Source: Nibricoccus aquaticus (GTDB lineage Bacteria; Verrucomicrobiota; Verrucomicrobiia; Opitutales; Opitutaceae). From it: a stretch of DNA of 64,000 nucleotides. Both the position numbers and the translations under genes were made by a program. Positions 1 to 64,000 of the stretch are shown in pieces. The DNA is taken from the NCBI RefSeq assembly GCF_002310495.1, contig NZ_CP023344.1, positions 1,240,001-1,304,000 of the forward strand, read 5' to 3'. Under the pieces are notes generated by a model. That model worked only from the letters and a program-made list of their open reading frames with translations, was not told where the DNA came from and did no database searches. Each line of letters begins with the position of its first letter. Within the stretch, counting starts at the first letter, position 1.

Positions 1-3000
1 CCCCAGAAGTACTCGGAGTCACCTGGATCCGTGATACGGACCTTGCGGAGCATCTGGCGGATGATGATTTCGATGTGCTTGTCGTTAATGGTCACACCTT
101 GGAGGCGGTAAACTTCCTGCACCTGCGAGATGAGGAAATCGTACAGCGCCGATGGCCCGAGGATCTCGAGGATCTCGTGTGGATCGGCGGAGCCTTCGGT
201 GAGGTGCTGGCCCTTGTGGACGACGTCGCCTGGCTGCACGATGATGTGCTTGCCGGCCGGGATGAGGTGTTCCTCCTCCTGCGAAGTCTCCTCGTTTTTC
301 ACGACGAGCTTGCGCTTGCCGCGGATCGTTCCTTCGAAGGAAACGACGCCATCGATACGAGCCATCTCGGCCGCGTCTTTTGGACGGCGGGCTTCGAAGA
401 GCTCGGCGATGCGGGGGAGACCGCCCGTGATGTCCTTGGTCTTGGACGCCTGACGTGGCGTTTTCGCGAGGAGCGCGCCGGGAGCGATGATGTCGCCCTC
501 GTTGACCGAAATCTGCGCGCCGACGGGAATCGAGTAAGCAGCGAGCGGCTTGTTGGACGCGTCGCGGATTTCGACCTGAGGATTGAGATCTTCTTTATGC
601 TCGATGACGACCGTGGCGATGCGGCCCGACGATTCGTCGAGTTCGCGCTTCACGGTGACACCAGGGATCATGTCCTTGAAGACGAGCGTACCACCCTTTT
701 CAGAGAGGACGGGAACGTTGTACGGATCCCACTGCGCGAGCACGGCACCCTTTTCGATCTTCTCGCCGTCACCGATGGTGAGGAAGGAACCGACAACGAT
801 GTTGTAGCTCTCGAGTTCGCGATCTTCGGAGTCGATGATCTGGATCGAGCCAGTCTTGTTAAGAACGATGGCTGCACCGTCAGCGGTCTGCACGAGGCGG
901 AGACCCTTGTACTTCACTTTGCCGCCGGAGCGGACGCGAATTTCAGGAGTCTTGAATCCACCGGTAGCGACGCCACCAATGTGGAACGTACGCATCGTGA
1001 GCTGCGTGCCGGGTTCACCGATCGACTGAGCGGCGATGATGCCGATCGAGTCACCGGTCTTGGCGACACGGTTGGTGGCGGGATTGATGCCGTAGCTCTT
1101 CGCATCGATGCCGTGGCGGCTGGTCGATGTGAGGGGCGACATGATCTTCACGCGCTCGAGGCCGGATTCTTCGATCTTGGTGGCGATTTCCTCAGTGATG
1201 AGTTCGCCGGAACCAACGAGGAGCTCGGTCGGATTGAGCGGATTGAAGACGTCGTCGCTCACGCAACGGCCGATGATACGCTCGCGGAGACCGACGATTT
1301 CGTCGTCACCTTCAAAGATCGCTTTCTTCCAGACACCGTCGCGGGTGCCGCAATCTTCTTCGGCGATGACAACGTCCATGGCCACGTCACACAGTTTACG
1401 TGTGAGGTAACCGGCGTCAGCGGTCTTGAGCGCGGTATCGGCGAGACCCTTACGGGCGCCGTGCGTCGAGATGAAGTATTCGAGAACGGTCAGACCTTCG
1501 CGGAAGGACGACAGAATCGGGCGTTCGATGATTTCGCCGGATGGCTTGGCCATGAGGCCGCGGGTACCGCACAGCTGACGAACCTGCTGTTTGTTACCAC
1601 GGGCACCGGAGTCCATCATGATGTAGACCGGATTGATCTCAGGACGGCCGTCGTTGCCTTCGAGTTTCGCGAATACTGCCTTCGCGATCTTGTCGGTGGC
1701 ACCGGTCCAGATATCGACTACCTTATTGTAGCGCTCGCCGTCGGTGATGATGCCCTTGTTGAACTGGGCTTCGACCTCGGTGATCTTTTTGCGCGAGTCG
1801 GCAACGATGTCCTTTTTGTCCTCGGGGATGATCATGTCATCGATACCGATGGAAATACCGGCCTGCATGGCGGTCTGGAAACCGAGCTCCTTCAACTTGT
1901 CGAGGGTCTCGATCGTGATGACGTCGCCGGCAACCTTGTAGGTATTCAGAATGAGGTCACCGAGCTTGGCCTTCGGAACTGGGAAGTTCACGTAGCCGAG
2001 ACCCGCGGGCCAGATCTGGTTGAAAATTACGCGACCAACCGTCGTGCGGAGGGTCTTGCGCTCCTTGTTACCGTACACGGTATCTCGACCGTGATCGGGA
2101 TTCGGGATCTCGACCCAATCGTGAACCTTAAGCGCGCCATCGGTTTTCGCGAAGAGCACTTCCTGAAGACCACTGAGGAGCGGGATGCGCTCGCCTTTGG
2201 CGACTTTCTTACGGGGCTCAACCGTGAGGTAGTAAGCACCAAGAACGATGTCCTGCGAAGGAGTGAGGATCGGCTTGCCGGAGGACGGCGAGAAGATGTT
2301 GCTCGTCGCCATCATGAGGAGTTTGCACTCCATCACGGCTTCCAATGAAAGCGGGACGTGAACAGCCATCTGGTCACCGTCGAAGTCGGCGTTGTAAGCC
2401 GTACAGACGAGTGGGTGAACGCGGATCGCTTCCCCCTCGATGAGGACAGGCTCGAAAGCCTGGATCGATAGACGGTGAAGCGTGGGCGCGCGATTGAGTA
2501 GGACTGGGTGGCCCTTCGTGACTTCTTCAAGAATGTCCCAGACTTCTGGAGACTTCTTCTCGATCATCTTGCGGGCACCGCGGACGGTGTGCACGAAGCC
2601 GAGCTCCTTAAGACGGCGGATGATGAATGGCTCAAAGAGAACCAGCGCCATCTTCTTGGGGAGGCCACACTGGTTGAGCTTCAGCTCAGGACCGATGACG
2701 ATCACGGAACGGCCGGAATAATCGACACGCTTGCCGAGAAGATTTTGGCGGAAGCGACCCTGCTTGCCCTTGAGCATGTCCGAGAGGGACTTCAAAGGAC
2801 GGTTGCCTGCGCCAGTCACTGGACGGCCGTGGCGACCGTTGTCGAAGAGCGCGTCGACAGCTTCCTGCAGCATGCGCTTTTCGTTGTGAATGATCACATC
2901 GGGCGTCTTCAGCTGCATCAAATTTTTCAACCGGTTGTTGCGGTTGATGACGCGGCGATAGAGATCGTTGAGATCGGAGGTCGCAAAACGACCACCCTCG

Positions 3001-3800
3001 AGAGGAACCAACGGACGCAGGTCCGGTGGGATCACGGGGAGGACTTCAATGACCATCCATTCAGGACGGGACTTCGAGTGGATGAAGCCTTGGATGACCT
3101 TCAGACGCTTTGAGAGCTTCTTTTTGATCTGCTTCGATTTGGTCGCGCGCATCTGCTCCTGGAGCTCGGCGACAGTCGCTTCCATATCCATCTTGCCGAG
3201 CGCTTCGCGAACGGCTTCGGCACCCATCTTGGCGACGAAGGAATCATCACCGTACTCATCGAGCGCCTGGCGGTACTCGGTGTCGGTGAGGAGCTGCTTC
3301 ATCTCGAGCGGGGTCTTGCCCGGATCGACGACCATGAAGTTTTCGTAGTAGATCACGCGCTCAAGCGAGCGGGCGGTCATGTCGAGGAGAAGACCGAGAC
3401 GGCTCGGCATGCTCTTCAAGAACCAGATGTGAGCGACAGGAACGGCGAGTTCGATGTGGCCCATGCGCTCGCGACGGACGCGGGCGATCGTGACTTCGAC
3501 GCCGCAGCGATCGCAGACGACGTCCTTGTATTTGATGCGCTTGTACTTTCCGCACGCGCACTCGTAGTCGCGGACGGGCCCGAAGATCTTTTGGCAGAAG
3601 AGACCGCCTGGCTCGGGCTTGAAGGTACGATAGTTGATCGTCTCTGGATTTTTAACCTCACCCTTCGACCAGTTACGGATCGTTTCGGGCGAGGAGACGG
3701 TGATGGAAACGCAGTCGAACGGATTCTCGTCGAGGCCGAGAGCCGAGCGGACTTCATCGCGTGCGGGTGACGCGGCGGTTTCTGAGGGTTGGATGCTCAT
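1..3800 (-). CDS. rpoC: DNA-directed RNA polymerase subunit beta' (3' end outside window)
   Basis: Largest catalytic subunit of RNA polymerase; 1266 codons are visible and the C-terminus lies beyond base 1. The start is the ATG at 3800, 52 bp after rpoB. The N-terminal zinc site is intact (Cys81, Cys83, Cys96, Cys99), and the Mg-binding NADFDGDQ motif is at residues 470-477. In the second zinc site only the first cysteine is kept (Cys817, in a DCGT context). The positions of the other three hold Ser892, Asp899 and Ser902, so this site probably binds no zinc. The rest of the chain reads as a continuous, conserved beta' sequence. It is cotranscribed with rpoB. Identity is certain. Confidence 0.98.
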
Positions 3801-3852
3801 TTAATTTTCCCTGTATACTATGTCGTTAAAAGATGCGGAGGTGCAGGCAGGC

Positions 3853-7650
<3,798 letters not shown>

Positions 7651-7777
7651 GTGTTTTCCCGGTTGGATGAATGAAGAAATGCGGAGCACCCGGTGCGGAG
7701 GGGGCTAAAAAAATCAGCCGCGAGGTGACGCGTGGGCGGCGTCAGCAGCGGCGGGCTGCGCTAACAAAGAACAAAAT

Positions 7778-7822
7778 GGAAAAAAGGCAAAGGACAGGCC
7801 GCGCGTAGGCACGGCCTGTCCT
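7778..7822 (-). terminator. Stem-loop with T-rich tail between rplL and rpoB (attenuator)
   Basis: An 11-bp perfect stem (arms 7791-7801 and 7812-7822, 10-nt loop) is followed on the minus strand by a T-rich run (complement of 7778-7790, interrupted by GCC). It lies just after the rplL stop and 128 bp before rpoB. In many bacteria an attenuator at this place lowers rpoBC transcription relative to the L7/L12 genes; here that is inferred from structure and position. Confidence 0.7.
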
Positions 7823-7861
7823 GAGAAAGAGGGACGATTTGCGATGTTGAACGCCAAGTAA

Positions 7862-8245
7862 TTACTTGAGTTCGACCTTCGCGCCGGCGGCCTCGAGCTT
7901 CTTCTTGATGTCTTCGGCTTCGGCCTTGGGGGCGTTTTCCTTGACGGGCTTTGGAGCGCCTTCGACGAGATCTTTGGCTTCCTTGAGGCCCAAGCCAGTA
8001 ATGGCGCGGACTTCTTTGATGACGCCGATCTTGTTGGCGCCGGCATCTTTGAGGATGACGGTGAACTCGGTCTGGGCTTCGGCGGCCGGAGCGGCAGCGC
8101 CTGCACCAGCGGCTGGGCCAGCGGCGACGGCAGCAGCGGCGGAAACGCCCCACTTGCCTTCGAGGTCTTTAACGAGGGCAGCGAGTTCGAGAATGGGCTG
8201 TGCGGACAACCATTCGATGACTTGGTCTTTGGTGATATTGCTCAT
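7862..8245 (-). CDS. rplL: 50S ribosomal protein L7/L12
   Basis: Stalk protein that recruits translation GTPases to the ribosome; 127 residues, the usual length. The ATG at 8245 is chosen because an AGGAG ribosome-binding site lies 7 nt upstream and the product then begins [14 protein letters not shown]. An upstream in-frame extension of 32 residues is not part of the family. An N-terminal dimerisation part, an Ala/Gly-rich hinge (about residues 35-50) and the C-terminal factor-binding domain ([22 protein letters not shown] onward) are all recognisable. It follows rplJ by 141 bp, and the L10-(L12)n stalk complex pairs the two products. Confidence 0.97.
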
Positions 8246-8386
8246 AAGTAATCTCCTGAGGTTGCTAGCGGTTTCGAAGAGTGAAACGCGTTTAAGAGAC
8301 GTATCTCCTAGCGGGCCTCGCTTGATGTTAAATCCGGCCATGGGGTTTAAGCCGCGGCAGGAAAAATGTTAAAGTGTGCGGTGGGT

Positions 8387-8908
8387 TTAAGCGGACGGAG
8401 CAGCAGGCTGCTCAGCAGCGGGCGCGTCAGGGGACTCTTTTTTGACCTTGGCGTCGAGGACGCGAACGAAGGCGGCACCGGTCTGTGTAAACAGGCCGAG
8501 CAACTGCGAACGCAGTGCTTCGAAGGATGGAAGGTCCGCGATCTTCGCGAGGTCGGAAGCAGTGACGATCTTCTTATCGAGAACGCCAACTTTGACTTCC
8601 AGTTTCTTCTTATCTTCAAAGAACTTCTTGAGTACCTTGGCGACACCAGCGGGGTTTTTTCCGCCGACAACGACTGCGGTTGGACCGGCCAAAGCGCCTT
8701 CGAACTCAGGGAGTCCGAGTGTCTTGGCGGCGACGCGCAGGGAACTGTTTTTCACGACGTGGAACTCAGCGCTCTCAGTCGCGAGGCGGTTGCGCAGTTC
8801 GGAAACATCCGCGACGGAAACCTGCGAGAAATTCGCAAGGATGACATAGTCGGACTTCTTGAGGTGAGTCTCGACCTCAGCGATCAGGTAATTTTTTTCA
8901 GCTCTCAT
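8387..8908 (-). CDS. rplJ: 50S ribosomal protein L10
   Basis: Base of the ribosomal stalk; anchors L7/L12 dimers to 23S rRNA. It has 173 residues with an N-terminal MRAEKNYLIAEVETHLKKSD segment and the conserved VVKNSSLRVAAK region. The C-terminus ends in an Ala/Pro-rich tail of about 15 residues. The gene begins only 12 bp after rplA, so there is no room for a separate L10 leader. Autoregulation, if present, must use another site in the transcript. Confidence 0.96.
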   Translation of the reverse strand: MRAEKNYLIAEVETHLKKSDYVILANFSQVSVADVSELRNRLATESAEFHVVKNSSLRVAAKTLGLPEFEGALAGPTAVVVGGKNPAGVAKVLKKFFEDKKKLEVKVGVLDKKIVTASDLAKIADLPSFEALRSQLLGLFTQTGAAFVRVLDAKVKKESPDAPAAEQPAAPSA

Positions 8909-8920
8909 GGGTCGGGCTCC

Positions 8921-9616
8921 TTAGAATTTGTTGTATTCGGTCGAAGCGAGGCGGACGCCTGGGCTTTGGCTCGAAGAGATGACGACAGTCTTGATGTACT
9001 GGCCTTTGAAAGAGGCCGGCTTGGCCTTGCCGATAGCTTCGATAACAGCAGCGGCGTTTTCGACGATCTGAGCAGGCGTGAAAGAACGCTTGCCGACGCC
9101 GACACCAATGTTGGCGGCCTTGTCCATCTTGAACTCAACGCGGCCGGCTTTGACGGCTTTGATGCCAGCAGCGATGTCGTCGGTGACGGTACCGGACTTC
9201 GGGTTGGGCATGAGGCCTTTCGGACCGAGGACGCGGGCGAGCGTACGGACTTGCTTCATGGCTTCGGTCGTCGCGATGGCGACGTCGAACTCGAGCCAGC
9301 CTTCGGTGATCTTGGCCATCAGTTCTTGGAGCCCGGCGACGTCAGCACCGGCGTCGAGCGCGGCCTGGGCGTTATCGGTGAAGACGATGACGCGAACTTT
9401 TTTGCCCGAGCCATTTGGGAGCGGCGTGGTGCCACGGACCATCTGGTCGCCTTGGGCGGGATCGACGCCAAGGCGGAAAGAGAGTTCGACGGTTTCGTCG
9501 AACTTGGCCTTCGGGAATTTAGATAGGACTTCGATGGCGTCTTTAAGGCCGTAGTCCTTGGTGAGATCAGCGGCCTGAACGGCGCTGCGGTAGCGTTTGC
9601 TTGGTTTAGCGGGCAT
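8921..9616 (-). CDS. rplA: 50S ribosomal protein L1
   Basis: Forms the mobile L1 arm at the E site and often represses its own L11-L1 mRNA. It has 231 residues, close to the family length of about 230. The RNA-binding and hinge segments (VGTIT-type TVTDDIAAGIKAVKAGRVEFK and VLGPKGLMPNPKSGTV) are clear. It follows rplK by 68 bp in the usual order rplK-rplA-rplJ-rplL. Confidence 0.97.
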   Translation of the reverse strand: MPAKPSKRYRSAVQAADLTKDYGLKDAIEVLSKFPKAKFDETVELSFRLGVDPAQGDQMVRGTTPLPNGSGKKVRVIVFTDNAQAALDAGADVAGLQELMAKITEGWLEFDVAIATTEAMKQVRTLARVLGPKGLMPNPKSGTVTDDIAAGIKAVKAGRVEFKMDKAANIGVGVGKRSFTPAQIVENAAAVIEAIGKAKPASFKGQYIKTVVISSSQSPGVRLASTEYNKF

Positions 9617-9684
9617 TGATGACTCCGTGCGGTGCGAACGTCTCGAGTGAGACTCCCGCGTTGAGTTGGGTTGTGACGGGAAAA

Positions 9685-10110
9685 TTAGTCGATGACTTCG
9701 ATGCCCATGTTACGGGCGGTGCCGGCGATAACCTTGATGCCAGCGGCTTCGTCTTTGGCGTTCATGTCGGCCTTCTTGATCTTCCAGATTTCAGCGAGCT
9801 GCTTTTTGGTGACCTTGCCGACCTTGTCCTGATTCGGCTTGGCCGAACCGCTGGCGATGTTCGCGGCCTTTTTGAGGAGGACCGATGCGGGCGGGGACTT
9901 GAGGATGAACGTGAAGCTCTTGTCAGAGAAAACCGTGATGACGACCGGCAGGATCATGCCGTTCTGGTCTTTGGTTTTGGCGTTAAATTCTTTGCAGAAC
10001 GCCATGATGTTGACGCCTTGCGCACCGAGTGCGGGACCGACTGGAGGCGCTGGATTAGCAGCACCGGCAGGGAGTTGAAGGCGGATATAACCTTGGATCT
10101 TCTTAGCCAT
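9685..10110 (-). CDS. rplK: 50S ribosomal protein L11
   Basis: Binds the GTPase-associated centre of 23S rRNA together with the L10/L12 stalk; 141 residues, exactly the family size. The N-terminal proline-rich segment ([21 protein letters not shown]) and the C-terminal rRNA-binding domain (DLNA-type region ending IEVID) are intact. The start is the ATG at 10110. The gene sits between nusG and rplA, as in most bacteria. Confidence 0.97.
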
Positions 10111-10187
10111 GATGAATGAAAAGGCGGGTGATTAGTGACGTGTGTATACGGTGAGTGAACGTCGGCGGTTGCAAAGAGGGCGTCGCT

Positions 10188-10766
10188 TTATTCGGTAAGG
10201 CGTTGCACCTGCCAGTATTCGAGCTCGACCGGGGTGAACCGGCCGAAAATGGAGACCGAAATCTTGAGTTTGCCGCGCGCAGGATCGATCTCGTCGATGC
10301 GGCCTGTGAGGTTGGCAAAAGCACCGTCGGTGATTTTGACCTCTTCTCCGATTTCGTAGGAAACTTTCGGCACTTCTTTGCCGGATGCCGCTTCAACGCG
10401 GGACTTAATTTCGTCGATCTCAGCCTGACGAAGAGCAGCGGGGCGTTCGCCACCGACAAATCCGATCACGCCGGCGACTTCTTTCACGAAGTACCACGGT
10501 TTGTTGATCAGTTTGTTGTCCTCACCGTAGAGGCGCATCTGGATGAAAACGTAGCCCGGATAAAGCTTCCGAGTTTTGGTGGATTTCTTGCCGGCTTTAA
10601 CTTCAGAGACTACCTCGGTCGGGAGGAGAACTTCGAAGATCGAGTCGTCGAGCTCTTCCTGCTTTTTGAATTTCTCGATGTAGAGCTTCACCTTGCCCTC
10701 CTGACCGGAGAGGGTGTGCAGAGCGAACCATTGGGTGCCAGCAGGCGTGGTGACTTGGACGGACAT
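10188..10766 (-). CDS. nusG: Transcription termination/antitermination factor NusG
   Basis: Elongation factor that binds the RNA polymerase clamp and couples it to S10 or Rho. It has 192 residues. The NGN domain runs from about residue 12 to 115 (TQWFALHTLSGQEGKVK, then KLYPGYVFIQMRL). The KOW domain follows at about 140-190 (GEEVKITDGAFANLTG). It begins 10 bp after secE, the near-universal secE-nusG pair, and is followed by rplK after 77 bp. Confidence 0.97.
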   Translation of the reverse strand: MSVQVTTPAGTQWFALHTLSGQEGKVKLYIEKFKKQEELDDSIFEVLLPTEVVSEVKAGKKSTKTRKLYPGYVFIQMRLYGEDNKLINKPWYFVKEVAGVIGFVGGERPAALRQAEIDEIKSRVEAASGKEVPKVSYEIGEEVKITDGAFANLTGRIDEIDPARGKLKISVSIFGRFTPVELEYWQVQRLTE

Positions 10767-10776
10767 GAAGGATCAG

Positions 10777-10980
10777 TTAGCTAACCAAAGAGGTAAAGAG
10801 GTCAACGACTTGATAGAGGGCAAAGTCGCTGATGCTTGTGAAAAGGCCTAGGATGACCGCCGCCACGATGACGACGATGGTCGAATCACGCAGCTCCGTG
10901 CGAGTGGGCCAGGTGGCTTTCTTCAATTCGTCGATCATCTCGACGGTGAAGATGCGGATGCTGCGGAACGGGTTTTTCAT
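10777..10980 (-). CDS. secE: Preprotein translocase subunit SecE
   Basis: Small clamp subunit of the SecYEG channel. The product has 67 residues from the ATG at 10980. The longer reading starting at 11025 would run into the tRNA-Trp gene and is rejected. An amphipathic segment (MIDELKKATWPTRTELRDST, conserved KKxxWPTRxE core) precedes a single membrane helix at about residues 37-60, the short one-helix form common outside gamma-proteobacteria. It lies directly between tRNA-Trp and nusG. Confidence 0.95.
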   Translation of the reverse strand: MKNPFRSIRIFTVEMIDELKKATWPTRTELRDSTIVVIVAAVILGLFTSISDFALYQVVDLFTSLVS

Positions 10981-10991
10981 TTGTGGAAATT

Positions 10992-11067
10992 TGGCAGGCG
11001 CGGAGGGAATCGAACCCCCAACCAACGGTTTTGGAGACCGCTACTCTACCAATTGAGCTACACGCCT
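10992..11067 (-). tRNA. tRNA-Trp (anticodon CCA)
   Basis: The cloverleaf folds fully: 7-bp acceptor AGGCGTG/CGCGCCT, D arm GCTC/GAGT, anticodon arm GCGGT/ACCGT with loop CTCCAAA giving anticodon CCA, T arm GGGGG/CCCTC with loop TTCGATT. The discriminator is G and the 3' CCA is encoded (10992-10994). It lies between tuf and secE on the same strand and is probably cotranscribed with them. Confidence 0.97.
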
Positions 11068-11094
11068 GTGATTTTTTGTCTTTTAGACGACGCA

Positions 11095-11120
11095 GCCGAG
11101 GCCCCGGTAGAGGCCTCGGC
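11095..11120 (-). other. Stem-loop after tuf
   Basis: A 9-bp perfect stem (11095-11103 with 11112-11120, 8-nt loop) lies about 30 bp after the tuf stop and 27 bp before tRNA-Trp. It has no T-run next to it. It is more likely a processing or 3'-end stabilising structure than an intrinsic terminator, since tRNA-Trp and secE follow on the same strand. Confidence 0.5.
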
Positions 11121-11149
11121 AAGTCGGATTAAACAAAGTCTGGAGAACC

Positions 11150-12340
<1,191 letters not shown>

Positions 12341-12388
12341 GGGAGTTTGAGACGTTGTGGAGTTAGATGAGAATTGACCTCTGATTTT

Positions 12389-12410
12389 ACGTCGGAGAAG
12401 TCACCGACGT
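12389..12410 (-). other. Stem-loop between tRNA-Thr and tuf
   Basis: A 7-bp perfect stem (12389-12395 with 12404-12410, 8-nt loop) lies 6 bp downstream of the encoded CCA of tRNA-Thr. The position suggests a tRNA 3' processing structure or part of the tuf leader. There is no T-run, so it is not an intrinsic terminator. Confidence 0.4.
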
Positions 12411-12415
12411 TGACC

Positions 12416-12491
12416 TGGAGCCCAGAACCGGAGTCGAACCGGCGACCTCGTCCTTACCAAGAACGTGCTCTACCAACTGAGCTATCTGGGC
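12416..12491 (-). tRNA. tRNA-Thr (anticodon GGT)
   Basis: Acceptor GCCCAGA/TCTGGGC, D arm GCTC/GAGC, anticodon stem CGTTC/GGACG with loop TTGGTAA giving anticodon GGT, T arm GCCGG/CCGGT with loop TTCGACT. The discriminator is T and the 3' CCA is encoded (12416-12418). It is the first gene of the tRNA-Thr / tuf / tRNA-Trp / secE string. Confidence 0.97.
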
Positions 12492-12599
12492 AGACCAAGG
12501 AAATGGGTCAAAAAACGTGAAAAAGAGCGGAGAACGTGGGCGTCGGGTTTTTCTCCGTCAACAGCAAATTAGATCTTTTCCTGAAATACTGCTGCCGAC

Positions 12600-13352
12600 T
12601 TAGGGACCAACACGAAGCGCATAGAAACCGGGAGGGAGACGCTCTCCGAGGCGAAACTCTTTAGCGAGATAACTTCTTAAAAAAAAAGTGTCGATTGCTT
12701 CCACGCCAGATCCACGCGAAAGCACTGGCAGGCCGATAAGCCCTGTAGCATCGACCGCCGCGAGCAGCTCGAGCGGCCTCCAATCGGCTGATGCCAGCTG
12801 AGCGGGAGCATCGAGCATTTTCAGTGGAGCCGTAAATACAACGCGACCGGATTTAATCTGCACGATTTCGACCACCGCCAACCGCTCAGGAAGCGGAAGC
12901 GCATCGCTTTCATAACGTCCCAAGACTTCGTAAGGATTTTTCACACGATCATACGCAAGCACGTCCACCGGTTGAGCTGGGCTCGCCACTGGTTCGGGGA
13001 AACTTATCTGCGCCTCCGCAAGCGTATATGTGTATTTGGAGGAAACCGGCTGAAACGAAGCGCCGGGCTCGCGACGGATAAGCGCCGGCAGCCGGAGCTG
13101 GCTCGCATTAAACTGGGTCGGCAGGAAAAGCGGATCAGGGTCGAGCAAGGACTGCTCATGGAGCAGTGCGCTAGCAACCGTACCGCTGGGCGATGCGATG
13201 CCGATGCCGCCCGTGCGCGGTGTCACCGGTTTCGAGTTTGCTGCTGGAGTCGGCAAGCTGACAAAGCGAACTGCCAGCACCAAAACGGCGACGCATACGA
13301 TCGCTATCAACGCAGCCAGTCCCAGCCAGCGGCCTTCGATGGGGATTTTCAT
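12600..13352 (-). CDS. Unrecognised membrane-anchored protein of the ExbB/ExbD operon
   Basis: This 250-residue protein matches no family I know. The start is the ATG at 13352, which overlaps the exbD stop by one base (TGATG), so translation is probably coupled. One membrane helix near the N-terminus (about residues 10-31) is followed by a Pro/Thr/Ser-rich stretch and a soluble, presumably periplasmic part. The topology is that of a TonB- or TolA-like transducer, but I do not see the Pro-Glu/Pro-Lys repeats or the C-terminal YP-type motif of TonB. Position makes it the third component after ExbB and ExbD; function beyond that is unknown. Confidence 0.8.
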   Translation of the reverse strand: MKIPIEGRWLGLAALIAIVCVAVLVLAVRFVSLPTPAANSKPVTPRTGGIGIASPSGTVASALLHEQSLLDPDPLFLPTQFNASQLRLPALIRREPGASFQPVSSKYTYTLAEAQISFPEPVASPAQPVDVLAYDRVKNPYEVLGRYESDALPLPERLAVVEIVQIKSGRVVFTAPLKMLDAPAQLASADWRPLELLAAVDATGLIGLPVLSRGSGVEAIDTFFLRSYLAKEFRLGERLPPGFYALRVGP

Positions 13353-13804
13353 CACTGCCCTGCCCCGGCTTTAATTGTGGCAACCCCGATATATGGATAC
13401 AGCCCCGCTTCCTTCGCGGCCACCGAGATCCTGGCGACGTCGTCGAAAGGCACAGCCTTGTCAGGATAGATGATCAGATACGCTCCCGGGGAACGTTTTG
13501 CCCGGTCAGACAGCCACACACGCAGCTGTTCATCATTCACGAGTCCGTTAGGATCGACGAAGATCTGGCCGTTCGCCTTCACGCTTACCGCGAATTTAGC
13601 CGCCACAAGACCCGATGTCTCCTCTGGCACCGTGGAGAGCCGCAGGTCTTCACCATCCACCGCCAGCGCGGGTGATAAAACAAAGCGGGAACCGAACAAA
13701 ATAAAGAACAACGCAATCAACCCAAAGTTCACGAAGAACACCCAGTCGAAGCTGCGCGGCTGGCGACGGAGGGCAGAAGCAAGATCGAGCGGGCGTGCGA
13801 TCAT
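13352..13804 (-). CDS. ExbD/TolR-family biopolymer transport protein
   Basis: A 150-residue protein with one N-terminal membrane helix (about residues 21-43) and a periplasmic domain ending in the AKEAGLYPYIGVATI segment typical of ExbD/TolR. Family members use the proton motive force with ExbB/TolQ to energise an outer-membrane or envelope process. The usual membrane Asp is not obvious in the first helix (FDWVFFVNFGLIALFFILFG has its Asp at the edge). It overlaps the upstream exbB-like gene by 4 bp (ATGA). Confidence 0.88.
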   Translation of the reverse strand: MIARPLDLASALRRQPRSFDWVFFVNFGLIALFFILFGSRFVLSPALAVDGEDLRLSTVPEETSGLVAAKFAVSVKANGQIFVDPNGLVNDEQLRVWLSDRAKRSPGAYLIIYPDKAVPFDDVARISVAAKEAGLYPYIGVATIKAGAGQ

Positions 13805-14517
13805 GACGTTTTCACTTGAGGGACAACCGCCACAGGGCCTACCGGAAGCGCGGGAGCGGCGGGCTTTGGCTGAGGTGCCACCCCTTCGCCACCACCTTGG
13901 TAGTCAGACAGCAAATACTGCATGATTTCGTTGCCCGCCCATTCGACATCCCGCACCAGCGAACGGACGCGGCCGGTGAGAAAATGCCACGCAAGCTGCG
14001 AGGGGATCGCGATCATAAGGCTGCCTGCCGTGCCGATCAACGCCTGCCACATGCCGGAAGCGAGTGCGTTGGCCGTGGCATACTGGCCACCCTGCATGAA
14101 GGCATGAAACGTCGTGATCATGCCTAGCAACGTCGCCAGCAGGCCCACCAGCGGGGCGATCTGCGCCACAGCCGCGATGGAGCCGAGGCGGCGTTCAAGC
14201 GCCGGGATCTCGACCACAGCTGCTTCCTGCACAGCGAAGCGCATTTTTTCCGCATCCTTGTCGGCATTGAGGAGCGCGGCTTTCACAACGGCGGCGACCG
14301 GGCCCGGGGTTTCTTCGCAGAGCGTGAGCGCCTCGACGAGACGGCGGCGTTCGAGCGTGTTCTTAATGCCGTCGAGAAAAGGCTTGGACCGGATTTGGCC
14401 GCGATGGAGGTAGAGGGTGCGCTCGATGAAAAGCACGATCACCACCGCCGCCATAAGCACCAGCACGACCAGCATCGGGCCGCCTTGGGTGAAAAGACTG
14501 AAATCGAAACCGGACAT
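13801..14517 (-). CDS. MotA/TolQ/ExbB proton channel family protein
   Basis: Proton-channel partner of the ExbD-like protein, 238 residues. A first membrane helix is at about 14-32. Two further helices enclose the conserved ExbB core (IAPLVGLLATLLGMITTFHAF, about 128-148, and ALIGTAGSLMIAIPSQLAWHF after it). The C-terminal 30 residues are Pro/Ala-rich. It follows the TPR gene by 51 bp and overlaps exbD by 4 bp, so the four genes are an operon in the order TPR, exbB, exbD, unknown. Confidence 0.92.
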   Translation of the reverse strand: MSGFDFSLFTQGGPMLVVLVLMAAVVIVLFIERTLYLHRGQIRSKPFLDGIKNTLERRRLVEALTLCEETPGPVAAVVKAALLNADKDAEKMRFAVQEAAVVEIPALERRLGSIAAVAQIAPLVGLLATLLGMITTFHAFMQGGQYATANALASGMWQALIGTAGSLMIAIPSQLAWHFLTGRVRSLVRDVEWAGNEIMQYLLSDYQGGGEGVAPQPKPAAPALPVGPVAVVPQVKTS

Positions 14518-14568
14518 TGGGTTGGGCGACGTTAGACTGTTTTCGTATCGGGGCGTAAATGCCTAAAA

Positions 14569-17256
14569 TCAGCGGGCTGCTCCGTTGGTCGTCGCGGCGG
14601 GCTTCCCGCCGGTGCGCGTGAGGCCGTCGTTCGCGAGGAGTGTGCCCGGCAATTTTTTCTCCAAGATAAGTTCGTACAACTGGCGGGCCTCCCGGGGCTT
14701 GGACCGGCTCTCCTGAAATGCGGCGAGCTTCAAAATCGTCCGCGACATCCAGTATCGCCCGTTCGCTCCGAGCTTGGCGGCTTTTGTCTCGTCGAGGACA
14801 AACGCCTCGATCATCGGCCACCAGATCGCATACGCACGCTCAGGATTTTCCGGCTCCCGTTCTGCCCGGTAGAGACCGAGTTTGTGACCGGCTTCGGCTC
14901 GGAGATCGATCGGTGCCGAGGGGAGATCGTAGAGCCGTTCGTAAATGGATGCCGCGTTGCTCGCCCGGCTAGGATCGGAAGCCGCAAGTGTCGCCTCGGT
15001 GTCCGCCAGCGCTATCTGGGCCGATAGGGCGTCGGCAAATTGCGGGTAGGTGAACTTGTTCACGAGCGCGGCGTACAGCGTGCGGGCGCGGCCATACTCA
15101 TTCATTTCGCGGAGCAGGTTGCCCTGCTTCAAGCGGGCATAGAAAACAAGGTCATCGTCAGGATACTTCGTCACCAACCGTTCGAGAATCTGGTTGGCGT
15201 CCACATAGTCCTGGCGGTTAGGCCCTCGCCGCGCGGCATAAAGCGCGGCCCGGTAGAGCGCGTAGGGCGCGTATTCACTTTTCTCGAACTTATCCGCCAG
15301 ATCGACCACGAGCTTCTGAGCGTCGAGCACAAGTCCGTCGGCATCGGCAGCGTCGGCCTCAACAATGTACGAGTAAATGGCCGCGTCGGATGTGGGATAA
15401 TCCTTCTTCAAACGATCCAGGGCGGATTTGGCGCGCTCTCGATTTTTCAACGCAAAGCCCGCCTGCGCCTGGAGCAGCAGCGTGTTGCTCGCGATCTCGG
15501 CTTTCAACGTAGATGCCACTCCATCGAGCGAACCCATCAGGGTATCGCCCAGCGCGAGTGTGCGCGCGGGATCATTATTCTCGAAGGCCAGCCGCGCCTG
15601 CAACCACGCCATGCTGGCACGCAAATCCTCGGGCAGTCCGGCGGAGGTGAGCGCGTTGTCGAGCAACCGGTTCACGCGTTCATAAGCCTTGGGTGCCGCA
15701 CCGGCGACTTGCAGCGCGCGGGCGAGATTCCACTCCATTTGCCAGCGATAAGAGGCATCCAATCGTGGATCGCGTGCGAGTTCATCGAGTATTCGCTCCG
15801 CTTCATCGAGCTGGCCCGCGTTGATGGCGGAGAGCACGCGTTGAAACATCAAATCGCCCGGTGGCACCCCGGCGGGGACTTCCGCGAGCGCTGCGCCGTA
15901 CGCATCGGCGGCAGTGCGGTAGTCGGCAGCGGTTTTCCCTATTTCGGCTGCGCGGAAATACGCCTCAGCCTGCAACACGCCGAGCTGCGCACGGGTTTCG
16001 CCAGCGGGCAATTCAGCGCGCGCTGCGGCGGCATGAGTCGCAGCGCGGCGATAAAGCCCCTGCTCCCAAGCCGCCTCCGTCAACACGCCCAGCGCCACAG
16101 CCTTGAGCGCGGAGTTGGGAAACTCTTTGAGCAGACGCGTGGCGTCTTCCTCAGCCTGTGGGTAGCGTTTATTCGCGTTGTCCGAAAGCGCGGTTTGCGC
16201 CCGAAAAAGCAGCAAGTACTCAAGAATCGGATGCGGCGACGGCGCCGAGATCAGCTCATTGAGGAGCTGACTAAACTCATCTCGCCGCGCCCCGGCACGC
16301 GACGCACGGAACATCAGCCGCAAGGCGACGCGCTGCCGGTCACGATCAGTCGAGTTGATCAGCAGATTGCGCAACGCGACCCAGCCCGCGCTATCGTCCG
16401 GACCTGCGATCAATCCAAGCAGCAGCTGCCATTCGTCTCTGTACGCGCGTTCATCTTTGGACAGCGGGAGCAGCGCGCTCTGCAAAAGAGCGATTGCCTG
16501 CGGGCGCTGGCCCAGCTGCGCGAGTCCAACGGCGAGCTGGCTGGTCGCCTCGTAAGCCTGGGCGGTGCCCGCACTGCTACCGATGATCTTCTGCCACGCC
16601 GTCACGTTGCGGTCCGTGACGTCGCCCGCCTGAAGTTTGAGCTTTCGTTTAGCCAATAGAAACCAGGCCCGCTGCGCCTCCAATCCCGCCGCTGCGGCCG
16701 CATCATCGGCCTGCTGATAAAACGCTCCCGCCTGCTGCGCATCGCCGGCCAGCTGGCCACGCAGGAAAAAATACCAGCCACGGTCATAGGGAGCGGTAAA
16801 TTCATCGGGATTGATCGCCTGAGCCTCGGCCTTCGCCGCATCGAACCGACGTTCACGCACCGCGATCATCGCCTGCCGCAACCGCAGCGCCGCCGTGGGC
16901 AGGCCGGTGAATTTCTGCAACACCTTCGCAGCCTCGCTGAACCGGTCTTCCTCGATCAACGCCGTTGCCAGGTGGATGGCGACCCGGTTGCGCACTTCTG
17001 CCGAGGTCGCGGGATCATCAAAAATTTTCCTGAAGAGCTCGGCCGCGATAGAGGGCAATCCAATGTTCAGTGCCAGATGCGCCTCGCGTTCAAGCGAAAG
17101 CCCGGGACCGGGCGCGGGCCGCGACACGCCGGGCATCAAGGGAGCGGGCTGGCTGATCGGCTCCAGTTGCGCGCGCAGCGCGGGCGGGACCGCCAGCAGC
17201 GCGGGGACAAGCAACAGCATCCAGGTCTTCACTACCGACATTTTCGGAACGGGCAT
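14569..17256 (-). CDS. Secreted TPR-repeat protein of the ExbB/ExbD operon
   Basis: An 895-residue protein with an N-terminal signal peptide (hydrophobic MLLLVPALLAVPPALRAQ, predicted cut near residue 29) followed almost entirely by tetratricopeptide-like helical pairs. Ala/Leu-rich repeats with aromatic spacing run from about 60 to 870. Proteins of this design (compare BamD and CpoB/YbgF) act as periplasmic scaffolds. An in-frame start at 17241 is also possible. It is the first gene of the operon with exbB and exbD, so it probably brings a cell-envelope partner to the proton-driven motor. The substrate is unknown. Confidence 0.88.
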   Translation of the reverse strand: MPVPKMSVVKTWMLLLVPALLAVPPALRAQLEPISQPAPLMPGVSRPAPGPGLSLEREAHLALNIGLPSIAAELFRKIFDDPATSAEVRNRVAIHLATALIEEDRFSEAAKVLQKFTGLPTAALRLRQAMIAVRERRFDAAKAEAQAINPDEFTAPYDRGWYFFLRGQLAGDAQQAGAFYQQADDAAAAAGLEAQRAWFLLAKRKLKLQAGDVTDRNVTAWQKIIGSSAGTAQAYEATSQLAVGLAQLGQRPQAIALLQSALLPLSKDERAYRDEWQLLLGLIAGPDDSAGWVALRNLLINSTDRDRQRVALRLMFRASRAGARRDEFSQLLNELISAPSPHPILEYLLLFRAQTALSDNANKRYPQAEEDATRLLKEFPNSALKAVALGVLTEAAWEQGLYRRAATHAAAARAELPAGETRAQLGVLQAEAYFRAAEIGKTAADYRTAADAYGAALAEVPAGVPPGDLMFQRVLSAINAGQLDEAERILDELARDPRLDASYRWQMEWNLARALQVAGAAPKAYERVNRLLDNALTSAGLPEDLRASMAWLQARLAFENNDPARTLALGDTLMGSLDGVASTLKAEIASNTLLLQAQAGFALKNRERAKSALDRLKKDYPTSDAAIYSYIVEADAADADGLVLDAQKLVVDLADKFEKSEYAPYALYRAALYAARRGPNRQDYVDANQILERLVTKYPDDDLVFYARLKQGNLLREMNEYGRARTLYAALVNKFTYPQFADALSAQIALADTEATLAASDPSRASNAASIYERLYDLPSAPIDLRAEAGHKLGLYRAEREPENPERAYAIWWPMIEAFVLDETKAAKLGANGRYWMSRTILKLAAFQESRSKPREARQLYELILEKKLPGTLLANDGLTRTGGKPAATTNGAAR

Positions 17257-17348
17257 GGGTTTGCCGCACGATGCGCAGCGGCGCGACCGGTGGCAAGACA
17301 GTGGACAACGGGAAACGCGCGGCGTTCAACCAAGACTGGGGAGACGCC

Positions 17349-18758
<1,410 letters not shown>

Positions 18759-18787
18759 GAGGCAGCGTAGAGCCCGCGTTAATAAAT

Positions 18788-18819
18788 GCAAAACGCGCCT
18801 GCGATCAGCGGGCGCGTTT
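18788..18819 (-). terminator. Intrinsic terminator of the Gfo/Idh/MocA gene
   Basis: A 9-bp perfect stem (18791-18799 with 18811-18819), followed on the minus strand by TTT and a T-rich stretch, lies 34 bp after the oxidoreductase stop and just before the fumC start. It separates the two transcription units. Confidence 0.7.
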
Positions 18820-18853
18820 GTCCAACTTCGTGCGCGGCGTGCGCGCGGAGAAC

Positions 18854-20329
18854 TCAGGCTTGCGGCATCGGCAGCGGGCCGGTGCGTGAAGGCATCGGCG
18901 CGTAGTCGGGACGCGCGAGATTTTTCACGAGATCGGCGATGTTCACCGGCGTGCCTTTTTCGAAGCACTGGTTGGCGGCGATCCCGATCAAGATCGAGGC
19001 CGCGCCGGCGCGTTCGTCGGCTGCGCGCTGGTACTTATCCTCGGGAGGCTTCGGCAGGAACATGTCGTCCAACATGATCTTGTCGCCGCCACCGTGGCTG
19101 CCGGTGCCCGTCCACGGTTCGACCTCGCGGGGCGCGCCACGCAGCGGAATCACCCGCGTGGTCACGCCGCCTTCCGTGATGCCGCCTTGCACGGAGTCGG
19201 TGCCGTTCACGTAGATTTTTTCCACGATGGAATGCTCGAGACGGCCCTTCGTACCGTTGAACGCGATCTGGTAACCTTCCCAGGCGTTGAAGGCATTGAG
19301 CGAGTAACTGAGCGTCGCGCCGTTGTCGTAGCGCACAGCGACGTTCATCGTATCTTCGATGTCGATGTCCGGGCGGAAGACGCAGCGGTCGCGCAGATAG
19401 CCGTCGTGTTTTTCCTGATCCAGGTAGAGCTGCTTCATTTTCGGCTGCGCAGCCATATCGAGATAGAATCCGCATTTCTTCTTTTCCGGACAAGTGAGAC
19501 AGCGCTCGTGATGGCTTTCGAGGCCGAGGCGCTTCGCCATGGCGGGCGTGTAGAATTCGCGCTTGCCCATCGCAGTCACGGCTTGTGGGACGGCACCAAG
19601 CCACCAGTTCACGAGATCGAAATGATGCGTCGCCTTGTGGACCATGAGGCCGCCCGAGTTTTCTTTGTGCGAGTGCCAGCGGCGGAAGTAATCCGCGCCG
19701 TGACTGGTGTTGAGCAGCCATTGGAAATCGACTGAGAGCACGTCGCCGATTTCGCCGCTCATCAAAATATCCTTCACCTGCGTGCGCGGCGGCGAGTAGC
19801 GGTAGTTAAAGAGCACACGGCAGTTTTTCCCGGTGCGTTTGCGCGCGTCGATGATCGCCTGGCATTTTGCCGACGTCGTGGTCATCGGCTTTTCGGTGAT
19901 CGTGTCGCAGCCAAGTTCCATCGCGCGGATCAGGTACTCGTGGTGCGTGCCATCGACCGTCGTAACGATGACGAACTCCGGTTTCGTCTCCGCGATCATG
20001 CGCTCGAAATCGGCGGCCGCATAAGCCTTGGGCTCGGCCGCGCCGTGCCTGCGGGCGAGAGCGCGCGACACTTCGAGACGACCGGCATTGGTGTCGCAGA
20101 TCGCGACCAGCTCGGCGTGTTCTTTGTGCGTCGTCTCGATCGCGCTTTGGTACATCTGGCTGCGCGAGCCGACGCCGACGATGGCGTATCGGCGGCGTTT
20201 GTTTTCGGTGACCGCAGCGAGGCTCGTGACGCCGAGCGCGAGGCCGACGCCGACAGCGGAGACACCTTTGACGAACGTGCGACGGGGCATGCCGTCGCCA
20301 TTTCCGAGTGAGGAACCGGGAGGAATCAT
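18854..20329 (-). CDS. Tat-exported Gfo/Idh/MocA-family oxidoreductase
   Basis: NAD(P)-dependent sugar oxidoreductase family, 491 residues. The N-terminus has a twin-arginine motif (RRTFVKG) and a hydrophobic stretch, so export in folded form is likely. The Rossmann fold begins at YAIVGVGSRSQMYQ, the catalytic Lys is in TEKP, and the second conserved segment is GGLMVHKATHHFDLVNWW. A CLTCPEKKKC insert resembles cysteine inserts I recall in planctomycetal and verrucomicrobial members, possibly for a metal. The ATG at 20329 is chosen; ATG 20290, just before the twin Arg, is the alternative. It diverges from the large LamG protein, which suggests a joint role in polysaccharide use. The substrate is unknown. 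Confidence 0.88.
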   Translation of the reverse strand: MIPPGSSLGNGDGMPRRTFVKGVSAVGVGLALGVTSLAAVTENKRRRYAIVGVGSRSQMYQSAIETTHKEHAELVAICDTNAGRLEVSRALARRHGAAEPKAYAAADFERMIAETKPEFVIVTTVDGTHHEYLIRAMELGCDTITEKPMTTTSAKCQAIIDARKRTGKNCRVLFNYRYSPPRTQVKDILMSGEIGDVLSVDFQWLLNTSHGADYFRRWHSHKENSGGLMVHKATHHFDLVNWWLGAVPQAVTAMGKREFYTPAMAKRLGLESHHERCLTCPEKKKCGFYLDMAAQPKMKQLYLDQEKHDGYLRDRCVFRPDIDIEDTMNVAVRYDNGATLSYSLNAFNAWEGYQIAFNGTKGRLEHSIVEKIYVNGTDSVQGGITEGGVTTRVIPLRGAPREVEPWTGTGSHGGGDKIMLDDMFLPKPPEDKYQRAADERAGAASILIGIAANQCFEKGTPVNIADLVKNLARPDYAPMPSRTGPLPMPQA

Positions 20330-20497
20330 GGGGATAAAACAGGTCAGGGGCTGAACAACTAAGCAGCGCAAGGAGGGCAGCCGCCCTGTTGATTGACAAG
20401 CTGTGAGCCCCGACCGTTTCTCGAACCGTCAGCCCTCCGGCGCAGCCGCTTTCAACGCGCCAACCTCAACACTCCGTCACCCCTTTCCCGGAACCCC

Positions 20498-23400
20498 ATG
20501 CATTCGAAAATTTTCGGCTCACTCGTGCGCGGCCGTCAGCCGCGCGGTCTTTTGATTTCGTCGCTGATGCTGATGTCCGTACTGATCGCTCGTGGCGGTT
20601 CTGCAGCTGAGCCGGGTTTGCTGTTCTATCTCTCCGGCACTCACGGCACGACCGCCGATCTCGCGGCTAACGGCCACACCGAGCCGAACTTCCTCAAAGA
20701 CGTTAACCCTATCGCCGATGGCGCGCGCGGTCCCGCGCTCCGATGCGAGCATACGCAACGTCTCGCCTACGCGGCACCGGCAAACATCTATGCACAACGC
20801 GGCACGCTCTCGTTTTTCTGGCGCGCTCGCGAGGCCGTGGGGCCGACTGAGTTCCCGATCTTCCGCGTCGGCTACGGCGATCACTCGAGCTGGGACATGG
20901 TGTGGCTGCGCATCGACTATAACGGCCACGGCTTCGACGCGTTCGTGACCGACATCAACCTCAGCCGCACGCGCGTGTCGGTGAAGATCGAGCCGTTCTT
21001 CAAACCCGACGAATGGATTCACCTCGCACTCACGTGGGACGAGACGAGCGGCATCCGGTTTTTCATGAACGGAAAACTAGCCGCCGAAAAACGCCTTGAA
21101 GTGCCGACCCGTTACGACGCGCAGCTGGATCAATTCGGCCCGCACTCGCGCATCATCAGCCCGTACCAAGTGCAGAGTGACTATAACTACGTCCGTGGCG
21201 GCGACCTCGACGAACTGCGCATCTACGACCGCGCGGTCGCCGATGCCGACATCGCCACGCTGGCGAAAGGCGGCGCTCTTCCCGCGCTCACTCCCCTACC
21301 TGCCCGCTCGCTCGCCGATCCCGTCACGCGCACTGAATGGAGTTTCCGCCACGGCTGGAATCGCCCGGACGATCTTCCGCCCGCGCTGCCTGAGGGGAAA
21401 TTTGTCGCTGTGAGGAAAGTCGAAATTCACGACGCCTACGACCTGAAACGCTGGTGGTGGAAGGCGAACGACGGCATCCGCGAGACGACGTGGCCCGGCG
21501 TGTACAACCAGTCGCGCCTCAGCGGTCGCAACGACTACTTCAAACTTCCTGACTGGGATTGCTACTCCCTGTCAGGGAAATCCGTGACGTTCACCTTGCC
21601 GGACGAGCCGTGGAATCATCTAGAGATTTCCGGCGCTGCGTGGGGTGAGGGAAAACTAGTGGGCAAAGAAAAGACCTCTCCACTTTTTAAGCGTTCACGC
21701 GGGCAGGAGCGCAGCATTTACGCCTTCAAGACCGCGACGACCGGTCAGAAAATCCAGTTCGACAACGTCGAGCAGGAGCAGCCCATCGGTGAATTCGCGC
21801 CCTATCACGTGACAGCCGGGCGCGAGCCAGAAGGCACCCGAATCCTCGCGTATCAGATCACCGGGCACGCCGCGCAGCAGACGGGCATACCGTCCCTGGT
21901 TGAGTTCGTGAAAGGCCGCCATCCTTCCGACGAGCAGGCGGCCCTCGTCGCGGAGCCGGCCGATGCGAAAGTGAAACGAGGTCCGAAAGTCTTGTTCGCG
22001 GGTTTGCCATTGCTGCATGTGTTTGTTCCCGCGCCAGGAGAGGAGTCCGGCGACGACGCACTCGACGGCATCGCAGTGGATCTACCCGCGTGGAGTAGTC
22101 CTGACTCCGCTTCGCCCGCGCGTGCTGTCTCCTTCAACATCCGCGTCAAAGACCCGCTCTGGCCTGCGCGTGAGCTGCTCGATTTCACATTTACCGCCGA
22201 TCCGCGCGAAGCCCGCACGCTCTGGCTCGATACGCGCGATCGCATCCTGCCGGAAGGCCGTGGGATTTATCTGACGATCACTGCCTCTGAAAACCCGGGA
22301 AACATCGCTGCGCTCACTCCGTCGCAAGTTCGCCTCGTTTTCAAATCGCGCGAAGCCGGGCGCGCCGAGCACGAGTTGGATCGTTTCACGCAGCTGCGCG
22401 ACAGCTACGCGATGCTGGTGGAGGAAAATCCCCGCGACCGCCGTTACCAGCTCTGGGCGCGGTTCGAGAATGACCTGAACGATCTCCTCCGCGTGAATCC
22501 CACGCACGTGCTCGCGCAGCAGTACAAAGCCGACGCCTTGCCCGGTTCGGTGAAGCCGCCCTTCGAACAACCGGTAGCGCCCGATCGCGTACCTCTCTGG
22601 GCGTTTCGACAGGTCGAGACGCTGCGCCGCGCGAAGGAGCTCGTGCTTTGGTACATCGATCACCGCCAGATCGAGAACGGCGAACTCGGTGGAGGACTTT
22701 CCGATGACACCGACATGGCCAACTACTGGCCCGGAATCGCGCTCATGGGCGCGGAGCCCGATAAGATCGCGGACTCGCTGCGGCGCTTGCTCGATGCGTG
22801 TTACGCGCACGGGATGTTCACGGATGGATTGCCCACGATTCAGACCGATGAACTCCACACTTACGAAGAAGGTATCAACACGCTCGGACAGAATCTGATC
22901 CTCGACTACGGCAGCCCGCCCCAGATCGAGCGCGCGATGGAGACCGCGCGCGGACTCGCCAGCATCACGGGGGTGAACGCAGCCGGGCATCGCCACATCC
23001 GCAGCAGTTATTACAGCGGCACGCGCATGGCCACCGAAGGCGTGTGGGGATGGAGCAAGGCGTACTCATTTCTAGCGTTTCAACCGATGCAGTTGCTCGC
23101 CGACTACAACGGCGATCCAGCGGCCAAAAAACTTCTCATCGAACTCGCCGACGGCCTGCTCGCCCACCGCAAGCCCGGCAAGGACGGCCGCCACGCGATA
23201 CCTACCGCGATCCACTTCGAGAGCGATGCCGAGGCTGATGCGTCGCGCAGCTTTTCGTCGTGGGCGCTTTTCTGGAATGCGTGGCAGTGGACGCGCGACG
23301 AAAAGTATCTCGCCCCGATTCTCGACGGTGGCGCGGCATCGATCGGTGCGGTGAATCCTAATGCGCTCGATCTGCTCGCCCTGCGCGAAAGTTTCGGTGG

Positions 23401-24307
23401 CGAGATCGCCCGCGGAAATGATTTCAGTGCGCGCGATGTTTCACGCTCCGGCGTGCCCTCGCAGCAGAGCATGCACTTCGCGTGGCAGATCACCGGCGAC
23501 AAAACGCATCTCGAAAAACTCTACGCCGGCCTCACCGAACGCATGGCGAATCGCTGGTACATCAACACCGAGGGCAGTCTTTGGGTGGACCGCATCAACA
23601 TGTCCACGAGCGAACTCCAGCGCGCCCGGCTCGGCGGTGTCGCGCTGGCTCGCAACGCGATTTTCCCCGGCCACGTGGTGAGCTGGCGTTTTGCTGCGCC
23701 CGCGAAAGCCGAGAGCGTCGCGATCTTGATTCCCGAAGCGACTGACGACGCGTTCAAAGTCATCGCCTACAACCTCGAAGCAGTGCCCGTCGCTGCATCG
23801 ATGACCGGTTGGGCTATCACGCCGGGCGATTGGGAGATCACGCAAGGCGTCGATGCCGACGGCGACGACCAAGCCGATGGATTGATGGAGAAACGCACGG
23901 TGCCGCTTGAGCGCACGAAGTCGGTCGAGCTGACTTTCCCCGCGCACACGACGACCGTCCTCACATTTAAGAATGTGAAACGCGGCACGCCCTATCACGA
24001 ACGTCCGGACCTCGGGATCGACCGGCAGGATGTGACGCTGCGAGACGGCAAACTCGCCGTAAACCTGCATAGCCTCGGCTCCGCACGCGTGCCTGCGAGC
24101 AGCGTCGCGTTGGTTTCGGCTGATGGAAAAATCCTCGCCCAGATGACGACTCCGGAAATCGCCGCACCGCTCGACTGGAAACCCAAGACCGCGGAGGTGA
24201 TTCTCTCACTGCCCGTCGGTATGAAAACCGAGGGCTGCTCTGTTGTGATCGATCCTGAGCACGCGCTGACGGAGATCACCACGCGCAACAACGCGGTGAA
24301 ACTGTGA
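20498..24307 (+). CDS. Secreted LamG-domain protein with all-alpha region and CARDB-like end
   Basis: A 1269-residue protein. The ATG at 20498 gives a signal peptide with cleavage near GGSAAE; longer upstream readings begin before it. A LamG/concanavalin-like domain covers about residues 38-260 (WIHLALTWDE and DELRIYDRAV are typical). Beta-rich segments follow to about 650. An all-alpha region at about 690-1080, rich in Trp and Asp, resembles six-hairpin glycosidases. The last 90 residues look like a CARDB-type domain, with the ending ITTRNNAVKL. No catalytic residues can be assigned with certainty. It is probably a glycan-active enzyme of the periplasm or cell surface. Confidence 0.8.
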   Translation: MHSKIFGSLVRGRQPRGLLISSLMLMSVLIARGGSAAEPGLLFYLSGTHGTTADLAANGHTEPNFLKDVNPIADGARGPALRCEHTQRLAYAAPANIYAQRGTLSFFWRAREAVGPTEFPIFRVGYGDHSSWDMVWLRIDYNGHGFDAFVTDINLSRTRVSVKIEPFFKPDEWIHLALTWDETSGIRFFMNGKLAAEKRLEVPTRYDAQLDQFGPHSRIISPYQVQSDYNYVRGGDLDELRIYDRAVADADIATLAKGGALPALTPLPARSLADPVTRTEWSFRHGWNRPDDLPPALPEGKFVAVRKVEIHDAYDLKRWWWKANDGIRETTWPGVYNQSRLSGRNDYFKLPDWDCYSLSGKSVTFTLPDEPWNHLEISGAAWGEGKLVGKEKTSPLFKRSRGQERSIYAFKTATTGQKIQFDNVEQEQPIGEFAPYHVTAGREPEGTRILAYQITGHAAQQTGIPSLVEFVKGRHPSDEQAALVAEPADAKVKRGPKVLFAGLPLLHVFVPAPGEESGDDALDGIAVDLPAWSSPDSASPARAVSFNIRVKDPLWPARELLDFTFTADPREARTLWLDTRDRILPEGRGIYLTITASENPGNIAALTPSQVRLVFKSREAGRAEHELDRFTQLRDSYAMLVEENPRDRRYQLWARFENDLNDLLRVNPTHVLAQQYKADALPGSVKPPFEQPVAPDRVPLWAFRQVETLRRAKELVLWYIDHRQIENGELGGGLSDDTDMANYWPGIALMGAEPDKIADSLRRLLDACYAHGMFTDGLPTIQTDELHTYEEGINTLGQNLILDYGSPPQIERAMETARGLASITGVNAAGHRHIRSSYYSGTRMATEGVWGWSKAYSFLAFQPMQLLADYNGDPAAKKLLIELADGLLAHRKPGKDGRHAIPTAIHFESDAEADASRSFSSWALFWNAWQWTRDEKYLAPILDGGAASIGAVNPNALDLLALRESFGGEIARGNDFSARDVSRSGVPSQQSMHFAWQITGDKTHLEKLYAGLTERMANRWYINTEGSLWVDRINMSTSELQRARLGGVALARNAIFPGHVVSWRFAAPAKAESVAILIPEATDDAFKVIAYNLEAVPVAASMTGWAITPGDWEITQGVDADGDDQADGLMEKRTVPLERTKSVELTFPAHTTTVLTFKNVKRGTPYHERPDLGIDRQDVTLRDGKLAVNLHSLGSARVPASSVALVSADGKILAQMTTPEIAAPLDWKPKTAEVILSLPVGMKTEGCSVVIDPEHALTEITTRNNAVKL

Positions 24308-24319
24308 ATGCTCAACCGC

Positions 24320-25003
24320 TCAGTCCTTCGGCGCGCGTTGCAGTTTTTCCGCAGGCCGCGCTTCAGGTGTGAAGCGCACTTCACGGATAGCTCCTTTGAA
24401 CCAGGAGACTTTGTTTTGCCGCACGCCCAGTGAGGTGCGCCCCGTCGCGGACATCGGCTCAAACTGGATCGCGCCTTCGCACTCCCTCACGCCGTCCACG
24501 AAATGAGTCATGCGACCGTCGGCATAGGTTAATGCCGCCCAGTGCCAGCGGCCGACCTGGTGCGCCTTTGCGCGATCGATCAACGTCAGCCGGTGCGCGG
24601 CATCCGAATACAGGAAAGTGTCGAGGCACCACTGGCCTCCTGGCAGGAGACGGAGCTCGATCAACACGCGGCGGCCTTTCTCATCCTGCAGGTGCAGGAA
24701 GCGTTGCTCGGGCTGGCCATCGGCATCGACGGAGAAACAGATTTCTATGGTGAAGGCTTTCCACTCGGAGATTGGGATGACAGGGACGACCAGACCGTCG
24801 GCCTTGCCATCGAAACGGACGGATGAGCCCGAGCCTTCTTTCGCGCGAGACGGAGCGCCCCAGATCTCGGTCTTTGCGCCACCGAGCGAAGCCAGATCAT
24901 CGAGACGCCAGACGACCGATGGAGGTATTTCACCTGCTCGCGCGAGCAGCGTGGCAAGCAGAGCGGTTGCGACACACAGGCAGCGAAGGGGTAAAGAAAG
25001 CAT
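24320..25003 (-). CDS. Secreted LamG-domain protein
   Basis: A 227-residue protein with a signal peptide (MLSLPLRCLCVATALLATLLARA, cleavage near residue 23) and one LamG/concanavalin-type domain filling the rest (WHWAALTYADGRMTHFVDGV and IREVRFTPEARP). The ATG at 25003 is chosen because it begins the signal peptide; the reading to 25063 is longer but less plausible. It converges on the large LamG gene with 12 bp between the stops. Function unknown; carbohydrate binding is the family role. Confidence 0.85.
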   Translation of the reverse strand: MLSLPLRCLCVATALLATLLARAGEIPPSVVWRLDDLASLGGAKTEIWGAPSRAKEGSGSSVRFDGKADGLVVPVIPISEWKAFTIEICFSVDADGQPEQRFLHLQDEKGRRVLIELRLLPGGQWCLDTFLYSDAAHRLTLIDRAKAHQVGRWHWAALTYADGRMTHFVDGVRECEGAIQFEPMSATGRTSLGVRQNKVSWFKGAIREVRFTPEARPAEKLQRAPKD

Positions 25004-25084
25004 CACGGGGTGGACGCATACAAAAATGCCGCCAGCCTTTCGCAAGGCCGGCGGGGCAGTCATGAAGAGAAAACCTAGAGCCCG

Positions 25085-25309
25085 TCAGAATCGCAGACGT
25101 GCGTTGGCGTGGCCGCAACGAGGACACTCGCACGAGTCGGGCCGACCAGAGGCTGCGTAGAGATGGTTGCAGCGAGCACACATGAACGTGGATTTGCGGC
25201 GGGCGTGCTCGAAGAGCGCGTGATCACGGCGGTCGTAGAACATCCAGAGTCCCAGAAAAAGAGCCGCGACGAAGAGGCAGTAGATGACCGTGGCGGTGGA
25301 GAGATCCAT
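25085..25309 (-). CDS. Small membrane protein with a zinc-ribbon-like end
   Basis: A 74-residue protein I do not recognise. A membrane helix at about residues 7-25 is followed by a basic linker and a cysteine pattern CxxC-x13-CxCPxCG, which is a zinc-ribbon-like arrangement. The start is the ATG at 25309. It lies 81 bp upstream of the LamG gene on the same strand. A perfect 21-bp palindrome lies about 110 bp before its start and may control it. Confidence 0.7.
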   Translation of the reverse strand: MDLSTATVIYCLFVAALFLGLWMFYDRRDHALFEHARRKSTFMCARCNHLYAASGRPDSCECPRCGHANARLRF

Positions 25310-25417
25310 GCGGCAGTGAAGACTGATTGGTTATCGACACAAACCCGGCTGACCAGCGCCGAGTGTCTGGCAGATAGGGAAAGTCATGCGCTCTCGTTGA
25401 AACGATCAACGCGCCCT

Positions 25418-25438
25418 ATGTAACGTAATACGTTACAT
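25418..25438. promoter_or_regulatory. Perfect 21-bp palindrome (candidate operator)
   Basis: The sequence ATGTAACGTA-A-TACGTTACAT is a perfect 10-1-10 inverted repeat. It lies in a 286-bp intergenic region about 109 bp upstream of the 74-residue membrane protein and 100 bp beyond the rplQ terminator. Length and symmetry fit a dimeric regulator site (TetR, LacI, GntR or similar class). A smaller 6-5-6 inverted repeat lies just before it (about 25395-25411). No regulator gene is adjacent, so the binder is unknown. Confidence 0.65.
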
Positions 25439-25536
25439 CCCGACCTCGCTCTCGTAGGCCCCGGGGAGAAAGTGTGCGAGTTCGGGCGCGGTCAGAGGTA
25501 AGATGCGGAAAGGCGGAAAGAGAAATATTTGAGCAT

Positions 25537-25570
25537 AAAAAAACGCGCCGAAGAAAAATTCGGCGCGTTT
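25537..25570 (-). terminator. Intrinsic terminator of the alpha operon
   Basis: A 12-bp perfect stem (25541-25552 with 25559-25570, 6-nt loop) is followed on the minus strand by seven T residues. It lies 26 bp after the rplQ stop and ends the whole rpsL-to-rplQ super-cluster. Confidence 0.93.
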
Positions 25571-25595
25571 GAAACTGAGAGCTTTAGCTGATCGC

Positions 25596-26090
25596 TCAGG
25601 CTTGGGCCTGGCCTTCAGCGGGCGTTGCGTCGGCGGCGGGAGCAGCTTCGGCAGCGGAGGCTTTCTTGCCCTTCTTGGCGGGCTTCTTGCGCTTCTTGTA
25701 GCCTGGATCGTCGGCTTTAACGAACTCGATCAGGGCCATCTCAGCGGCGTCGCTGATGCGCTTGCCGAGTTTGTAGATACGGGTGTAGCCGCCGGTGCGG
25801 TTGGTGAACTCTTTGTGCTTCTCGTTGAAGAGGAGCGTGACGGCGGTCTCATCGCGCACGTCACTCAGAGCGAGACGGCGGAGATGGAGAGCGTCCTTGG
25901 GCTCGGTCTTGGCCGCGGCCTGCTTGGCCTTGGTGATGACCTTCTCGATGAAGGGACGGAGGGCTTTGGCCTTGGTCACGGTGGTCTTGATACGACCATG
26001 GGTGATCAGGGAGGCGGCCATGTTGGAGAGCATCGCGGCGCGATGTTCACGGGTGACGCCGAGGGAGGCGTGGTGTTTATTGTGACGCAT
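25596..26090 (-). CDS. rplQ: 50S ribosomal protein L17
   Basis: Large-subunit protein near the exit tunnel; 164 residues against about 120-130 in most bacteria. The conserved core occupies residues 1-125 (MRHNKHHASLGVTREHRAAML, then DAAEMALIEFV). The extra 40 residues are a Lys-rich then Ala/Pro/Glu-rich low-complexity tail. It follows rpoA, the usual last step of the alpha operon, and ends at a strong terminator. Confidence 0.96.
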   Translation of the reverse strand: MRHNKHHASLGVTREHRAAMLSNMAASLITHGRIKTTVTKAKALRPFIEKVITKAKQAAAKTEPKDALHLRRLALSDVRDETAVTLLFNEKHKEFTNRTGGYTRIYKLGKRISDAAEMALIEFVKADDPGYKKRKKPAKKGKKASAAEAAPAADATPAEGQAQA

Positions 26091-26232
26091 TGTGTTTTTG
26101 TTTTAGACGACTCCCGATCGGCAATCCGGTCGCAGCGTGGGGCGGCAGCGGACGGCGCGAGAGTAGTGATGAAAAGTGAGCCCCGACTCAGCGCTGTTTG
26201 CGACAAGCCGGGGCTGTGGGAATGGAAACGAC

Positions 26233-27234
26233 TTAGAGATCCTTCTTCGAATCGAGGAGGCGTTCGTCGAACTTCATGCCGAGTGAGAGGCCGAGAGCTT
26301 CGAGCTTGTCCTTGATTTCGTTGAGCGACTTCTTGCCGAAGTTGCGGTACTTGAGCATCTCCTGCTCGGTCTTCATCGCGAGTTCGCCAACGGTGGTGAT
26401 GTTCGCGTTGTTCAAGCAGTTCGCGGCGCGAACGGAGAGTTCGATTTCGTTCACCGACATGTTGAGGAGCTTGCGGAGCTTGTTCTGCTCTTCGCTGACC
26501 TCGCTGGTCTGGGTGTCGAAGTTGTACTCTTCGTTGCTGACGCGGTTGAAGACATCGAGGTGGTGAGCCAGGATCGAAGACGCCTGCTTAAGGGCATCAT
26601 CTGGATTGATGCGGCCATCGGTCCAGACTTCGAGGATGAGCTTATCGTAGTCGGTGATCTGACCGACGCGGGTGTTCTCAACCGAGTACTTCACAAGGCG
26701 AACAGGCGAGAAGAGCGAGTCGATCGGGATGACACCGATGGCTTGTTCTTCTTTTTTGTTCTGCTCGCCAGGATAGTAACCACGACCGGTCTTGATCTCG
26801 ACTTCGGCTTCAAAGGACGCGCCCTTTTCGAGCGTGCAGATGACCTGGTCGGGATTGACGATCTTGATGTTGGAGTCGGCCTGGATGTCGCCAGCAGTAA
26901 CTGCACCGGCTTTGGAGGCTTTGATGGAGAGGCTGATCGCGTCGCGTTTTTCGGAGACGATCAGAACTTTTTTCAGGTTGAGGACGATGTCGGTGACATC
27001 TTCCACAACGCCGTCGATGCTCTGGAACTCGTGGTTAACGCCCTCGATCTTGATCGAGGAGATAGCCGAGCCCTCGATGGAGCTCAGGAGGACGCGGCGC
27101 AGGGAGTTGCCGATGGTGTGGCCGTAGCCAGCTTCGAATGGTTCGGCGATGAACTTGCCGTAAGTAGGCGTAGCGCCTTCTTCGACCTTGGTGAGCTTGG
27201 AGGGAAGTTCGAACTTTCCGAGGCGTTTGGGCAT
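26233..27234 (-). CDS. rpoA: DNA-directed RNA polymerase subunit alpha
   Basis: Scaffold for polymerase assembly and contact site for activators and UP elements. It has 333 residues, family length. The N-terminal dimerisation domain shows the GYGHTIGNSLRRVLLSSIEG signature. The C-terminal DNA-binding domain is intact at about residues 255-320 (ELSVRAANCLNNANI and KYRNFGKKSLNEIK). It lies between rpsD and rplQ, the standard alpha-operon order. Confidence 0.98.
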   Translation of the reverse strand: MPKRLGKFELPSKLTKVEEGATPTYGKFIAEPFEAGYGHTIGNSLRRVLLSSIEGSAISSIKIEGVNHEFQSIDGVVEDVTDIVLNLKKVLIVSEKRDAISLSIKASKAGAVTAGDIQADSNIKIVNPDQVICTLEKGASFEAEVEIKTGRGYYPGEQNKKEEQAIGVIPIDSLFSPVRLVKYSVENTRVGQITDYDKLILEVWTDGRINPDDALKQASSILAHHLDVFNRVSNEEYNFDTQTSEVSEEQNKLRKLLNMSVNEIELSVRAANCLNNANITTVGELAMKTEQEMLKYRNFGKKSLNEIKDKLEALGLSLGMKFDERLLDSKKDL

Positions 27235-27277
27235 GGCAGGTATTTAGATTAGAGGATGGATTGCTCTGAGAAAAAAC

Positions 27278-27889
27278 TCAGAAGCGCGAGTAGAACTCGA
27301 CGATGATCTGCTCGTTGATGCCGGGCTCCATCTCATCGCGGTTCGGGAGACGGTTGACGACAGCCTTGAATGCCTCGGCGTTCAGCGTGAGCCAGCCGGG
27401 GACGTTGCGGGCGCGGTTCTCTTCGAGAAAGCGGGTAGCGACCTGGCGGGAGCCGGGAGCGTTCTTCACTTCGATCTCGTCGCCAGCCTTAACGGCGTAG
27501 CTCGCGATGTCGACCTTGCGGCCGTTGACGCGGATGTGGCCGTGATTGACGAACTGGCGGGCGGCGGCGCGGCTCTTGGCGAAACCCAGGAGGTAAACGA
27601 CGCTGTCGAGACGGGTCTCGAGGAGCTGGAGGAAGCGGGTACCGGTGACGCCACGCTCGCGCTTGGCAGCCTCGAAGGTGCGGCGGAACTGGCGCTCAAG
27701 CAGGCCGTAGGTGTAACGGAGCTTCTGCTTTTCGTTCAAGCCGACCGCGTACTCAGAGAGTTTGCGGCGGAGCTTGGGGCCGTGCTGGCCGGGGGGGAAG
27801 TTGCGTTTCTCAAAAGCCTTCGTCGCGCCGAAAATCGGAACGCCAAAACGACGGCTAATGCGTGTGGTTGGACCTGTGTAACGAGCCAT
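27278..27889 (-). CDS. rpsD: 30S ribosomal protein S4
   Basis: Primary 16S rRNA-binding assembly protein; 203 residues. The S4 RNA-binding domain is at about residues 92-155 (RLDSVVYLLGFAKSRAAARQ, then HGHIRVNGRKVDIAS). The N-terminus lacks the four-cysteine zinc pattern, so this is the zinc-free form. It follows rpsK by 42 bp and precedes rpoA. In E. coli S4 represses this operon; whether it does so here cannot be seen. Confidence 0.97.
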   Translation of the reverse strand: MARYTGPTTRISRRFGVPIFGATKAFEKRNFPPGQHGPKLRRKLSEYAVGLNEKQKLRYTYGLLERQFRRTFEAAKRERGVTGTRFLQLLETRLDSVVYLLGFAKSRAAARQFVNHGHIRVNGRKVDIASYAVKAGDEIEVKNAPGSRQVATRFLEENRARNVPGWLTLNAEAFKAVVNRLPNRDEMEPGINEQIIVEFYSRF

Positions 27890-27931
27890 GGTCGGATATT
27901 TTTAGATTATTAAAAGGTAGTGGAGGATTCC

Positions 27932-28546
27932 TTACACGCGGCGGCGCTTGCGGGGGCGGCAGCCGTTGTGCGGGATGGGGGTTACGTCGATGATCGACGA
28001 GATCTCGAGGCCGATGGCCTGGAGGGCGCGGACAGCGGAGTCACGGCCGAGACCGGGACCGCTGAGCTTGATGACGACGTCCTTGAGGCCGTGCGACATG
28101 GCGTTGCGGGCGGCGTCTTGAGCGACGACCTGCGCGGCGTAGGCGGTGGATTTGCGGGAGCCGCGGAAGTTGCACTTACCAGCGCTGGACCAGGCGATGA
28201 CCTGACCTTTGGCGTCGGTGATGGAAACGATCGTGTTGTTGAAAGAAGCGAGGACGTTAACGACACCGGAAGTGACGTTCTTAGAGCCCTTGGCTTTGCG
28301 AACCTTGATCGCGCCGATCTCTTCTTTGAGGAGATCTTCAGCGGTCGGCTGCTTGGCGACACCGCCAACGAGTTCGACTGGCTTTTCAGCGGGAGCAGGA
28401 GCAGCGCCTTCGGCGCCTTCCTTCTTGGCTTTGGGGGCACGAGCGGGCTTTTCAGCGGCGGCGGCGGCTGGAGTTTCGGCGCCAGCGGCGGCGGGGAGGG
28501 CGTCCTTCTTAGGAGCCTTTTTGGGAGCGGATTTTTCTTCGGCCAT
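27932..28546 (-). CDS. rpsK: 30S ribosomal protein S11 with long N-terminal extension
   Basis: Platform protein near the mRNA exit. It has 204 residues, about 75 more than the usual 129. The C-terminal 125 residues are a normal S11 ([50 protein letters not shown]). The first 75-80 residues are an Ala/Pro/Lys/Glu-rich low-complexity stretch. The far start (ATG 28546, 12 bp after rpsM) is the only ATG with operon-like spacing, and the extension is in frame without interruption, so it is probably translated. Confidence 0.94.
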
Positions 28547-28558
28547 GACGTTAAAGAA

Positions 28559-28945
28559 TTACTTAGCGGGAGCGGTTGGCTTGGAGACGCCGACGGTGCG
28601 GCGGGGGCCTTTGCGCGTACGCGCATTGGTGCTGGTACGCTGACCGCGGACAGGGAGGCTGCGGCGGTGGCGGACGCCACGGTAGCAGTTGATCGCCTGG
28701 AGGCGCTTCAAGTTGCCGGTGAGTTCGCGGCGGAGATCGCCCTCAACCACCCATTTGTGCTCGGTGATGATGTGGAGGATCTTGTTGAGCTGTTCTTCCG
28801 TGAGCGCATCGGCGCGCTGGTTCGGATCGATACCGGCTTCTTGGACGACTTGGTCCGCGCGTTGCGGGCCAATGCCGTAAATATAACGGAGGGAGATCGC
28901 GACTTTCTTTTTCGCGGGGATTTCTACACCGAGGAGACGTGGCAT
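28559..28945 (-). CDS. rpsM: 30S ribosomal protein S13
   Basis: Head protein of the small subunit that bridges to the large subunit and contacts tRNA; 128 residues. Conserved features are the N-terminal [23 protein letters not shown], the GIDPNQRA-type segment and the C-terminal [18 protein letters not shown]. It follows map by 49 bp. The infA and rpmJ genes usually found before it are absent. Confidence 0.97.
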
Positions 28946-28994
28946 ATAGTTTCGAGTTAGGAGATGTTTGGTTGAGAGTGTGAGGAGCTGGCGG

Positions 28995-29813
28995 TTAACG
29001 CGCGGCCGAGGATTGAGTGGGCGCGGTGGAAAGTGTGGAGAGTGGCCGGGGAATCGTGAGAATCTCAGGGCCTTTATCTGTTGTTAGCACGGTGTGTTCG
29101 AAGTGCGCGGAGGGTGATCCGTCGGCGGTGACAACCGTCCAGCCGTCGCCGAGTGTCTTCGTCTTGTATCCGCCGAGATTTACCATCGGCTCGATGGCAA
29201 GGGTCATACCGGGCTTGATCTTATCACCTGAGTTACGGCGGCCGAAGTTCGGGATCTGCGGATCTTCGTGCATTGAAACGCCGACTCCGTGGCCAACCAT
29301 GTCGCGGACGACACTAAAGCCATGCTTCTCGACGTGGGTCTGAACCGCATGGGAGATGTCGCCAATGCGATTGCCGACGGTGGCTTGCTGAATGCCGAGA
29401 TCGAGGGCTTCGCGGCTGACGCGGAGGAGTTCTTCGATTCGTGGCGAGACAGAGCCGACAGGCATCGTGAAGGCGTTGTCGCCGATGTAGCCGTTGTAGT
29501 GGACGACGACGTCGAGCGAAACGATGTCTCCATCTTTCAGGATACGTTTCAGGGAGCCGATGCCGTGAACGACTTCGTCGTTGACGGAGATACAGGTGTA
29601 AGAGGGATACGCCGGATGACGCGGGCCGAGTTTATAGCCGTAACAGGCACTCCGGGCTCCGTACTGCTCGATCATATGTCGGGCAGCTTGATCCAAGTCG
29701 TAAGTAGAAATGCCGGGCTGAACCTTCGTCTTAAGAAGGTCCAAGACCGACGCGGCAACAGCACATGCTTCACGCATGCGGATGATCCCTTCTTTGTTTT
29801 TGATGGGGATCAT
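28995..29813 (-). CDS. map: Methionine aminopeptidase, type I
   Basis: Removes the N-terminal methionine from new proteins; cytosolic metalloenzyme. It has 272 residues, standard type I length. The metal ligands are in place: two Asp in [15 protein letters not shown], His in GHGVG, Glu in IEPMV and Glu in HFEHTVL. The ATG at 29813 directly follows the stop of the degenerate adk gene (one base between), so the two are translationally linked. The last 20 residues are a Ser/Thr/Pro-rich tail. Confidence 0.96.
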
Positions 29814-29814
29814 A

Positions 29815-30279
29815 TCAGGCCGCTAAAGCGCTGGTCTCAACAACTGTGAGACCGAGAGCGCGGTAATGATCGACGACGGCTTCAGATGACTGGTCCGCTG
29901 CGATAAGGCCGTGGAGGCTTTCGTCGCGGGCATCGAGCCATTCGTCGAATACTTTTGCTTGGAGCAGCGTAGCCGGGAATCCGCTTAGGGCGAAACCCGC
30001 ATCAGGTTTGCGCGTCCAGAACCAGCGGCGCATGAGCGCGAGCGTGGAATCTTCAGCGAGGGGTTTGCCCTGCTGAGCAAGTCGCTCGGCGGTGAGACCG
30101 AACGGCGTGCGGCGCGAAATCTCTTGTCGCAGAAGGCCGACAGGAGAGACGTGCTCAATATTCAAAGAACGGAGCTGATTCATTAAGTTTTCCGAGGAAG
30201 AACCGGGTGAACCAGCGATGACTATCTTGATTTTGGCGGGAGCGCCGAAATAAGAAAAGAGGTCGGAAATTGCAGCCAC
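29815..30279 (-). CDS. Degenerate adenylate kinase homologue (probably inactive)
   Basis: A 154-residue protein at the conserved adk position between secY and map. The fold is traceable: a P-loop-like GSPGSSSEN (23-31), a GLLRQEI NMP-binding helix (48-54) and an SGFPA strand (99-103). The catalytic residues are lost: the P-loop Lys is Ser29 and its Thr is Asn31, the DGFPR Asp and Arg are Ser99 and Ala103, and the LID domain with its arginines is missing because the gene stops 60 residues short. The reading frame is open from start to stop, so this is not a fresh pseudogene. It may be a structural or regulatory remnant; a true adk must lie elsewhere. Confidence 0.75.
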   Translation of the reverse strand: MAAISDLFSYFGAPAKIKIVIAGSPGSSSENLMNQLRSLNIEHVSPVGLLRQEISRRTPFGLTAERLAQQGKPLAEDSTLALMRRWFWTRKPDAGFALSGFPATLLQAKVFDEWLDARDESLHGLIAADQSSEAVVDHYRALGLTVVETSALAA

Positions 30280-30309
30280 CTAGACCGAAGTAAAGAACCA
30301 ATTAGGTGT

Positions 30310-31806
30310 TTAGAGAAACTTCGCTGCCCAGGCCGCGATACCGATGAGGAAGATCGTACCGAGAACAAGCCAGAGCTTGCCTACGGTCTTCATGTCAGCT
30401 GCTTCACCAATGGCACTGGCTGCGGAGGGATTACGGGCGCGGATGCGGCCTTTTTTGAGGAAGCCGTCATAGTGGCGCTGTAAAAGGAAGGTCTCGATCT
30501 GCTTCATCGTGTCGAGAATGACACCGACAGTAATCAACATACCGGTGCCTCCGAAGAAGACGGCGATGCGCTGAGGAACGGCGAGCTGGTGAAGGGCGAG
30601 GTCGGGCATGACCGCGATGAAGGTGAGGAAGATCGCGCCAGCGAGAGTCATGCGCGTCATGATGAAATCAAGGAAACTGGCGGTGGGTTCTCCGGGGCGA
30701 ACGCCAGGGATGTAGCCGCCGTATTTCTTAAGGTCATCGGCGATCTGGATCGGTTTGAACATAACCGAGACCCAAAAATAGCTGAAGAAGAGAATGAGAA
30801 ACGCCATGAATACGTAGTAAGCTAAGCGCCCATGAACGAGAATATTGGAGGCCTCGATCATCCATTTCCAATTCATCGCGGCACCTAGCCAGGAAAAGAT
30901 CTGCTGGGGGAAGAGAAGAATGGCGCTGGCGAAGATCACGGGCATGACGCCCGAGTAGTTAACTTTGAGCGGGAGAAACGAGCTTTGGCCGCCCATGACC
31001 TTATTGCCGACGACTCGCTTGGCATACTGAACCGGAATTTTGCGCTGACCTTGAACAACCATGATGATACCCATGGTGACCAAGATAAACAGGCCGATCA
31101 TGATAACGCCCTCAATAGGTCCGAGCTTGGCTACACCGATCGGAGCGAAGAAGAGATGGTAAGTCGCAGTCGCTGCACCAGGAATGTCGGCAAGAATACC
31201 AACTGTGATGAGGAGCGAGACACCGTTGCCGATTCCGCGTTGGGTTATTTGCTCACCGAGCCACATGAGGAGCATCGTGCCTGCAGTCATGAAAACGACT
31301 GAGGTGATCAAAAAGAGGGTGTGCGACGACTCGATGACAATCGGGCCGTAGGTATTTACATCATATCCGTTGAAAAGACGGGCTGGGTTTTCGAGGGTCG
31401 CGATCAATAGCGCACCTTGGATGACACAGATGATGACTGTGGCGTAGCGAGTGTACTGCGTGAGTTTTTGACGACCGACATCGCCTTCTTGCTGGAGACG
31501 GCTGAGGGCTGGGACAACAGCGGTCATCAGCTGGAAAATGATCGATGCGCTGATATAAGGCATGATGCCGAGCGCGCAGACTGCACCCTTCAAGAGGGCA
31601 CCGCCGGTAAACATATTATACAAACCAACCAACGCTCCGGTGCCAGCGGCTGTCTGGTCGGCGAAGAACTTTTGGAGCGGCTGCGGGTCGAGACCGGGAA
31701 GCGGGATGTGCGCGCCGACACGGGCGACGAACAGGAGGGCCAACGTGTAGAAAATGCGTGAGCGAAGCTCAGGAATTTTCAGCGAGTTCGTGAATGCGGA
31801 GAGCAC
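30310..31806 (-). CDS. secY: Preprotein translocase subunit SecY
   Basis: Central pore of the Sec translocon. It has 498 residues, longer than E. coli (443), with ten predicted membrane helices. Conserved parts are the N-terminal KIPELRSRIFYTLALLFVAR, the second-helix region GGALLKGAVCALGIMPYIS, the cytosolic loop GQRKIPVQYAKRVVG and GGYIPGVRPGEPT. It follows rplO after a 107-bp gap with a strong hairpin. Its partner SecE is encoded in the tuf region. Confidence 0.97.
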   Translation of the reverse strand: MLSAFTNSLKIPELRSRIFYTLALLFVARVGAHIPLPGLDPQPLQKFFADQTAAGTGALVGLYNMFTGGALLKGAVCALGIMPYISASIIFQLMTAVVPALSRLQQEGDVGRQKLTQYTRYATVIICVIQGALLIATLENPARLFNGYDVNTYGPIVIESSHTLFLITSVVFMTAGTMLLMWLGEQITQRGIGNGVSLLITVGILADIPGAATATYHLFFAPIGVAKLGPIEGVIMIGLFILVTMGIIMVVQGQRKIPVQYAKRVVGNKVMGGQSSFLPLKVNYSGVMPVIFASAILLFPQQIFSWLGAAMNWKWMIEASNILVHGRLAYYVFMAFLILFFSYFWVSVMFKPIQIADDLKKYGGYIPGVRPGEPTASFLDFIMTRMTLAGAIFLTFIAVMPDLALHQLAVPQRIAVFFGGTGMLITVGVILDTMKQIETFLLQRHYDGFLKKGRIRARNPSAASAIGEAADMKTVGKLWLVLGTIFLIGIAAWAAKFL

Positions 31807-31854
31807 TGGTGTGGGGAAGTGGTGGGTTATGATGCTGGACCCTGCGTAGGGAAA

Positions 31855-31886
31855 CGACCGGCGCGCAGATTTGCGGACGCCGGTCG
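31855..31886 (-). other. Stem-loop between rplO and secY
   Basis: A 9-bp perfect stem (31855-31863 with 31878-31886, 14-nt loop) followed on the minus strand by only three T residues. It may attenuate transcription into secY or set an mRNA processing point. It is the strongest structure in the 107-bp gap. Confidence 0.5.
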
Positions 31887-31913
31887 ATTTCTACAAGCCG
31901 AAGTTTTCTACAA

Positions 31914-32360
31914 TCAGGCGTTGATCGCCTGGCCGCCGGCTTTTTCGAGCTTGGCTTTGGCTGACTCGGAGAACTTGGCTGCGGTGACTTTGAGTGCGCG
32001 GCTGATTTCGCCGTCGCCAAGAACTTTGAGAGCGCGGCCGTCATCGCGGACAAGGCCGTGCTTGGCGAGCACTTCGGAGGTCACTTCCGTAACAGACGCA
32101 TCAAGCTTGGCGAGATCGCCAACATTCACGGTCGCGTAAGTGGTACGGAAGTTGTAGTTATTGAAACCGCGGTGAGGGAGTTTGCGGTAGAGAGGCATCT
32201 GGCCGCCTTCAAAACCGGGGCGGATGCTGCTGCCGGAACGAGCGGACTGGCCTTTGCCACCGCGACCGGAGGTCTTGCCGTGGCCGCCGCCTTCGCCGCA
32301 ACCAACACGTTTTTTGCGGTGAATAGCACCGGCTACATTTTTGAGTTCGTGGAGTTTCAT
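31914..32360 (-). CDS. rplO: 50S ribosomal protein L15
   Basis: Late assembly protein of the large subunit; 148 residues. The N-terminal rRNA-contact region (GCGEGGGHGKTSGRGGKGQSAR) and the C-terminal fold (ALKVLGDGEISRALKVTAAKFSESAKAKLEKAGG) are normal. It follows rpsE with a 164-bp gap in which rpmD would be expected but is not found. Confidence 0.97.
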   Translation of the reverse strand: MKLHELKNVAGAIHRKKRVGCGEGGGHGKTSGRGGKGQSARSGSSIRPGFEGGQMPLYRKLPHRGFNNYNFRTTYATVNVGDLAKLDASVTEVTSEVLAKHGLVRDDGRALKVLGDGEISRALKVTAAKFSESAKAKLEKAGGQAINA

Positions 32361-32458
32361 AGGATTCCTAGAGGCGCCCCACCCTGCTTTTTCGCGGGTG
32401 AGACTCGGATTTTTAGAGAAAAGGAGAAAGGTGAAAACGTCCGGTCTTTTAATGCTGA

Positions 32459-32487
32459 ACGCTCAGCGGGGAAAACCCGTTGAGCGT
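32459..32487 (-). other. Stem-loop in the rpsE-rplO gap
   Basis: A 12-bp stem with one G-U pair (32459-32470 with 32476-32487, 5-nt loop) lies 37 bp after the rpsE stop. There is no T-run on the minus strand. It occupies the gap that rpmD (L30) fills in many bacteria and may protect or process the mRNA. Confidence 0.5.
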
Positions 32488-32524
32488 CAGACTAAAACTG
32501 CGGATCGGTAGCGCGAAGTGCGTC

Positions 32525-33169
32525 TTAGACGGAAGCCTTACGGGCATTCTTGATTTCTTGCGCGAGACGGAGCTGGAGCAGACCGTTGAGCGTGGCGTGA
32601 ACGACGGCGATGTGGTTCGAGGAACCCATCGACTTCGTGAGCACGTTTTTGACGCCAGCGGCTTCAAGCACAGCGCGGACAGCGCCACCAGCGATGAGGC
32701 CGGTACCGGATGTCGCGGGCTTGAGAAGGACGCGACCGCCATCGTATTCGCCGAAGACATCGTGCGGGATCGTGTCGCCCTTGAGCTTCACGTTGACCAT
32801 GCGCTTGTGAGCGTTGGCGGTACCCTTTTTGATGGCATCAGGAACTTCGTTAGCCTTGCCGTAGCCGATGCCGACGTTGCCCTTCTGGTCGCCGACGACG
32901 GCGAGCGCAGAGAAGCTGAAACGGCGACCACCTTTGACGACCTTGGCGCAGCGATTGATGAAGACGACCTTCTCAACCATCTGCGGGCCGTCCTTCGGTG
33001 CTTCGGGCTGACGATCACGACGCGGACCGCCACGGTTGAAACCGTCGCGACGCTGACCACCGCGATTATCACGGTTTTGTCCGTCGCGATTGTGTCCGCC
33101 GCCAGGAGCTGGCGTAGACGCAGGAGCGGGAGACGAGGATGGGACTGGGGGAGTTGTTTCCGAGCTCAT
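32525..33169 (-). CDS. rpsE: 30S ribosomal protein S5 with N-terminal extension
   Basis: Small-subunit protein at the mRNA entry, involved in decoding accuracy. It has 214 residues against about 165. The core starts near residue 65 ([22 protein letters not shown]) and contains [17 protein letters not shown] and the C-terminal [14 protein letters not shown]. The first 60 residues are low complexity: Pro/Ser/Ala first, then an Arg/Asn/Gly-rich repeat-like stretch. The start ATG 33169 is 2 bp after the rplR stop. Confidence 0.96.
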
Positions 33170-33171
33170 GA

Positions 33172-33534
33172 TTAGAATACGAGACCGCCTTCGCGGGCTG
33201 CGTCAGCGAATACTTTGACTTTACCGTGGTAGGGAGCGCCCGAGCGGTCGAAAACGACTGCGCTGAGGCCGGCAGCTTTGGCCTTGGCGGCGAAGGCTGC
33301 GCCGAGAGCTTTCGCTCCGGCGACGTTAGCGGCGAGCTTCTGCTTGCGGAGTTCGGCATCGAGGCTGGAGAGAAACACCAGCGTGGTCGCGGTGTCGTCG
33401 TTGATGGCCTGTGCGTAGGCGTGCTTGCCGGTGAAACGGATGGCGAGGCGGGGGCGGATGGCGGTGCCATTGACCTTCTTGCGGATTCTCCAGCGGCGTT
33501 TCTGGAGGAGGTCGGCTTTGCGAATGTTGCTCAT
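33172..33534 (-). CDS. rplR: 50S ribosomal protein L18
   Basis: Binds 5S rRNA with L5; 120 residues, family length. The start is [23 protein letters not shown] and the end has the normal [22 protein letters not shown]. It lies 104 bp after rplF and 2 bp before rpsE. Confidence 0.96.
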
Positions 33535-33638
33535 TGAAATAGTGAGTTAGAGATTGGGAATTAAGAGAGAAGAACTGGAGGAAGGCGGCGGTTACGCTGC
33601 GATTTTGAGTTCTGCTATCGGCATTCCTACTAGGTCCG

Positions 33639-34175
33639 TTAGGCGACCGTTTTGCCTTCCTTGCGGCGGACACGTTCGCCGACGATACGGACACCTTTGC
33701 CTTTGTAGGGCTCGGGTGGGTAGTAGGCGCGGATGTTGGCGGTGACGGCACCGACGAGTTGCTTGTCGCAACCCTCGACTTTGACCTTGGTCTGGTCGGT
33801 CACGGTGATTTTGATGCCTTCCGGAATATCGAAAAGGATCGGGTGCGAGTAGCCGAGCGCGAGGTCGAGCTGCTTGCCCTTGAGGTTGGCCTTGAAGCCG
33901 ACGCCTTGGATTTCGAGATCTTTAACGTAGCCTTCAGTGACACCTTTGACCATGCCAGCGACGATGGAACGGGCGGTGCCGTACATAGCGCGAGCGAAGC
34001 GGGAGTCGTCAGCCGGAACGAAGGAAACCTTCTTATCGGCGACGGAGATCTTCACATCAGGTGCGAAGGTCTTGGAAACTTTACCCTTAGGGCCTTCGAC
34101 GAGGACGGTGCCGTTTTTAACGTCAACCTTGACCTTGTCAGGAATGGGAACGGGGACTTTACCGATGCGGGACAT
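33639..34175 (-). CDS. rplF: 50S ribosomal protein L6
   Basis: Large-subunit protein near the sarcin-ricin loop; 178 residues, family length. It has the N-terminal MSRIGKVPVPIPDKVKVDV and the C-terminal signature PEPYKGKGVRIVGERVRRKEGK. It sits between rpsH (18 bp upstream) and rplR. Confidence 0.97.
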   Translation of the reverse strand: MSRIGKVPVPIPDKVKVDVKNGTVLVEGPKGKVSKTFAPDVKISVADKKVSFVPADDSRFARAMYGTARSIVAGMVKGVTEGYVKDLEIQGVGFKANLKGKQLDLALGYSHPILFDIPEGIKITVTDQTKVKVEGCDKQLVGAVTANIRAYYPPEPYKGKGVRIVGERVRRKEGKTVA

Positions 34176-34193
34176 TGTGTGCGTGCTCCTTGA

Positions 34194-34586
34194 TTACCAA
34201 ACGTTGCAGATGAGCTCGCCACCGACCTTCTCACGGCGGCAATCGCCGTCTTTGAGAACGCCCTTGGAGGTCGAGAGGATACCGATGCCGAGTCCGTTGA
34301 GGACGCGGGGAATTTCGGAGTAGCGGTAGTAAAGACGGCGGCCGGGAGTGGAAACGCGCGTGAGGTTGGTCAACACGGGGGCGTTTTCGACGTACTTCAT
34401 TTTCACGACGAGGGTCTTGTGGCCCAGCTTGTCGATGCTGTTGCTATGGTCTGAGACATAGCCTTCGGCTTTAAGAATGCCAGCGATGGCCTCCTTGAGG
34501 GTGGAGTGCGGGATGACGCACTCGGCGAGACCGGCCTTCGACGCATTGCGGAGGCGGGTCAGGAAATCACTGATTGGATCAGTCAT
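34194..34586 (-). CDS. rpsH: 30S ribosomal protein S8
   Basis: Assembly protein of the small-subunit platform, and in E. coli the repressor of the spc operon. It has 130 residues. The N-terminal MTDPISDFLTRLRNASKAG and the C-terminal STPGRRLYYRYSEIPRVLNGLG with GIGILSTSKGVL are typical. The spc order S14-S8-L6 is kept. Confidence 0.97.
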   Translation of the reverse strand: MTDPISDFLTRLRNASKAGLAECVIPHSTLKEAIAGILKAEGYVSDHSNSIDKLGHKTLVVKMKYVENAPVLTNLTRVSTPGRRLYYRYSEIPRVLNGLGIGILSTSKGVLKDGDCRREKVGGELICNVW

Positions 34587-34645
34587 GGTGGATGTTTGTT
34601 AGATGCCTGTGGGTCATATCCGACTCCCGCAGGCGAAAGGGATTA

Positions 34646-34951
34646 TTACCAGGAGGACTTGGTGACGCCGGGGATCTTACCGGCGAGCGCGAGTTCACGG
34701 AACGTGATACGCGAGACACCGAAGCGACCGATGAAGGCGCGTGGGCGGCCGCTCATGGAGCAACGGTTGCGAACGCGTTCGACGGCCGAGTTCTTCGGGA
34801 GCTTCTGGAGCTTCTTCTGAGCGGCGTAGAATTCTTCGTCGTTGGTGGCCGGGTTGGCGAGGATGGCCTTGAGCTCGGCGCGCTTGGCACCGAATTTGGC
34901 GGAGAGGGCAATACGCTTCTTGTTGCGTTCGATGGCGGACGTTTTCGGCAT
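34646..34951 (-). CDS. rpsN: 30S ribosomal protein S14 (zinc-free form)
   Basis: Head protein of the small subunit; 101 residues, the long type that lacks the CxxC zinc site of the short form. The C-terminal [22 protein letters not shown] is the conserved signature. It follows rplE by 18 bp. Confidence 0.96.
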
Positions 34952-34969
34952 GGCGAGAGGCGGTTAAAA

Positions 34970-35551
34970 TTAAGCTGCAGTCTTGGTGGGCGTGACAGGC
35001 TCGGTGCGGCGGAAAGGCATACCGAGGAGCTTCAGGAGCTCGCGGCCTTCTTCGTCGGTGGTGGCGGTGGTCACGATGGTGACATCGAGGCCCATGCTCT
35101 TCTTAACGTTCTCCACGGTGATTTCCGGGAAGATGGTGAAGTCGGAAACGCCTAGGTTGTAGTTACCCTGGCCGTCGAGCTTCGGGGACACGCCGCGGAA
35201 GTCGCGGATGGTCGGGAGAGCAACGGAGAGGAGGCGATAGAGGAACTCCCACATGGCGGTACCACGGAGGGTGACGTAAGCGCCAGTGATCTGGTTCGGC
35301 TTCAGCTTGAAATTGGAAATAGCCTTCTTCGTGCGGGTAAGAATGGGCTTTTGACCGGCGATCAGACCGAGGTCGCGAGCGGAGTCGGCAATCTGGTTCT
35401 TGTCAGCGTCAGCATCGATACCGGTATTGAGCACGACTTTCGTGATCTTCGGAACCTGATGTTTGTTGGTGTAACCGCGGCTCTTCACGAGCTCGGAAAT
35501 GATCTGCTCGTTGTAGAGCTTCTTGAGGACGGGAGTGTAAGTGGTGCTCAT
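34970..35551 (-). CDS. rplE: 50S ribosomal protein L5
   Basis: Binds 5S rRNA and contacts the P-site tRNA. The ATG at 35551 gives 193 residues starting MSTTYTPVLKKLYNEQI; an upstream in-frame start would add 12 residues that do not fit the family. The core motifs VPKITKVVLNTGI, ITGAYVTLRG and FRGVSPKLDGQGNYNLGV are present. The tail is about 10 residues longer than usual. Confidence 0.96.
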   Translation of the reverse strand: MSTTYTPVLKKLYNEQIISELVKSRGYTNKHQVPKITKVVLNTGIDADADKNQIADSARDLGLIAGQKPILTRTKKAISNFKLKPNQITGAYVTLRGTAMWEFLYRLLSVALPTIRDFRGVSPKLDGQGNYNLGVSDFTIFPEITVENVKKSMGLDVTIVTTATTDEEGRELLKLLGMPFRRTEPVTPTKTAA

Positions 35552-35680
35552 TGGTGCAAGGCCATCGGATTTCCGACCCGACGGCATCTGAGTGTGTTTT
35601 TAGAGGAAAAGAGGCGAAATAACGCATCACGCGGTGATGCGTGGCAAGCGTGATTTCGCCCGGAATGGTTCGAAGGAGAC

Positions 35681-35947
35681 TTAGGCGGTCTTCTTGGCGC
35701 GTTTGCTGGAATCGAAGGTCGACTGAAGCATCAGGTTAGAGACGTGGACCGAACCTTCGCGTTCGATGATCGCGCCGTTCGGGTGCTGTTCCGACTTCTT
35801 CGTGTGGCGCTTCAGCATGGCGACGCCTTCAACGACGACGCGGCTTTTAGCGGCACGGATTTCGAGGACTTTACCGGTCTTGCCCTTGTGGGAGCCGGCG
35901 ATGACGACGACTTGGTCGCCGCGTTTGACGTGGAATTTGGTAGCCAT
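35681..35947 (-). CDS. rplX: 50S ribosomal protein L24
   Basis: Early large-subunit assembly protein; 88 residues, shorter than E. coli (104) but within the range of the family. The KOW motif is at residues 8-35 (KRGDQVVVIAGSHKGKTGKV). It follows rplN by 1 bp, so coupled translation is likely. Confidence 0.95.
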   Translation of the reverse strand: MATKFHVKRGDQVVVIAGSHKGKTGKVLEIRAAKSRVVVEGVAMLKRHTKKSEQHPNGAIIEREGSVHVSNLMLQSTFDSSKRAKKTA

Positions 35948-35948
35948 G

Positions 35949-36314
35949 TTAGAGAACCTCCGGAGCGAGGGAGATGATCTTCATGAAGTTCTTCGCACGC
36001 AGTTCGCGAGCGACGGGGCCGAAGATGCGGGTGCCCTTGGGATTGTTGGCAGCGTCAATGATGACGATGGCGTTGCTGTCGAAACGCAGGTAGCTGCCAT
36101 CCGCGCGGCGGACGGGAGCTTTGGTGCGAACGACGACGGCCTTGGCAACTTCACCTTTTTTAACGGTGGCTTCGGTAGCACTGGCCTTGATGTGGACAGT
36201 GATGACGTCGCCGACGCCAGCGGTGTTGGTGTTCTGACCTTTTTTGCTGATCATCGCGGCGCGACGAGCACCGGTGTTATCAGCAACTTCGAGAATGGAG
36301 CGCAGTTGGATCAT
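35949..36314 (-). CDS. rplN: 50S ribosomal protein L14
   Basis: Large-subunit protein at the intersubunit bridge; 121 residues, family length. It starts [21 protein letters not shown] and contains the conserved [21 protein letters not shown] region. It begins the spc set after rpsQ. Confidence 0.97.
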
Positions 36315-36337
36315 GACGCGTGACTTCTATAGGAGGG

Positions 36338-36682
36338 TTAAGCGGAGGGCGTGGAAGCCTGCGTGACTTTGGTGGGGACCGTGGCGGCGACATCTTGCTC
36401 GGTGATAGCGGCACCAGCGAGAACAGCGGCTTCGATGACACGGATGATGCGCCAGCGCTTGAGGCGGCTGATCGGACGGGTTTCCATGATCTCAACCTTG
36501 TCGCCGACTTTGGTCTCGTTCTTCTCGTCGTGGACGTGAACGACGGTCTTACGATTAACGACCTTATGGTAGAGTGGATGGGGCGTCTTGTAAGGGACGG
36601 TGACCTTGACGGACTTGTCGCCGGAGCGGCTGGTGACAAAGCCGATGAGGTCTTTGCGTTTGTTACGGGTCGAGGATGACAT
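36338..36682 (-). CDS. rpsQ: 30S ribosomal protein S17 with C-terminal extension
   Basis: Primary 16S rRNA-binding protein; 114 residues compared with about 85. The core ends near residue 86 (KVEIMETRPISRLKRWRIIRV) and a 28-residue Ala/Thr/Val-rich tail follows. The start is ATG 36682. Order rpmC-rpsQ-rplN is standard. Confidence 0.95.
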   Translation of the reverse strand: MSSSTRNKRKDLIGFVTSRSGDKSVKVTVPYKTPHPLYHKVVNRKTVVHVHDEKNETKVGDKVEIMETRPISRLKRWRIIRVIEAAVLAGAAITEQDVAATVPTKVTQASTPSA

Positions 36683-36706
36683 GATCGTATGGGACTAGCG
36701 GCGGCC

Positions 36707-36907
36707 TCAGGCGGCTTTGGCTGCTTTCTTTTGGTTCAAGATGGTCTCGAGGCGGGCTACGTCCTTGCGGAGAGCACGAATCGTGTGGGTCTTTTCGACC
36801 TGGCCGGTGTTCTTCTTCAGGCGGAGCTGGAGAAGCTCAGCGCGGATGTCGGCGAGCTTGGTGGTGATCTCAGCGGGAGCGAGATCGCGGATTTCTTTGG
36901 AAGTCAT
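36707..36907 (-). CDS. rpmC: 50S ribosomal protein L29
   Basis: Small helical protein at the tunnel exit; 66 residues. The conserved [26 protein letters not shown] segment is present. It is followed by rpsQ after 24 bp and preceded by rplP by 26 bp. Confidence 0.95.
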
Positions 36908-36933
36908 GGTGCGTTTTTTAGAACGGTTGTGGG

Positions 36934-37356
36934 TTAGACAGCCGTACCTTCACGCACGATGAAACGGCAGTGGAAGGGCAGCTTGGCGTCAGCGAGGCGG
37001 AAGGCCTCTTTGGCGACGGTGGTGGGAACGCCGGAGAGTTCGAAAAGAACTGCGCCGGGTTTGATGACAGCCACGTAATATTCGACTGGGCCTTTACCGG
37101 AACCCATGCGGGTCTCGGCTGGCTTTTTCGTAACGGGCTTGTGGGGGAAAACGCGGATCCAGAGTTTGCCCTTGCGCTTCAGGTGGCGCGAGATGGTGAC
37201 ACGGGCCGCCTCAATCTGCTGACCGGTCATGGGTCCGCGGGTGAGGGATTGGAGGCCGTATTCGCCGAAGGCGATCGTGTTACCACGCTTGGCGTTGCCG
37301 GAGCGGGAACCCTTTTGGGATTTGCGATATTTAGTGCGTGCGGGAGCGAGAGCCAT
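36934..37356 (-). CDS. rplP: 50S ribosomal protein L16
   Basis: Organises the tRNA A site of the large subunit; 140 residues. N-terminal [29 protein letters not shown] and the [18 protein letters not shown] motif are conserved. It follows rpsC by 41 bp in the S10 operon order. Confidence 0.97.
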
Positions 37357-37397
37357 GGGAGTGTATTCTCCTTAAAAGGTTAGTCCGTTAGAGCGGA

Positions 37398-38033
37398 TCA
37401 GGCGGCGGGTTCAGCGTCCTTTTTGCAGATCCAGCATTTAACGCCGATCTTGCCGAAAAGGGTGCGGGCTTCGAAAAAGCCGTAGTCGATGTTTTCGCGG
37501 AGGGTGTGCAAGGGCACGCGGCCTTTGCGCTGCCATTCGCGACGAGCAATGTCGGCACCACCAAGGCGGCCGGAGCACTGGATACGGATACCTTCGGCAC
37601 CGAGGGTCATGGCCATTTCAACGGCCTTCTTCATGGCGCGGCGGAATGCGATACGGCGTTCGAGCTGAAGTGCGACGTTCTCAGCGACGAGCTGAGCTTC
37701 AATCTCGGGCTTCTTCACCTCTTGGATGTCGAGGAGGATCTCTTTGCCGGTGAGCTTGGAGAGCTCTTCTTTGATCTTCTCGATCTCCTGGCCCTTGCGT
37801 CCGATGACGATGCCAGGGCGGGCGGTGTAAATCTTGACGCGGACGCGGCTCGAAGCGCGCTCGATGAAGATGCGCGGAACGGAAGCCTGCTTCAGTTTCT
37901 CCATGAGTTTCTCACGGATGATCTGGTCTTCGAGGAGGAGCTTGGGGAAGTCCTTCTTCGTGGCATACCAGCGGGACTGCCAGTTACGGCGGACGGCGAG
38001 GCGGAAGCCTGTGGGATTTGTCTTTTGGCCCAT
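37398..38033 (-). CDS. rpsC: 30S ribosomal protein S3
   Basis: Head protein at the mRNA entry channel; 211 residues, somewhat shorter at the C-terminus than E. coli (233). The N-terminal [22 protein letters not shown], the KH RNA-binding domain ([19 protein letters not shown], about residues 73-91) and the [17 protein letters not shown] helix are clear. It ends with a short Asp/Glu/Ala tail containing a CWICKKD segment. Confidence 0.97.
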
Positions 38034-38042
38034 GGTAGGAAA

Positions 38043-38384
38043 TTAGTTCGAGTTGCCGTCCGACAGGACGATCTTGATGTGCGACATCTTCTTGCGGCGT
38101 GGCATAGCGGTACCGCGGGCACCGGCTTTGAAGCGCTTGAGGACGGGACCGTTTTCGACGATCGCGCTCTTCACGACGAGAGAATCGGCGGAGAGGTTGT
38201 TGTTGTTCTCAGCGTTCGCGATGGCGGACTTGAGGGTCTTGACGATCAGGCGCGCGGATTTGCGCGGGATGAGCGTGAGGAGATCGACCGCTTCGGAGGC
38301 TTTGCGGCCTTGAACGGTACGAACGACTTCGCGCACCTTTTTAGGGGACATGCGCGCGTAGCGGGTGATTGCTTGGACTTCCAT
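38043..38384 (-). CDS. rplV: 50S ribosomal protein L22
   Basis: Lines the exit tunnel with an extended loop; 113 residues. The start MEVQAITRYARMSPKKVREVVRTVQG and the loop region KAGARGTAMPRRKKMSHIKIVLS are typical. It lies 9 bp upstream of rpsC. Confidence 0.97.
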   Translation of the reverse strand: MEVQAITRYARMSPKKVREVVRTVQGRKASEAVDLLTLIPRKSARLIVKTLKSAIANAENNNNLSADSLVVKSAIVENGPVLKRFKAGARGTAMPRRKKMSHIKIVLSDGNSN

Positions 38385-38469
38385 GTTTTTAAGATTCCGT
38401 CGATTGAACGAGGCGACAGCAGAGCCGGGATGAACGCGGCCCCCTGCCCTTTTGGTTGGTGGGTTAAAC

Positions 38470-38745
38470 TTAAATTTCCTTACGGGTCATGCCGCCGTGG
38501 CCCTTGAACACGCGGGTAAGCGCGAATTCGCCGAGCTTGTGACCGACCATGTTCTCGGTGACGTACACGGCCACGAAGGCCTTGCCGTTGTGAACACTGA
38601 AGGTGTGACCGATGAAATCGGGGGTGATGGTCGAGCGACGCGACCACGTCTGGATGGGCTTCTTGGCGCCCGCTTTGACCGCCTTCTCGATTTTCTCGAG
38701 CAGGTGGTAGTCAACGAAGAAGCCTTTTTTGATGGAACGTGCCAT
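38470..38745 (-). CDS. rpsS: 30S ribosomal protein S19
   Basis: Head protein that pairs with S13; 91 residues, family length. [21 protein letters not shown] and the [18 protein letters not shown] end are conserved. It follows rplB by 18 bp; an 85-bp gap separates it from rplV. Confidence 0.97.
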
Positions 38746-38763
38746 GGTACGAAATTCTCGGGG

Positions 38764-39633
38764 TTACTTCTGACCACGTGGCTTGCGGCCGTTGTGGTGA
38801 ACGATGATCTGGCTGTTCGAGAGCTTCGAACGACGACGAGTTGGGAAGCCTTTCGCGAGCTGGCCCCACGGGGAGACGAGCTGTTGACGACCGCCACCAC
38901 CCTTGGACTTGCCTTGACCGCCACCGTTGGGGTGATCGACAGGGTTCATGGCGACACCACGAACGTGAGGACGTTTACCGAGCCAACGGCTGCGACCGGC
39001 TTTGCCGAGCGACTGCTTGTTGTGGTCGCCGTTGCCGACGACACCAATCGTGGCGCGGCATTTTGCGTTCACGCGGCGGAGTTCGCCGGAAGGCATCTTG
39101 AGCGTAGCCTGGCCGTCTTCGAGAGCGACGAGCTCGAGCGAAGAGCCTGCGGTGCGGGCGACCTGAGCGCCGCGACCGGGGATGAGCTCGACGTTGTGGA
39201 GCTTGGTCGATGGCGGGATGATCGACAGCGGGAAGTTATTACCGACGAGGAAATCGTTGGTCGTGGCTTTGTCCGAAGCGATGACGGTCTGGCCCACAAC
39301 GATGCCTTCGGGAGCGAGGATGTAACGCTTCTCTCCGTTCGGATAGGAAACGAGCGCGATGTTCGCGGAACGATTAGGATCGTACTCGAGAGCCTGGACC
39401 TTGGCGGGCTGGTCGAGGATGTCGCGTTTGAAGTCGATGATGCGGTAGAGCTGCTTGTGACCGCCGCCGCGATGGCGTGAGGTGACGCGACCGTAGACGT
39501 TACGTCCGCCGGTCTTGTGCTTGGGCTCGGTGAGGGCGCGCTCGGGGCGCTTGCTGCTGACGCCATCGGCCGTGTTGAGCGAGGTGAAGCGCTGGGCGGG
39601 CGTGAGCGGGCGGCTGAAAGGTTTGATAGCCAT
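38764..39633 (-). CDS. rplB: 50S ribosomal protein L2
   Basis: Highly conserved protein next to the peptidyl-transferase centre; 289 residues, slightly longer than E. coli (273). The catalytic-region signature MNPVDHPNGGGQGKSKGG with its essential His is intact, and the C-terminus reads KGFPTRRRSKLSNSQIIV. It is in the L23-L2-S19 order. Confidence 0.98.
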   Translation of the reverse strand: MAIKPFSRPLTPAQRFTSLNTADGVSSKRPERALTEPKHKTGGRNVYGRVTSRHRGGGHKQLYRIIDFKRDILDQPAKVQALEYDPNRSANIALVSYPNGEKRYILAPEGIVVGQTVIASDKATTNDFLVGNNFPLSIIPPSTKLHNVELIPGRGAQVARTAGSSLELVALEDGQATLKMPSGELRRVNAKCRATIGVVGNGDHNKQSLGKAGRSRWLGKRPHVRGVAMNPVDHPNGGGQGKSKGGGGRQQLVSPWGQLAKGFPTRRRSKLSNSQIIVHHNGRKPRGQK

Positions 39634-39657
39634 GGTGGTGTTTCTCCGTGGGCGGGG

Positions 39658-39939
39658 TTAGACGAGCTCGATCTTGTCGCCCGCTTTGAGGGTCACGATC
39701 GCCTTCTTGTAGTCAGAGGTCGTGATAGGACGGCCGTTGCGGGCCTTTTTGTTTTTGCCGCGGTAGTTTTGAATGTTCACGCGGGTCACCGATACTTTGA
39801 AGGTCTTTTCGACGGCTTCAGCGATGGTGTACTTGGTGGCGCTGGGGAAAACCTCGAAGGTGTACTGGCCGTATTCGGACGACAGCTTGTTGGATTTTTC
39901 CGTCAGACGGACGAGTTTGAGAACGTTATTGGCGTTCAT
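39658..39939 (-). CDS. rplW: 50S ribosomal protein L23
   Basis: Docking site for trigger factor and SRP at the tunnel exit; 93 residues. The segment YTFEVFPSATKYTIAEAVEKTF and the loop QNYRGKNKKARNGRPI match the family. Its start overlaps the rplD stop by 4 bp. Confidence 0.96.
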   Translation of the reverse strand: MNANNVLKLVRLTEKSNKLSSEYGQYTFEVFPSATKYTIAEAVEKTFKVSVTRVNIQNYRGKNKKARNGRPITTSDYKKAIVTLKAGDKIELV

Positions 39940-40568
39940 GAGTTACCTCCAGAGACGCGAGCGATGATTTTCTCGAGGGCGGCCGAAGAGACGATGATCT
40001 TCTTGTATTGGGCCAGATCGAGGGTGTTGAGCTTGGACGCTTCCTGCATGGTCACGCGCTGAAGATTGCGCGACGCACGGGCAGCTTCGACAGAGAACTG
40101 GGCATCGACCAAGAGGATTTTACCCTTCGGGGCGATGAGGCCGATGACTTGATTGATGGCTTTGGTCTTGGCGGTCGGAGCTGCGAAGCTCTCGATCACG
40201 TCGATTTCGCCGGCAACAGCGCGGTCAAAGAGAGCGCGGGAGAAAGCGAGCGCCTTCACCTTGGCATTGATCTTCTTGGAGTAGTCGCGGGGTTTTGGGC
40301 CGAAGACGACGCCACCACCGACCCAGAGGGGCGAGCGGATGGAACCGGCGCGAGCGCGACCGGTACCCTTTTGGCGCCAGGGCTTCTTACCACCACCACG
40401 AACTTCGCCGCGGGTTTTGGTTGAGTGCGTGCCGAGACGGGCGTTGGCGTTGATGGCAACAATGACTTCTTTCACCGCTTGAAGGCCTTTGTCGCCTTCG
40501 AAGGTCGGGATGCCGAAGTCTTGGTCCTTGGAGGACGTGCCGTCGGAAGAGAAAACTTTGAGATTCAT
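39936..40568 (-). CDS. rplD: 50S ribosomal protein L4
   Basis: Lines the exit tunnel, and in E. coli represses the S10 operon; 210 residues. The extended loop with [29 protein letters not shown] is unchanged. It lies 18 bp after rplC and overlaps rplW by 4 bp. Confidence 0.97.
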
Positions 40569-40586
40569 GGGCTGGTTCCTCGTAGG

Positions 40587-41234
40587 TTAGACTTTGCGGG
40601 CCTGGCCCTTGATGGCGGTGCGTACGATGACGTCGTCACCGTTGGCGCCTGGGATTGCACCCTTCACGAGGAGGATGTTTTTGTCGGCGATGACCTTCAC
40701 GATGGTGAGGTTTTGAACGGTGCGGCGGAGGGTGCCCATGTGACCGGGCATGGCCTGGTTTTTCCAGACGCGGCCAGGAGTCTGGCGCATACCGACCGAA
40801 CCGATGCGGCGATGGAACATGGAACCGTGGGTGGCAGGACCGCCAGCAACACGGAAACGTTTCACGACGCCTTGGAAACCTTTACCCTTGGTGACGCCGA
40901 TAACGTCGACAGTCTGACCTTCGGTGAAGGCAGCTACGGTGACGACATCGCCAACCTTAAGGTCGGAAGCCGCTTCGAGGCGGACTTCGCTAAGCACGCG
41001 AGGGGTCTCATCAAGACCGGCCTTTTTAGCGTGGGCTTGTTCAGCCGAGGAGGCATTTTTGGACTTCTTTTTGGAGAAGCCAAGCTGAACGGCGTTGTAG
41101 CCGTCGTTTTCGGTCGTCTTGACTTGGACGACTGGGCAGGGACCGGCTTCGACTACGGTGACGGGAACTAAGACGTTTTGAGCGTCGTAGACCTGGGTCA
41201 TTCCGAGTTTTTTGCCTAGGAGCGTAGAGATCAT
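40587..41234 (-). CDS. rplC: 50S ribosomal protein L3
   Basis: Early assembly protein with a finger reaching the peptidyl-transferase centre; 215 residues. N-terminal LLGKKLGMTQVYDAQNVLVPVTVVEAGPC and the GGPATHGSMFHRRIGSVGMRQTPGRVW signature are present. It follows rpsJ after 109 bp. Confidence 0.97.
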   Translation of the reverse strand: MISTLLGKKLGMTQVYDAQNVLVPVTVVEAGPCPVVQVKTTENDGYNAVQLGFSKKKSKNASSAEQAHAKKAGLDETPRVLSEVRLEAASDLKVGDVVTVAAFTEGQTVDVIGVTKGKGFQGVVKRFRVAGGPATHGSMFHRRIGSVGMRQTPGRVWKNQAMPGHMGTLRRTVQNLTIVKVIADKNILLVKGAIPGANGDDVIVRTAIKGQARKV

Positions 41235-41343
41235 GGGCTAAGTGGTAGGTGGAAAAGTTCCGTTTAGGAGACCTACATTAGAGAAACCCAGCGGTGCGCG
41301 AGGCGCACATGGGCAGCTGCTATGTATGTGTGTTTTAGTTAGC

Positions 41344-41652
41344 TCAAACGTTGATGGTGATATCGACGCCGGAGGGGAGATTGAGTTTCTTGAGCTCGTC
41401 GACCGTCTGGGCGGTGGGCTCAATGATGTCGATGAGGCGCTTATGAGTGCGCGTCTCGAACTGCTCCATCGACTTCTTGTCGACGTGCGGAGAACGGTTG
41501 ACCGAGAGCTTCTCAATGCGGGTCGGCAGCGGGATCGGACCGGAAACGCGAGCGCCGGAGCGCTTGGCGGTTTCGACGATCTCGAGCGCGGACTGATCAA
41601 TGACCCGATAGTCGAAGCCCTGGAGTTTGATGCGAATGCGTTGGCCTTTCAT
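41344..41652 (-). CDS. rpsJ: 30S ribosomal protein S10 (NusE)
   Basis: Small-subunit head protein that also binds NusG and NusB in antitermination; 102 residues from the ATG at 41652, beginning [21 protein letters not shown] reading that extends to 41919 lies inside fusA in another frame and is rejected. Conserved parts are [41 protein letters not shown] (given here as two adjoining motifs: [20 protein letters not shown] and [12 protein letters not shown]). It directly follows fusA (22 bp), so str and S10 operons are joined. Confidence 0.97.
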
Positions 41653-41674
41653 GGCGTAGAAAAAGAACGAAGGT

Positions 41675-43861
41675 TTAGGTACGGGCGGGAGCTTTCGAGG
41701 AGCTTTCGACGATCTTTTGGAGCGAGGAATTCGGAACCTGCGAGAAGTGGGAAGGAGTGATCGAAGCAGACGCACGTCCCTTGGAGAGGGACCGAATGTC
41801 TGTGACGTAACCGAAGAGGAGTTCGAGAGGAACGTGAGCGGTGACGATGCACGCGCCAGTCTTGTTTTCCATGCCTTGAATCTGACCGCGGCGACGGTTG
41901 ATGTCACCCATGAGGTCACCTTGATACTCTTCTGGAGTGGTGACTTCGACGGCCATGATTGGTTCGAGAAGGATCGGCGAAGCCTTTTTCATGGCTTCTT
42001 TGAAGCCGAAGATGCCGGCCATCTTAAACGCCATTTCAGAGGAATCGACCTCGTGGAAGGAACCGTCCGTGATGCGGACGATCGTGTCGACAACGGGATA
42101 ACCAGCGACAACGCCGTTGTTGCAGGCTTCCAGAATACCTTCGGTCGCAGGCTTGATGAATTCTTTTGGGATCGATCCACCAACGGTCTCGTTGATCACT
42201 TCGACACCCTTGCCTTTTTCATTTGGCTCGATCGTGACGACAACGTGGCCGTACTGACCTTTACCGCCCGACTGACGGATGAACTTACCTTCGGCTTCCG
42301 CCTTGGCAGTGATCGTCTCACGGTAAGCGATCTGTGGCTTGCCGGAAGTTGCCTCGACCTTAAATTCACGCTTCATACGATCGAGGATGATTTCGAGGTG
42401 AAGCTCGCCCATGCCGGCGAGGATCGTTTGGCCGGTATCGAGATCAGTCTTAACGCGGAGAGTCGGATCTTCGGCCACGAGGCGCTGAAGAGCGGTGCCA
42501 AGCTTTTCTTGGTCTGCCTTCGAGTTTGGCTCGATGGACATCGCAATGACTGGTTCAGGGAAGGATGGTGGCTCGAGACGGATGTCGTAATCTTCGTCGC
42601 AAAGAGTGTCACCAGTGATGACTTCTTTAACACCGACGAGCGCGCAGATGTCACCTGAGTAAGCCGTGTCGATTTCTTCGCGGTCCATGGCGCGCATCAG
42701 GACGAGGCGGGAAACGCGCTCGCTGCGGCGGGTACGAGGATTGTAGAGCGACATGCCCTTGTTCAGCACGCCGGTGTAAACACGGTAGAAAACGAGACGG
42801 CCGACGAATGGATCGTTCCAAAGCTTGAAAGCGAGACCAGCTAGTTTGGCTTTATCATCAACAACGGCTTCAACGGATGCCCCATCACTATCCTGACCCT
42901 GCATCGGCGGTACGTCGATAGGGCTAGGAAGGTAGTTTACGACGCAGTCCAGGAGGCGTTGCACGCCCTTGCGCTTGAAAGCGGAGCCCGGGATAACGCC
43001 GGTAAATTGAAGTGAAATTGTGGCCTTACGAACGGCGAGCATGAGCTCAGGAACCGTGATTTCTTCACCACTCAAATACTTTTCCGCAATGACGTCATCA
43101 AAGTCGGAAACGGCTTCGATAAGCTTTTCGCGATATTCCTTAGCCTGTGCGCGATGGCTCTCCGGAATCTCACGTGTAACTGGCGTCAAGCCGAGCATGT
43201 CGGTTGTATCTTCGAAGATATACGCGACGTTCTGAACGAGATCGATCAGGCCGGTGAAGTTTTCTTCAGCACCAATCGGAATAAAAAGAGGATGGGCGTT
43301 GGCCTTGAGCTTCTCGCGCATTTCGTCGATCGCGCGGAAGAAATTAGCGCCAGTACGATCCATCTTATTGATGAATGCGACGCGCGGAACGCGGTATTTA
43401 TTGGCCTGACGCCAAACAGTTTCGGACTGAGGTTGCACGCCTGCAACAGCACAAAAAACAGCGATGGCGCCATCGAGTACGCGAAGGGAACGCTCGACCT
43501 CCGCGGTGAAATCAACGTGTCCGGGCGTATCAATGATATTGATGCGTTGCTTGATGCCCTTCCATGGACCCCATGAGGCATTCCATGCGCACGAGATAGC
43601 TGCAGCAGTGATCGTGATGCCACGCTCGCGCTCTTGCTCCATCCAGTCGGTCACTGCAGTTCCTTCATGAACTTCGCCCATTTTATGGACGGAGCCGGAA
43701 TAAAAAAGAATACGCTCGGAGGTCGTCGTCTTGCCGGCATCAATGTGCGCGGCGATACCGATGTTACGTGTCCATTCCAACGGGAAAGGACGATCCTTCG
43801 AGTTAACCGAAGAGATCTTCGATTTCTCAGTGACGATGGTGATGACGGGAACGGTAGACAT
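41675..43861 (-). CDS. fusA: Translation elongation factor G
   Basis: GTPase that drives ribosome translocation; 728 residues. An N-terminal extension of about 25 residues precedes the G1 motif ([13 protein letters not shown]). [11 protein letters not shown] is switch [23 protein letters not shown] is G3 and NKMD is G4. Domain IV is present with the [14 protein letters not shown] region. Unlike many bacteria no tuf follows; rpsJ does. The only tuf in the window is at 11150-12340. Confidence 0.98.
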
Positions 43862-43884
43862 GGACGGAAGAACTGAATGACGGT

Positions 43885-44358
43885 TTACCAGCGGAGGTGG
43901 GCAAAGGCGCGATTCGCCTGGGCCATCTTGTGGGTGTCTTCCTTCTTCTTAACGACAGAACCGGTGTTGTTGTACGCATCTACGATCTCAGTCGCGAGCG
44001 CATCCTTCATCGGAATGCCTTTGCGGGAACCTGCGGCGTCAACAATCCAGCGCAGAGCTAGACTCTCCTGACGTTCGTAAGAAATTTCAATAGGAACCTG
44101 ATAAGTAGCGCCACCAACACGGCGGCTCTTCACTTCCAGACGAGGGCGAGCATTCTCGAGCGCGCCGATGAGCAGATCAACCGGATCACCCTTTTCGAGC
44201 TTCTCGGAAACCTTTTCAAACGCACCGTAAACGATACGTTGGGCAAGGTTCTTCTTGCCGCTTTGCATGATGACGTTGACGAGGTGAGCAACCAATGGGC
44301 TGCTGTAACGAATATCCGGAACGACTTGGCGTTTATCTGCTCTGTGGCGGCGTGACAT
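43885..44358 (-). CDS. rpsG: 30S ribosomal protein S7
   Basis: Primary assembly protein of the small-subunit head; 157 residues. The start [21 protein letters not shown], the helix [22 protein letters not shown] and the C-terminal [21 protein letters not shown] match the family. It lies between rpsL (28 bp) and fusA (23 bp), the str order. Confidence 0.97.
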
Positions 44359-44386
44359 GACGAAAAAGGGTTGAAAGAACTTCTGA

Positions 44387-44779
44387 TTATTTAGCAGTGA
44401 CCTTGGCGGCCTTCGGGCGCTTGACGCCGTACTTGGAGCGGCTGCGACGACGTTTTTCTACACCGGTGGCATCGAGGGTACCACGAACGATGTGATAACG
44501 AACACCGGGCAAATCTTTCACACGACCACCACGCACGAGCACGATCGAGTGCTCTTGGAGGTTATGACCTTCGTCAGGGATGTACGAGATGACTTCGCTG
44601 CCATTTGTGAGACGGACTTTCGCGACCTTACGGATAGCGGAGTTGGGCTTCTTCGGGGTGCGGGTCATGACCTGCACGCAGACACCACGGCGGAAAGGGT
44701 TGCCCGCCAAGGCCGGAGATTTGGACTTGGTGCGCACCTTGCGGCGTCCTTTGCGTACGAGTTGATTGATGGTCGGCAT
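44387..44779 (-). CDS. rpsL: 30S ribosomal protein S12
   Basis: Decoding-centre protein; 130 residues from the ATG at 44779 ([20 protein letters not shown]). The reading to 44845 adds a hydrophobic stretch foreign to the family. The two streptomycin-related segments, [20 protein letters not shown] and [17 protein letters not shown], are of the sensitive (wild-type) form. It is the first gene of the str-S10-spc-alpha super-cluster. Confidence 0.97.
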
Positions 44780-45077
44780 AGCGAAAATGAAGGTCGGGAA
44801 ATGAGGAAAAGTCGCGAAAGCTACCAGTCGAGGGATGCTCGGCAAGGTTTATTTCGCGAAAAAAATTATCGAAGAAGTCGCGACTGCATTTGCGATTCTC
44901 CGTCTGAAAAAGCGCCACCAAACAGGTGTTTAACGGCGCGAAAAATTGATGCGCTCAGCTACGAGCGGGAGGGAGACGGCACCGATTTTTCTCCACGTGC
45001 GCAAGAGCAAAGCCGCACTTCTTCAAACCGATCACGGGTTAGCTCACGATCTGCGAGATCGCTAGCCATCCTGCGCT
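44780..45077. other. Intergenic leader region before rpsL
   Basis: 298 bp without a supportable gene, between the divergent... (same-strand) membrane protein gene and rpsL. It must carry the promoter of the 19-kb ribosomal cluster. A GATAAT hexamer on the minus strand (complement of 44865-44870) could be a -10 element, but no good -35 box sits 16-18 bp before it. Confidence 0.4.
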
Positions 45078-45524
45078 CTACTTTCCAGAAGGACCGCGCG
45101 GTCGCACGGTTTTTTGAACCGGCTCACTCTGTTGCTCTGATGCACCTCCAGCATTAACCCCACTCTCCGCAGGCGGCGTTGGTTCCTCCGGCTTCAAAAA
45201 CGCCATCGCTACCGCCACGAGCACCGACACACCGAGAATGCTCCGCGCCCAAAACTTCCGACGCGCTTCCTCGGGTATCCACTCACGCTCACGCTTCGCG
45301 AGTACACCGATCAAGATCGTCGGCAAAATGAACCCCACCAGCCACGGCGTTCCCACCGCAGTCAGCCCCAGCTTCACCCACCGGATCACCGAAAAGCCCA
45401 GCAACGCAAAAGCCATCAACACCGCGAACGTCACGCTATGTCCGCGCAGTGCTTTCCAAAGCCACAAGATTGCCGAAATCGGGTTCACCCTTCTCTTAAA
45501 ATATCCCGAGCCCCTTGTCGTCAA
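45078..45524 (-). CDS. Hypothetical membrane protein
   Basis: Up to 148 residues, not recognised. Three hydrophobic segments are seen (about residues 30-46, 56-76 and 93-109) and the C-terminal 35 residues are Pro/Glu/Ser-rich, probably soluble. The start is uncertain. The frame opens at a TTG (45524) without a ribosome-binding site; a GTG at 45488 with AGAGAAGG in front of it, but very close, is an alternative giving 136 residues. It lies upstream of the rpsL leader on the same strand. Confidence 0.6.
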   Translation of the reverse strand: MTTRGSGYFKRRVNPISAILWLWKALRGHSVTFAVLMAFALLGFSVIRWVKLGLTAVGTPWLVGFILPTILIGVLAKREREWIPEEARRKFWARSILGVSVLVAVAMAFLKPEEPTPPAESGVNAGGASEQQSEPVQKTVRPRGPSGK

Positions 45525-45612
45525 AGGTTAGTGAAACCCCTCCCCTCACGCGACCAACCGTCGCCACGCCAGTCTAGCCGCGTCAGCTTCATCCCTGCTT
45601 CTCATTATTCCC

Positions 45613-46491
45613 ATGAACTCCCTCATCTATTTAGTCGGTTACGTCGTCATCTACCTGCTCATCGTCGTCGGCATCTGGAAATGGCGCGTCAGCCGCCGCC
45701 AGGAACGTCCACCCGTCCAAGAAAAACTCATCCGCGCTCCAGGCGAAACGCTCCGCCAGAAGCTGGAGAATTACGACGACACTCTCCTGCTCCACCTCGT
45801 CGCCGCTGCCCTCGCCCCACTCCTGCTCATGGTCTTCGGCCTGATGGGGATATCCAAACTGTCTGACACCTATCAAGGCTGGGCTATCGCGGGACTGCTT
45901 CTGATCATCGCAGTCGCTCTTTATTTCAGTGCCCGCTGGCTCATGATAATCCTCGAAAAACGCCGCAACCACTACCTCGGCTACTTCGGCGAACGCGTCG
46001 TCGGCGAGACGATCGACGATCTCCGCTCAAAAGGCTTCCGCATCTTCCACGACGTCCCCGCCCTCGAAGCCAGCCCTGTCTTTAACATCGATCACGTCAT
46101 CGTCGGCTCCACCGGCGTTTACGCCATCGAGACCAAAACCCGCCGCAAAGGCAAAGCCCGCCCCGGCTACCCCGAGCACAAGGTCATCTTCGACGGCCAG
46201 CAACTCGTGTATCCGTGGGGCGAAGACTTCCACGGCCTCAACCAGGCCCGCGACCGCGCCCTCTGGCTCGAAGAATGGCTCGCCCAGCTCCTCGGCCGCC
46301 GCGTCCAGGTGCAGCCCATCCTCACCTTCCCCGGCTGGTGGGTCGAAGAACACGCCGTCGGCCCTATCCGCGTCACCAGCCCCAAACAGATCGCCCCGAT
46401 CATCCTCCGCAACGGCGCGCTCCTCACCGAGGAACAGATCGACCTCGTCTCCAAACAACTCGAAGCCCGCTGCCGCGACGTCCAATTCTGA
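45613..46491 (+). CDS. NERD-domain membrane protein
   Basis: A 292-residue protein with one membrane helix at residues 4-22, a second pair at about 60-80 and 90-112, then a NERD (nuclease-related) domain. The NERD core is seen as GERVVGETIDDL (126-137), NIDHVIVGSTGVYAIETKT (158-176) and a C-terminal WLEEWLAQLLG-type helix. The acidic residues Asp160, Glu173 and Lys175 fit the restriction-endonuclease-like fold. The family is implied in DNA or RNA handling but members are poorly characterised. It ends just before a strong terminator. Confidence 0.88.
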   Translation: MNSLIYLVGYVVIYLLIVVGIWKWRVSRRQERPPVQEKLIRAPGETLRQKLENYDDTLLLHLVAAALAPLLLMVFGLMGISKLSDTYQGWAIAGLLLIIAVALYFSARWLMIILEKRRNHYLGYFGERVVGETIDDLRSKGFRIFHDVPALEASPVFNIDHVIVGSTGVYAIETKTRRKGKARPGYPEHKVIFDGQQLVYPWGEDFHGLNQARDRALWLEEWLAQLLGRRVQVQPILTFPGWWVEEHAVGPIRVTSPKQIAPIILRNGALLTEEQIDLVSKQLEARCRDVQF

Positions 46492-46512
46492 CGTTTTGAC
46501 GCCCGCCCTTTC

Positions 46513-46548
46513 GCGCGCATGATCTCCGGATCATGCGCGCTTTTTTTT
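46513..46548 (+). terminator. Strong intrinsic terminator, overlapping the next start codon
   Basis: A 12-bp perfect stem (46513-46524 with 46529-46540, loop TCCG) and eight T residues at 46541-46548. It terminates the NERD gene. The next gene begins at 46533, inside the second arm, so the ATG is locked in the hairpin and the T-run encodes two Phe of its signal peptide. Confidence 0.9.
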
Positions 46549-47021
46549 GCTCCGCCTTCGCCTTCGTCTCGCTCATTCTCGCAGACGTTTCCTCCGCCAC
46601 CGAACCCTACAAAGTCGGTGACTTGTTCGAGTCGTTCACGACCCAGGATCAGCACGAGAAATCTTACACGCTCGAGCCCACCGTCCGCACCATCGTCGTC
46701 TCCTTCACGATGGGCGTCGGCAAAGACGCCAACCGCTTCTTCGAAAAACAACCCGCTACATTCCTCGCCGATCAGCAGTCCATCTTTCTCTCCAATATCT
46801 ACGGCATGCCCTCGGTCGGTCGCTTTTTCGCACTGCCGAAAATGAAAAAATATCCTCACCGCATCCTCCTCGCCGACTCCGAGCACTTCCTCGACCGCTA
46901 CCCGAAACAAGAGGACATGCTCACCGTCTTCCGCCTCGCGCCCGACTCTAAAATCACCGCCATCGAGTTCGTCGATCCCGAGAAAAATCTCCCCGCTGTT
47001 TTCCCCGCACCGGCGAAATGA
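46533..47021 (+). CDS. Secreted thioredoxin-like protein of unknown function
   Basis: A 162-residue protein with a signal peptide (MRAFFCSAFAFVSLILADVSSA). The mature part begins with YKVGDLFESFTTQDQHEKSYTL, the opening typical of thioredoxin-fold proteins (AhpC/TSA-like). It has no CxxC pair and no cysteine after the signal, so it is unlikely to be a redox enzyme. It resembles a small conserved periplasmic family often misnamed FAD/FMN-containing dehydrogenase; this is from memory. There is no other in-frame start that keeps the signal peptide. The stop overlaps the sufE start by 4 bp. Confidence 0.8.
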   Translation: MRAFFCSAFAFVSLILADVSSATEPYKVGDLFESFTTQDQHEKSYTLEPTVRTIVVSFTMGVGKDANRFFEKQPATFLADQQSIFLSNIYGMPSVGRFFALPKMKKYPHRILLADSEHFLDRYPKQEDMLTVFRLAPDSKITAIEFVDPEKNLPAVFPAPAK

Positions 47022-47437
47022 CCCTCGCCGAAAAACAACGTGCCCTCATCGACGACCTCTCCGTCGTCGATGACCGCTACGAACGCCTCTCCCTCGTCGT
47101 CGATCGCTCGCGCCGCTCCGCCTACACCCTTCCTGCCTCCGAAAAAACCGATGCCACCCGCGTCACCGGCTGCATCTCCCCCGTCTGGCTCACCGGCGAA
47201 CTCCACGACGACGGTCTCTCCCTTCGCTTCGACGCCGAGTCCCCCATGGTTCGAGCCCTCGTCTCACTGCTCGTAGAACTTTACGACGGCGCCACCCCGG
47301 CCGAGATCGTCACCACTGAACCGATACTCTTCGACGAACTCGGCCTTTCCCGCGACCTCTCCCCCACCCGTCGCAACGGTCTCACCGCCGTCCGCGCCCG
47401 CATCAAACTCCTCGCGGAGAAACACCTCGCCCCCTGA
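47018..47437 (+). CDS. sufE: Cysteine desulfuration protein SufE
   Basis: Accepts sulfur from a cysteine desulfurase for Fe-S cluster assembly. It has 139 residues, family length. The catalytic Cys52 lies in VTGCISPVWL, matching the VxGCQSxVWL motif. The N-terminal RYERL-type helix and the C-terminal LSPTRRNGLTAVRARIK are conserved. It overlaps the preceding gene by 4 bp (ATGA). No desulfurase gene is adjacent; it could be a CsdE-type partner, and tcdA lies 3 kb downstream on the other strand. Confidence 0.93.
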   Translation: MTLAEKQRALIDDLSVVDDRYERLSLVVDRSRRSAYTLPASEKTDATRVTGCISPVWLTGELHDDGLSLRFDAESPMVRALVSLLVELYDGATPAEIVTTEPILFDELGLSRDLSPTRRNGLTAVRARIKLLAEKHLAP

Positions 47438-47499
47438 GAGCACCGCGATCCCTCCTCCTCACTTTTCGCCACGCCCCACCGCCCGCAACTCCGCCACCG

Positions 47500-48369
47500 A
47501 TGTCCGTCCCCCTCTACGACGCGCATAATCACCTCCATGACGAGTGGCTCTTCCTTCACCGGGAAAAAATCTCCGCCCAACTCTCCGCCATCGGCCTGCG
47601 CCGCGCGGTCGTCAACGGCACCGCCGAGTCCGACTGGCTCGCCGTTCTCTCCCTCGCCCGCGCTCACCCCACGTGGATCACCCCCAGCCTCGGCCTCCAT
47701 CCCTGGCACGTCGGCAACCGTTCCGCCAACTGGCTCGCCACACTCACCGCTCATCTCGACGCCACGCCCCACGCCGCTCTCGGCGAGATCGGCATCGACC
47801 GCTGGATGACTGACCGTGCCCATCCTTCCGATACGCGTCTCATCGGTCTCCGCCGCGCCCCGCTCGCCGAACAACTCGACGCCTTCTCCGCCCAGCTCTC
47901 CCTCGCGACCGCCCGCAATCTCCCCGCCACCCTCCACTGCCTCGACGCCTGGGGCGCGCTCCACGACACCCTCCGCACCGCACCCGCCCTCCCAGCCCGC
48001 GGCTTCCTCCTCCACGCCTACGGCGGCCCCGCCGAACTCATCCGCCGCTTCGCCGATCTCGGCGCATACTTTTCTTTCAACGGCTACTTCCTCGACGACC
48101 GCCGTGCCCGCCAACTCGATACATTCCGCCACATCCCGCCCGACCGACTCCTCATCGAAACCGACGCCCCCGCCATGCCGATCCCCCAAGCTTGGCGCAC
48201 CCACAAGCTCCCGCCATCCCCCGAAGGCACGCCCCTCAATCACCCCGGCAACATCGGGGCCACCTACACCGCCCTCGCCGCCTTCCTCGGCGAACCGCTC
48301 CCCTCCTTCGCCACCCGCATCGAGCAAAATTTCCTCCGCCTCTTCCGCCCCGCCCGTCCGCCTTCCTGA
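47500..48369 (+). CDS. TatD-family metal-dependent hydrolase
   Basis: A 289-residue TIM-barrel hydrolase. The metal-binding HxH is in DAHNHLH (residues 7-13). Further ligands are the Glu of GEIGID (about 96), the His of LHCLDAW, the His of LLHAYGG and the Asp of ETDAP. The family acts as 3'-5' DNA exonuclease or deoxyribonuclease. Arg-rich Pro segments near the C-terminus (HKLPPSPEGTPLNHP) are typical of the TatD loop. It lies 62 bp after sufE. Confidence 0.92.
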   Translation: MSVPLYDAHNHLHDEWLFLHREKISAQLSAIGLRRAVVNGTAESDWLAVLSLARAHPTWITPSLGLHPWHVGNRSANWLATLTAHLDATPHAALGEIGIDRWMTDRAHPSDTRLIGLRRAPLAEQLDAFSAQLSLATARNLPATLHCLDAWGALHDTLRTAPALPARGFLLHAYGGPAELIRRFADLGAYFSFNGYFLDDRRARQLDTFRHIPPDRLLIETDAPAMPIPQAWRTHKLPPSPEGTPLNHPGNIGATYTALAAFLGEPLPSFATRIEQNFLRLFRPARPPS

Positions 48370-48539
48370 CGCATCGAGCAACACTTCCGCCCCTCCCTGC
48401 TCGCGCCCCCTCCTGACGCATCCCGCCACCGCACACCCTCAGCCTACGCGCAAGATCTGCGCAGTCTTTCCCCAATCGCGCGCGCTGACCACCCTTCCCT
48501 CGCGGACCCAGTGACCGGCATTCTCATGCGCATCAGCAC

Positions 48540-49967
48540 ATGACACCTCCGATCATCATCCAAGGCGGCATGGGCGTCGCCGTCTCCAGCTGGCGACTCG
48601 CCCGCGCCGTCTCCCTCACCGGCCAGCTCGGCGTCGTATCAGGCACGCTGCTACCTGTCGTGCAAACCCGCCGCCTCCAGCAAGGCGACCCCTCCGCCGA
48701 TCTCCGCCACGCCTTCGATCACTTCCCCATCCCCGAGATCGCCGACCGCGTCTGGCGCGAATTCTACGTCCCCGGCGGCCTCCCTCTCGGCGCTCCCTTC
48801 AAACTCACCCCGCTCCCCACGCTCGAGTCTCCCCGCTCGCTTATCGAACTCACCGTCCTCGCCTGCTTCGCCGAAGTCTTCCTCGCCAAGGAGGGCCACA
48901 CCGGCCCCATCGGCATCAACCTCCTCGAAAAAATCCAGCTCCCCACCCTCCCGTCTCTCTACGGCGCCATGCTCGCCGGCGTCGACTACGTGCTCATGGG
49001 TGCCGGCATCCCCCGCTCCATCCCCGGCATCCTCGACGCCTTTTCACGCAGCGAACCCGCCTCGCTCAAAATCGACATCGAGGGCTCCGCACCCGACGCT
49101 CCTGACGCCCTCACCCACTTCAATCCACGTATCCTCTTCTCAACGTCAGCGCCCGCCCTGCACCGCCCGCGCTTCCTCGCCATCGTCTCCTCCGCCACCC
49201 TCGCCCTCACCCTCGCAAAGAAATCCACCGGCCAGGTCGACGGCTTCGTCGTCGAGGGCTCCGTCGCCGGCGGCCACAATGCCCCGCCTCGCGGCGCGCT
49301 CCAGCTCTCCGCTTCCGGCGAGCCCATCTACGGCCCGCGCGATCTTCCCGACCTCCCCAAATTCCGCGATCTCGGTCTCCCCTTCTGGCTCGCTGGTGCC
49401 TTCTCCTCGCGCGCCAAAATCGACGAAGCCCGCGCCCTCGGCGCCGCCGGCGTCCAGGTCGGCACCGCCTTCGCCCTCTGCGACGAATCCGGCATCTTCC
49501 CCGATCTCAAACGCCGCCTCCGCGAACTCATCCGCACCGGCTCCGCCCGCGTCCACACCGACCCTCTCGCCTCCCCCACCGGCTTCCCCTTCAAAATCGC
49601 CCAGCTCTCGCAAACCCTCTCAGACGCCGTCGCCTACGCGAAACGCCCCCGCATTTGCGACCTCGGCTACCTCCGTCAACTCTTCCGCCGCCCCGACGGC
49701 ACCGTCGGCTACCGCTGCGCCGCCGAACCCGTCGCCGACTTCGTCCGCAAAGGTGGCCAGGAATCGGATACAGTGAACCGCAAATGCCTCTGCAACGGCC
49801 TCGCCGCCACCGTCGGCCTCGCCCAGACGCGCCACGGCGAAACCGAACTCCCCCTCATCACCGCCGGCGACGACATCGCCCAACTCGCCCGCTTCTTCCG
49901 CCCCGACCGCGACACCTACACTGCCGCCGACATCATCCACACCCTCCTGAATCCCTCAATCGCCTGA
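48540..49967 (+). CDS. NPD/PfaD-like flavoenzyme (nitronate monooxygenase superfamily)
   Basis: A 475-residue FMN-binding TIM barrel. It starts with IIIQGGMGVAVSSWRLA, the phosphate/FMN-contacting start of nitronate monooxygenases. The EGSVAGGHNAPPRG motif and AAGVQVGTAFALCDES follow. The size is larger than a simple nitronate monooxygenase (about 350) and the C-terminal YLRQLFRRPDG / KGGQESDTVNRKCLCNG part resembles PfaD-like proteins. The substrate is unknown. It lies 170 bp after the tatD-like gene, without a clear terminator between them. Confidence 0.85.
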   Translation: MTPPIIIQGGMGVAVSSWRLARAVSLTGQLGVVSGTLLPVVQTRRLQQGDPSADLRHAFDHFPIPEIADRVWREFYVPGGLPLGAPFKLTPLPTLESPRSLIELTVLACFAEVFLAKEGHTGPIGINLLEKIQLPTLPSLYGAMLAGVDYVLMGAGIPRSIPGILDAFSRSEPASLKIDIEGSAPDAPDALTHFNPRILFSTSAPALHRPRFLAIVSSATLALTLAKKSTGQVDGFVVEGSVAGGHNAPPRGALQLSASGEPIYGPRDLPDLPKFRDLGLPFWLAGAFSSRAKIDEARALGAAGVQVGTAFALCDESGIFPDLKRRLRELIRTGSARVHTDPLASPTGFPFKIAQLSQTLSDAVAYAKRPRICDLGYLRQLFRRPDGTVGYRCAAEPVADFVRKGGQESDTVNRKCLCNGLAATVGLAQTRHGETELPLITAGDDIAQLARFFRPDRDTYTAADIIHTLLNPSIA

Positions 49968-49984
49968 CCCAACTCCGAGGTGGA

Positions 49985-50035
49985 GCGTGCCGTCCCGGCG
50001 CGCTTTCCGATGTAGGCGGGGTGCCCTCACCCCGC
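49985..50035. repeat. REP-like element of two adjacent hairpins
   Basis: The first hairpin has an 8-bp stem with one G-U pair (49985-49992 with 49996-50003, loop TCC). The second has a perfect 8-bp stem (50016-50023 with 50028-50035, loop CCCT). Both lie in the short region between the convergent flavoenzyme and tcdA genes. From memory, sequences of this type recur between genes in Opitutaceae genomes; whether it occurs elsewhere in this genome cannot be tested here. Confidence 0.5.
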
Positions 50036-50091
50036 ATTCTCCACCGCCCGCTCTCAACCATACTCCCACTGCACCAACGCAAACTCGCCAT

Positions 50092-50113
50092 TGGTCATTG
50101 GTCATTGGTCATT
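50092..50113. repeat. Three tandem copies of a heptamer
   Basis: The heptamer ATTGGTC is repeated three times in a row (50093-50113), overlapping the tcdA stop codon at 50095. The last residues of TcdA (MTNDQ) are coded by it. It may be a slippage tract. Confidence 0.6.
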
Positions 50114-50922
50114 TCACCGCCGCGCCCCGCGCCGGTGACGACCAATCCCACCGCCTCCTGCGCCGCCGCGAACCCAAACGCCGCCGTCACCCACACCGCC
50201 GTCCCGAAACCCGTCGCGCAATCCAGCGTCAACGCGCTCCCCGGCTCCTGCTCCGTCGAACACGTCCCATTGGCCCACGGATACACCGGATGCTCCGCCG
50301 ACGACACACACCGCACCCCGTACTGATTCCCTTTCCCGCCCGCGAACCCGTGATCGCGCCGCAGCTTCTTCCTCACCAGTCGCAGCAACCCATCACCGTG
50401 CGAGTCCCCCAGATCGCCCACCCGCACCAGCGTCGCATCCCGCTTCCCACCCGCGCCGCCGACCGTCACGCACCGCAGCCCGCGCCGCACGCACTCCGCA
50501 ATCAAGAGCGCCTTCTGCGTCATCCCATCGATCGCATCGATCACCCCATCAAAGCCCGCTCCTCCCAGCAGCCGCTCCGCAGAGTCCTTCGTGAAAAATT
50601 CCGTCCGCACCTCCACGCGACACCCGGGATTGATCAGCCGTACCCGCTCCGCCAGCACCGCCACTTTCGGCCGCCCCACCGTCCCGTCGAGCGCCGGCAG
50701 CTGCCGGTTCACATTCGTCACGCACACATCATCGAGATCGATCATCGTGATCGCCCCCACCCCGCTGCGCGCCAGCCCCTCGACCGCCCACGATCCGACC
50801 CCGCCCACGCCGATCACGCACACATGCGCCGCGTGCAACTTCTCCAACCCCGCGCTTCCCACCAGCCGCGCCACTCCCCCGAAACGGTTCAGATAATCCT
50901 GCGGTAGCGAAGTCGTGTCCAT
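50095..50922 (-). CDS. tcdA: tRNA threonylcarbamoyladenosine dehydratase (TcdA/CsdL)
   Basis: E1-like ATP-dependent enzyme that cyclises t6A in tRNA to ct6A. It has 275 residues from ATG 50922 (MDTTSLPQDYLNRFGGVARL). The nucleotide-binding glycine loop is CVIGVGGVGSWAVEGLARSG, followed by DLDDVCVTNVNRQ. The GGKRDATLVRVGDLGDSHGD and CVSSAEHPVYPW segments are typical. The upstream reading to 50976 is not used. It follows the NadR-like gene by 62 bp. Confidence 0.92.
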   Translation of the reverse strand: MDTTSLPQDYLNRFGGVARLVGSAGLEKLHAAHVCVIGVGGVGSWAVEGLARSGVGAITMIDLDDVCVTNVNRQLPALDGTVGRPKVAVLAERVRLINPGCRVEVRTEFFTKDSAERLLGGAGFDGVIDAIDGMTQKALLIAECVRRGLRCVTVGGAGGKRDATLVRVGDLGDSHGDGLLRLVRKKLRRDHGFAGGKGNQYGVRCVSSAEHPVYPWANGTCSTEQEPGSALTLDCATGFGTAVWVTAAFGFAAAQEAVGLVVTGAGRGGEMTNDQ

Positions 50923-50984
50923 GACGCGCACAGCAGTGGAAGAAAATCTCCCCTCCGCAAATCCGTTCTCAACCACCGCACGAG

Positions 50985-51536
50985 CTACTTCGCCAAAAGC
51001 TCCGCCACCGCCGCGATTGCCCGCGCCTCACGCTCCGCCCAGCCGCCGCTGATCTCCACGAACCGCAGCCCTCGCTCCTCGAGCGTCCGCCGCCAAAGCG
51101 CCGCACTCCGCTGACGCTCCACATCGTCGCGAAAGACCCGCTGCGGATCTTCCGCGAACGGCACATCCGCCGCGCACAGCAGGTACACATCCATCCTCCG
51201 GCTCCGCGCCTCCGCCTCCGTGCGCACCCACGCCGGACACTCCCCGGGAAAGAGCAGATCCGCCCACAACACATTCGTGAGCAGCTCCGTGTCGTGAAAC
51301 ACCACGCGCTTCGCCTGCGCCGCCGCCGCGTCCTCGCCCGCCACCTGCCCGCGCGCGATCGCATCGAGATCGCCTCCGCGAATCGTCGCCCCGTGCTCAT
51401 CCCAAAACTCTCGCACATACTCCCTCGACCACGGCTCGCCGAAATGCCCCGCCAGCTTCTCCGCAAGCGACGACTTCCCCGTGGACTCCGTCCCGAACAA
51501 CGCCACGCGCAACACGCGCTTCTCACCCGCACTCAT
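50985..51536 (-). CDS. NadR-like ribosylnicotinamide kinase
   Basis: A 183-residue P-loop protein resembling the C-terminal kinase domain of NadR, which phosphorylates nicotinamide riboside to NMN. The Walker A is FGTESTGKSSLAEKLA (14-29), followed by WSREYVREF. The DNA-binding and adenylyltransferase domains of NadR are missing. It overlaps pnuC by 4 bp, which supports the NR-salvage role since PnuC imports NR. Confidence 0.88.
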   Translation of the reverse strand: MSAGEKRVLRVALFGTESTGKSSLAEKLAGHFGEPWSREYVREFWDEHGATIRGGDLDAIARGQVAGEDAAAAQAKRVVFHDTELLTNVLWADLLFPGECPAWVRTEAEARSRRMDVYLLCAADVPFAEDPQRVFRDDVERQRSAALWRRTLEERGLRFVEISGGWAEREARAIAAVAELLAK

Positions 51537-52168
51537 TCCCGCACTCCCTTCTCAAGGCTCGCATCCGCCTGCGCCCGCAACGCCACGCGCCATGACCGCC
51601 AGCCCGCCATCGCGAGGAAGAAATACACCGCGTACAGAAACGCCGTGTACGCCAGCTCCGCCTTCCAATACGACGCCACCGCCACCGCATTCACGACCAG
51701 CCACACTGGCCAGTTCTCGATGTTCTTCCGCGCCTGCAGCACCTGCGCCGCCACGCTGAACGCCGCGATAAACGCATCCCGCCACGGCATCTGCGCCCCC
51801 ACATGCGGCGCCACCCAAAACACCCACGCCGACATCGCCGATCCCGCCAGCCCGAGCGTCACCAAAATCCCACGACTGCCCAGCCGCGTCACCGGCAGCT
51901 CCGGCGCCGCCCCGCGATCGCGCACCCAATGTCGCCAGCCCCACGCCAGCGTCACAAAAAAGAAAACCTGCACCGCCGCATCCGCCGGAAACTGCGCATC
52001 CCAAAACAACACACCTTGCACCGCCACCGCCGCGAGCCCCACCGGAAACGCCCACAGCGAACGACGGATCATCAGCACCACGCCAAAAATCCCCAGCGCC
52101 AGATTCGCCTGATCCAGCCACGTGGCCCCGGCAAACCCCGCCCCGATGGTCCGCAGTACCTCGTTCAT
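51533..52168 (-). CDS. pnuC: Nicotinamide riboside transporter PnuC
   Basis: Inner-membrane facilitator for nicotinamide riboside. It has 211 residues from ATG 52168 with about seven hydrophobic helices. The typical ENWPVWLVVNAVAVASYW segment (WxxWxxVN pattern) is present. It overlaps hslO upstream and the NR kinase downstream by 4 bp each, so the three genes are translationally coupled. Trapping of NR by the kinase would drive uptake. Confidence 0.92.
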   Translation of the reverse strand: MNEVLRTIGAGFAGATWLDQANLALGIFGVVLMIRRSLWAFPVGLAAVAVQGVLFWDAQFPADAAVQVFFFVTLAWGWRHWVRDRGAAPELPVTRLGSRGILVTLGLAGSAMSAWVFWVAPHVGAQMPWRDAFIAAFSVAAQVLQARKNIENWPVWLVVNAVAVASYWKAELAYTAFLYAVYFFLAMAGWRSWRVALRAQADASLEKGVRE

Positions 52169-52968
52169 TCCCTGCGCGCCACAAACGCCTCCATCGCCTC
52201 CCGCGTGATCGCATGCCGCGCCGCGCACCGCGGACAACGGATCTCGATCTTCTGCTCATCGCCGAAAAGCCCCTCCGCATCCTGCCGCATCACCGGTGCG
52301 AGCACCTCCATCATCCGCTCCTGATTGCACCCGCAGTGCCAGCGATAGATCCGCTTCTCCATCAGCGACAGCGTCTCCGCTTTATCCAGCTCCCGCATCC
52401 GCTCGACTGTCAGCGCCTGCATCCACGGCACATCGCAGTCGGGATGCTCCGCCACGAGCGCGAACTCTTCCTCCCCCAGCTGAAACAACCGCCCCGGCCG
52501 CTGCTCGCTTTGCGCATAAAACGCCTCCACCGCCACGAGCGGATCGGCGCCGGAAAAATTCACCGCGCTCCGCCGCTTCGGCTCACCCACCTTCACCACA
52601 TCCACATAAAAAACATTCTGCTCCAGTTGCCGCACATCCTCGGCAAACACGCGCCCAGTGATCGCGCCCGTCTCATTGTCGCCCGTGAGAAACACATTCA
52701 CCAGCGGCTCCTGGAAATTCATCGTCCACGCCACCATCTCCTTCCACGGCCGAGACGCGCAGTGCAGCACAAACGCCGCGAGCGCCCGCTTGAAAATCGC
52801 ATCATGCTCCGGCGCCACCACGATCTTCTGCTCGCCCAGATGCAGGTAGTAATCGACGTACAACTCCGAAAAATCCGCCCGCGCCACGAGCACGTTACGA
52901 TTGCGAACGAAGTGCGTGCGCACCTCCAGACCGGACTCAGCGGGATTGATCGGTTTCGATTCAGACAT
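52165..52968 (-). CDS. hslO: Hsp33 redox-regulated chaperone
   Basis: Cytosolic holdase activated by oxidative unfolding. It has 267 residues from ATG 52968. The C-terminal redox switch has the four zinc cysteines as HCGC and CPRC. The upstream reading to 53016 is not used. The N-terminal FVRNRNVLVARADFSELY and the central domain fit Hsp33. It is the first gene of the hslO-pnuC-NR kinase operon. Confidence 0.92.
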   Translation of the reverse strand: MSESKPINPAESGLEVRTHFVRNRNVLVARADFSELYVDYYLHLGEQKIVVAPEHDAIFKRALAAFVLHCASRPWKEMVAWTMNFQEPLVNVFLTGDNETGAITGRVFAEDVRQLEQNVFYVDVVKVGEPKRRSAVNFSGADPLVAVEAFYAQSEQRPGRLFQLGEEEFALVAEHPDCDVPWMQALTVERMRELDKAETLSLMEKRIYRWHCGCNQERMMEVLAPVMRQDAEGLFGDEQKIEIRCPRCAARHAITREAMEAFVARRE

Positions 52969-53231
52969 GCGCGTTACGGAATCCACAACCCGCCCCACCG
53001 CCAGCCCGCATTTCAAAACGTCCGCGCACTCATTTCAGCTCACACGTCGCCACCTTTCTGAAACGGCGGGGTGCTGCTTTACGCAAGAAGCGCATCCATC
53101 GGCGTAAGCAGCCCTCGCGAAAAATTTTGATCCTCGACCGCGTACAGCTCGCTACCTAGGCAACTTCCATGGCGAACGACAACAAACCCCAACCAGTACT
53201 GCGTGCAGGCGATTAAGACTCTTGGTCAAAA

Positions 53232-53918
53232 ATGAGCGGCGTCACGCAGTCTATTTCGTCCGATTTCATTGAGCACGTCCGCCTAGCCCTCAATCTATCC
53301 GTCAGCTATTTTCGTAGCGGCAAGGGCGCACGCCAAAAAACCAACGGCTACACTCCCCACGCATTTCCAGCTTATGTTTCAGCGGTAGCCTTCGTAGAAG
53401 CTCGAGTAAATGAAGTGTGTCTGGGCCCCATGGCGCGCGCGGCATTTAGCGAGTCGCCGCTGTGGAGTATTCGTGACGACACTGTTGAGAAGATGGAGCT
53501 GAAGACTAAGCTAATTGTCGTCTCTCATCTGCTGTTCGGGTCATCATTTCGCGAAGGGGTTGCCCCATTTCAGGATTTCTCGACCTTAGTTCGCATCCGG
53601 AATGACGTCACTCACTGGAAGATGGATTTTGCCGAACCGAAATATCTTCCCCCGCTCGTCCAACGCGGAATCGCCATTTCTCATCCTGATTCCAAATCCG
53701 GCCATGGCGACTATCCGTGGCCATCGAAATTGAGTACGCTTCAAGGCATTCGCTGGGCGCACAATGTTGCGTGCCAAATACTGCGAGCATTGCACCAGCT
53801 CGTCCCAGCGGAAAAGCAGACCGAATTCGACTTCTTAATTGCTGGAGCTGAAGAGATAAGTGAACAAGCGATTGAGAAAGCTTTGGCGATCCCGCATTCC
53901 CCAATCGAAAATGCCTAA
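53232..53918 (+). CDS. HEPN-like orphan protein
   Basis: A 228-residue, mostly helical protein I cannot assign to a named family. It contains an RNDVTH motif (Arg123 to His128), the Rx4-6H active-site pattern of HEPN ribonucleases, set in a region (FVEARVNEV, then IRNDVTHWK) with the usual helix arrangement. It has no signal peptide. HEPN proteins often act as toxins or in defence, but no antitoxin-like gene is next to it. Start uncertain: no ribosome-binding site before ATG 53232. AT content is locally higher than around it. Confidence 0.65.
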   Translation: MSGVTQSISSDFIEHVRLALNLSVSYFRSGKGARQKTNGYTPHAFPAYVSAVAFVEARVNEVCLGPMARAAFSESPLWSIRDDTVEKMELKTKLIVVSHLLFGSSFREGVAPFQDFSTLVRIRNDVTHWKMDFAEPKYLPPLVQRGIAISHPDSKSGHGDYPWPSKLSTLQGIRWAHNVACQILRALHQLVPAEKQTEFDFLIAGAEEISEQAIEKALAIPHSPIENA

Positions 53919-54012
53919 AAGCCGGAAAAGGAGGCCGGAAAGAGGGTCAAACTTTGCACTTTCTCCTCTCCGGGCAGCAGTCACTGCCCACAACGCTTCG
54001 CGCCGAAACCTC

Positions 54013-54294
54013 ATGCAGCACGTCCTCATCATTCACGAAGTCGCCGACTACGAGGCTTGGAAAAAAGTCTTCGATAACGCCGTCGGCATCCGCCGCGAAG
54101 CCGGCGAACGCTCCTACCAGGTGCTGCGCTACGAAAACGAGCCGCGCCGCATCGTTCACTTCTCCGCGTGGACCTCGATCGCCGACGCGCGCGCATTCTT
54201 CGAATCGACCAGGCTCGTCCAGATCCGCAAAGACGCCGGCGTGAAAGCCCCCGACTTCATCTACCTCGAACAGCTCGAGTCCGGCACGCTCTAG
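54013..54294 (+). CDS. Small dimeric alpha+beta barrel protein (ABM-like)
   Basis: A 93-residue protein from ATG 54013. A longer reading exists upstream but begins inside the HEPN-like gene. The pattern VLIIHEVADYEAWKKVFD, FSAWTSIADARAFFES and the C-terminal PDFIYLEQLESGTL fits the antibiotic-biosynthesis-monooxygenase-like fold. Substrate unknown. It converges on msrA with 21 bp between the stops. Confidence 0.75.
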   Translation: MQHVLIIHEVADYEAWKKVFDNAVGIRREAGERSYQVLRYENEPRRIVHFSAWTSIADARAFFESTRLVQIRKDAGVKAPDFIYLEQLESGTL

Positions 54295-54315
54295 GCCGGC
54301 GCCGCGCGCAGTCGT

Positions 54316-54942
54316 TCACTTCGCGAGCGCCTTCTTCATCTTATCGACCTTCGATTTCACGACGTACTGGCAGTAACCGGCATCCGGGTTTTTGCGGAAA
54401 TAATCCTGATGATACTCCTCGGCTTCGTAGAAAATCCCGAGCGGTGAAATCTCCGTCACGATCGGATCTGAAAACTTCGCCTGCGCCTCGGTCTTCGCCT
54501 TTTCAGCGGCGGCTTTCTGCGCGTCGTTCGCGTAGTAGATCACCGAGCGGTACTGCGTGCCGTGGTCGTTGCCCTGGCGGTTGAGCGTGGTCGGGTCATG
54601 GACGACCCAGAATAAATTGAGCAACCGCTCCAGCGTCACCTCGGCGGGATCGTACTCGATGCGGATCACCTCGGCATGACCGGTCGTACCGGTGCAAATC
54701 TGTTCGTAGGTGGGATTCTTCCTAGCACCGCCACTGTAGCCGCTCACGACCGTTTTCACGCCCGGCACCAGCTCATACGCGCCTTCCGTACACCAGAAGC
54801 AGCCGCCACCGAGGACGAGCGTTTCAGTTTTGATATTAGGGTCCATAGGCGTGGAAGGCACGGGTGAAGCGGTCGGAGCGTTGCAGGATGTCATGCAAAA
54901 AAGTAATCCGCTGAAGAGAGCGGCGAGAACGGAGAGTTTCAT
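54316..54942 (-). CDS. msrA: Peptide-methionine (S)-S-oxide reductase MsrA, exported
   Basis: Reduces methionine sulfoxide in proteins. It has 208 residues with an N-terminal signal peptide ending in CMTSC (Cys20, weak lipobox), so it is probably a periplasmic lipoprotein. The catalytic GGCFWC (Cys48) is followed by YSGGARKNPTYEQICTGTTGHAE and EEYHQDYFRKNPDAGYCQYV, with a resolving Cys near the end. MsrB is not adjacent. Confidence 0.94.
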   Translation of the reverse strand: MKLSVLAALFSGLLFCMTSCNAPTASPVPSTPMDPNIKTETLVLGGGCFWCTEGAYELVPGVKTVVSGYSGGARKNPTYEQICTGTTGHAEVIRIEYDPAEVTLERLLNLFWVVHDPTTLNRQGNDHGTQYRSVIYYANDAQKAAAEKAKTEAQAKFSDPIVTEISPLGIFYEAEEYHQDYFRKNPDAGYCQYVVKSKVDKMKKALAK

Positions 54943-55161
54943 CGGAGCGAAAAGAGGTTTATGCGGAATGAGACAAAGTCAAAAGAGCGGGCCGTCAGAG
55001 TGTGAAATGCTGATGATCGGAAATGAAGTTGGCGCGCTTGTCCTGGAGATACGCGCCAGCGAGCGAGAAGGATTCAACGATGAGAGGCGGCAGGCTTGTC
55101 ATTTATTCCCGGTGGCGCATCCGTTTGCGAGACGACCCGGGATGGCGGGTCGCTTGCATCC

Positions 55162-55539
55162 ATGGACTCGCTCTCGCCGCTCTTTTATTTCGCGCCGCTC
55201 TGGCTGCTCTTCGAACTTGGGCAGCTCGTGATCGGCGAGCGTTATCTCGGCATCAAACAGATCGAGCGCGGCACCGATCCCCGCGAACGCGGCCCCGGTG
55301 AACTCGTGGCGTTTCTCTGGAGCGCCGGGCTGCTGCTCTACTGGGTGTGGATGGCGCTCATGCTCTCGCAACCCATCGGCCGCCCTCAAGTCGCGGCGAT
55401 GCTCGGGCTGAGCGTGCTGGGATTTTCCATCCGCAGTGTGTGCGGGCTGAAATGGGTGCTCGTCACGATGACCTTCGAAGGCGCGATCCGCATCGGCATG
55501 TTACTCTCCCTCGGGATGGTCGCCTGGCGCCGGCTGTGA
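55162..55539 (+). CDS. Hypothetical membrane protein, 125 residues
   Basis: Not recognised. The ATG at 55162 gives 125 residues with four hydrophobic segments (about 5-20, 48-68, 75-95 and 100-120). A longer reading to 55096 is not used because it starts with a non-hydrophobic region lacking family support. It precedes the AmpD-like gene by 40 bp and could be in one operon with it. Confidence 0.65.
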   Translation: MDSLSPLFYFAPLWLLFELGQLVIGERYLGIKQIERGTDPRERGPGELVAFLWSAGLLLYWVWMALMLSQPIGRPQVAAMLGLSVLGFSIRSVCGLKWVLVTMTFEGAIRIGMLLSLGMVAWRRL

Positions 55540-55579
55540 CGGGAAATACGGGCGGCAAAAAACCAAACGAGCGACTTCG

Positions 55580-56062
55580 ATGACGCTGTTTCCCGAGATC
55601 GAACGCCTGTCCCCTCACTTCACCGCCGATCCCGCGCACGAAAAGCTCGGCGTCCTGTTTCACCACAGCGTGAAACCTTTCGAGGAAACCATCGCCTACA
55701 TGCGGCACCCTGCGAGCGAAGTGAGTTACCACGCGCTCATCGCGCCCGACGGCACGCGCTGCACGCTCGTGCGCGACGAGCACATCGCCTGGCACGCGGG
55801 CGCATCCGTTTTTCGCGGACGCACCCGCTGCAACGACTTCCTCCTCGGCCTCGCTTTCGCGGGCGACACCTACGCCGCACCGCTCACAGCCGCCCAACTT
55901 GCCTCCGCGCATGAATGGCTCGCAGCGCGCTGGATTCTCCGCCGCTGGACGCCGGAATGGATGACCGATCACCGCCAAGTCGCGCCTGGGCGGAAGAATG
56001 ACTTGAACCCGTTCGAGTGGATGCGCGTCGCAGCAATGATCGGCACGCTGCAAGTTCCCTGA
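55580..56062 (+). CDS. AmpD-like N-acetylmuramoyl-L-alanine amidase
   Basis: A 160-residue zinc amidase of the Amidase_2 family without a signal peptide, thus cytosolic and fit for recycling of anhydromuropeptides. The zinc ligands are the His of LFHHS (about 28), the His of TDHRQVAPGRKND (about 131) and the Asp of that same segment (140). The SYHALIAPDGT and AWHAG motifs are also typical. Membrane neighbours upstream suggest recycling of cell-wall pieces but this is inference. Confidence 0.88.
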   Translation: MTLFPEIERLSPHFTADPAHEKLGVLFHHSVKPFEETIAYMRHPASEVSYHALIAPDGTRCTLVRDEHIAWHAGASVFRGRTRCNDFLLGLAFAGDTYAAPLTAAQLASAHEWLAARWILRRWTPEWMTDHRQVAPGRKNDLNPFEWMRVAAMIGTLQVP

Positions 56063-56080
56063 GCTCCTGGATCTAGATAA

Positions 56081-56110
56081 AAAAGGGGCGCGTCTCTGCA
56101 GACGCGCCCC
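56081..56110 (-). terminator. Intrinsic terminator of the pectate-lyase-like gene
   Basis: An 11-bp perfect stem (56085-56095 with 56100-56110, 4-nt loop), followed on the minus strand by T residues (complement of the A-run at 56079-56084). It lies 31 bp after the stop of the surface-protein gene and also blocks read-through towards it from the opposite side. Confidence 0.88.
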
Positions 56111-56141
56111 GGGGGTAACTAATCAGCTTTGAAAAGATCGC

Positions 56142-59100
56142 TTACGGGAGCGTGGCTTCGAGGCGGAGGAACTGCTTCGGCTGCACCGCGTACGAGACCG
56201 CCGAGCGCACCGTGACGAGTTCGGTGCCGTTACCCTGGTTGACTGCCGAGAGTTCGACCGCACCGAGCGTGCTGGAGAAGTCGAGGGCGGTGGTCACGCG
56301 GACTTCGAGGCCGACATCGCCACGGGCGATGCGACGGGTGAAGCGGAGTGCAGGATAATCAGCGCCGTCATCGGCGATGGTGACGAGCTTCACGTTTTCA
56401 ACACCGGCAGAGAGCGGGTTCTGGCCGAGGATGAATTCGAGCAGGTTACCCTGGCCGTCGCCGTCCGCATCGGCCGCAGGACCTTCGAGGCCAGCGGGGA
56501 AGACATAGCCAGCAGCCCAGGCGTCGTACGCGAGCTGGCCGGAGCCGTCGCTCGTGATCGTGAAGACGAGCGAGCCCGCGTTCACGACGAACTTGCCCTT
56601 CGCGATACCGAGGCCGGTCGCGGAGAAGTCATCGGCGGCGAAGTCGGTCGAACCGAAGGTCGCGAGCGTGTAGTTCGTGCCGATCACCGCCGGTGCGGCC
56701 GGGGTGAAGGCGAACGTGTAGGCTCCAGAGGTGCCCCGGGAGAGTGCGCCGCTGATCGCTAGCTTGTCGCTGACCGCGCCGAGATCGAAGGCGAGCGTGC
56801 CGCCGGCGTTCCAGGTGAGCGAGGCGGCTGTGAGCGTACCGGAGCCGCCGATACCGGGCGAGACGACGGCACCGGAGTTGAGAACAACCGCTTTGTTGAT
56901 CGTGCCGGTGCCCGTGAGCGCCCCGGAGTTGACGTTAACCGCGCCACCGGCGGCGAGGCTGCCGGTGATGGCGAGCGTGCCGTCGTTTACATCGAGACTG
57001 CCGGCAAAGGTGGTGGCGGCCGAGAGCGTGAGCTTGCCCGCACCGGTCTTGGCGAATCCACCGGCACCGGCGACGTTGGCACCGAGAGCGATGTCGAACG
57101 GCGTGCCTTGCGCATTGGCCGCGCGAATTTGGAACACGGCGGGCGTGCCAAGAACGTTGATGGCCTGCGTAGTCGTGCTCCACGGCGCGAGAGCGCCGAG
57201 AACACCGCTGTTGAGGTTCACGTTGCTGGCGAAAGTGCCGGAGCCGTTTCTCACGATGCCACCGGTGCCGATGTTCAGTTCACCGTTGGTGAGCGCGATC
57301 GTCGCACTGCCGGCCGAGGCCGTGGAGTTGTAGCCGAGGAGCACGCGGGCGGCATTGACCGTGCCGCCGGTGATCGTGAGCTCGCCCACGTTATTCACGT
57401 TGCTGCCGGGGTTGCGCGATAGGATGAGGCCCGTGGCCGGATCAGTGATGTTGAGTTCGCCGCCCAGGACGCGGAGCTGACCGCCGCGAGCGGAGGTCGC
57501 CTGGAAGCCGACGTTGAGTTCGCCGGTGACGGTGATCTTGCCGCCTTCGACAGACATCGCGCCCCAGGAATTACCCGTGCCGAGGCCGACGGTGCCGACG
57601 GTGGATTCACCACCTTGGATCACGAGACCGACACCGAACATGTTGGCGGCGTCGCCACTGCGCTGGAAGGAAATGTCCGTCGCGGTCATCGTGCCGCCGG
57701 TGACCTTGACCATGCCGTTGCGAGCGTTGCTTGGGATGATCTTTTGGAAGCTGGCGGTGCCGCCGCTGACCACGACGCCGACGCCGGTGCCAGAGACCAT
57801 GGTAACGTTACCCGGTGTGCTGAACGAGCCGCCGGCGACACGCAGTTGTTGCGAGACCGCGATGCTGACCGAATCAGGCGTGTAGGAACCGCCCTCTCCG
57901 ATCTGCACGATACCCTTGGTGATCGTGAGCGGACCGGTGATCGTGGCGGGTTTGGTGATTTGCAGCGTGCCGACGCCGGTCTTGGTCAGACCGCCGGAAC
58001 CGGCGAGCACGACGTCGAGCGTTGACGGATACGCGGAAGCGGCGGGAACGTCGGCAGTATCTCCCGTCGGCGTGGTGGCGGCATTAACCTGAATGGTCGG
58101 TGCGGTGCCCGCGAGCGTGAGGATATTGGCGGCACTGCCGTTGTTAGCCAGCGTCCAGGTGCCGCTGGTGGTGAAGTCGGCGTCGCCGAAGACCACGCGA
58201 CCGACAGTGCGCGGGGAGTCGAGCTGAGCGACGACGTTTTCATCGATGTCGCGCGTGGCGAAATCTGCGGTGGTACCGGAGCCGCTGGCGATGACGCCCG
58301 CTTCCCAGTTGGCCGAATCACTCCAGAGTCCGCCTGAGTCGGTATTGGTCCACACGCCGGAACCGGCGAGACGGATGGTGTAGAGCGAACCGCCGGTGTA
58401 GGCGGTGTTGCTGACGTTGCCGGCGTAGTCGGTGATGTTGGCGGAGGCGAGGCGGTCGAGGCGGATGGTGCCGTCGCCGCTGGCGCCCGTGATCGTGACG
58501 TCGTAAACGCTCGGCGTAACCTGCACGACCGAGGAGATGGTGCCGCCCAGGGAAGTCGGCGACTTGGTGAGCGCGAAGTCGGTCGCGTCAACGTTGATGA
58601 CCGGCTCGTCCATGTTCACGCGGAAGACGATGGTCGAGGAGGTCGTTGCCGATGTGGCCGGATTGTAGCGGACGATCGAGGGGATCGTGGGGCGGGCGGT
58701 GTCCACCGTGACGAGGAAAGGCGCCGAGGCCGGACTGGAACTGCCGCCGCTGGCCGCGGTGGCGGTGAACGTGTACTGGCCCGAGGCGAGCGTGGTGCCG
58801 CTGTAGTTGAAATTCCAGACACCAGAGCCGTTCGCGGTGGCGCTGCCGATCACTCCGGTGCCGACGCGTGTGATGGCAATCGTGGAGCTGGCGGGAGCGG
58901 TGCCCGTGAAGTTGAGCGTGGTGTCGTTGGTGATCTGGTCGGTCGCAGAGAGTCCGGAATCGGTGCTGATGCCGGTGAAGACCGGCGAGGACAACGCGGT
59001 GTTGACCGAATAGAGGCCGGAAGCGGCACCGGTGTTGCCCGCGAGGTCGGTGGCGGTGGCAGTGAAATCATAGGCACCGGGAGGAAGCGGAGCACCCACG

Positions 59101-60854
59101 TAGCTGGCCGACCAGTTGCCCACGCCATCGGCGGTGGCCGTGGCGACGATGCCGACACCGACGAGTTCCACGGAGACAGTTGAGAAAATCTCGGCCGTGC
59201 CGGTGAAGGTATAACTTGGCGAGGTGACCAGGCTGGTGATGACAGGCGTGGCGGGCGCGGTGTTATCAACGTTCACGATGAGCGTGGGTGTGGGGAGCGA
59301 GAATGAGCCACCACCGAAATCGAGCGCGGCCTTGAACCCGTAGTAACGCTGCGGAAGGACGACGCTGGTGTAATCGAAGGACCAGTTGCCCGAGCTATCC
59401 GCGACAACAGAGCCAATCACGCCGGTGTCGATACGGGAGACTTGAACAGTGGCTCCCGCGGGAGCCACACCGTTGATCACAAGCGAGCCGTCACTCGTGA
59501 TCTCATCGGCGGAGGAAACGCCGGTATCGGTGGCAACACCCGAGATGGCGAGCAGAGGAACACCGACGTTGGCGAGGGAGTTGATGTAATTCTCGATGTT
59601 CGTATAGCCGTCTCCATCAATGTCGCCGTTGTTGTCGGCCAGGGCGGCATTGGTGCCGGCAGCTTGCTCCCACCAATCGGGCATGCCGTCATTGTCGGTA
59701 TCGATGACCGCCGTGGGCGCGGGGGCGACGGTGCCGACGCCGCCGACTTCGCTTTCGTTATAGATCTGCTTGCCCAAGGTGCCGTAGCTGAGGAGCTCGG
59801 TAATCATGTTCGTGTCGACCGAGTCGCGAACGAGCGAAGCGCCGGCATACGTGGCGATGTGCTGGAGCGACTGCTCGGGCGTGAGCAGGATCAGCGGAGC
59901 GGGATACGCGAAGGGCGTGTTGACGAGCTGCAATGTAGGGAAGCTCGCATCGGTGACCGTCGTGCCATCGAGCGTGCCATCCAAGTCGAGATCTTCGCGG
60001 TTGTTCGCGTGGTAGAGGCGGTAGTTTTCGTTGCCGGTTTTGAACGGCGATGTGCCGACGCCGGAATCGAAGCCGCCGACGTAATAGTTGCCGATCATGT
60101 TGGCGAACGTGTCGCCCGCAGAGTCACCGGCCGGAATGTAACCGCCGCCGCTGCCCCAGTTGTAGACGACGTTGTTCTGATAGTCGTTCACGCCTTTGAT
60201 CTTTGGATTACGCATCCAGTTATCGATGTAGAGCGTGCGGAAAATGCTTACGCCTCCGCCCGTCTGGACGAGACCGCCGGCCGAGTGGACGAGCAATCCC
60301 TGGCCGACGATGCAGTCCTGGAGCGTGATGTTGGCAACACTGCCGCCGCTGATGGAGAAAGTTTCGTCGCGTCCCCACGAAGCGGAGACGTGGTCAAAGA
60401 TCATGTCGCGGCCCGAGGCGATACCGACGGCGTCGGTGCCGCTATCGCCGTTGATACCTTCGCGGATGCGGATGTAGCGGCAGATGGTGTTGTTCGCGTC
60501 TGAGAACGACACGCGATTACCGTAGATCGTGATGCCGCCGCCGGGCGCGGTCTGGCCGGCGATGGTGATGTTGCTTTTGACGACAACGGCACTGTTGATG
60601 CGGATGATGCCGCCGACATCGAAGACGACGGTGCGGTTGGCCACGCTGACGGCGTCACGGAAGGAGCCGGCACCGGAGTCGTTGAGGTTGGTGACGCGAT
60701 AGACGGTACCGCCGCGACCGCCGAGGGAGTTGGCGCCAAAGCCTTCGGCTCCGGGGAACGCGGGGATGGCGAAGGTGGAGGCGGTGCCCGCGGTGAGCGC
60801 GAGGGCCGCCAGCAAGGCGCGGCGGAGCGTGGGGGGGACGATACGGTGATGCAT
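56142..60854 (-). CDS. Secreted pectate-lyase-like multidomain surface protein
   Basis: A 1570-residue protein from ATG 60854 with a signal peptide (MHHRIVPPTLRRALLAALAL, cleavage near TFA). Residues 30-370 start with AFPGAEGFGANSLGGRGG, as in pectate-lyase-like right-handed beta-helices. A calcium-type segment (DTDNDGMPDWWEQ, about 385) comes next. Ig-like repeats follow at about 430-750. Autotransporter-associated beta-strand repeats, of the GLTKTGVGTLQI type, run from about 915 to 1350. The last 130 residues are a module shared with the downstream-strand neighbour (YDAWAAGYVFPAGLEGPAAD, then NLLEFILG and FLRLEATLP). It is likely exposed at the cell surface; the substrate is unknown. Confidence 0.87.
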   Translation of the reverse strand: MHHRIVPPTLRRALLAALALTAGTASTFAIPAFPGAEGFGANSLGGRGGTVYRVTNLNDSGAGSFRDAVSVANRTVVFDVGGIIRINSAVVVKSNITIAGQTAPGGGITIYGNRVSFSDANNTICRYIRIREGINGDSGTDAVGIASGRDMIFDHVSASWGRDETFSISGGSVANITLQDCIVGQGLLVHSAGGLVQTGGGVSIFRTLYIDNWMRNPKIKGVNDYQNNVVYNWGSGGGYIPAGDSAGDTFANMIGNYYVGGFDSGVGTSPFKTGNENYRLYHANNREDLDLDGTLDGTTVTDASFPTLQLVNTPFAYPAPLILLTPEQSLQHIATYAGASLVRDSVDTNMITELLSYGTLGKQIYNESEVGGVGTVAPAPTAVIDTDNDGMPDWWEQAAGTNAALADNNGDIDGDGYTNIENYINSLANVGVPLLAISGVATDTGVSSADEITSDGSLVINGVAPAGATVQVSRIDTGVIGSVVADSSGNWSFDYTSVVLPQRYYGFKAALDFGGGSFSLPTPTLIVNVDNTAPATPVITSLVTSPSYTFTGTAEIFSTVSVELVGVGIVATATADGVGNWSASYVGAPLPPGAYDFTATATDLAGNTGAASGLYSVNTALSSPVFTGISTDSGLSATDQITNDTTLNFTGTAPASSTIAITRVGTGVIGSATANGSGVWNFNYSGTTLASGQYTFTATAASGGSSSPASAPFLVTVDTARPTIPSIVRYNPATSATTSSTIVFRVNMDEPVINVDATDFALTKSPTSLGGTISSVVQVTPSVYDVTITGASGDGTIRLDRLASANITDYAGNVSNTAYTGGSLYTIRLAGSGVWTNTDSGGLWSDSANWEAGVIASGSGTTADFATRDIDENVVAQLDSPRTVGRVVFGDADFTTSGTWTLANNGSAANILTLAGTAPTIQVNAATTPTGDTADVPAASAYPSTLDVVLAGSGGLTKTGVGTLQITKPATITGPLTITKGIVQIGEGGSYTPDSVSIAVSQQLRVAGGSFSTPGNVTMVSGTGVGVVVSGGTASFQKIIPSNARNGMVKVTGGTMTATDISFQRSGDAANMFGVGLVIQGGESTVGTVGLGTGNSWGAMSVEGGKITVTGELNVGFQATSARGGQLRVLGGELNITDPATGLILSRNPGSNVNNVGELTITGGTVNAARVLLGYNSTASAGSATIALTNGELNIGTGGIVRNGSGTFASNVNLNSGVLGALAPWSTTTQAINVLGTPAVFQIRAANAQGTPFDIALGANVAGAGGFAKTGAGKLTLSAATTFAGSLDVNDGTLAITGSLAAGGAVNVNSGALTGTGTINKAVVLNSGAVVSPGIGGSGTLTAASLTWNAGGTLAFDLGAVSDKLAISGALSRGTSGAYTFAFTPAAPAVIGTNYTLATFGSTDFAADDFSATGLGIAKGKFVVNAGSLVFTITSDGSGQLAYDAWAAGYVFPAGLEGPAADADGDGQGNLLEFILGQNPLSAGVENVKLVTIADDGADYPALRFTRRIARGDVGLEVRVTTALDFSSTLGAVELSAVNQGNGTELVTVRSAVSYAVQPKQFLRLEATLP

Positions 60855-61001
60855 GGAGAGGGTCGCTGACAGGTGTGGGTCGGGATTCGTTTTCTCCGGT
60901 GATGCGGGAGAAACGAAAGAGGGGAAAAGCGCGGCCATGTGTGGCGGGCGCGAGGGTCACATTCAGGTCGTTTTCAATCGGACAGTCTGGGGTCCGGGAA
61001 A

Positions 61002-61030
61002 TAAAAGAGCGCGCCGGATAAGGCGCGCTC
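61002..61030 (-). terminator. Intrinsic terminator of the TIGR02597-like gene
   Basis: A 9-bp perfect stem (61007-61015 with 61022-61030, 6-nt loop) is followed on the minus strand by TTTT. It lies 18 bp after the stop of the secreted protein gene and separates it from the pectate-lyase-like gene. Confidence 0.85.
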
Positions 61031-61048
61031 AGGAGAGCAAAAACAGCG

Positions 61049-62068
61049 TTAGAGGCTGAAGGGGCGGATGATCAGGTAACCGGCGTCAGCTTTCTGACGG
61101 CCCACGAGCAAGGCTCCTTGAGCGGGCAGGAAAGGCGTCGCTGAAATATCTGTGGAGCCGCCGGTCAGATACCAGGAGGCGCCGTCGGCGCGGAGGTAGT
61201 TGATCTTGTAGGTGTCTGAGGCGCTGTCGTGGACGCGCAGCGTGTCGGCCTGGGCGGAGACATCCGCACCGGTCCAGCGGATGGTGGAGGCTTCGAGCGG
61301 ATCGACAAAGGCACCGATCTGCACAGCAGAGAGATCGAGCGGGAAGCCCGTGGCGAAACTCTGGATACCAGTCTTGAGCTTTTTGCGGAAGACGTTCGTG
61401 CGCACGGCGCCGAGGTGGCTCCATTGTTTGGAGCCGGAGCGAAGGACCACGATCACGCTGGTATCAGGAGCGATGACGAGGGCGCTCTGATCGGCCGAGG
61501 TCGGGGAGCTGCGCCAGGTACCGTCGGTGCGGAGATAGTAGGTGGTCTGCCCCGTGGGGCCGCCATAGATGCGAACGCCGTCTGCCTGGGCATTAGCCGC
61601 GTTACCGACGAGCGCGGGGGAGAACATGGCGCCGAGTTTGGCCAAGGTCACATGCGGGCGAACGACGGCGCGGGCCTGGGCGAGGACATCGACGAGGAGC
61701 GTGTTGCTCGTGCTGTTGGAAGCGGCAGCGAGATCGAGTGTGGCAGTGCCGGAGCTGATCGTGGTGGCGGTGTTGAGGTCGAAGCGTTCGCCTTCGAGCG
61801 GGCCGCTGACGATCTCGACGTAGTATTTTTCACCCGTGGTGAGCGCAGCCGCGAGGCCGGTGGTCTCAAAGGTGAGCGTGCTGGCGGAGTTCGCCGAGAT
61901 GCGGCCGGCGAACACGTCGGAGCTCAGGGGGAAAGCGAGGCCGGCGGTGCTGGTGGCGATGGACGAGGTCATGGCGCCGTAGGGCGCGGAAGTAACGGTG
62001 GTACCGGCCTGGGCCGACAATGCGGCAGCACAGAACGCGGCCAGCAGGGTGATGCGATGCGTGGTCAT
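61049..62068 (-). CDS. Secreted TIGR02597-like protein
   Basis: A 339-residue protein with a signal peptide (MTTHRITLLAAFCAAALSAQA, cleavage at AQA). It resembles the TIGR02597 family, known from verrucomicrobial paralogues: an early FPLSSDVFAGRI-type segment, repeated hydrophobic beta stretches, and the C-terminal AQGALLVGRQKADAGYLIIRPFSL. No catalytic motif is seen. It starts 6 bp after the stop of the partial autotransporter-repeat gene, so they form one operon. Confidence 0.8.
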   Translation of the reverse strand: MTTHRITLLAAFCAAALSAQAGTTVTSAPYGAMTSSIATSTAGLAFPLSSDVFAGRISANSASTLTFETTGLAAALTTGEKYYVEIVSGPLEGERFDLNTATTISSGTATLDLAAASNSTSNTLLVDVLAQARAVVRPHVTLAKLGAMFSPALVGNAANAQADGVRIYGGPTGQTTYYLRTDGTWRSSPTSADQSALVIAPDTSVIVVLRSGSKQWSHLGAVRTNVFRKKLKTGIQSFATGFPLDLSAVQIGAFVDPLEASTIRWTGADVSAQADTLRVHDSASDTYKINYLRADGASWYLTGGSTDISATPFLPAQGALLVGRQKADAGYLIIRPFSL

Positions 62069-62074
62069 GTTAAT

Positions 62075-64000
62075 TTAGGGAAGGGTAACGAAGAGGCGGA
62101 GAAATTGACGGGGTTCCTGCGTGAAGGACACCGAAGAACGAACGATCACGAGTTCCGTGCCGTCGCCCTGCGGCGTAACCGACACTTCGACGGAGCCAAG
62201 CGATGTGGCGAAGTCAAGAGCCGTGGCGGCACGTGACTCAATCTTCACATCGCCGCGCGCGATGCGGCGGGCGTAGCGAAGCGCCGGATATTCCTGGCCG
62301 GCGTCGGTGACTTTCACGAGCGAGACGGCATCGGGGCCGGCAAGCGTCGCGTCTCCGCCGAGGATGAACTCGAGCAGGTTGCTGGAGCCGTCGCTGTCAA
62401 AGTCGTCGGACGGTCCGTTGAAACCGGCGGGCAGGCCGCTCGTCGCAACCCAGGTATTAAAGGCGTTCCAGCCGGAGCCATCGCTCGTGATGGTAAAGGT
62501 GAGCGCGCTGCCCGTGACGGCGAAATCGCCGCGCACATAACCGAGGCCGGTCGCGGTGAAATCCGAGGCGGCAAAGTTGGTGGAGCCGAAAGTCGCGAGC
62601 GTGCGAACGTCGCCGACCGCTGGGGCGGAAAGCGGTGTGAAGGCAAACGTGTACGCGCCGGCCGAGCCTTTCGTGAGCGCGCCGGTGAGCGCGAGCAGGT
62701 CGCCGGAAGCACCGAGATCGAGGGCGATCCGGCCGCCGCCGTTCCAGGTGAGCGAGGAACCACCGAGCGTGCCCGCGTCGCTGATACCGGGCGACACGGA
62801 GCCGCCGGAGTTGAGCGCAATGGCTTTCGCCGTCGCCCCGTTGCCTGCGAGCTGGCCGCCGTTGATGGTGACGCTGCCGCCTGCGGCCAGGCTGGAACCC
62901 GTGCCGAGGACGAGCGTGCCGTCGTTGATCGCGACGCTGCCGGCAAAGGTGTTCGTCGCAGTCAGTGTCAGCGCACCCGCGCCAGTTTTCGTGAAACCGC
63001 CAGCGCCGGAGAGCACACCGTTGAGGGTGATCGCACGCGCGGTGCCGACGGAATCAGCAGCGTTGATCACGGGCACATTGGTCAAGGTCATGGGCAGCGT
63101 GGTGGACCAGGAAGATTTTGCTCCAAGGGTGCCGCCGGTGAGGTTGATCGCGGTGGTGTAGGTGGTGGAGGTCGTGCCTTTGACGAGGCCGCCCGCGCCG
63201 ATGTAGAGCGCGCCGGAGCCGCTGAGGTTGAGCGTGCCGGAGCCGGCGACGACCGCGTTATCGAAGCCGAAGGTGAATTTCTCCACCTCGCTCACGCCAC
63301 CGCTGAAGTTGGCGTTACTCGGATTGCCCGAGGCCCGGGTGAGGATGATGCCGGAGACGGCGTTGGTGGAGCTGAATGTTCCGCCGGTGACCCGCATGCC
63401 GCCGCCGCGCGTGGAGCTGGCGTTATTGCCGACGGTGATCGCGCCGGTGGCGGTGAGGGAGCCTCCTTCGACGGACATGGCTCCGGTCGAGTTGTTATTA
63501 CCCAGGAAGATCGTGCCGACGGTCGAGGTGCCGCCGCTGACGATGAAGCCGCTGTTGTAGTCGACAGTGGCCGCAGCGTTGCGGCGGATGTTGACGTCGG
63601 TCGCGGTGAAAGTGCCGCCGGTGATGCGGACGGTGCTGCCGCTGTCGTTGTTGGTGCGGATGCCGCCATTGAGCGCGACCGTACCGGCATCCACACGAAG
63701 GATACCGGGGATGGTGTTGCCGCCGCCAAGGGTGACAAGGCCGCCAGAGGTGAAGCTGCCGCCGTTCACGAGAAGAGTGGAACCGCTGGTGGTGGTGACG
63801 TTGGCGGTGTTGGTGCCGCCAAGCGCGAGCGCGCCTCCGTTGTCGATGCGCAGGGTGCCGCCGGTGACGTTAAGAACTCCGGTGACGGAATTGGCCTTGT
63901 TCAACACGAGCGTGCCGGCGCCGGTCTTCGTGAAGCCATCGGTGCCGCCAAGGGCGGTCGAGAGCGTGGCCGTCGCGCCAGTGCCAAGCGTGCCGACGGT
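62075..64000 (-). CDS. Autotransporter-repeat surface protein (5' end outside window)
   Basis: 641 residues are visible; the frame stays open to the right edge, so the N-terminus lies beyond 64000. An apparent GTG start at 63907 lies inside a repeat and is not a real start. The visible part consists of autotransporter-associated beta-strand repeats (GFTKTGAGTLVLNKANSVTG; GGFTKTGAGALTLTATNTF) up to about residue 450. It closes with a module shared with the 56142-60854 protein (NLLEFILGG, ALRYARRIARGDV, FLRLFVTLP). A surface role is probable. Confidence 0.85.
   Translation of the reverse strand, partial: TVGTLGTGATATLSTALGGTDGFTKTGAGTLVLNKANSVTGVLNVTGGTLRIDNGGALALGGTNTANVTTTSGSTLLVNGGSFTSGGLVTLGGGNTIPGILRVDAGTVALNGGIRTNNDSGSTVRITGGTFTATDVNIRRNAAATVDYNSGFIVSGGTSTVGTIFLGNNNSTGAMSVEGGSLTATGAITVGNNASSTRGGGMRVTGGTFSSTNAVSGIILTRASGNPSNANFSGGVSEVEKFTFGFDNAVVAGSGTLNLSGSGALYIGAGGLVKGTTSTTYTTAINLTGGTLGAKSSWSTTLPMTLTNVPVINAADSVGTARAITLNGVLSGAGGFTKTGAGALTLTATNTFAGSVAINDGTLVLGTGSSLAAGGSVTINGGQLAGNGATAKAIALNSGGSVSPGISDAGTLGGSSLTWNGGGRIALDLGASGDLLALTGALTKGSAGAYTFAFTPLSAPAVGDVRTLATFGSTNFAASDFTATGLGYVRGDFAVTGSALTFTITSDGSGWNAFNTWVATSGLPAGFNGPSDDFDSDGSSNLLEFILGGDATLAGPDAVSLVKVTDAGQEYPALRYARRIARGDVKIESRAATALDFATSLGSVEVSVTPQGDGTELVIVRSSVSFTQEPRQFLRLFVTLP

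Follow-up and report, generated by a model that had tools for sequence, protein, structure and literature searches.

A relic of the adenylate kinase gene (pAdk) in the ribosomal-protein operon of Nibricoccus aquaticus carries, inside its reading frame, a stretch of about 160-220 nt that comparison among relatives shows to be conserved at the nucleotide level beyond the needs of the protein. In this genome the stretch (29958..30171, minus strand, the sense strand of the mRNA; 214 nt, pAdk codons 37-108) corresponds to an embedded, predicted structured RNA element, and it is highly probable that a sense RNA exists. The interpretation that we consider best, and to which we lean with some reserve, is that of a candidate structured mRNA element inside a translated adk relic coupled to map, which would lower the downstream flow. 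All positions refer to the window, the whole stretch of 64,000 nt of contig NZ_CP023344.1 that was analysed, unless a genome or locus is named.

The relic open reading frame (29815..30279, minus strand) starts with GTG, is intact and encodes 154 amino acids. The initial annotation had described a product at the adk place that keeps the Adk outline, has lost the P-loop Lys and Thr, the DGFPR Asp and Arg and the LID domain, and is separated from map by one base, and this description was borne out in full. The Pfam adenylate kinase model PF00406 matched residues 22-136 with 46.8 bits (cut-off 26.8); the P-loop GxxGxGKGT reads GSPGSSSEN, a segment that is variable among relatives; DGFPR reads SGFPA, with Ala in place of the Arg in 72 of 73 aligned relic rows (a set found with peptide seeds); and there was no match to the LID model PF05191 at E values up to 1, a domain present in the Adk of locus L113 (family f20). 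The C-terminal pAdk segment VVDHYRALGL resembles, in an alignment by eye, the post-LID segment PLADHYANLGL of the f20 Adk, suggesting that the LID was excised internally; the NMP domain is shortened in many members. The NCBIfam search of pAdk gave 20 matches (adenylate kinase and UMP/CMP kinase models), all far under their own cut-offs. Among PDB entries, a profile made from 33 relatives matched adenylate kinases (best E 3.2e-11), the AlphaFold model of pAdk has a mean pLDDT of 85.9, and all 50 of the Foldseek matches listed for this model were adenylate kinases. The comparisons thus show that the predicted product is an adenylate-kinase relic and, judged from its motifs, it is catalytically dead.

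A canonical adk elsewhere in the same genome had been proposed as a check. PF00406 matched the relic, one 410-aa kinase and one chance-level sequence (E 0.4), the 410-aa kinase being the sole match above the cut-off apart from the relic. This Adk-like kinase (G000:C1:1625637-1626866, outside the window; L002, L172) has a C-terminal extension of no assigned function. It carries GAPGAGKGT and DGFPRT, scores far under every NCBIfam Adk cut-off, and was matched in 118 of the 135 genomes of the order (87 at full length, 31 in the kinase part only); the 17 genomes without it are the 12 sampled f13 and the 5 f20 genomes. In all five f20 genomes an Adk with intact P-loop and DGFPRT adjoins secY (the order secY-adk-map was read in L113 and L116, and the LID domain was tested in L113), and in f13 a strong Adk match lies elsewhere in 11 of 12 genomes, one of these matches being truncated where a contig ends. 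The remaining f13 genome, G071 (single contig, 95% completeness), gave zero candidates when searched with PF00406, SecY and the 410-aa kinase; a masked or unreadable sequence may be the cause. We infer from these patterns that the 410-aa kinase seems to be a working Adk that replaces the canonical one. Another kinase probably assumed the Adk function of the locus. This takeover is not clean: among the 14 genomes of the family within the order sample, G012 and G103 additionally have a tandem double Adk. Such fused double Adks, open frames of about 380-500 aa with two tandem PF00406 matches, were found at G103:C1:2314945-2316000, G012:C22:169188-170480 and G064:C17:2963-4018, and also in f3 and f17 genomes.

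The relic is a family-wide feature. The relic profile matched 141 of the 171 family genomes at least 90% complete, 138 of them at E<1e-20, and the frame is open in 140 of the 141 distinct loci with the element, so that pAdk is not a chance product and the short form, whose conservation in relatives had been proposed as a check, is indeed kept. Three matches were weaker: G160 and G275, both at the locus (the latter frameshifted), and G244 (E 2.7e-8; place of the match not listed), which is possibly another Adk. The 30 misses comprise 12 genomes also without a SecY match, from whose assemblies the locus is therefore probably absent, 17 genomes from genera g82, g83, g88 and g89, and G155. Of these 17, the 15 read (L137-L151) all have secY followed directly by rpsM, without adk or map; a clade within the family has thus lost both genes from the operon. 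Other families contributed 20 stretches downstream of secY, all free of adk matches, the next gene being map in 19 and rpsM in one (f2).

Forms that depart from the core relic were found in four genera (g73, g75, g81 and g90), all with a P-loop-less Adk relic without the full RNA element, and some peptide role may therefore predate the RNA. G209 (g81) has lost the P-loop and keeps a LID-length insert with CxxC pairs, with no PF05191 match; the g73 relics retain GFPR, with neither P-loop nor LID; and those of g75 and g90 have diverged further. These forms are possible intermediates. In a FastTree phylogeny of rpsM+rpsK, which left out g73 and f20, the branches of g90 and then of g75 together with g81 come off below the core group, and the nodes connecting these genera with it have local supports of 0.902 and 0.995. 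At L136:273-977 there is an Adk without P-loop, with a LID-length insert and a P2-like hairpin in the coding sequence, possibly a living intermediate.

The strongest constraint at the locus is on nucleotides, and that on the peptide is weak. In a set of 79-81 genomes, columns with an amino acid at 90% or more and one codon at 97% or more amounted to 16 of 43 in pAdk, compared with 0 of 296 in secY, 1 of 122 in map and 2 of 84 in rpsM. Among 91 non-redundant loci, sites with a single codon include TCT (88/88), CAC (89/89), GTC (89/89), AAA (91/91), CCG (91/91), ACG (91/91), CTC (91/91) and others. Pooled over 22 pairs, pS was 0.037 in the pAdk blocks and 0.21-0.30 in the rest of pAdk, compared with 0.356 in secY, 0.350 in map and 0.249 in rpsM; in each of the 22 pairs pAdk had a lower maximum-likelihood dS than secY. 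The full set of frozen blocks is absent from the f20 and G209 genes. The seeds of the search for relatives included WFWTRKPD and QAKVFDEW, and the peptide conservation in L004-L075 is therefore biased; codon choice was unseeded, and the relic profile search added loci independently of these seeds.

The element lies between two conserved ends, and a search for both of them retrieved 189 loci, 141 of them distinct; among 110 aligned stretches its length is 163-220 nt. All of the following features are on the minus strand. The closing stem P1 is formed by a 5' strand (GAGCACGU, 30149..30156) that makes 8 pairs with a 3' strand (ACGyUGCUC, 29962..29970) with one bulged base, mostly a pyrimidine, the two halves being 178 nt apart in the window. 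P1 is followed by the hairpin P2 (30120..30147), with a UCUC..GAGA base and a variable, covarying interior, by a variable junction arm (30015..30112) made of former NMP-binding codons and shorter in many relatives, and by the stem-loop P4 (CGGG..CCCG, 29974..29999), whose inner stem covaries. Codon counts and alignment gave four conserved blocks (A1, A2, B1 and B2), of which three are placed here: A1 (CGUUCUUUGAAUnUUGAGCACGUCUCUCC, 30143..30171), B2 (UUCCCGGCUACGyUGCUCCAAG, 29958..29979) and B1 (aCGCGCAAACCyGAUGCGGG, 29996..30015), which spans a junction strand and the 5' side of P4. The blocks are near invariant in the 110 diverse sequences. Among the relic loci of the sets L004-L112 and L192-L271, the element is absent from four: the partial relics L071-L073, and L270 (g73). 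A diverged core copy was found in Ca. Didemnitutus mandela (L064:3085-3298), with substitutions in nearly invariant P1 and P4 positions. At the place of P2, L133 and L136 have, by eye, hairpins of different sequence.

From the comparison of these sequences, a junction is predicted in which P1 is an invariant closing stem of 8 bp, P2 a hairpin that covaries and P4 a stem-loop. Positions 29958-30171 alone fold as a four-way junction (MFE -81.3, z -2.17, with 5 of 200 shuffles as low), the MFE and centroid structures being the same. In the individual MFE structures of the 110 sequences P1 was present in 98, the base of P2 in 101, the base of P4 in 74 and all three in 66; in a control in which only the variable letters were shuffled (first 60 of the 110) the corresponding figures were 19 for P1, 16 for P2 and 5 for P4. 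RNAalifold, unprompted, recovered P1 and the bases of P2 and P4, with almost no covariation energy (-0.2) for the full alignment. Pairing was kept in 879 of 880 cells of P1, 7 of whose 8 pairs never vary, and in 439 of 440 cells of the P4 base; P1 is invariant and therefore covariation cannot test it, and the P4 base likewise hardly varies. All the changes on both sides with pairing kept fall in P2 (5 of 8 pairs) and in the inner P4 (3 of 3 pairs). They amount to 61 cells compared with 25.2 in shuffles, none of 500 shuffles reaching 61, in a control that leaves relatedness in. Overall, 94.5% of helix cells were paired, versus 32.8-61.0% when the partners were slid.

Other measures did not single out the element. 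Against synonymous-codon shuffles the mean MFE z was -1.72 for the element and -1.51 and -2.27 for the flanks, and the APC covariation ranking was dominated by non-helix pairs, probably from shared ancestry. Four further pairings were considered and are not claimed: P3 (UUUCGCG/CGCGcAAA), a weak helix that would close the variable arm 30015..30112 and was present in the MFE of 51 of the 110 sequences, with uncompensated breaks; a hairpin in codons 80-85; an alternative CCyG/CGGG hairpin (MFE of 20 of 110); and the GGU/ACC pairing given by RNAalifold (0 of 110).

Strong matches to the element were confined to the family and to the locus. A covariance model of it (R1), used across the phylum with strict filters that lose weak matches, matched 26 of 288 genomes at E values up to 0.01: 23 in this family, at the pAdk locus, and three weak, partial matches with E 0.003-0.007. 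There was one strong copy per genome, at the pAdk locus. In a second search with R1, on 30 chosen genomes, 27-41 bits were obtained at the adk place of G209, of two g73 genomes and of three f20 genomes, which we read as shared coding ancestry, and every further place listed had 19.5 bits or less. Rfam 15 gave, for 29700-30500 at E values up to 10, only a chance-level snR50 match on the opposite strand (E 5.9), and for the whole window, at the gathering score, two tRNAs only. Nothing relevant to a known function was found among the open-access matches listed, nor by a text search within PMC2864571.

Several identities were rejected. An overlapping gene did not fit, the other five frames being open over the blocks in 1-104 of the 141 loci and never in all; a displaced SRP RNA was set aside, the SRP RNA lying elsewhere in the genome. 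Mimicry of 16S rRNA by block B1 is not claimed: B1 agrees with the E. coli 16S at 15 of 17 positions (0 of 200 shuffles as good) and with two 16S sequences from element-carrying genomes at 13 of 17 (2 and 3 of 60 shuffles as good), several blocks having been tried.

The operon around the element encodes ribosomal proteins (spc/alpha), and the element is situated in its secY-map part. The preceding gene is secY (30310..31806, minus strand; PF00344 match in the same genome at G000:C1:1270505-1271581) and the next is map, encoding methionine aminopeptidase (28995..29813, minus strand), map being named from sequence and secY also by the SecY family search; rpsM, rpsK, rpsD, rpoA and rplQ downstream were named by eye. 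The pAdk stop and the map start are joined as TGA-T-ATG (29811..29817, minus strand), and in 94 of 107 loci, with some genomes counted twice, they overlap (ATGA in 74, TGATG in 20). This overlap, together with the open frame in nearly all loci, makes the coupling of pAdk and map translation very likely. The link of pAdk to SecY or Map seen here consists of gene order and this stop/start overlap alone. Between the pAdk start and the element there are 108 nt, and between its end and the map start about 145 nt. It covers neither ribosome-binding site, which argues against simple masking and is unusual for a translational operator; that it would be read by ribosomes also counts against the regulatory reading.

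We propose a mechanism in outline. The element would be a cis-acting RNA of the operon mRNA; ribosomes translating pAdk would be handed to map by translational coupling, and the folding of the junction, or the binding of a regulator to it, would lower the flow of ribosomes or transcripts into map and the downstream alpha-operon genes. A fold in the middle of a frame could affect the passage of ribosomes or the continuity of the transcript (processing, termination, antitermination), or could work by way of a bound protein. By analogy with these operons in E. coli, where such feedback has a precedent, the best guess for a regulator would be a ribosomal protein of the same operon, acting in feedback, a small molecule being less likely. 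The peptide would be weakly constrained and may merely keep the frame open, a minor protein role being compatible with the evidence. A former adk gene, its enzyme function taken over, would thus have become the carrier of a structured RNA. As a tentative history, to which we give a little less than even credence, a redundant enzyme gene lost the P-loop and then the LID, and its coding sequence was recast as a multi-stem regulatory RNA read through by ribosomes, with the protein as a frame-keeping passenger that preserves the translational coupling of map and the alpha ribosomal-protein operon.

The locus may instead be a dual-function gene, with an RNA element and a weakly constrained small protein, a plausible alternative that we nevertheless hold to be less probable than not; it overlaps the best explanation, and the likelihoods assigned to the different readings do not add up to one. 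Peptide constraint outside the blocks is present, though weak, alongside the RNA signal: codons 108-154 have a pN/pS of 0.44, and in 20 of 22 pairs pN is the lower of the two. Against it, two genomes manage without a recognisable protein. In G275, the sole frameshifted case among the 141 distinct element loci, the frame is broken between the blocks, with a stop inside block B1, and the blocks have 2, 0, 2 and 2 substitutions. G155 has an open frame, whose stop overlaps the map start as ATGA, and a peptide that is unrecognisable outside the blocks: identity to six relatives is 12-29 of 72-81 positions outside the blocks and 22-24 of 28-30 inside them, whereas the six relatives (two of them identical) share 61-69% among themselves outside the blocks. 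Two of the blocks of G155 (A2 and B1) are unchanged, B2 differs by 2 substitutions and A1 contains an insertion. The covariance model scored G275 at 118.5 bits and G155 at 80.1 bits, both being among its 110 building rows. Where the other sequences are at least 95% conserved (78 columns), G275 keeps 68 columns and G155 keeps 63; of 78 moderately conserved columns they keep 31 and 35 (median of the others, 57).

A conserved pseudo-enzyme, as the initial annotation had proposed, is rather unlikely to be the main explanation. On that reading, the core that Adk retains after the loss of P-loop and LID would be a folded adaptor for a partner (SecY, Map, the 410-aa kinase or a ribosomal protein), and the conserved blocks a side effect. 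Part of that proposal stands: the product is dead by sequence, the frame is kept family-wide, the AlphaFold model is good, and some selection acts on the peptide, 18 of 22 pairs having an omega below 1 with an LRT above 3.84 (the median omega of pAdk is 0.39, compared with 0.013 in secY, 0.051 in map and 0.027 in rpsM). The motifs RRWFxxRK and FDEWLxxR are conserved with partly varying codons and are similar in the full-length f20 Adk, and the relics without the full RNA in g73, g75, g81 and g90 also fit a protein role. The dN/dS check that had been suggested thus gave a divided answer, with the constraint on codons 108-154 on one side and, on the other, a pN/pS of 0.69, nearer neutral, in codons 2-36 (including the former P-loop) and the very low pS of the blocks. 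Selection on a peptide would not be expected to freeze synonymous codons, and an explanation by the peptide only was rejected as the main one: codons, and not residues alone, are frozen. Moreover, the blocks stay in G155, whose peptide diverged outside them, and are kept with few changes in G275, whose frame is lost; and 17 genomes with SecY, secY-rpsM in the 15 read, have no relic match.

It is quite improbable that the conserved stretch is a DNA or antisense element (a protein-binding site, a promoter or an antisense RNA) and not a sense RNA. Invariant blocks can be read as DNA and P1 is also a dyad, but the P1 halves are far apart and the interiors of the hairpins covary. In the varying helices G.U outnumbers A.C on the sense strand, 108 to 50, in related sequences whose counts are not independent, which favours the sense strand. 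In a simple consensus scan of 28900-30400 the minus strand had no sigma-70-like promoter, the single promoter-like site was weak and on the plus strand, and terminator-like sites were absent. That the gene is dead and simply decaying at random, with nothing retained by selection, a reading named beforehand as what would refute conservation of the product, is hardly credible: the G275 frameshift is real, the locus was lost in four genera, codons 2-36 are near neutral and omega 1 was not rejected in 4 of 22 pairs, but decay was not what the relatives displayed, with 140 of 141 frames open, near-invariant blocks and omega below 1 in most pairs.

If the tentative history outlined above is true, the element would represent a new RNA class, missed by intergenic searches, that controls the spc-alpha junction in the Opitutaceae, and the locus would be a case of an enzyme gene that shifted from a protein to an RNA function, with living intermediates. 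For conserved pseudo-enzymes in general, constraint at the nucleotide level should be checked before a protein role is proposed. A 2024 review states, in its accessible part, that spc regulation in species other than E. coli remains unknown (PMC10931766), and in the Verrucomicrobiota it would become directly accessible through a family-wide RNA at the spc/alpha junction.

With the canonical Adk (PF00406) in the order secY-adk-map, pAdk shares homology, fold and gene position, the full-length form being still there in f20; it differs in the loss of the P-loop Lys and Thr, of the DGFPR Asp and Arg and of the LID, and in the shortened NMP domain of many members. In E. coli the uS8 operator in the spc mRNA and the uS4 operator in the alpha operon mediate translational repression by ribosomal proteins, as described in the accessible part of PMC10931766. 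On that description, the pAdk element resembles them as a structured RNA in the same operon region with downstream translational coupling, whereas it lies inside a translated relic frame, far from both starts, with a ligand that is only putative and a mimicry of rRNA that is unsupported. The guanylate-kinase domain of the MAGUK proteins is, as far as the available parts of PMC4718807 and PMC3335814 describe it, likewise an NMP-kinase fold no longer catalytic and retained for another use; there the protein was reused for binding, whereas at pAdk it is the nucleotide sequence that is best kept. Finally, the candidate structured RNAs found in intergenic searches (PMC8723152, accessible part) are comparable in their comparative evidence, their several stems and their conserved junction strands; the pAdk element lies instead within an open reading frame, where such searches do not look.
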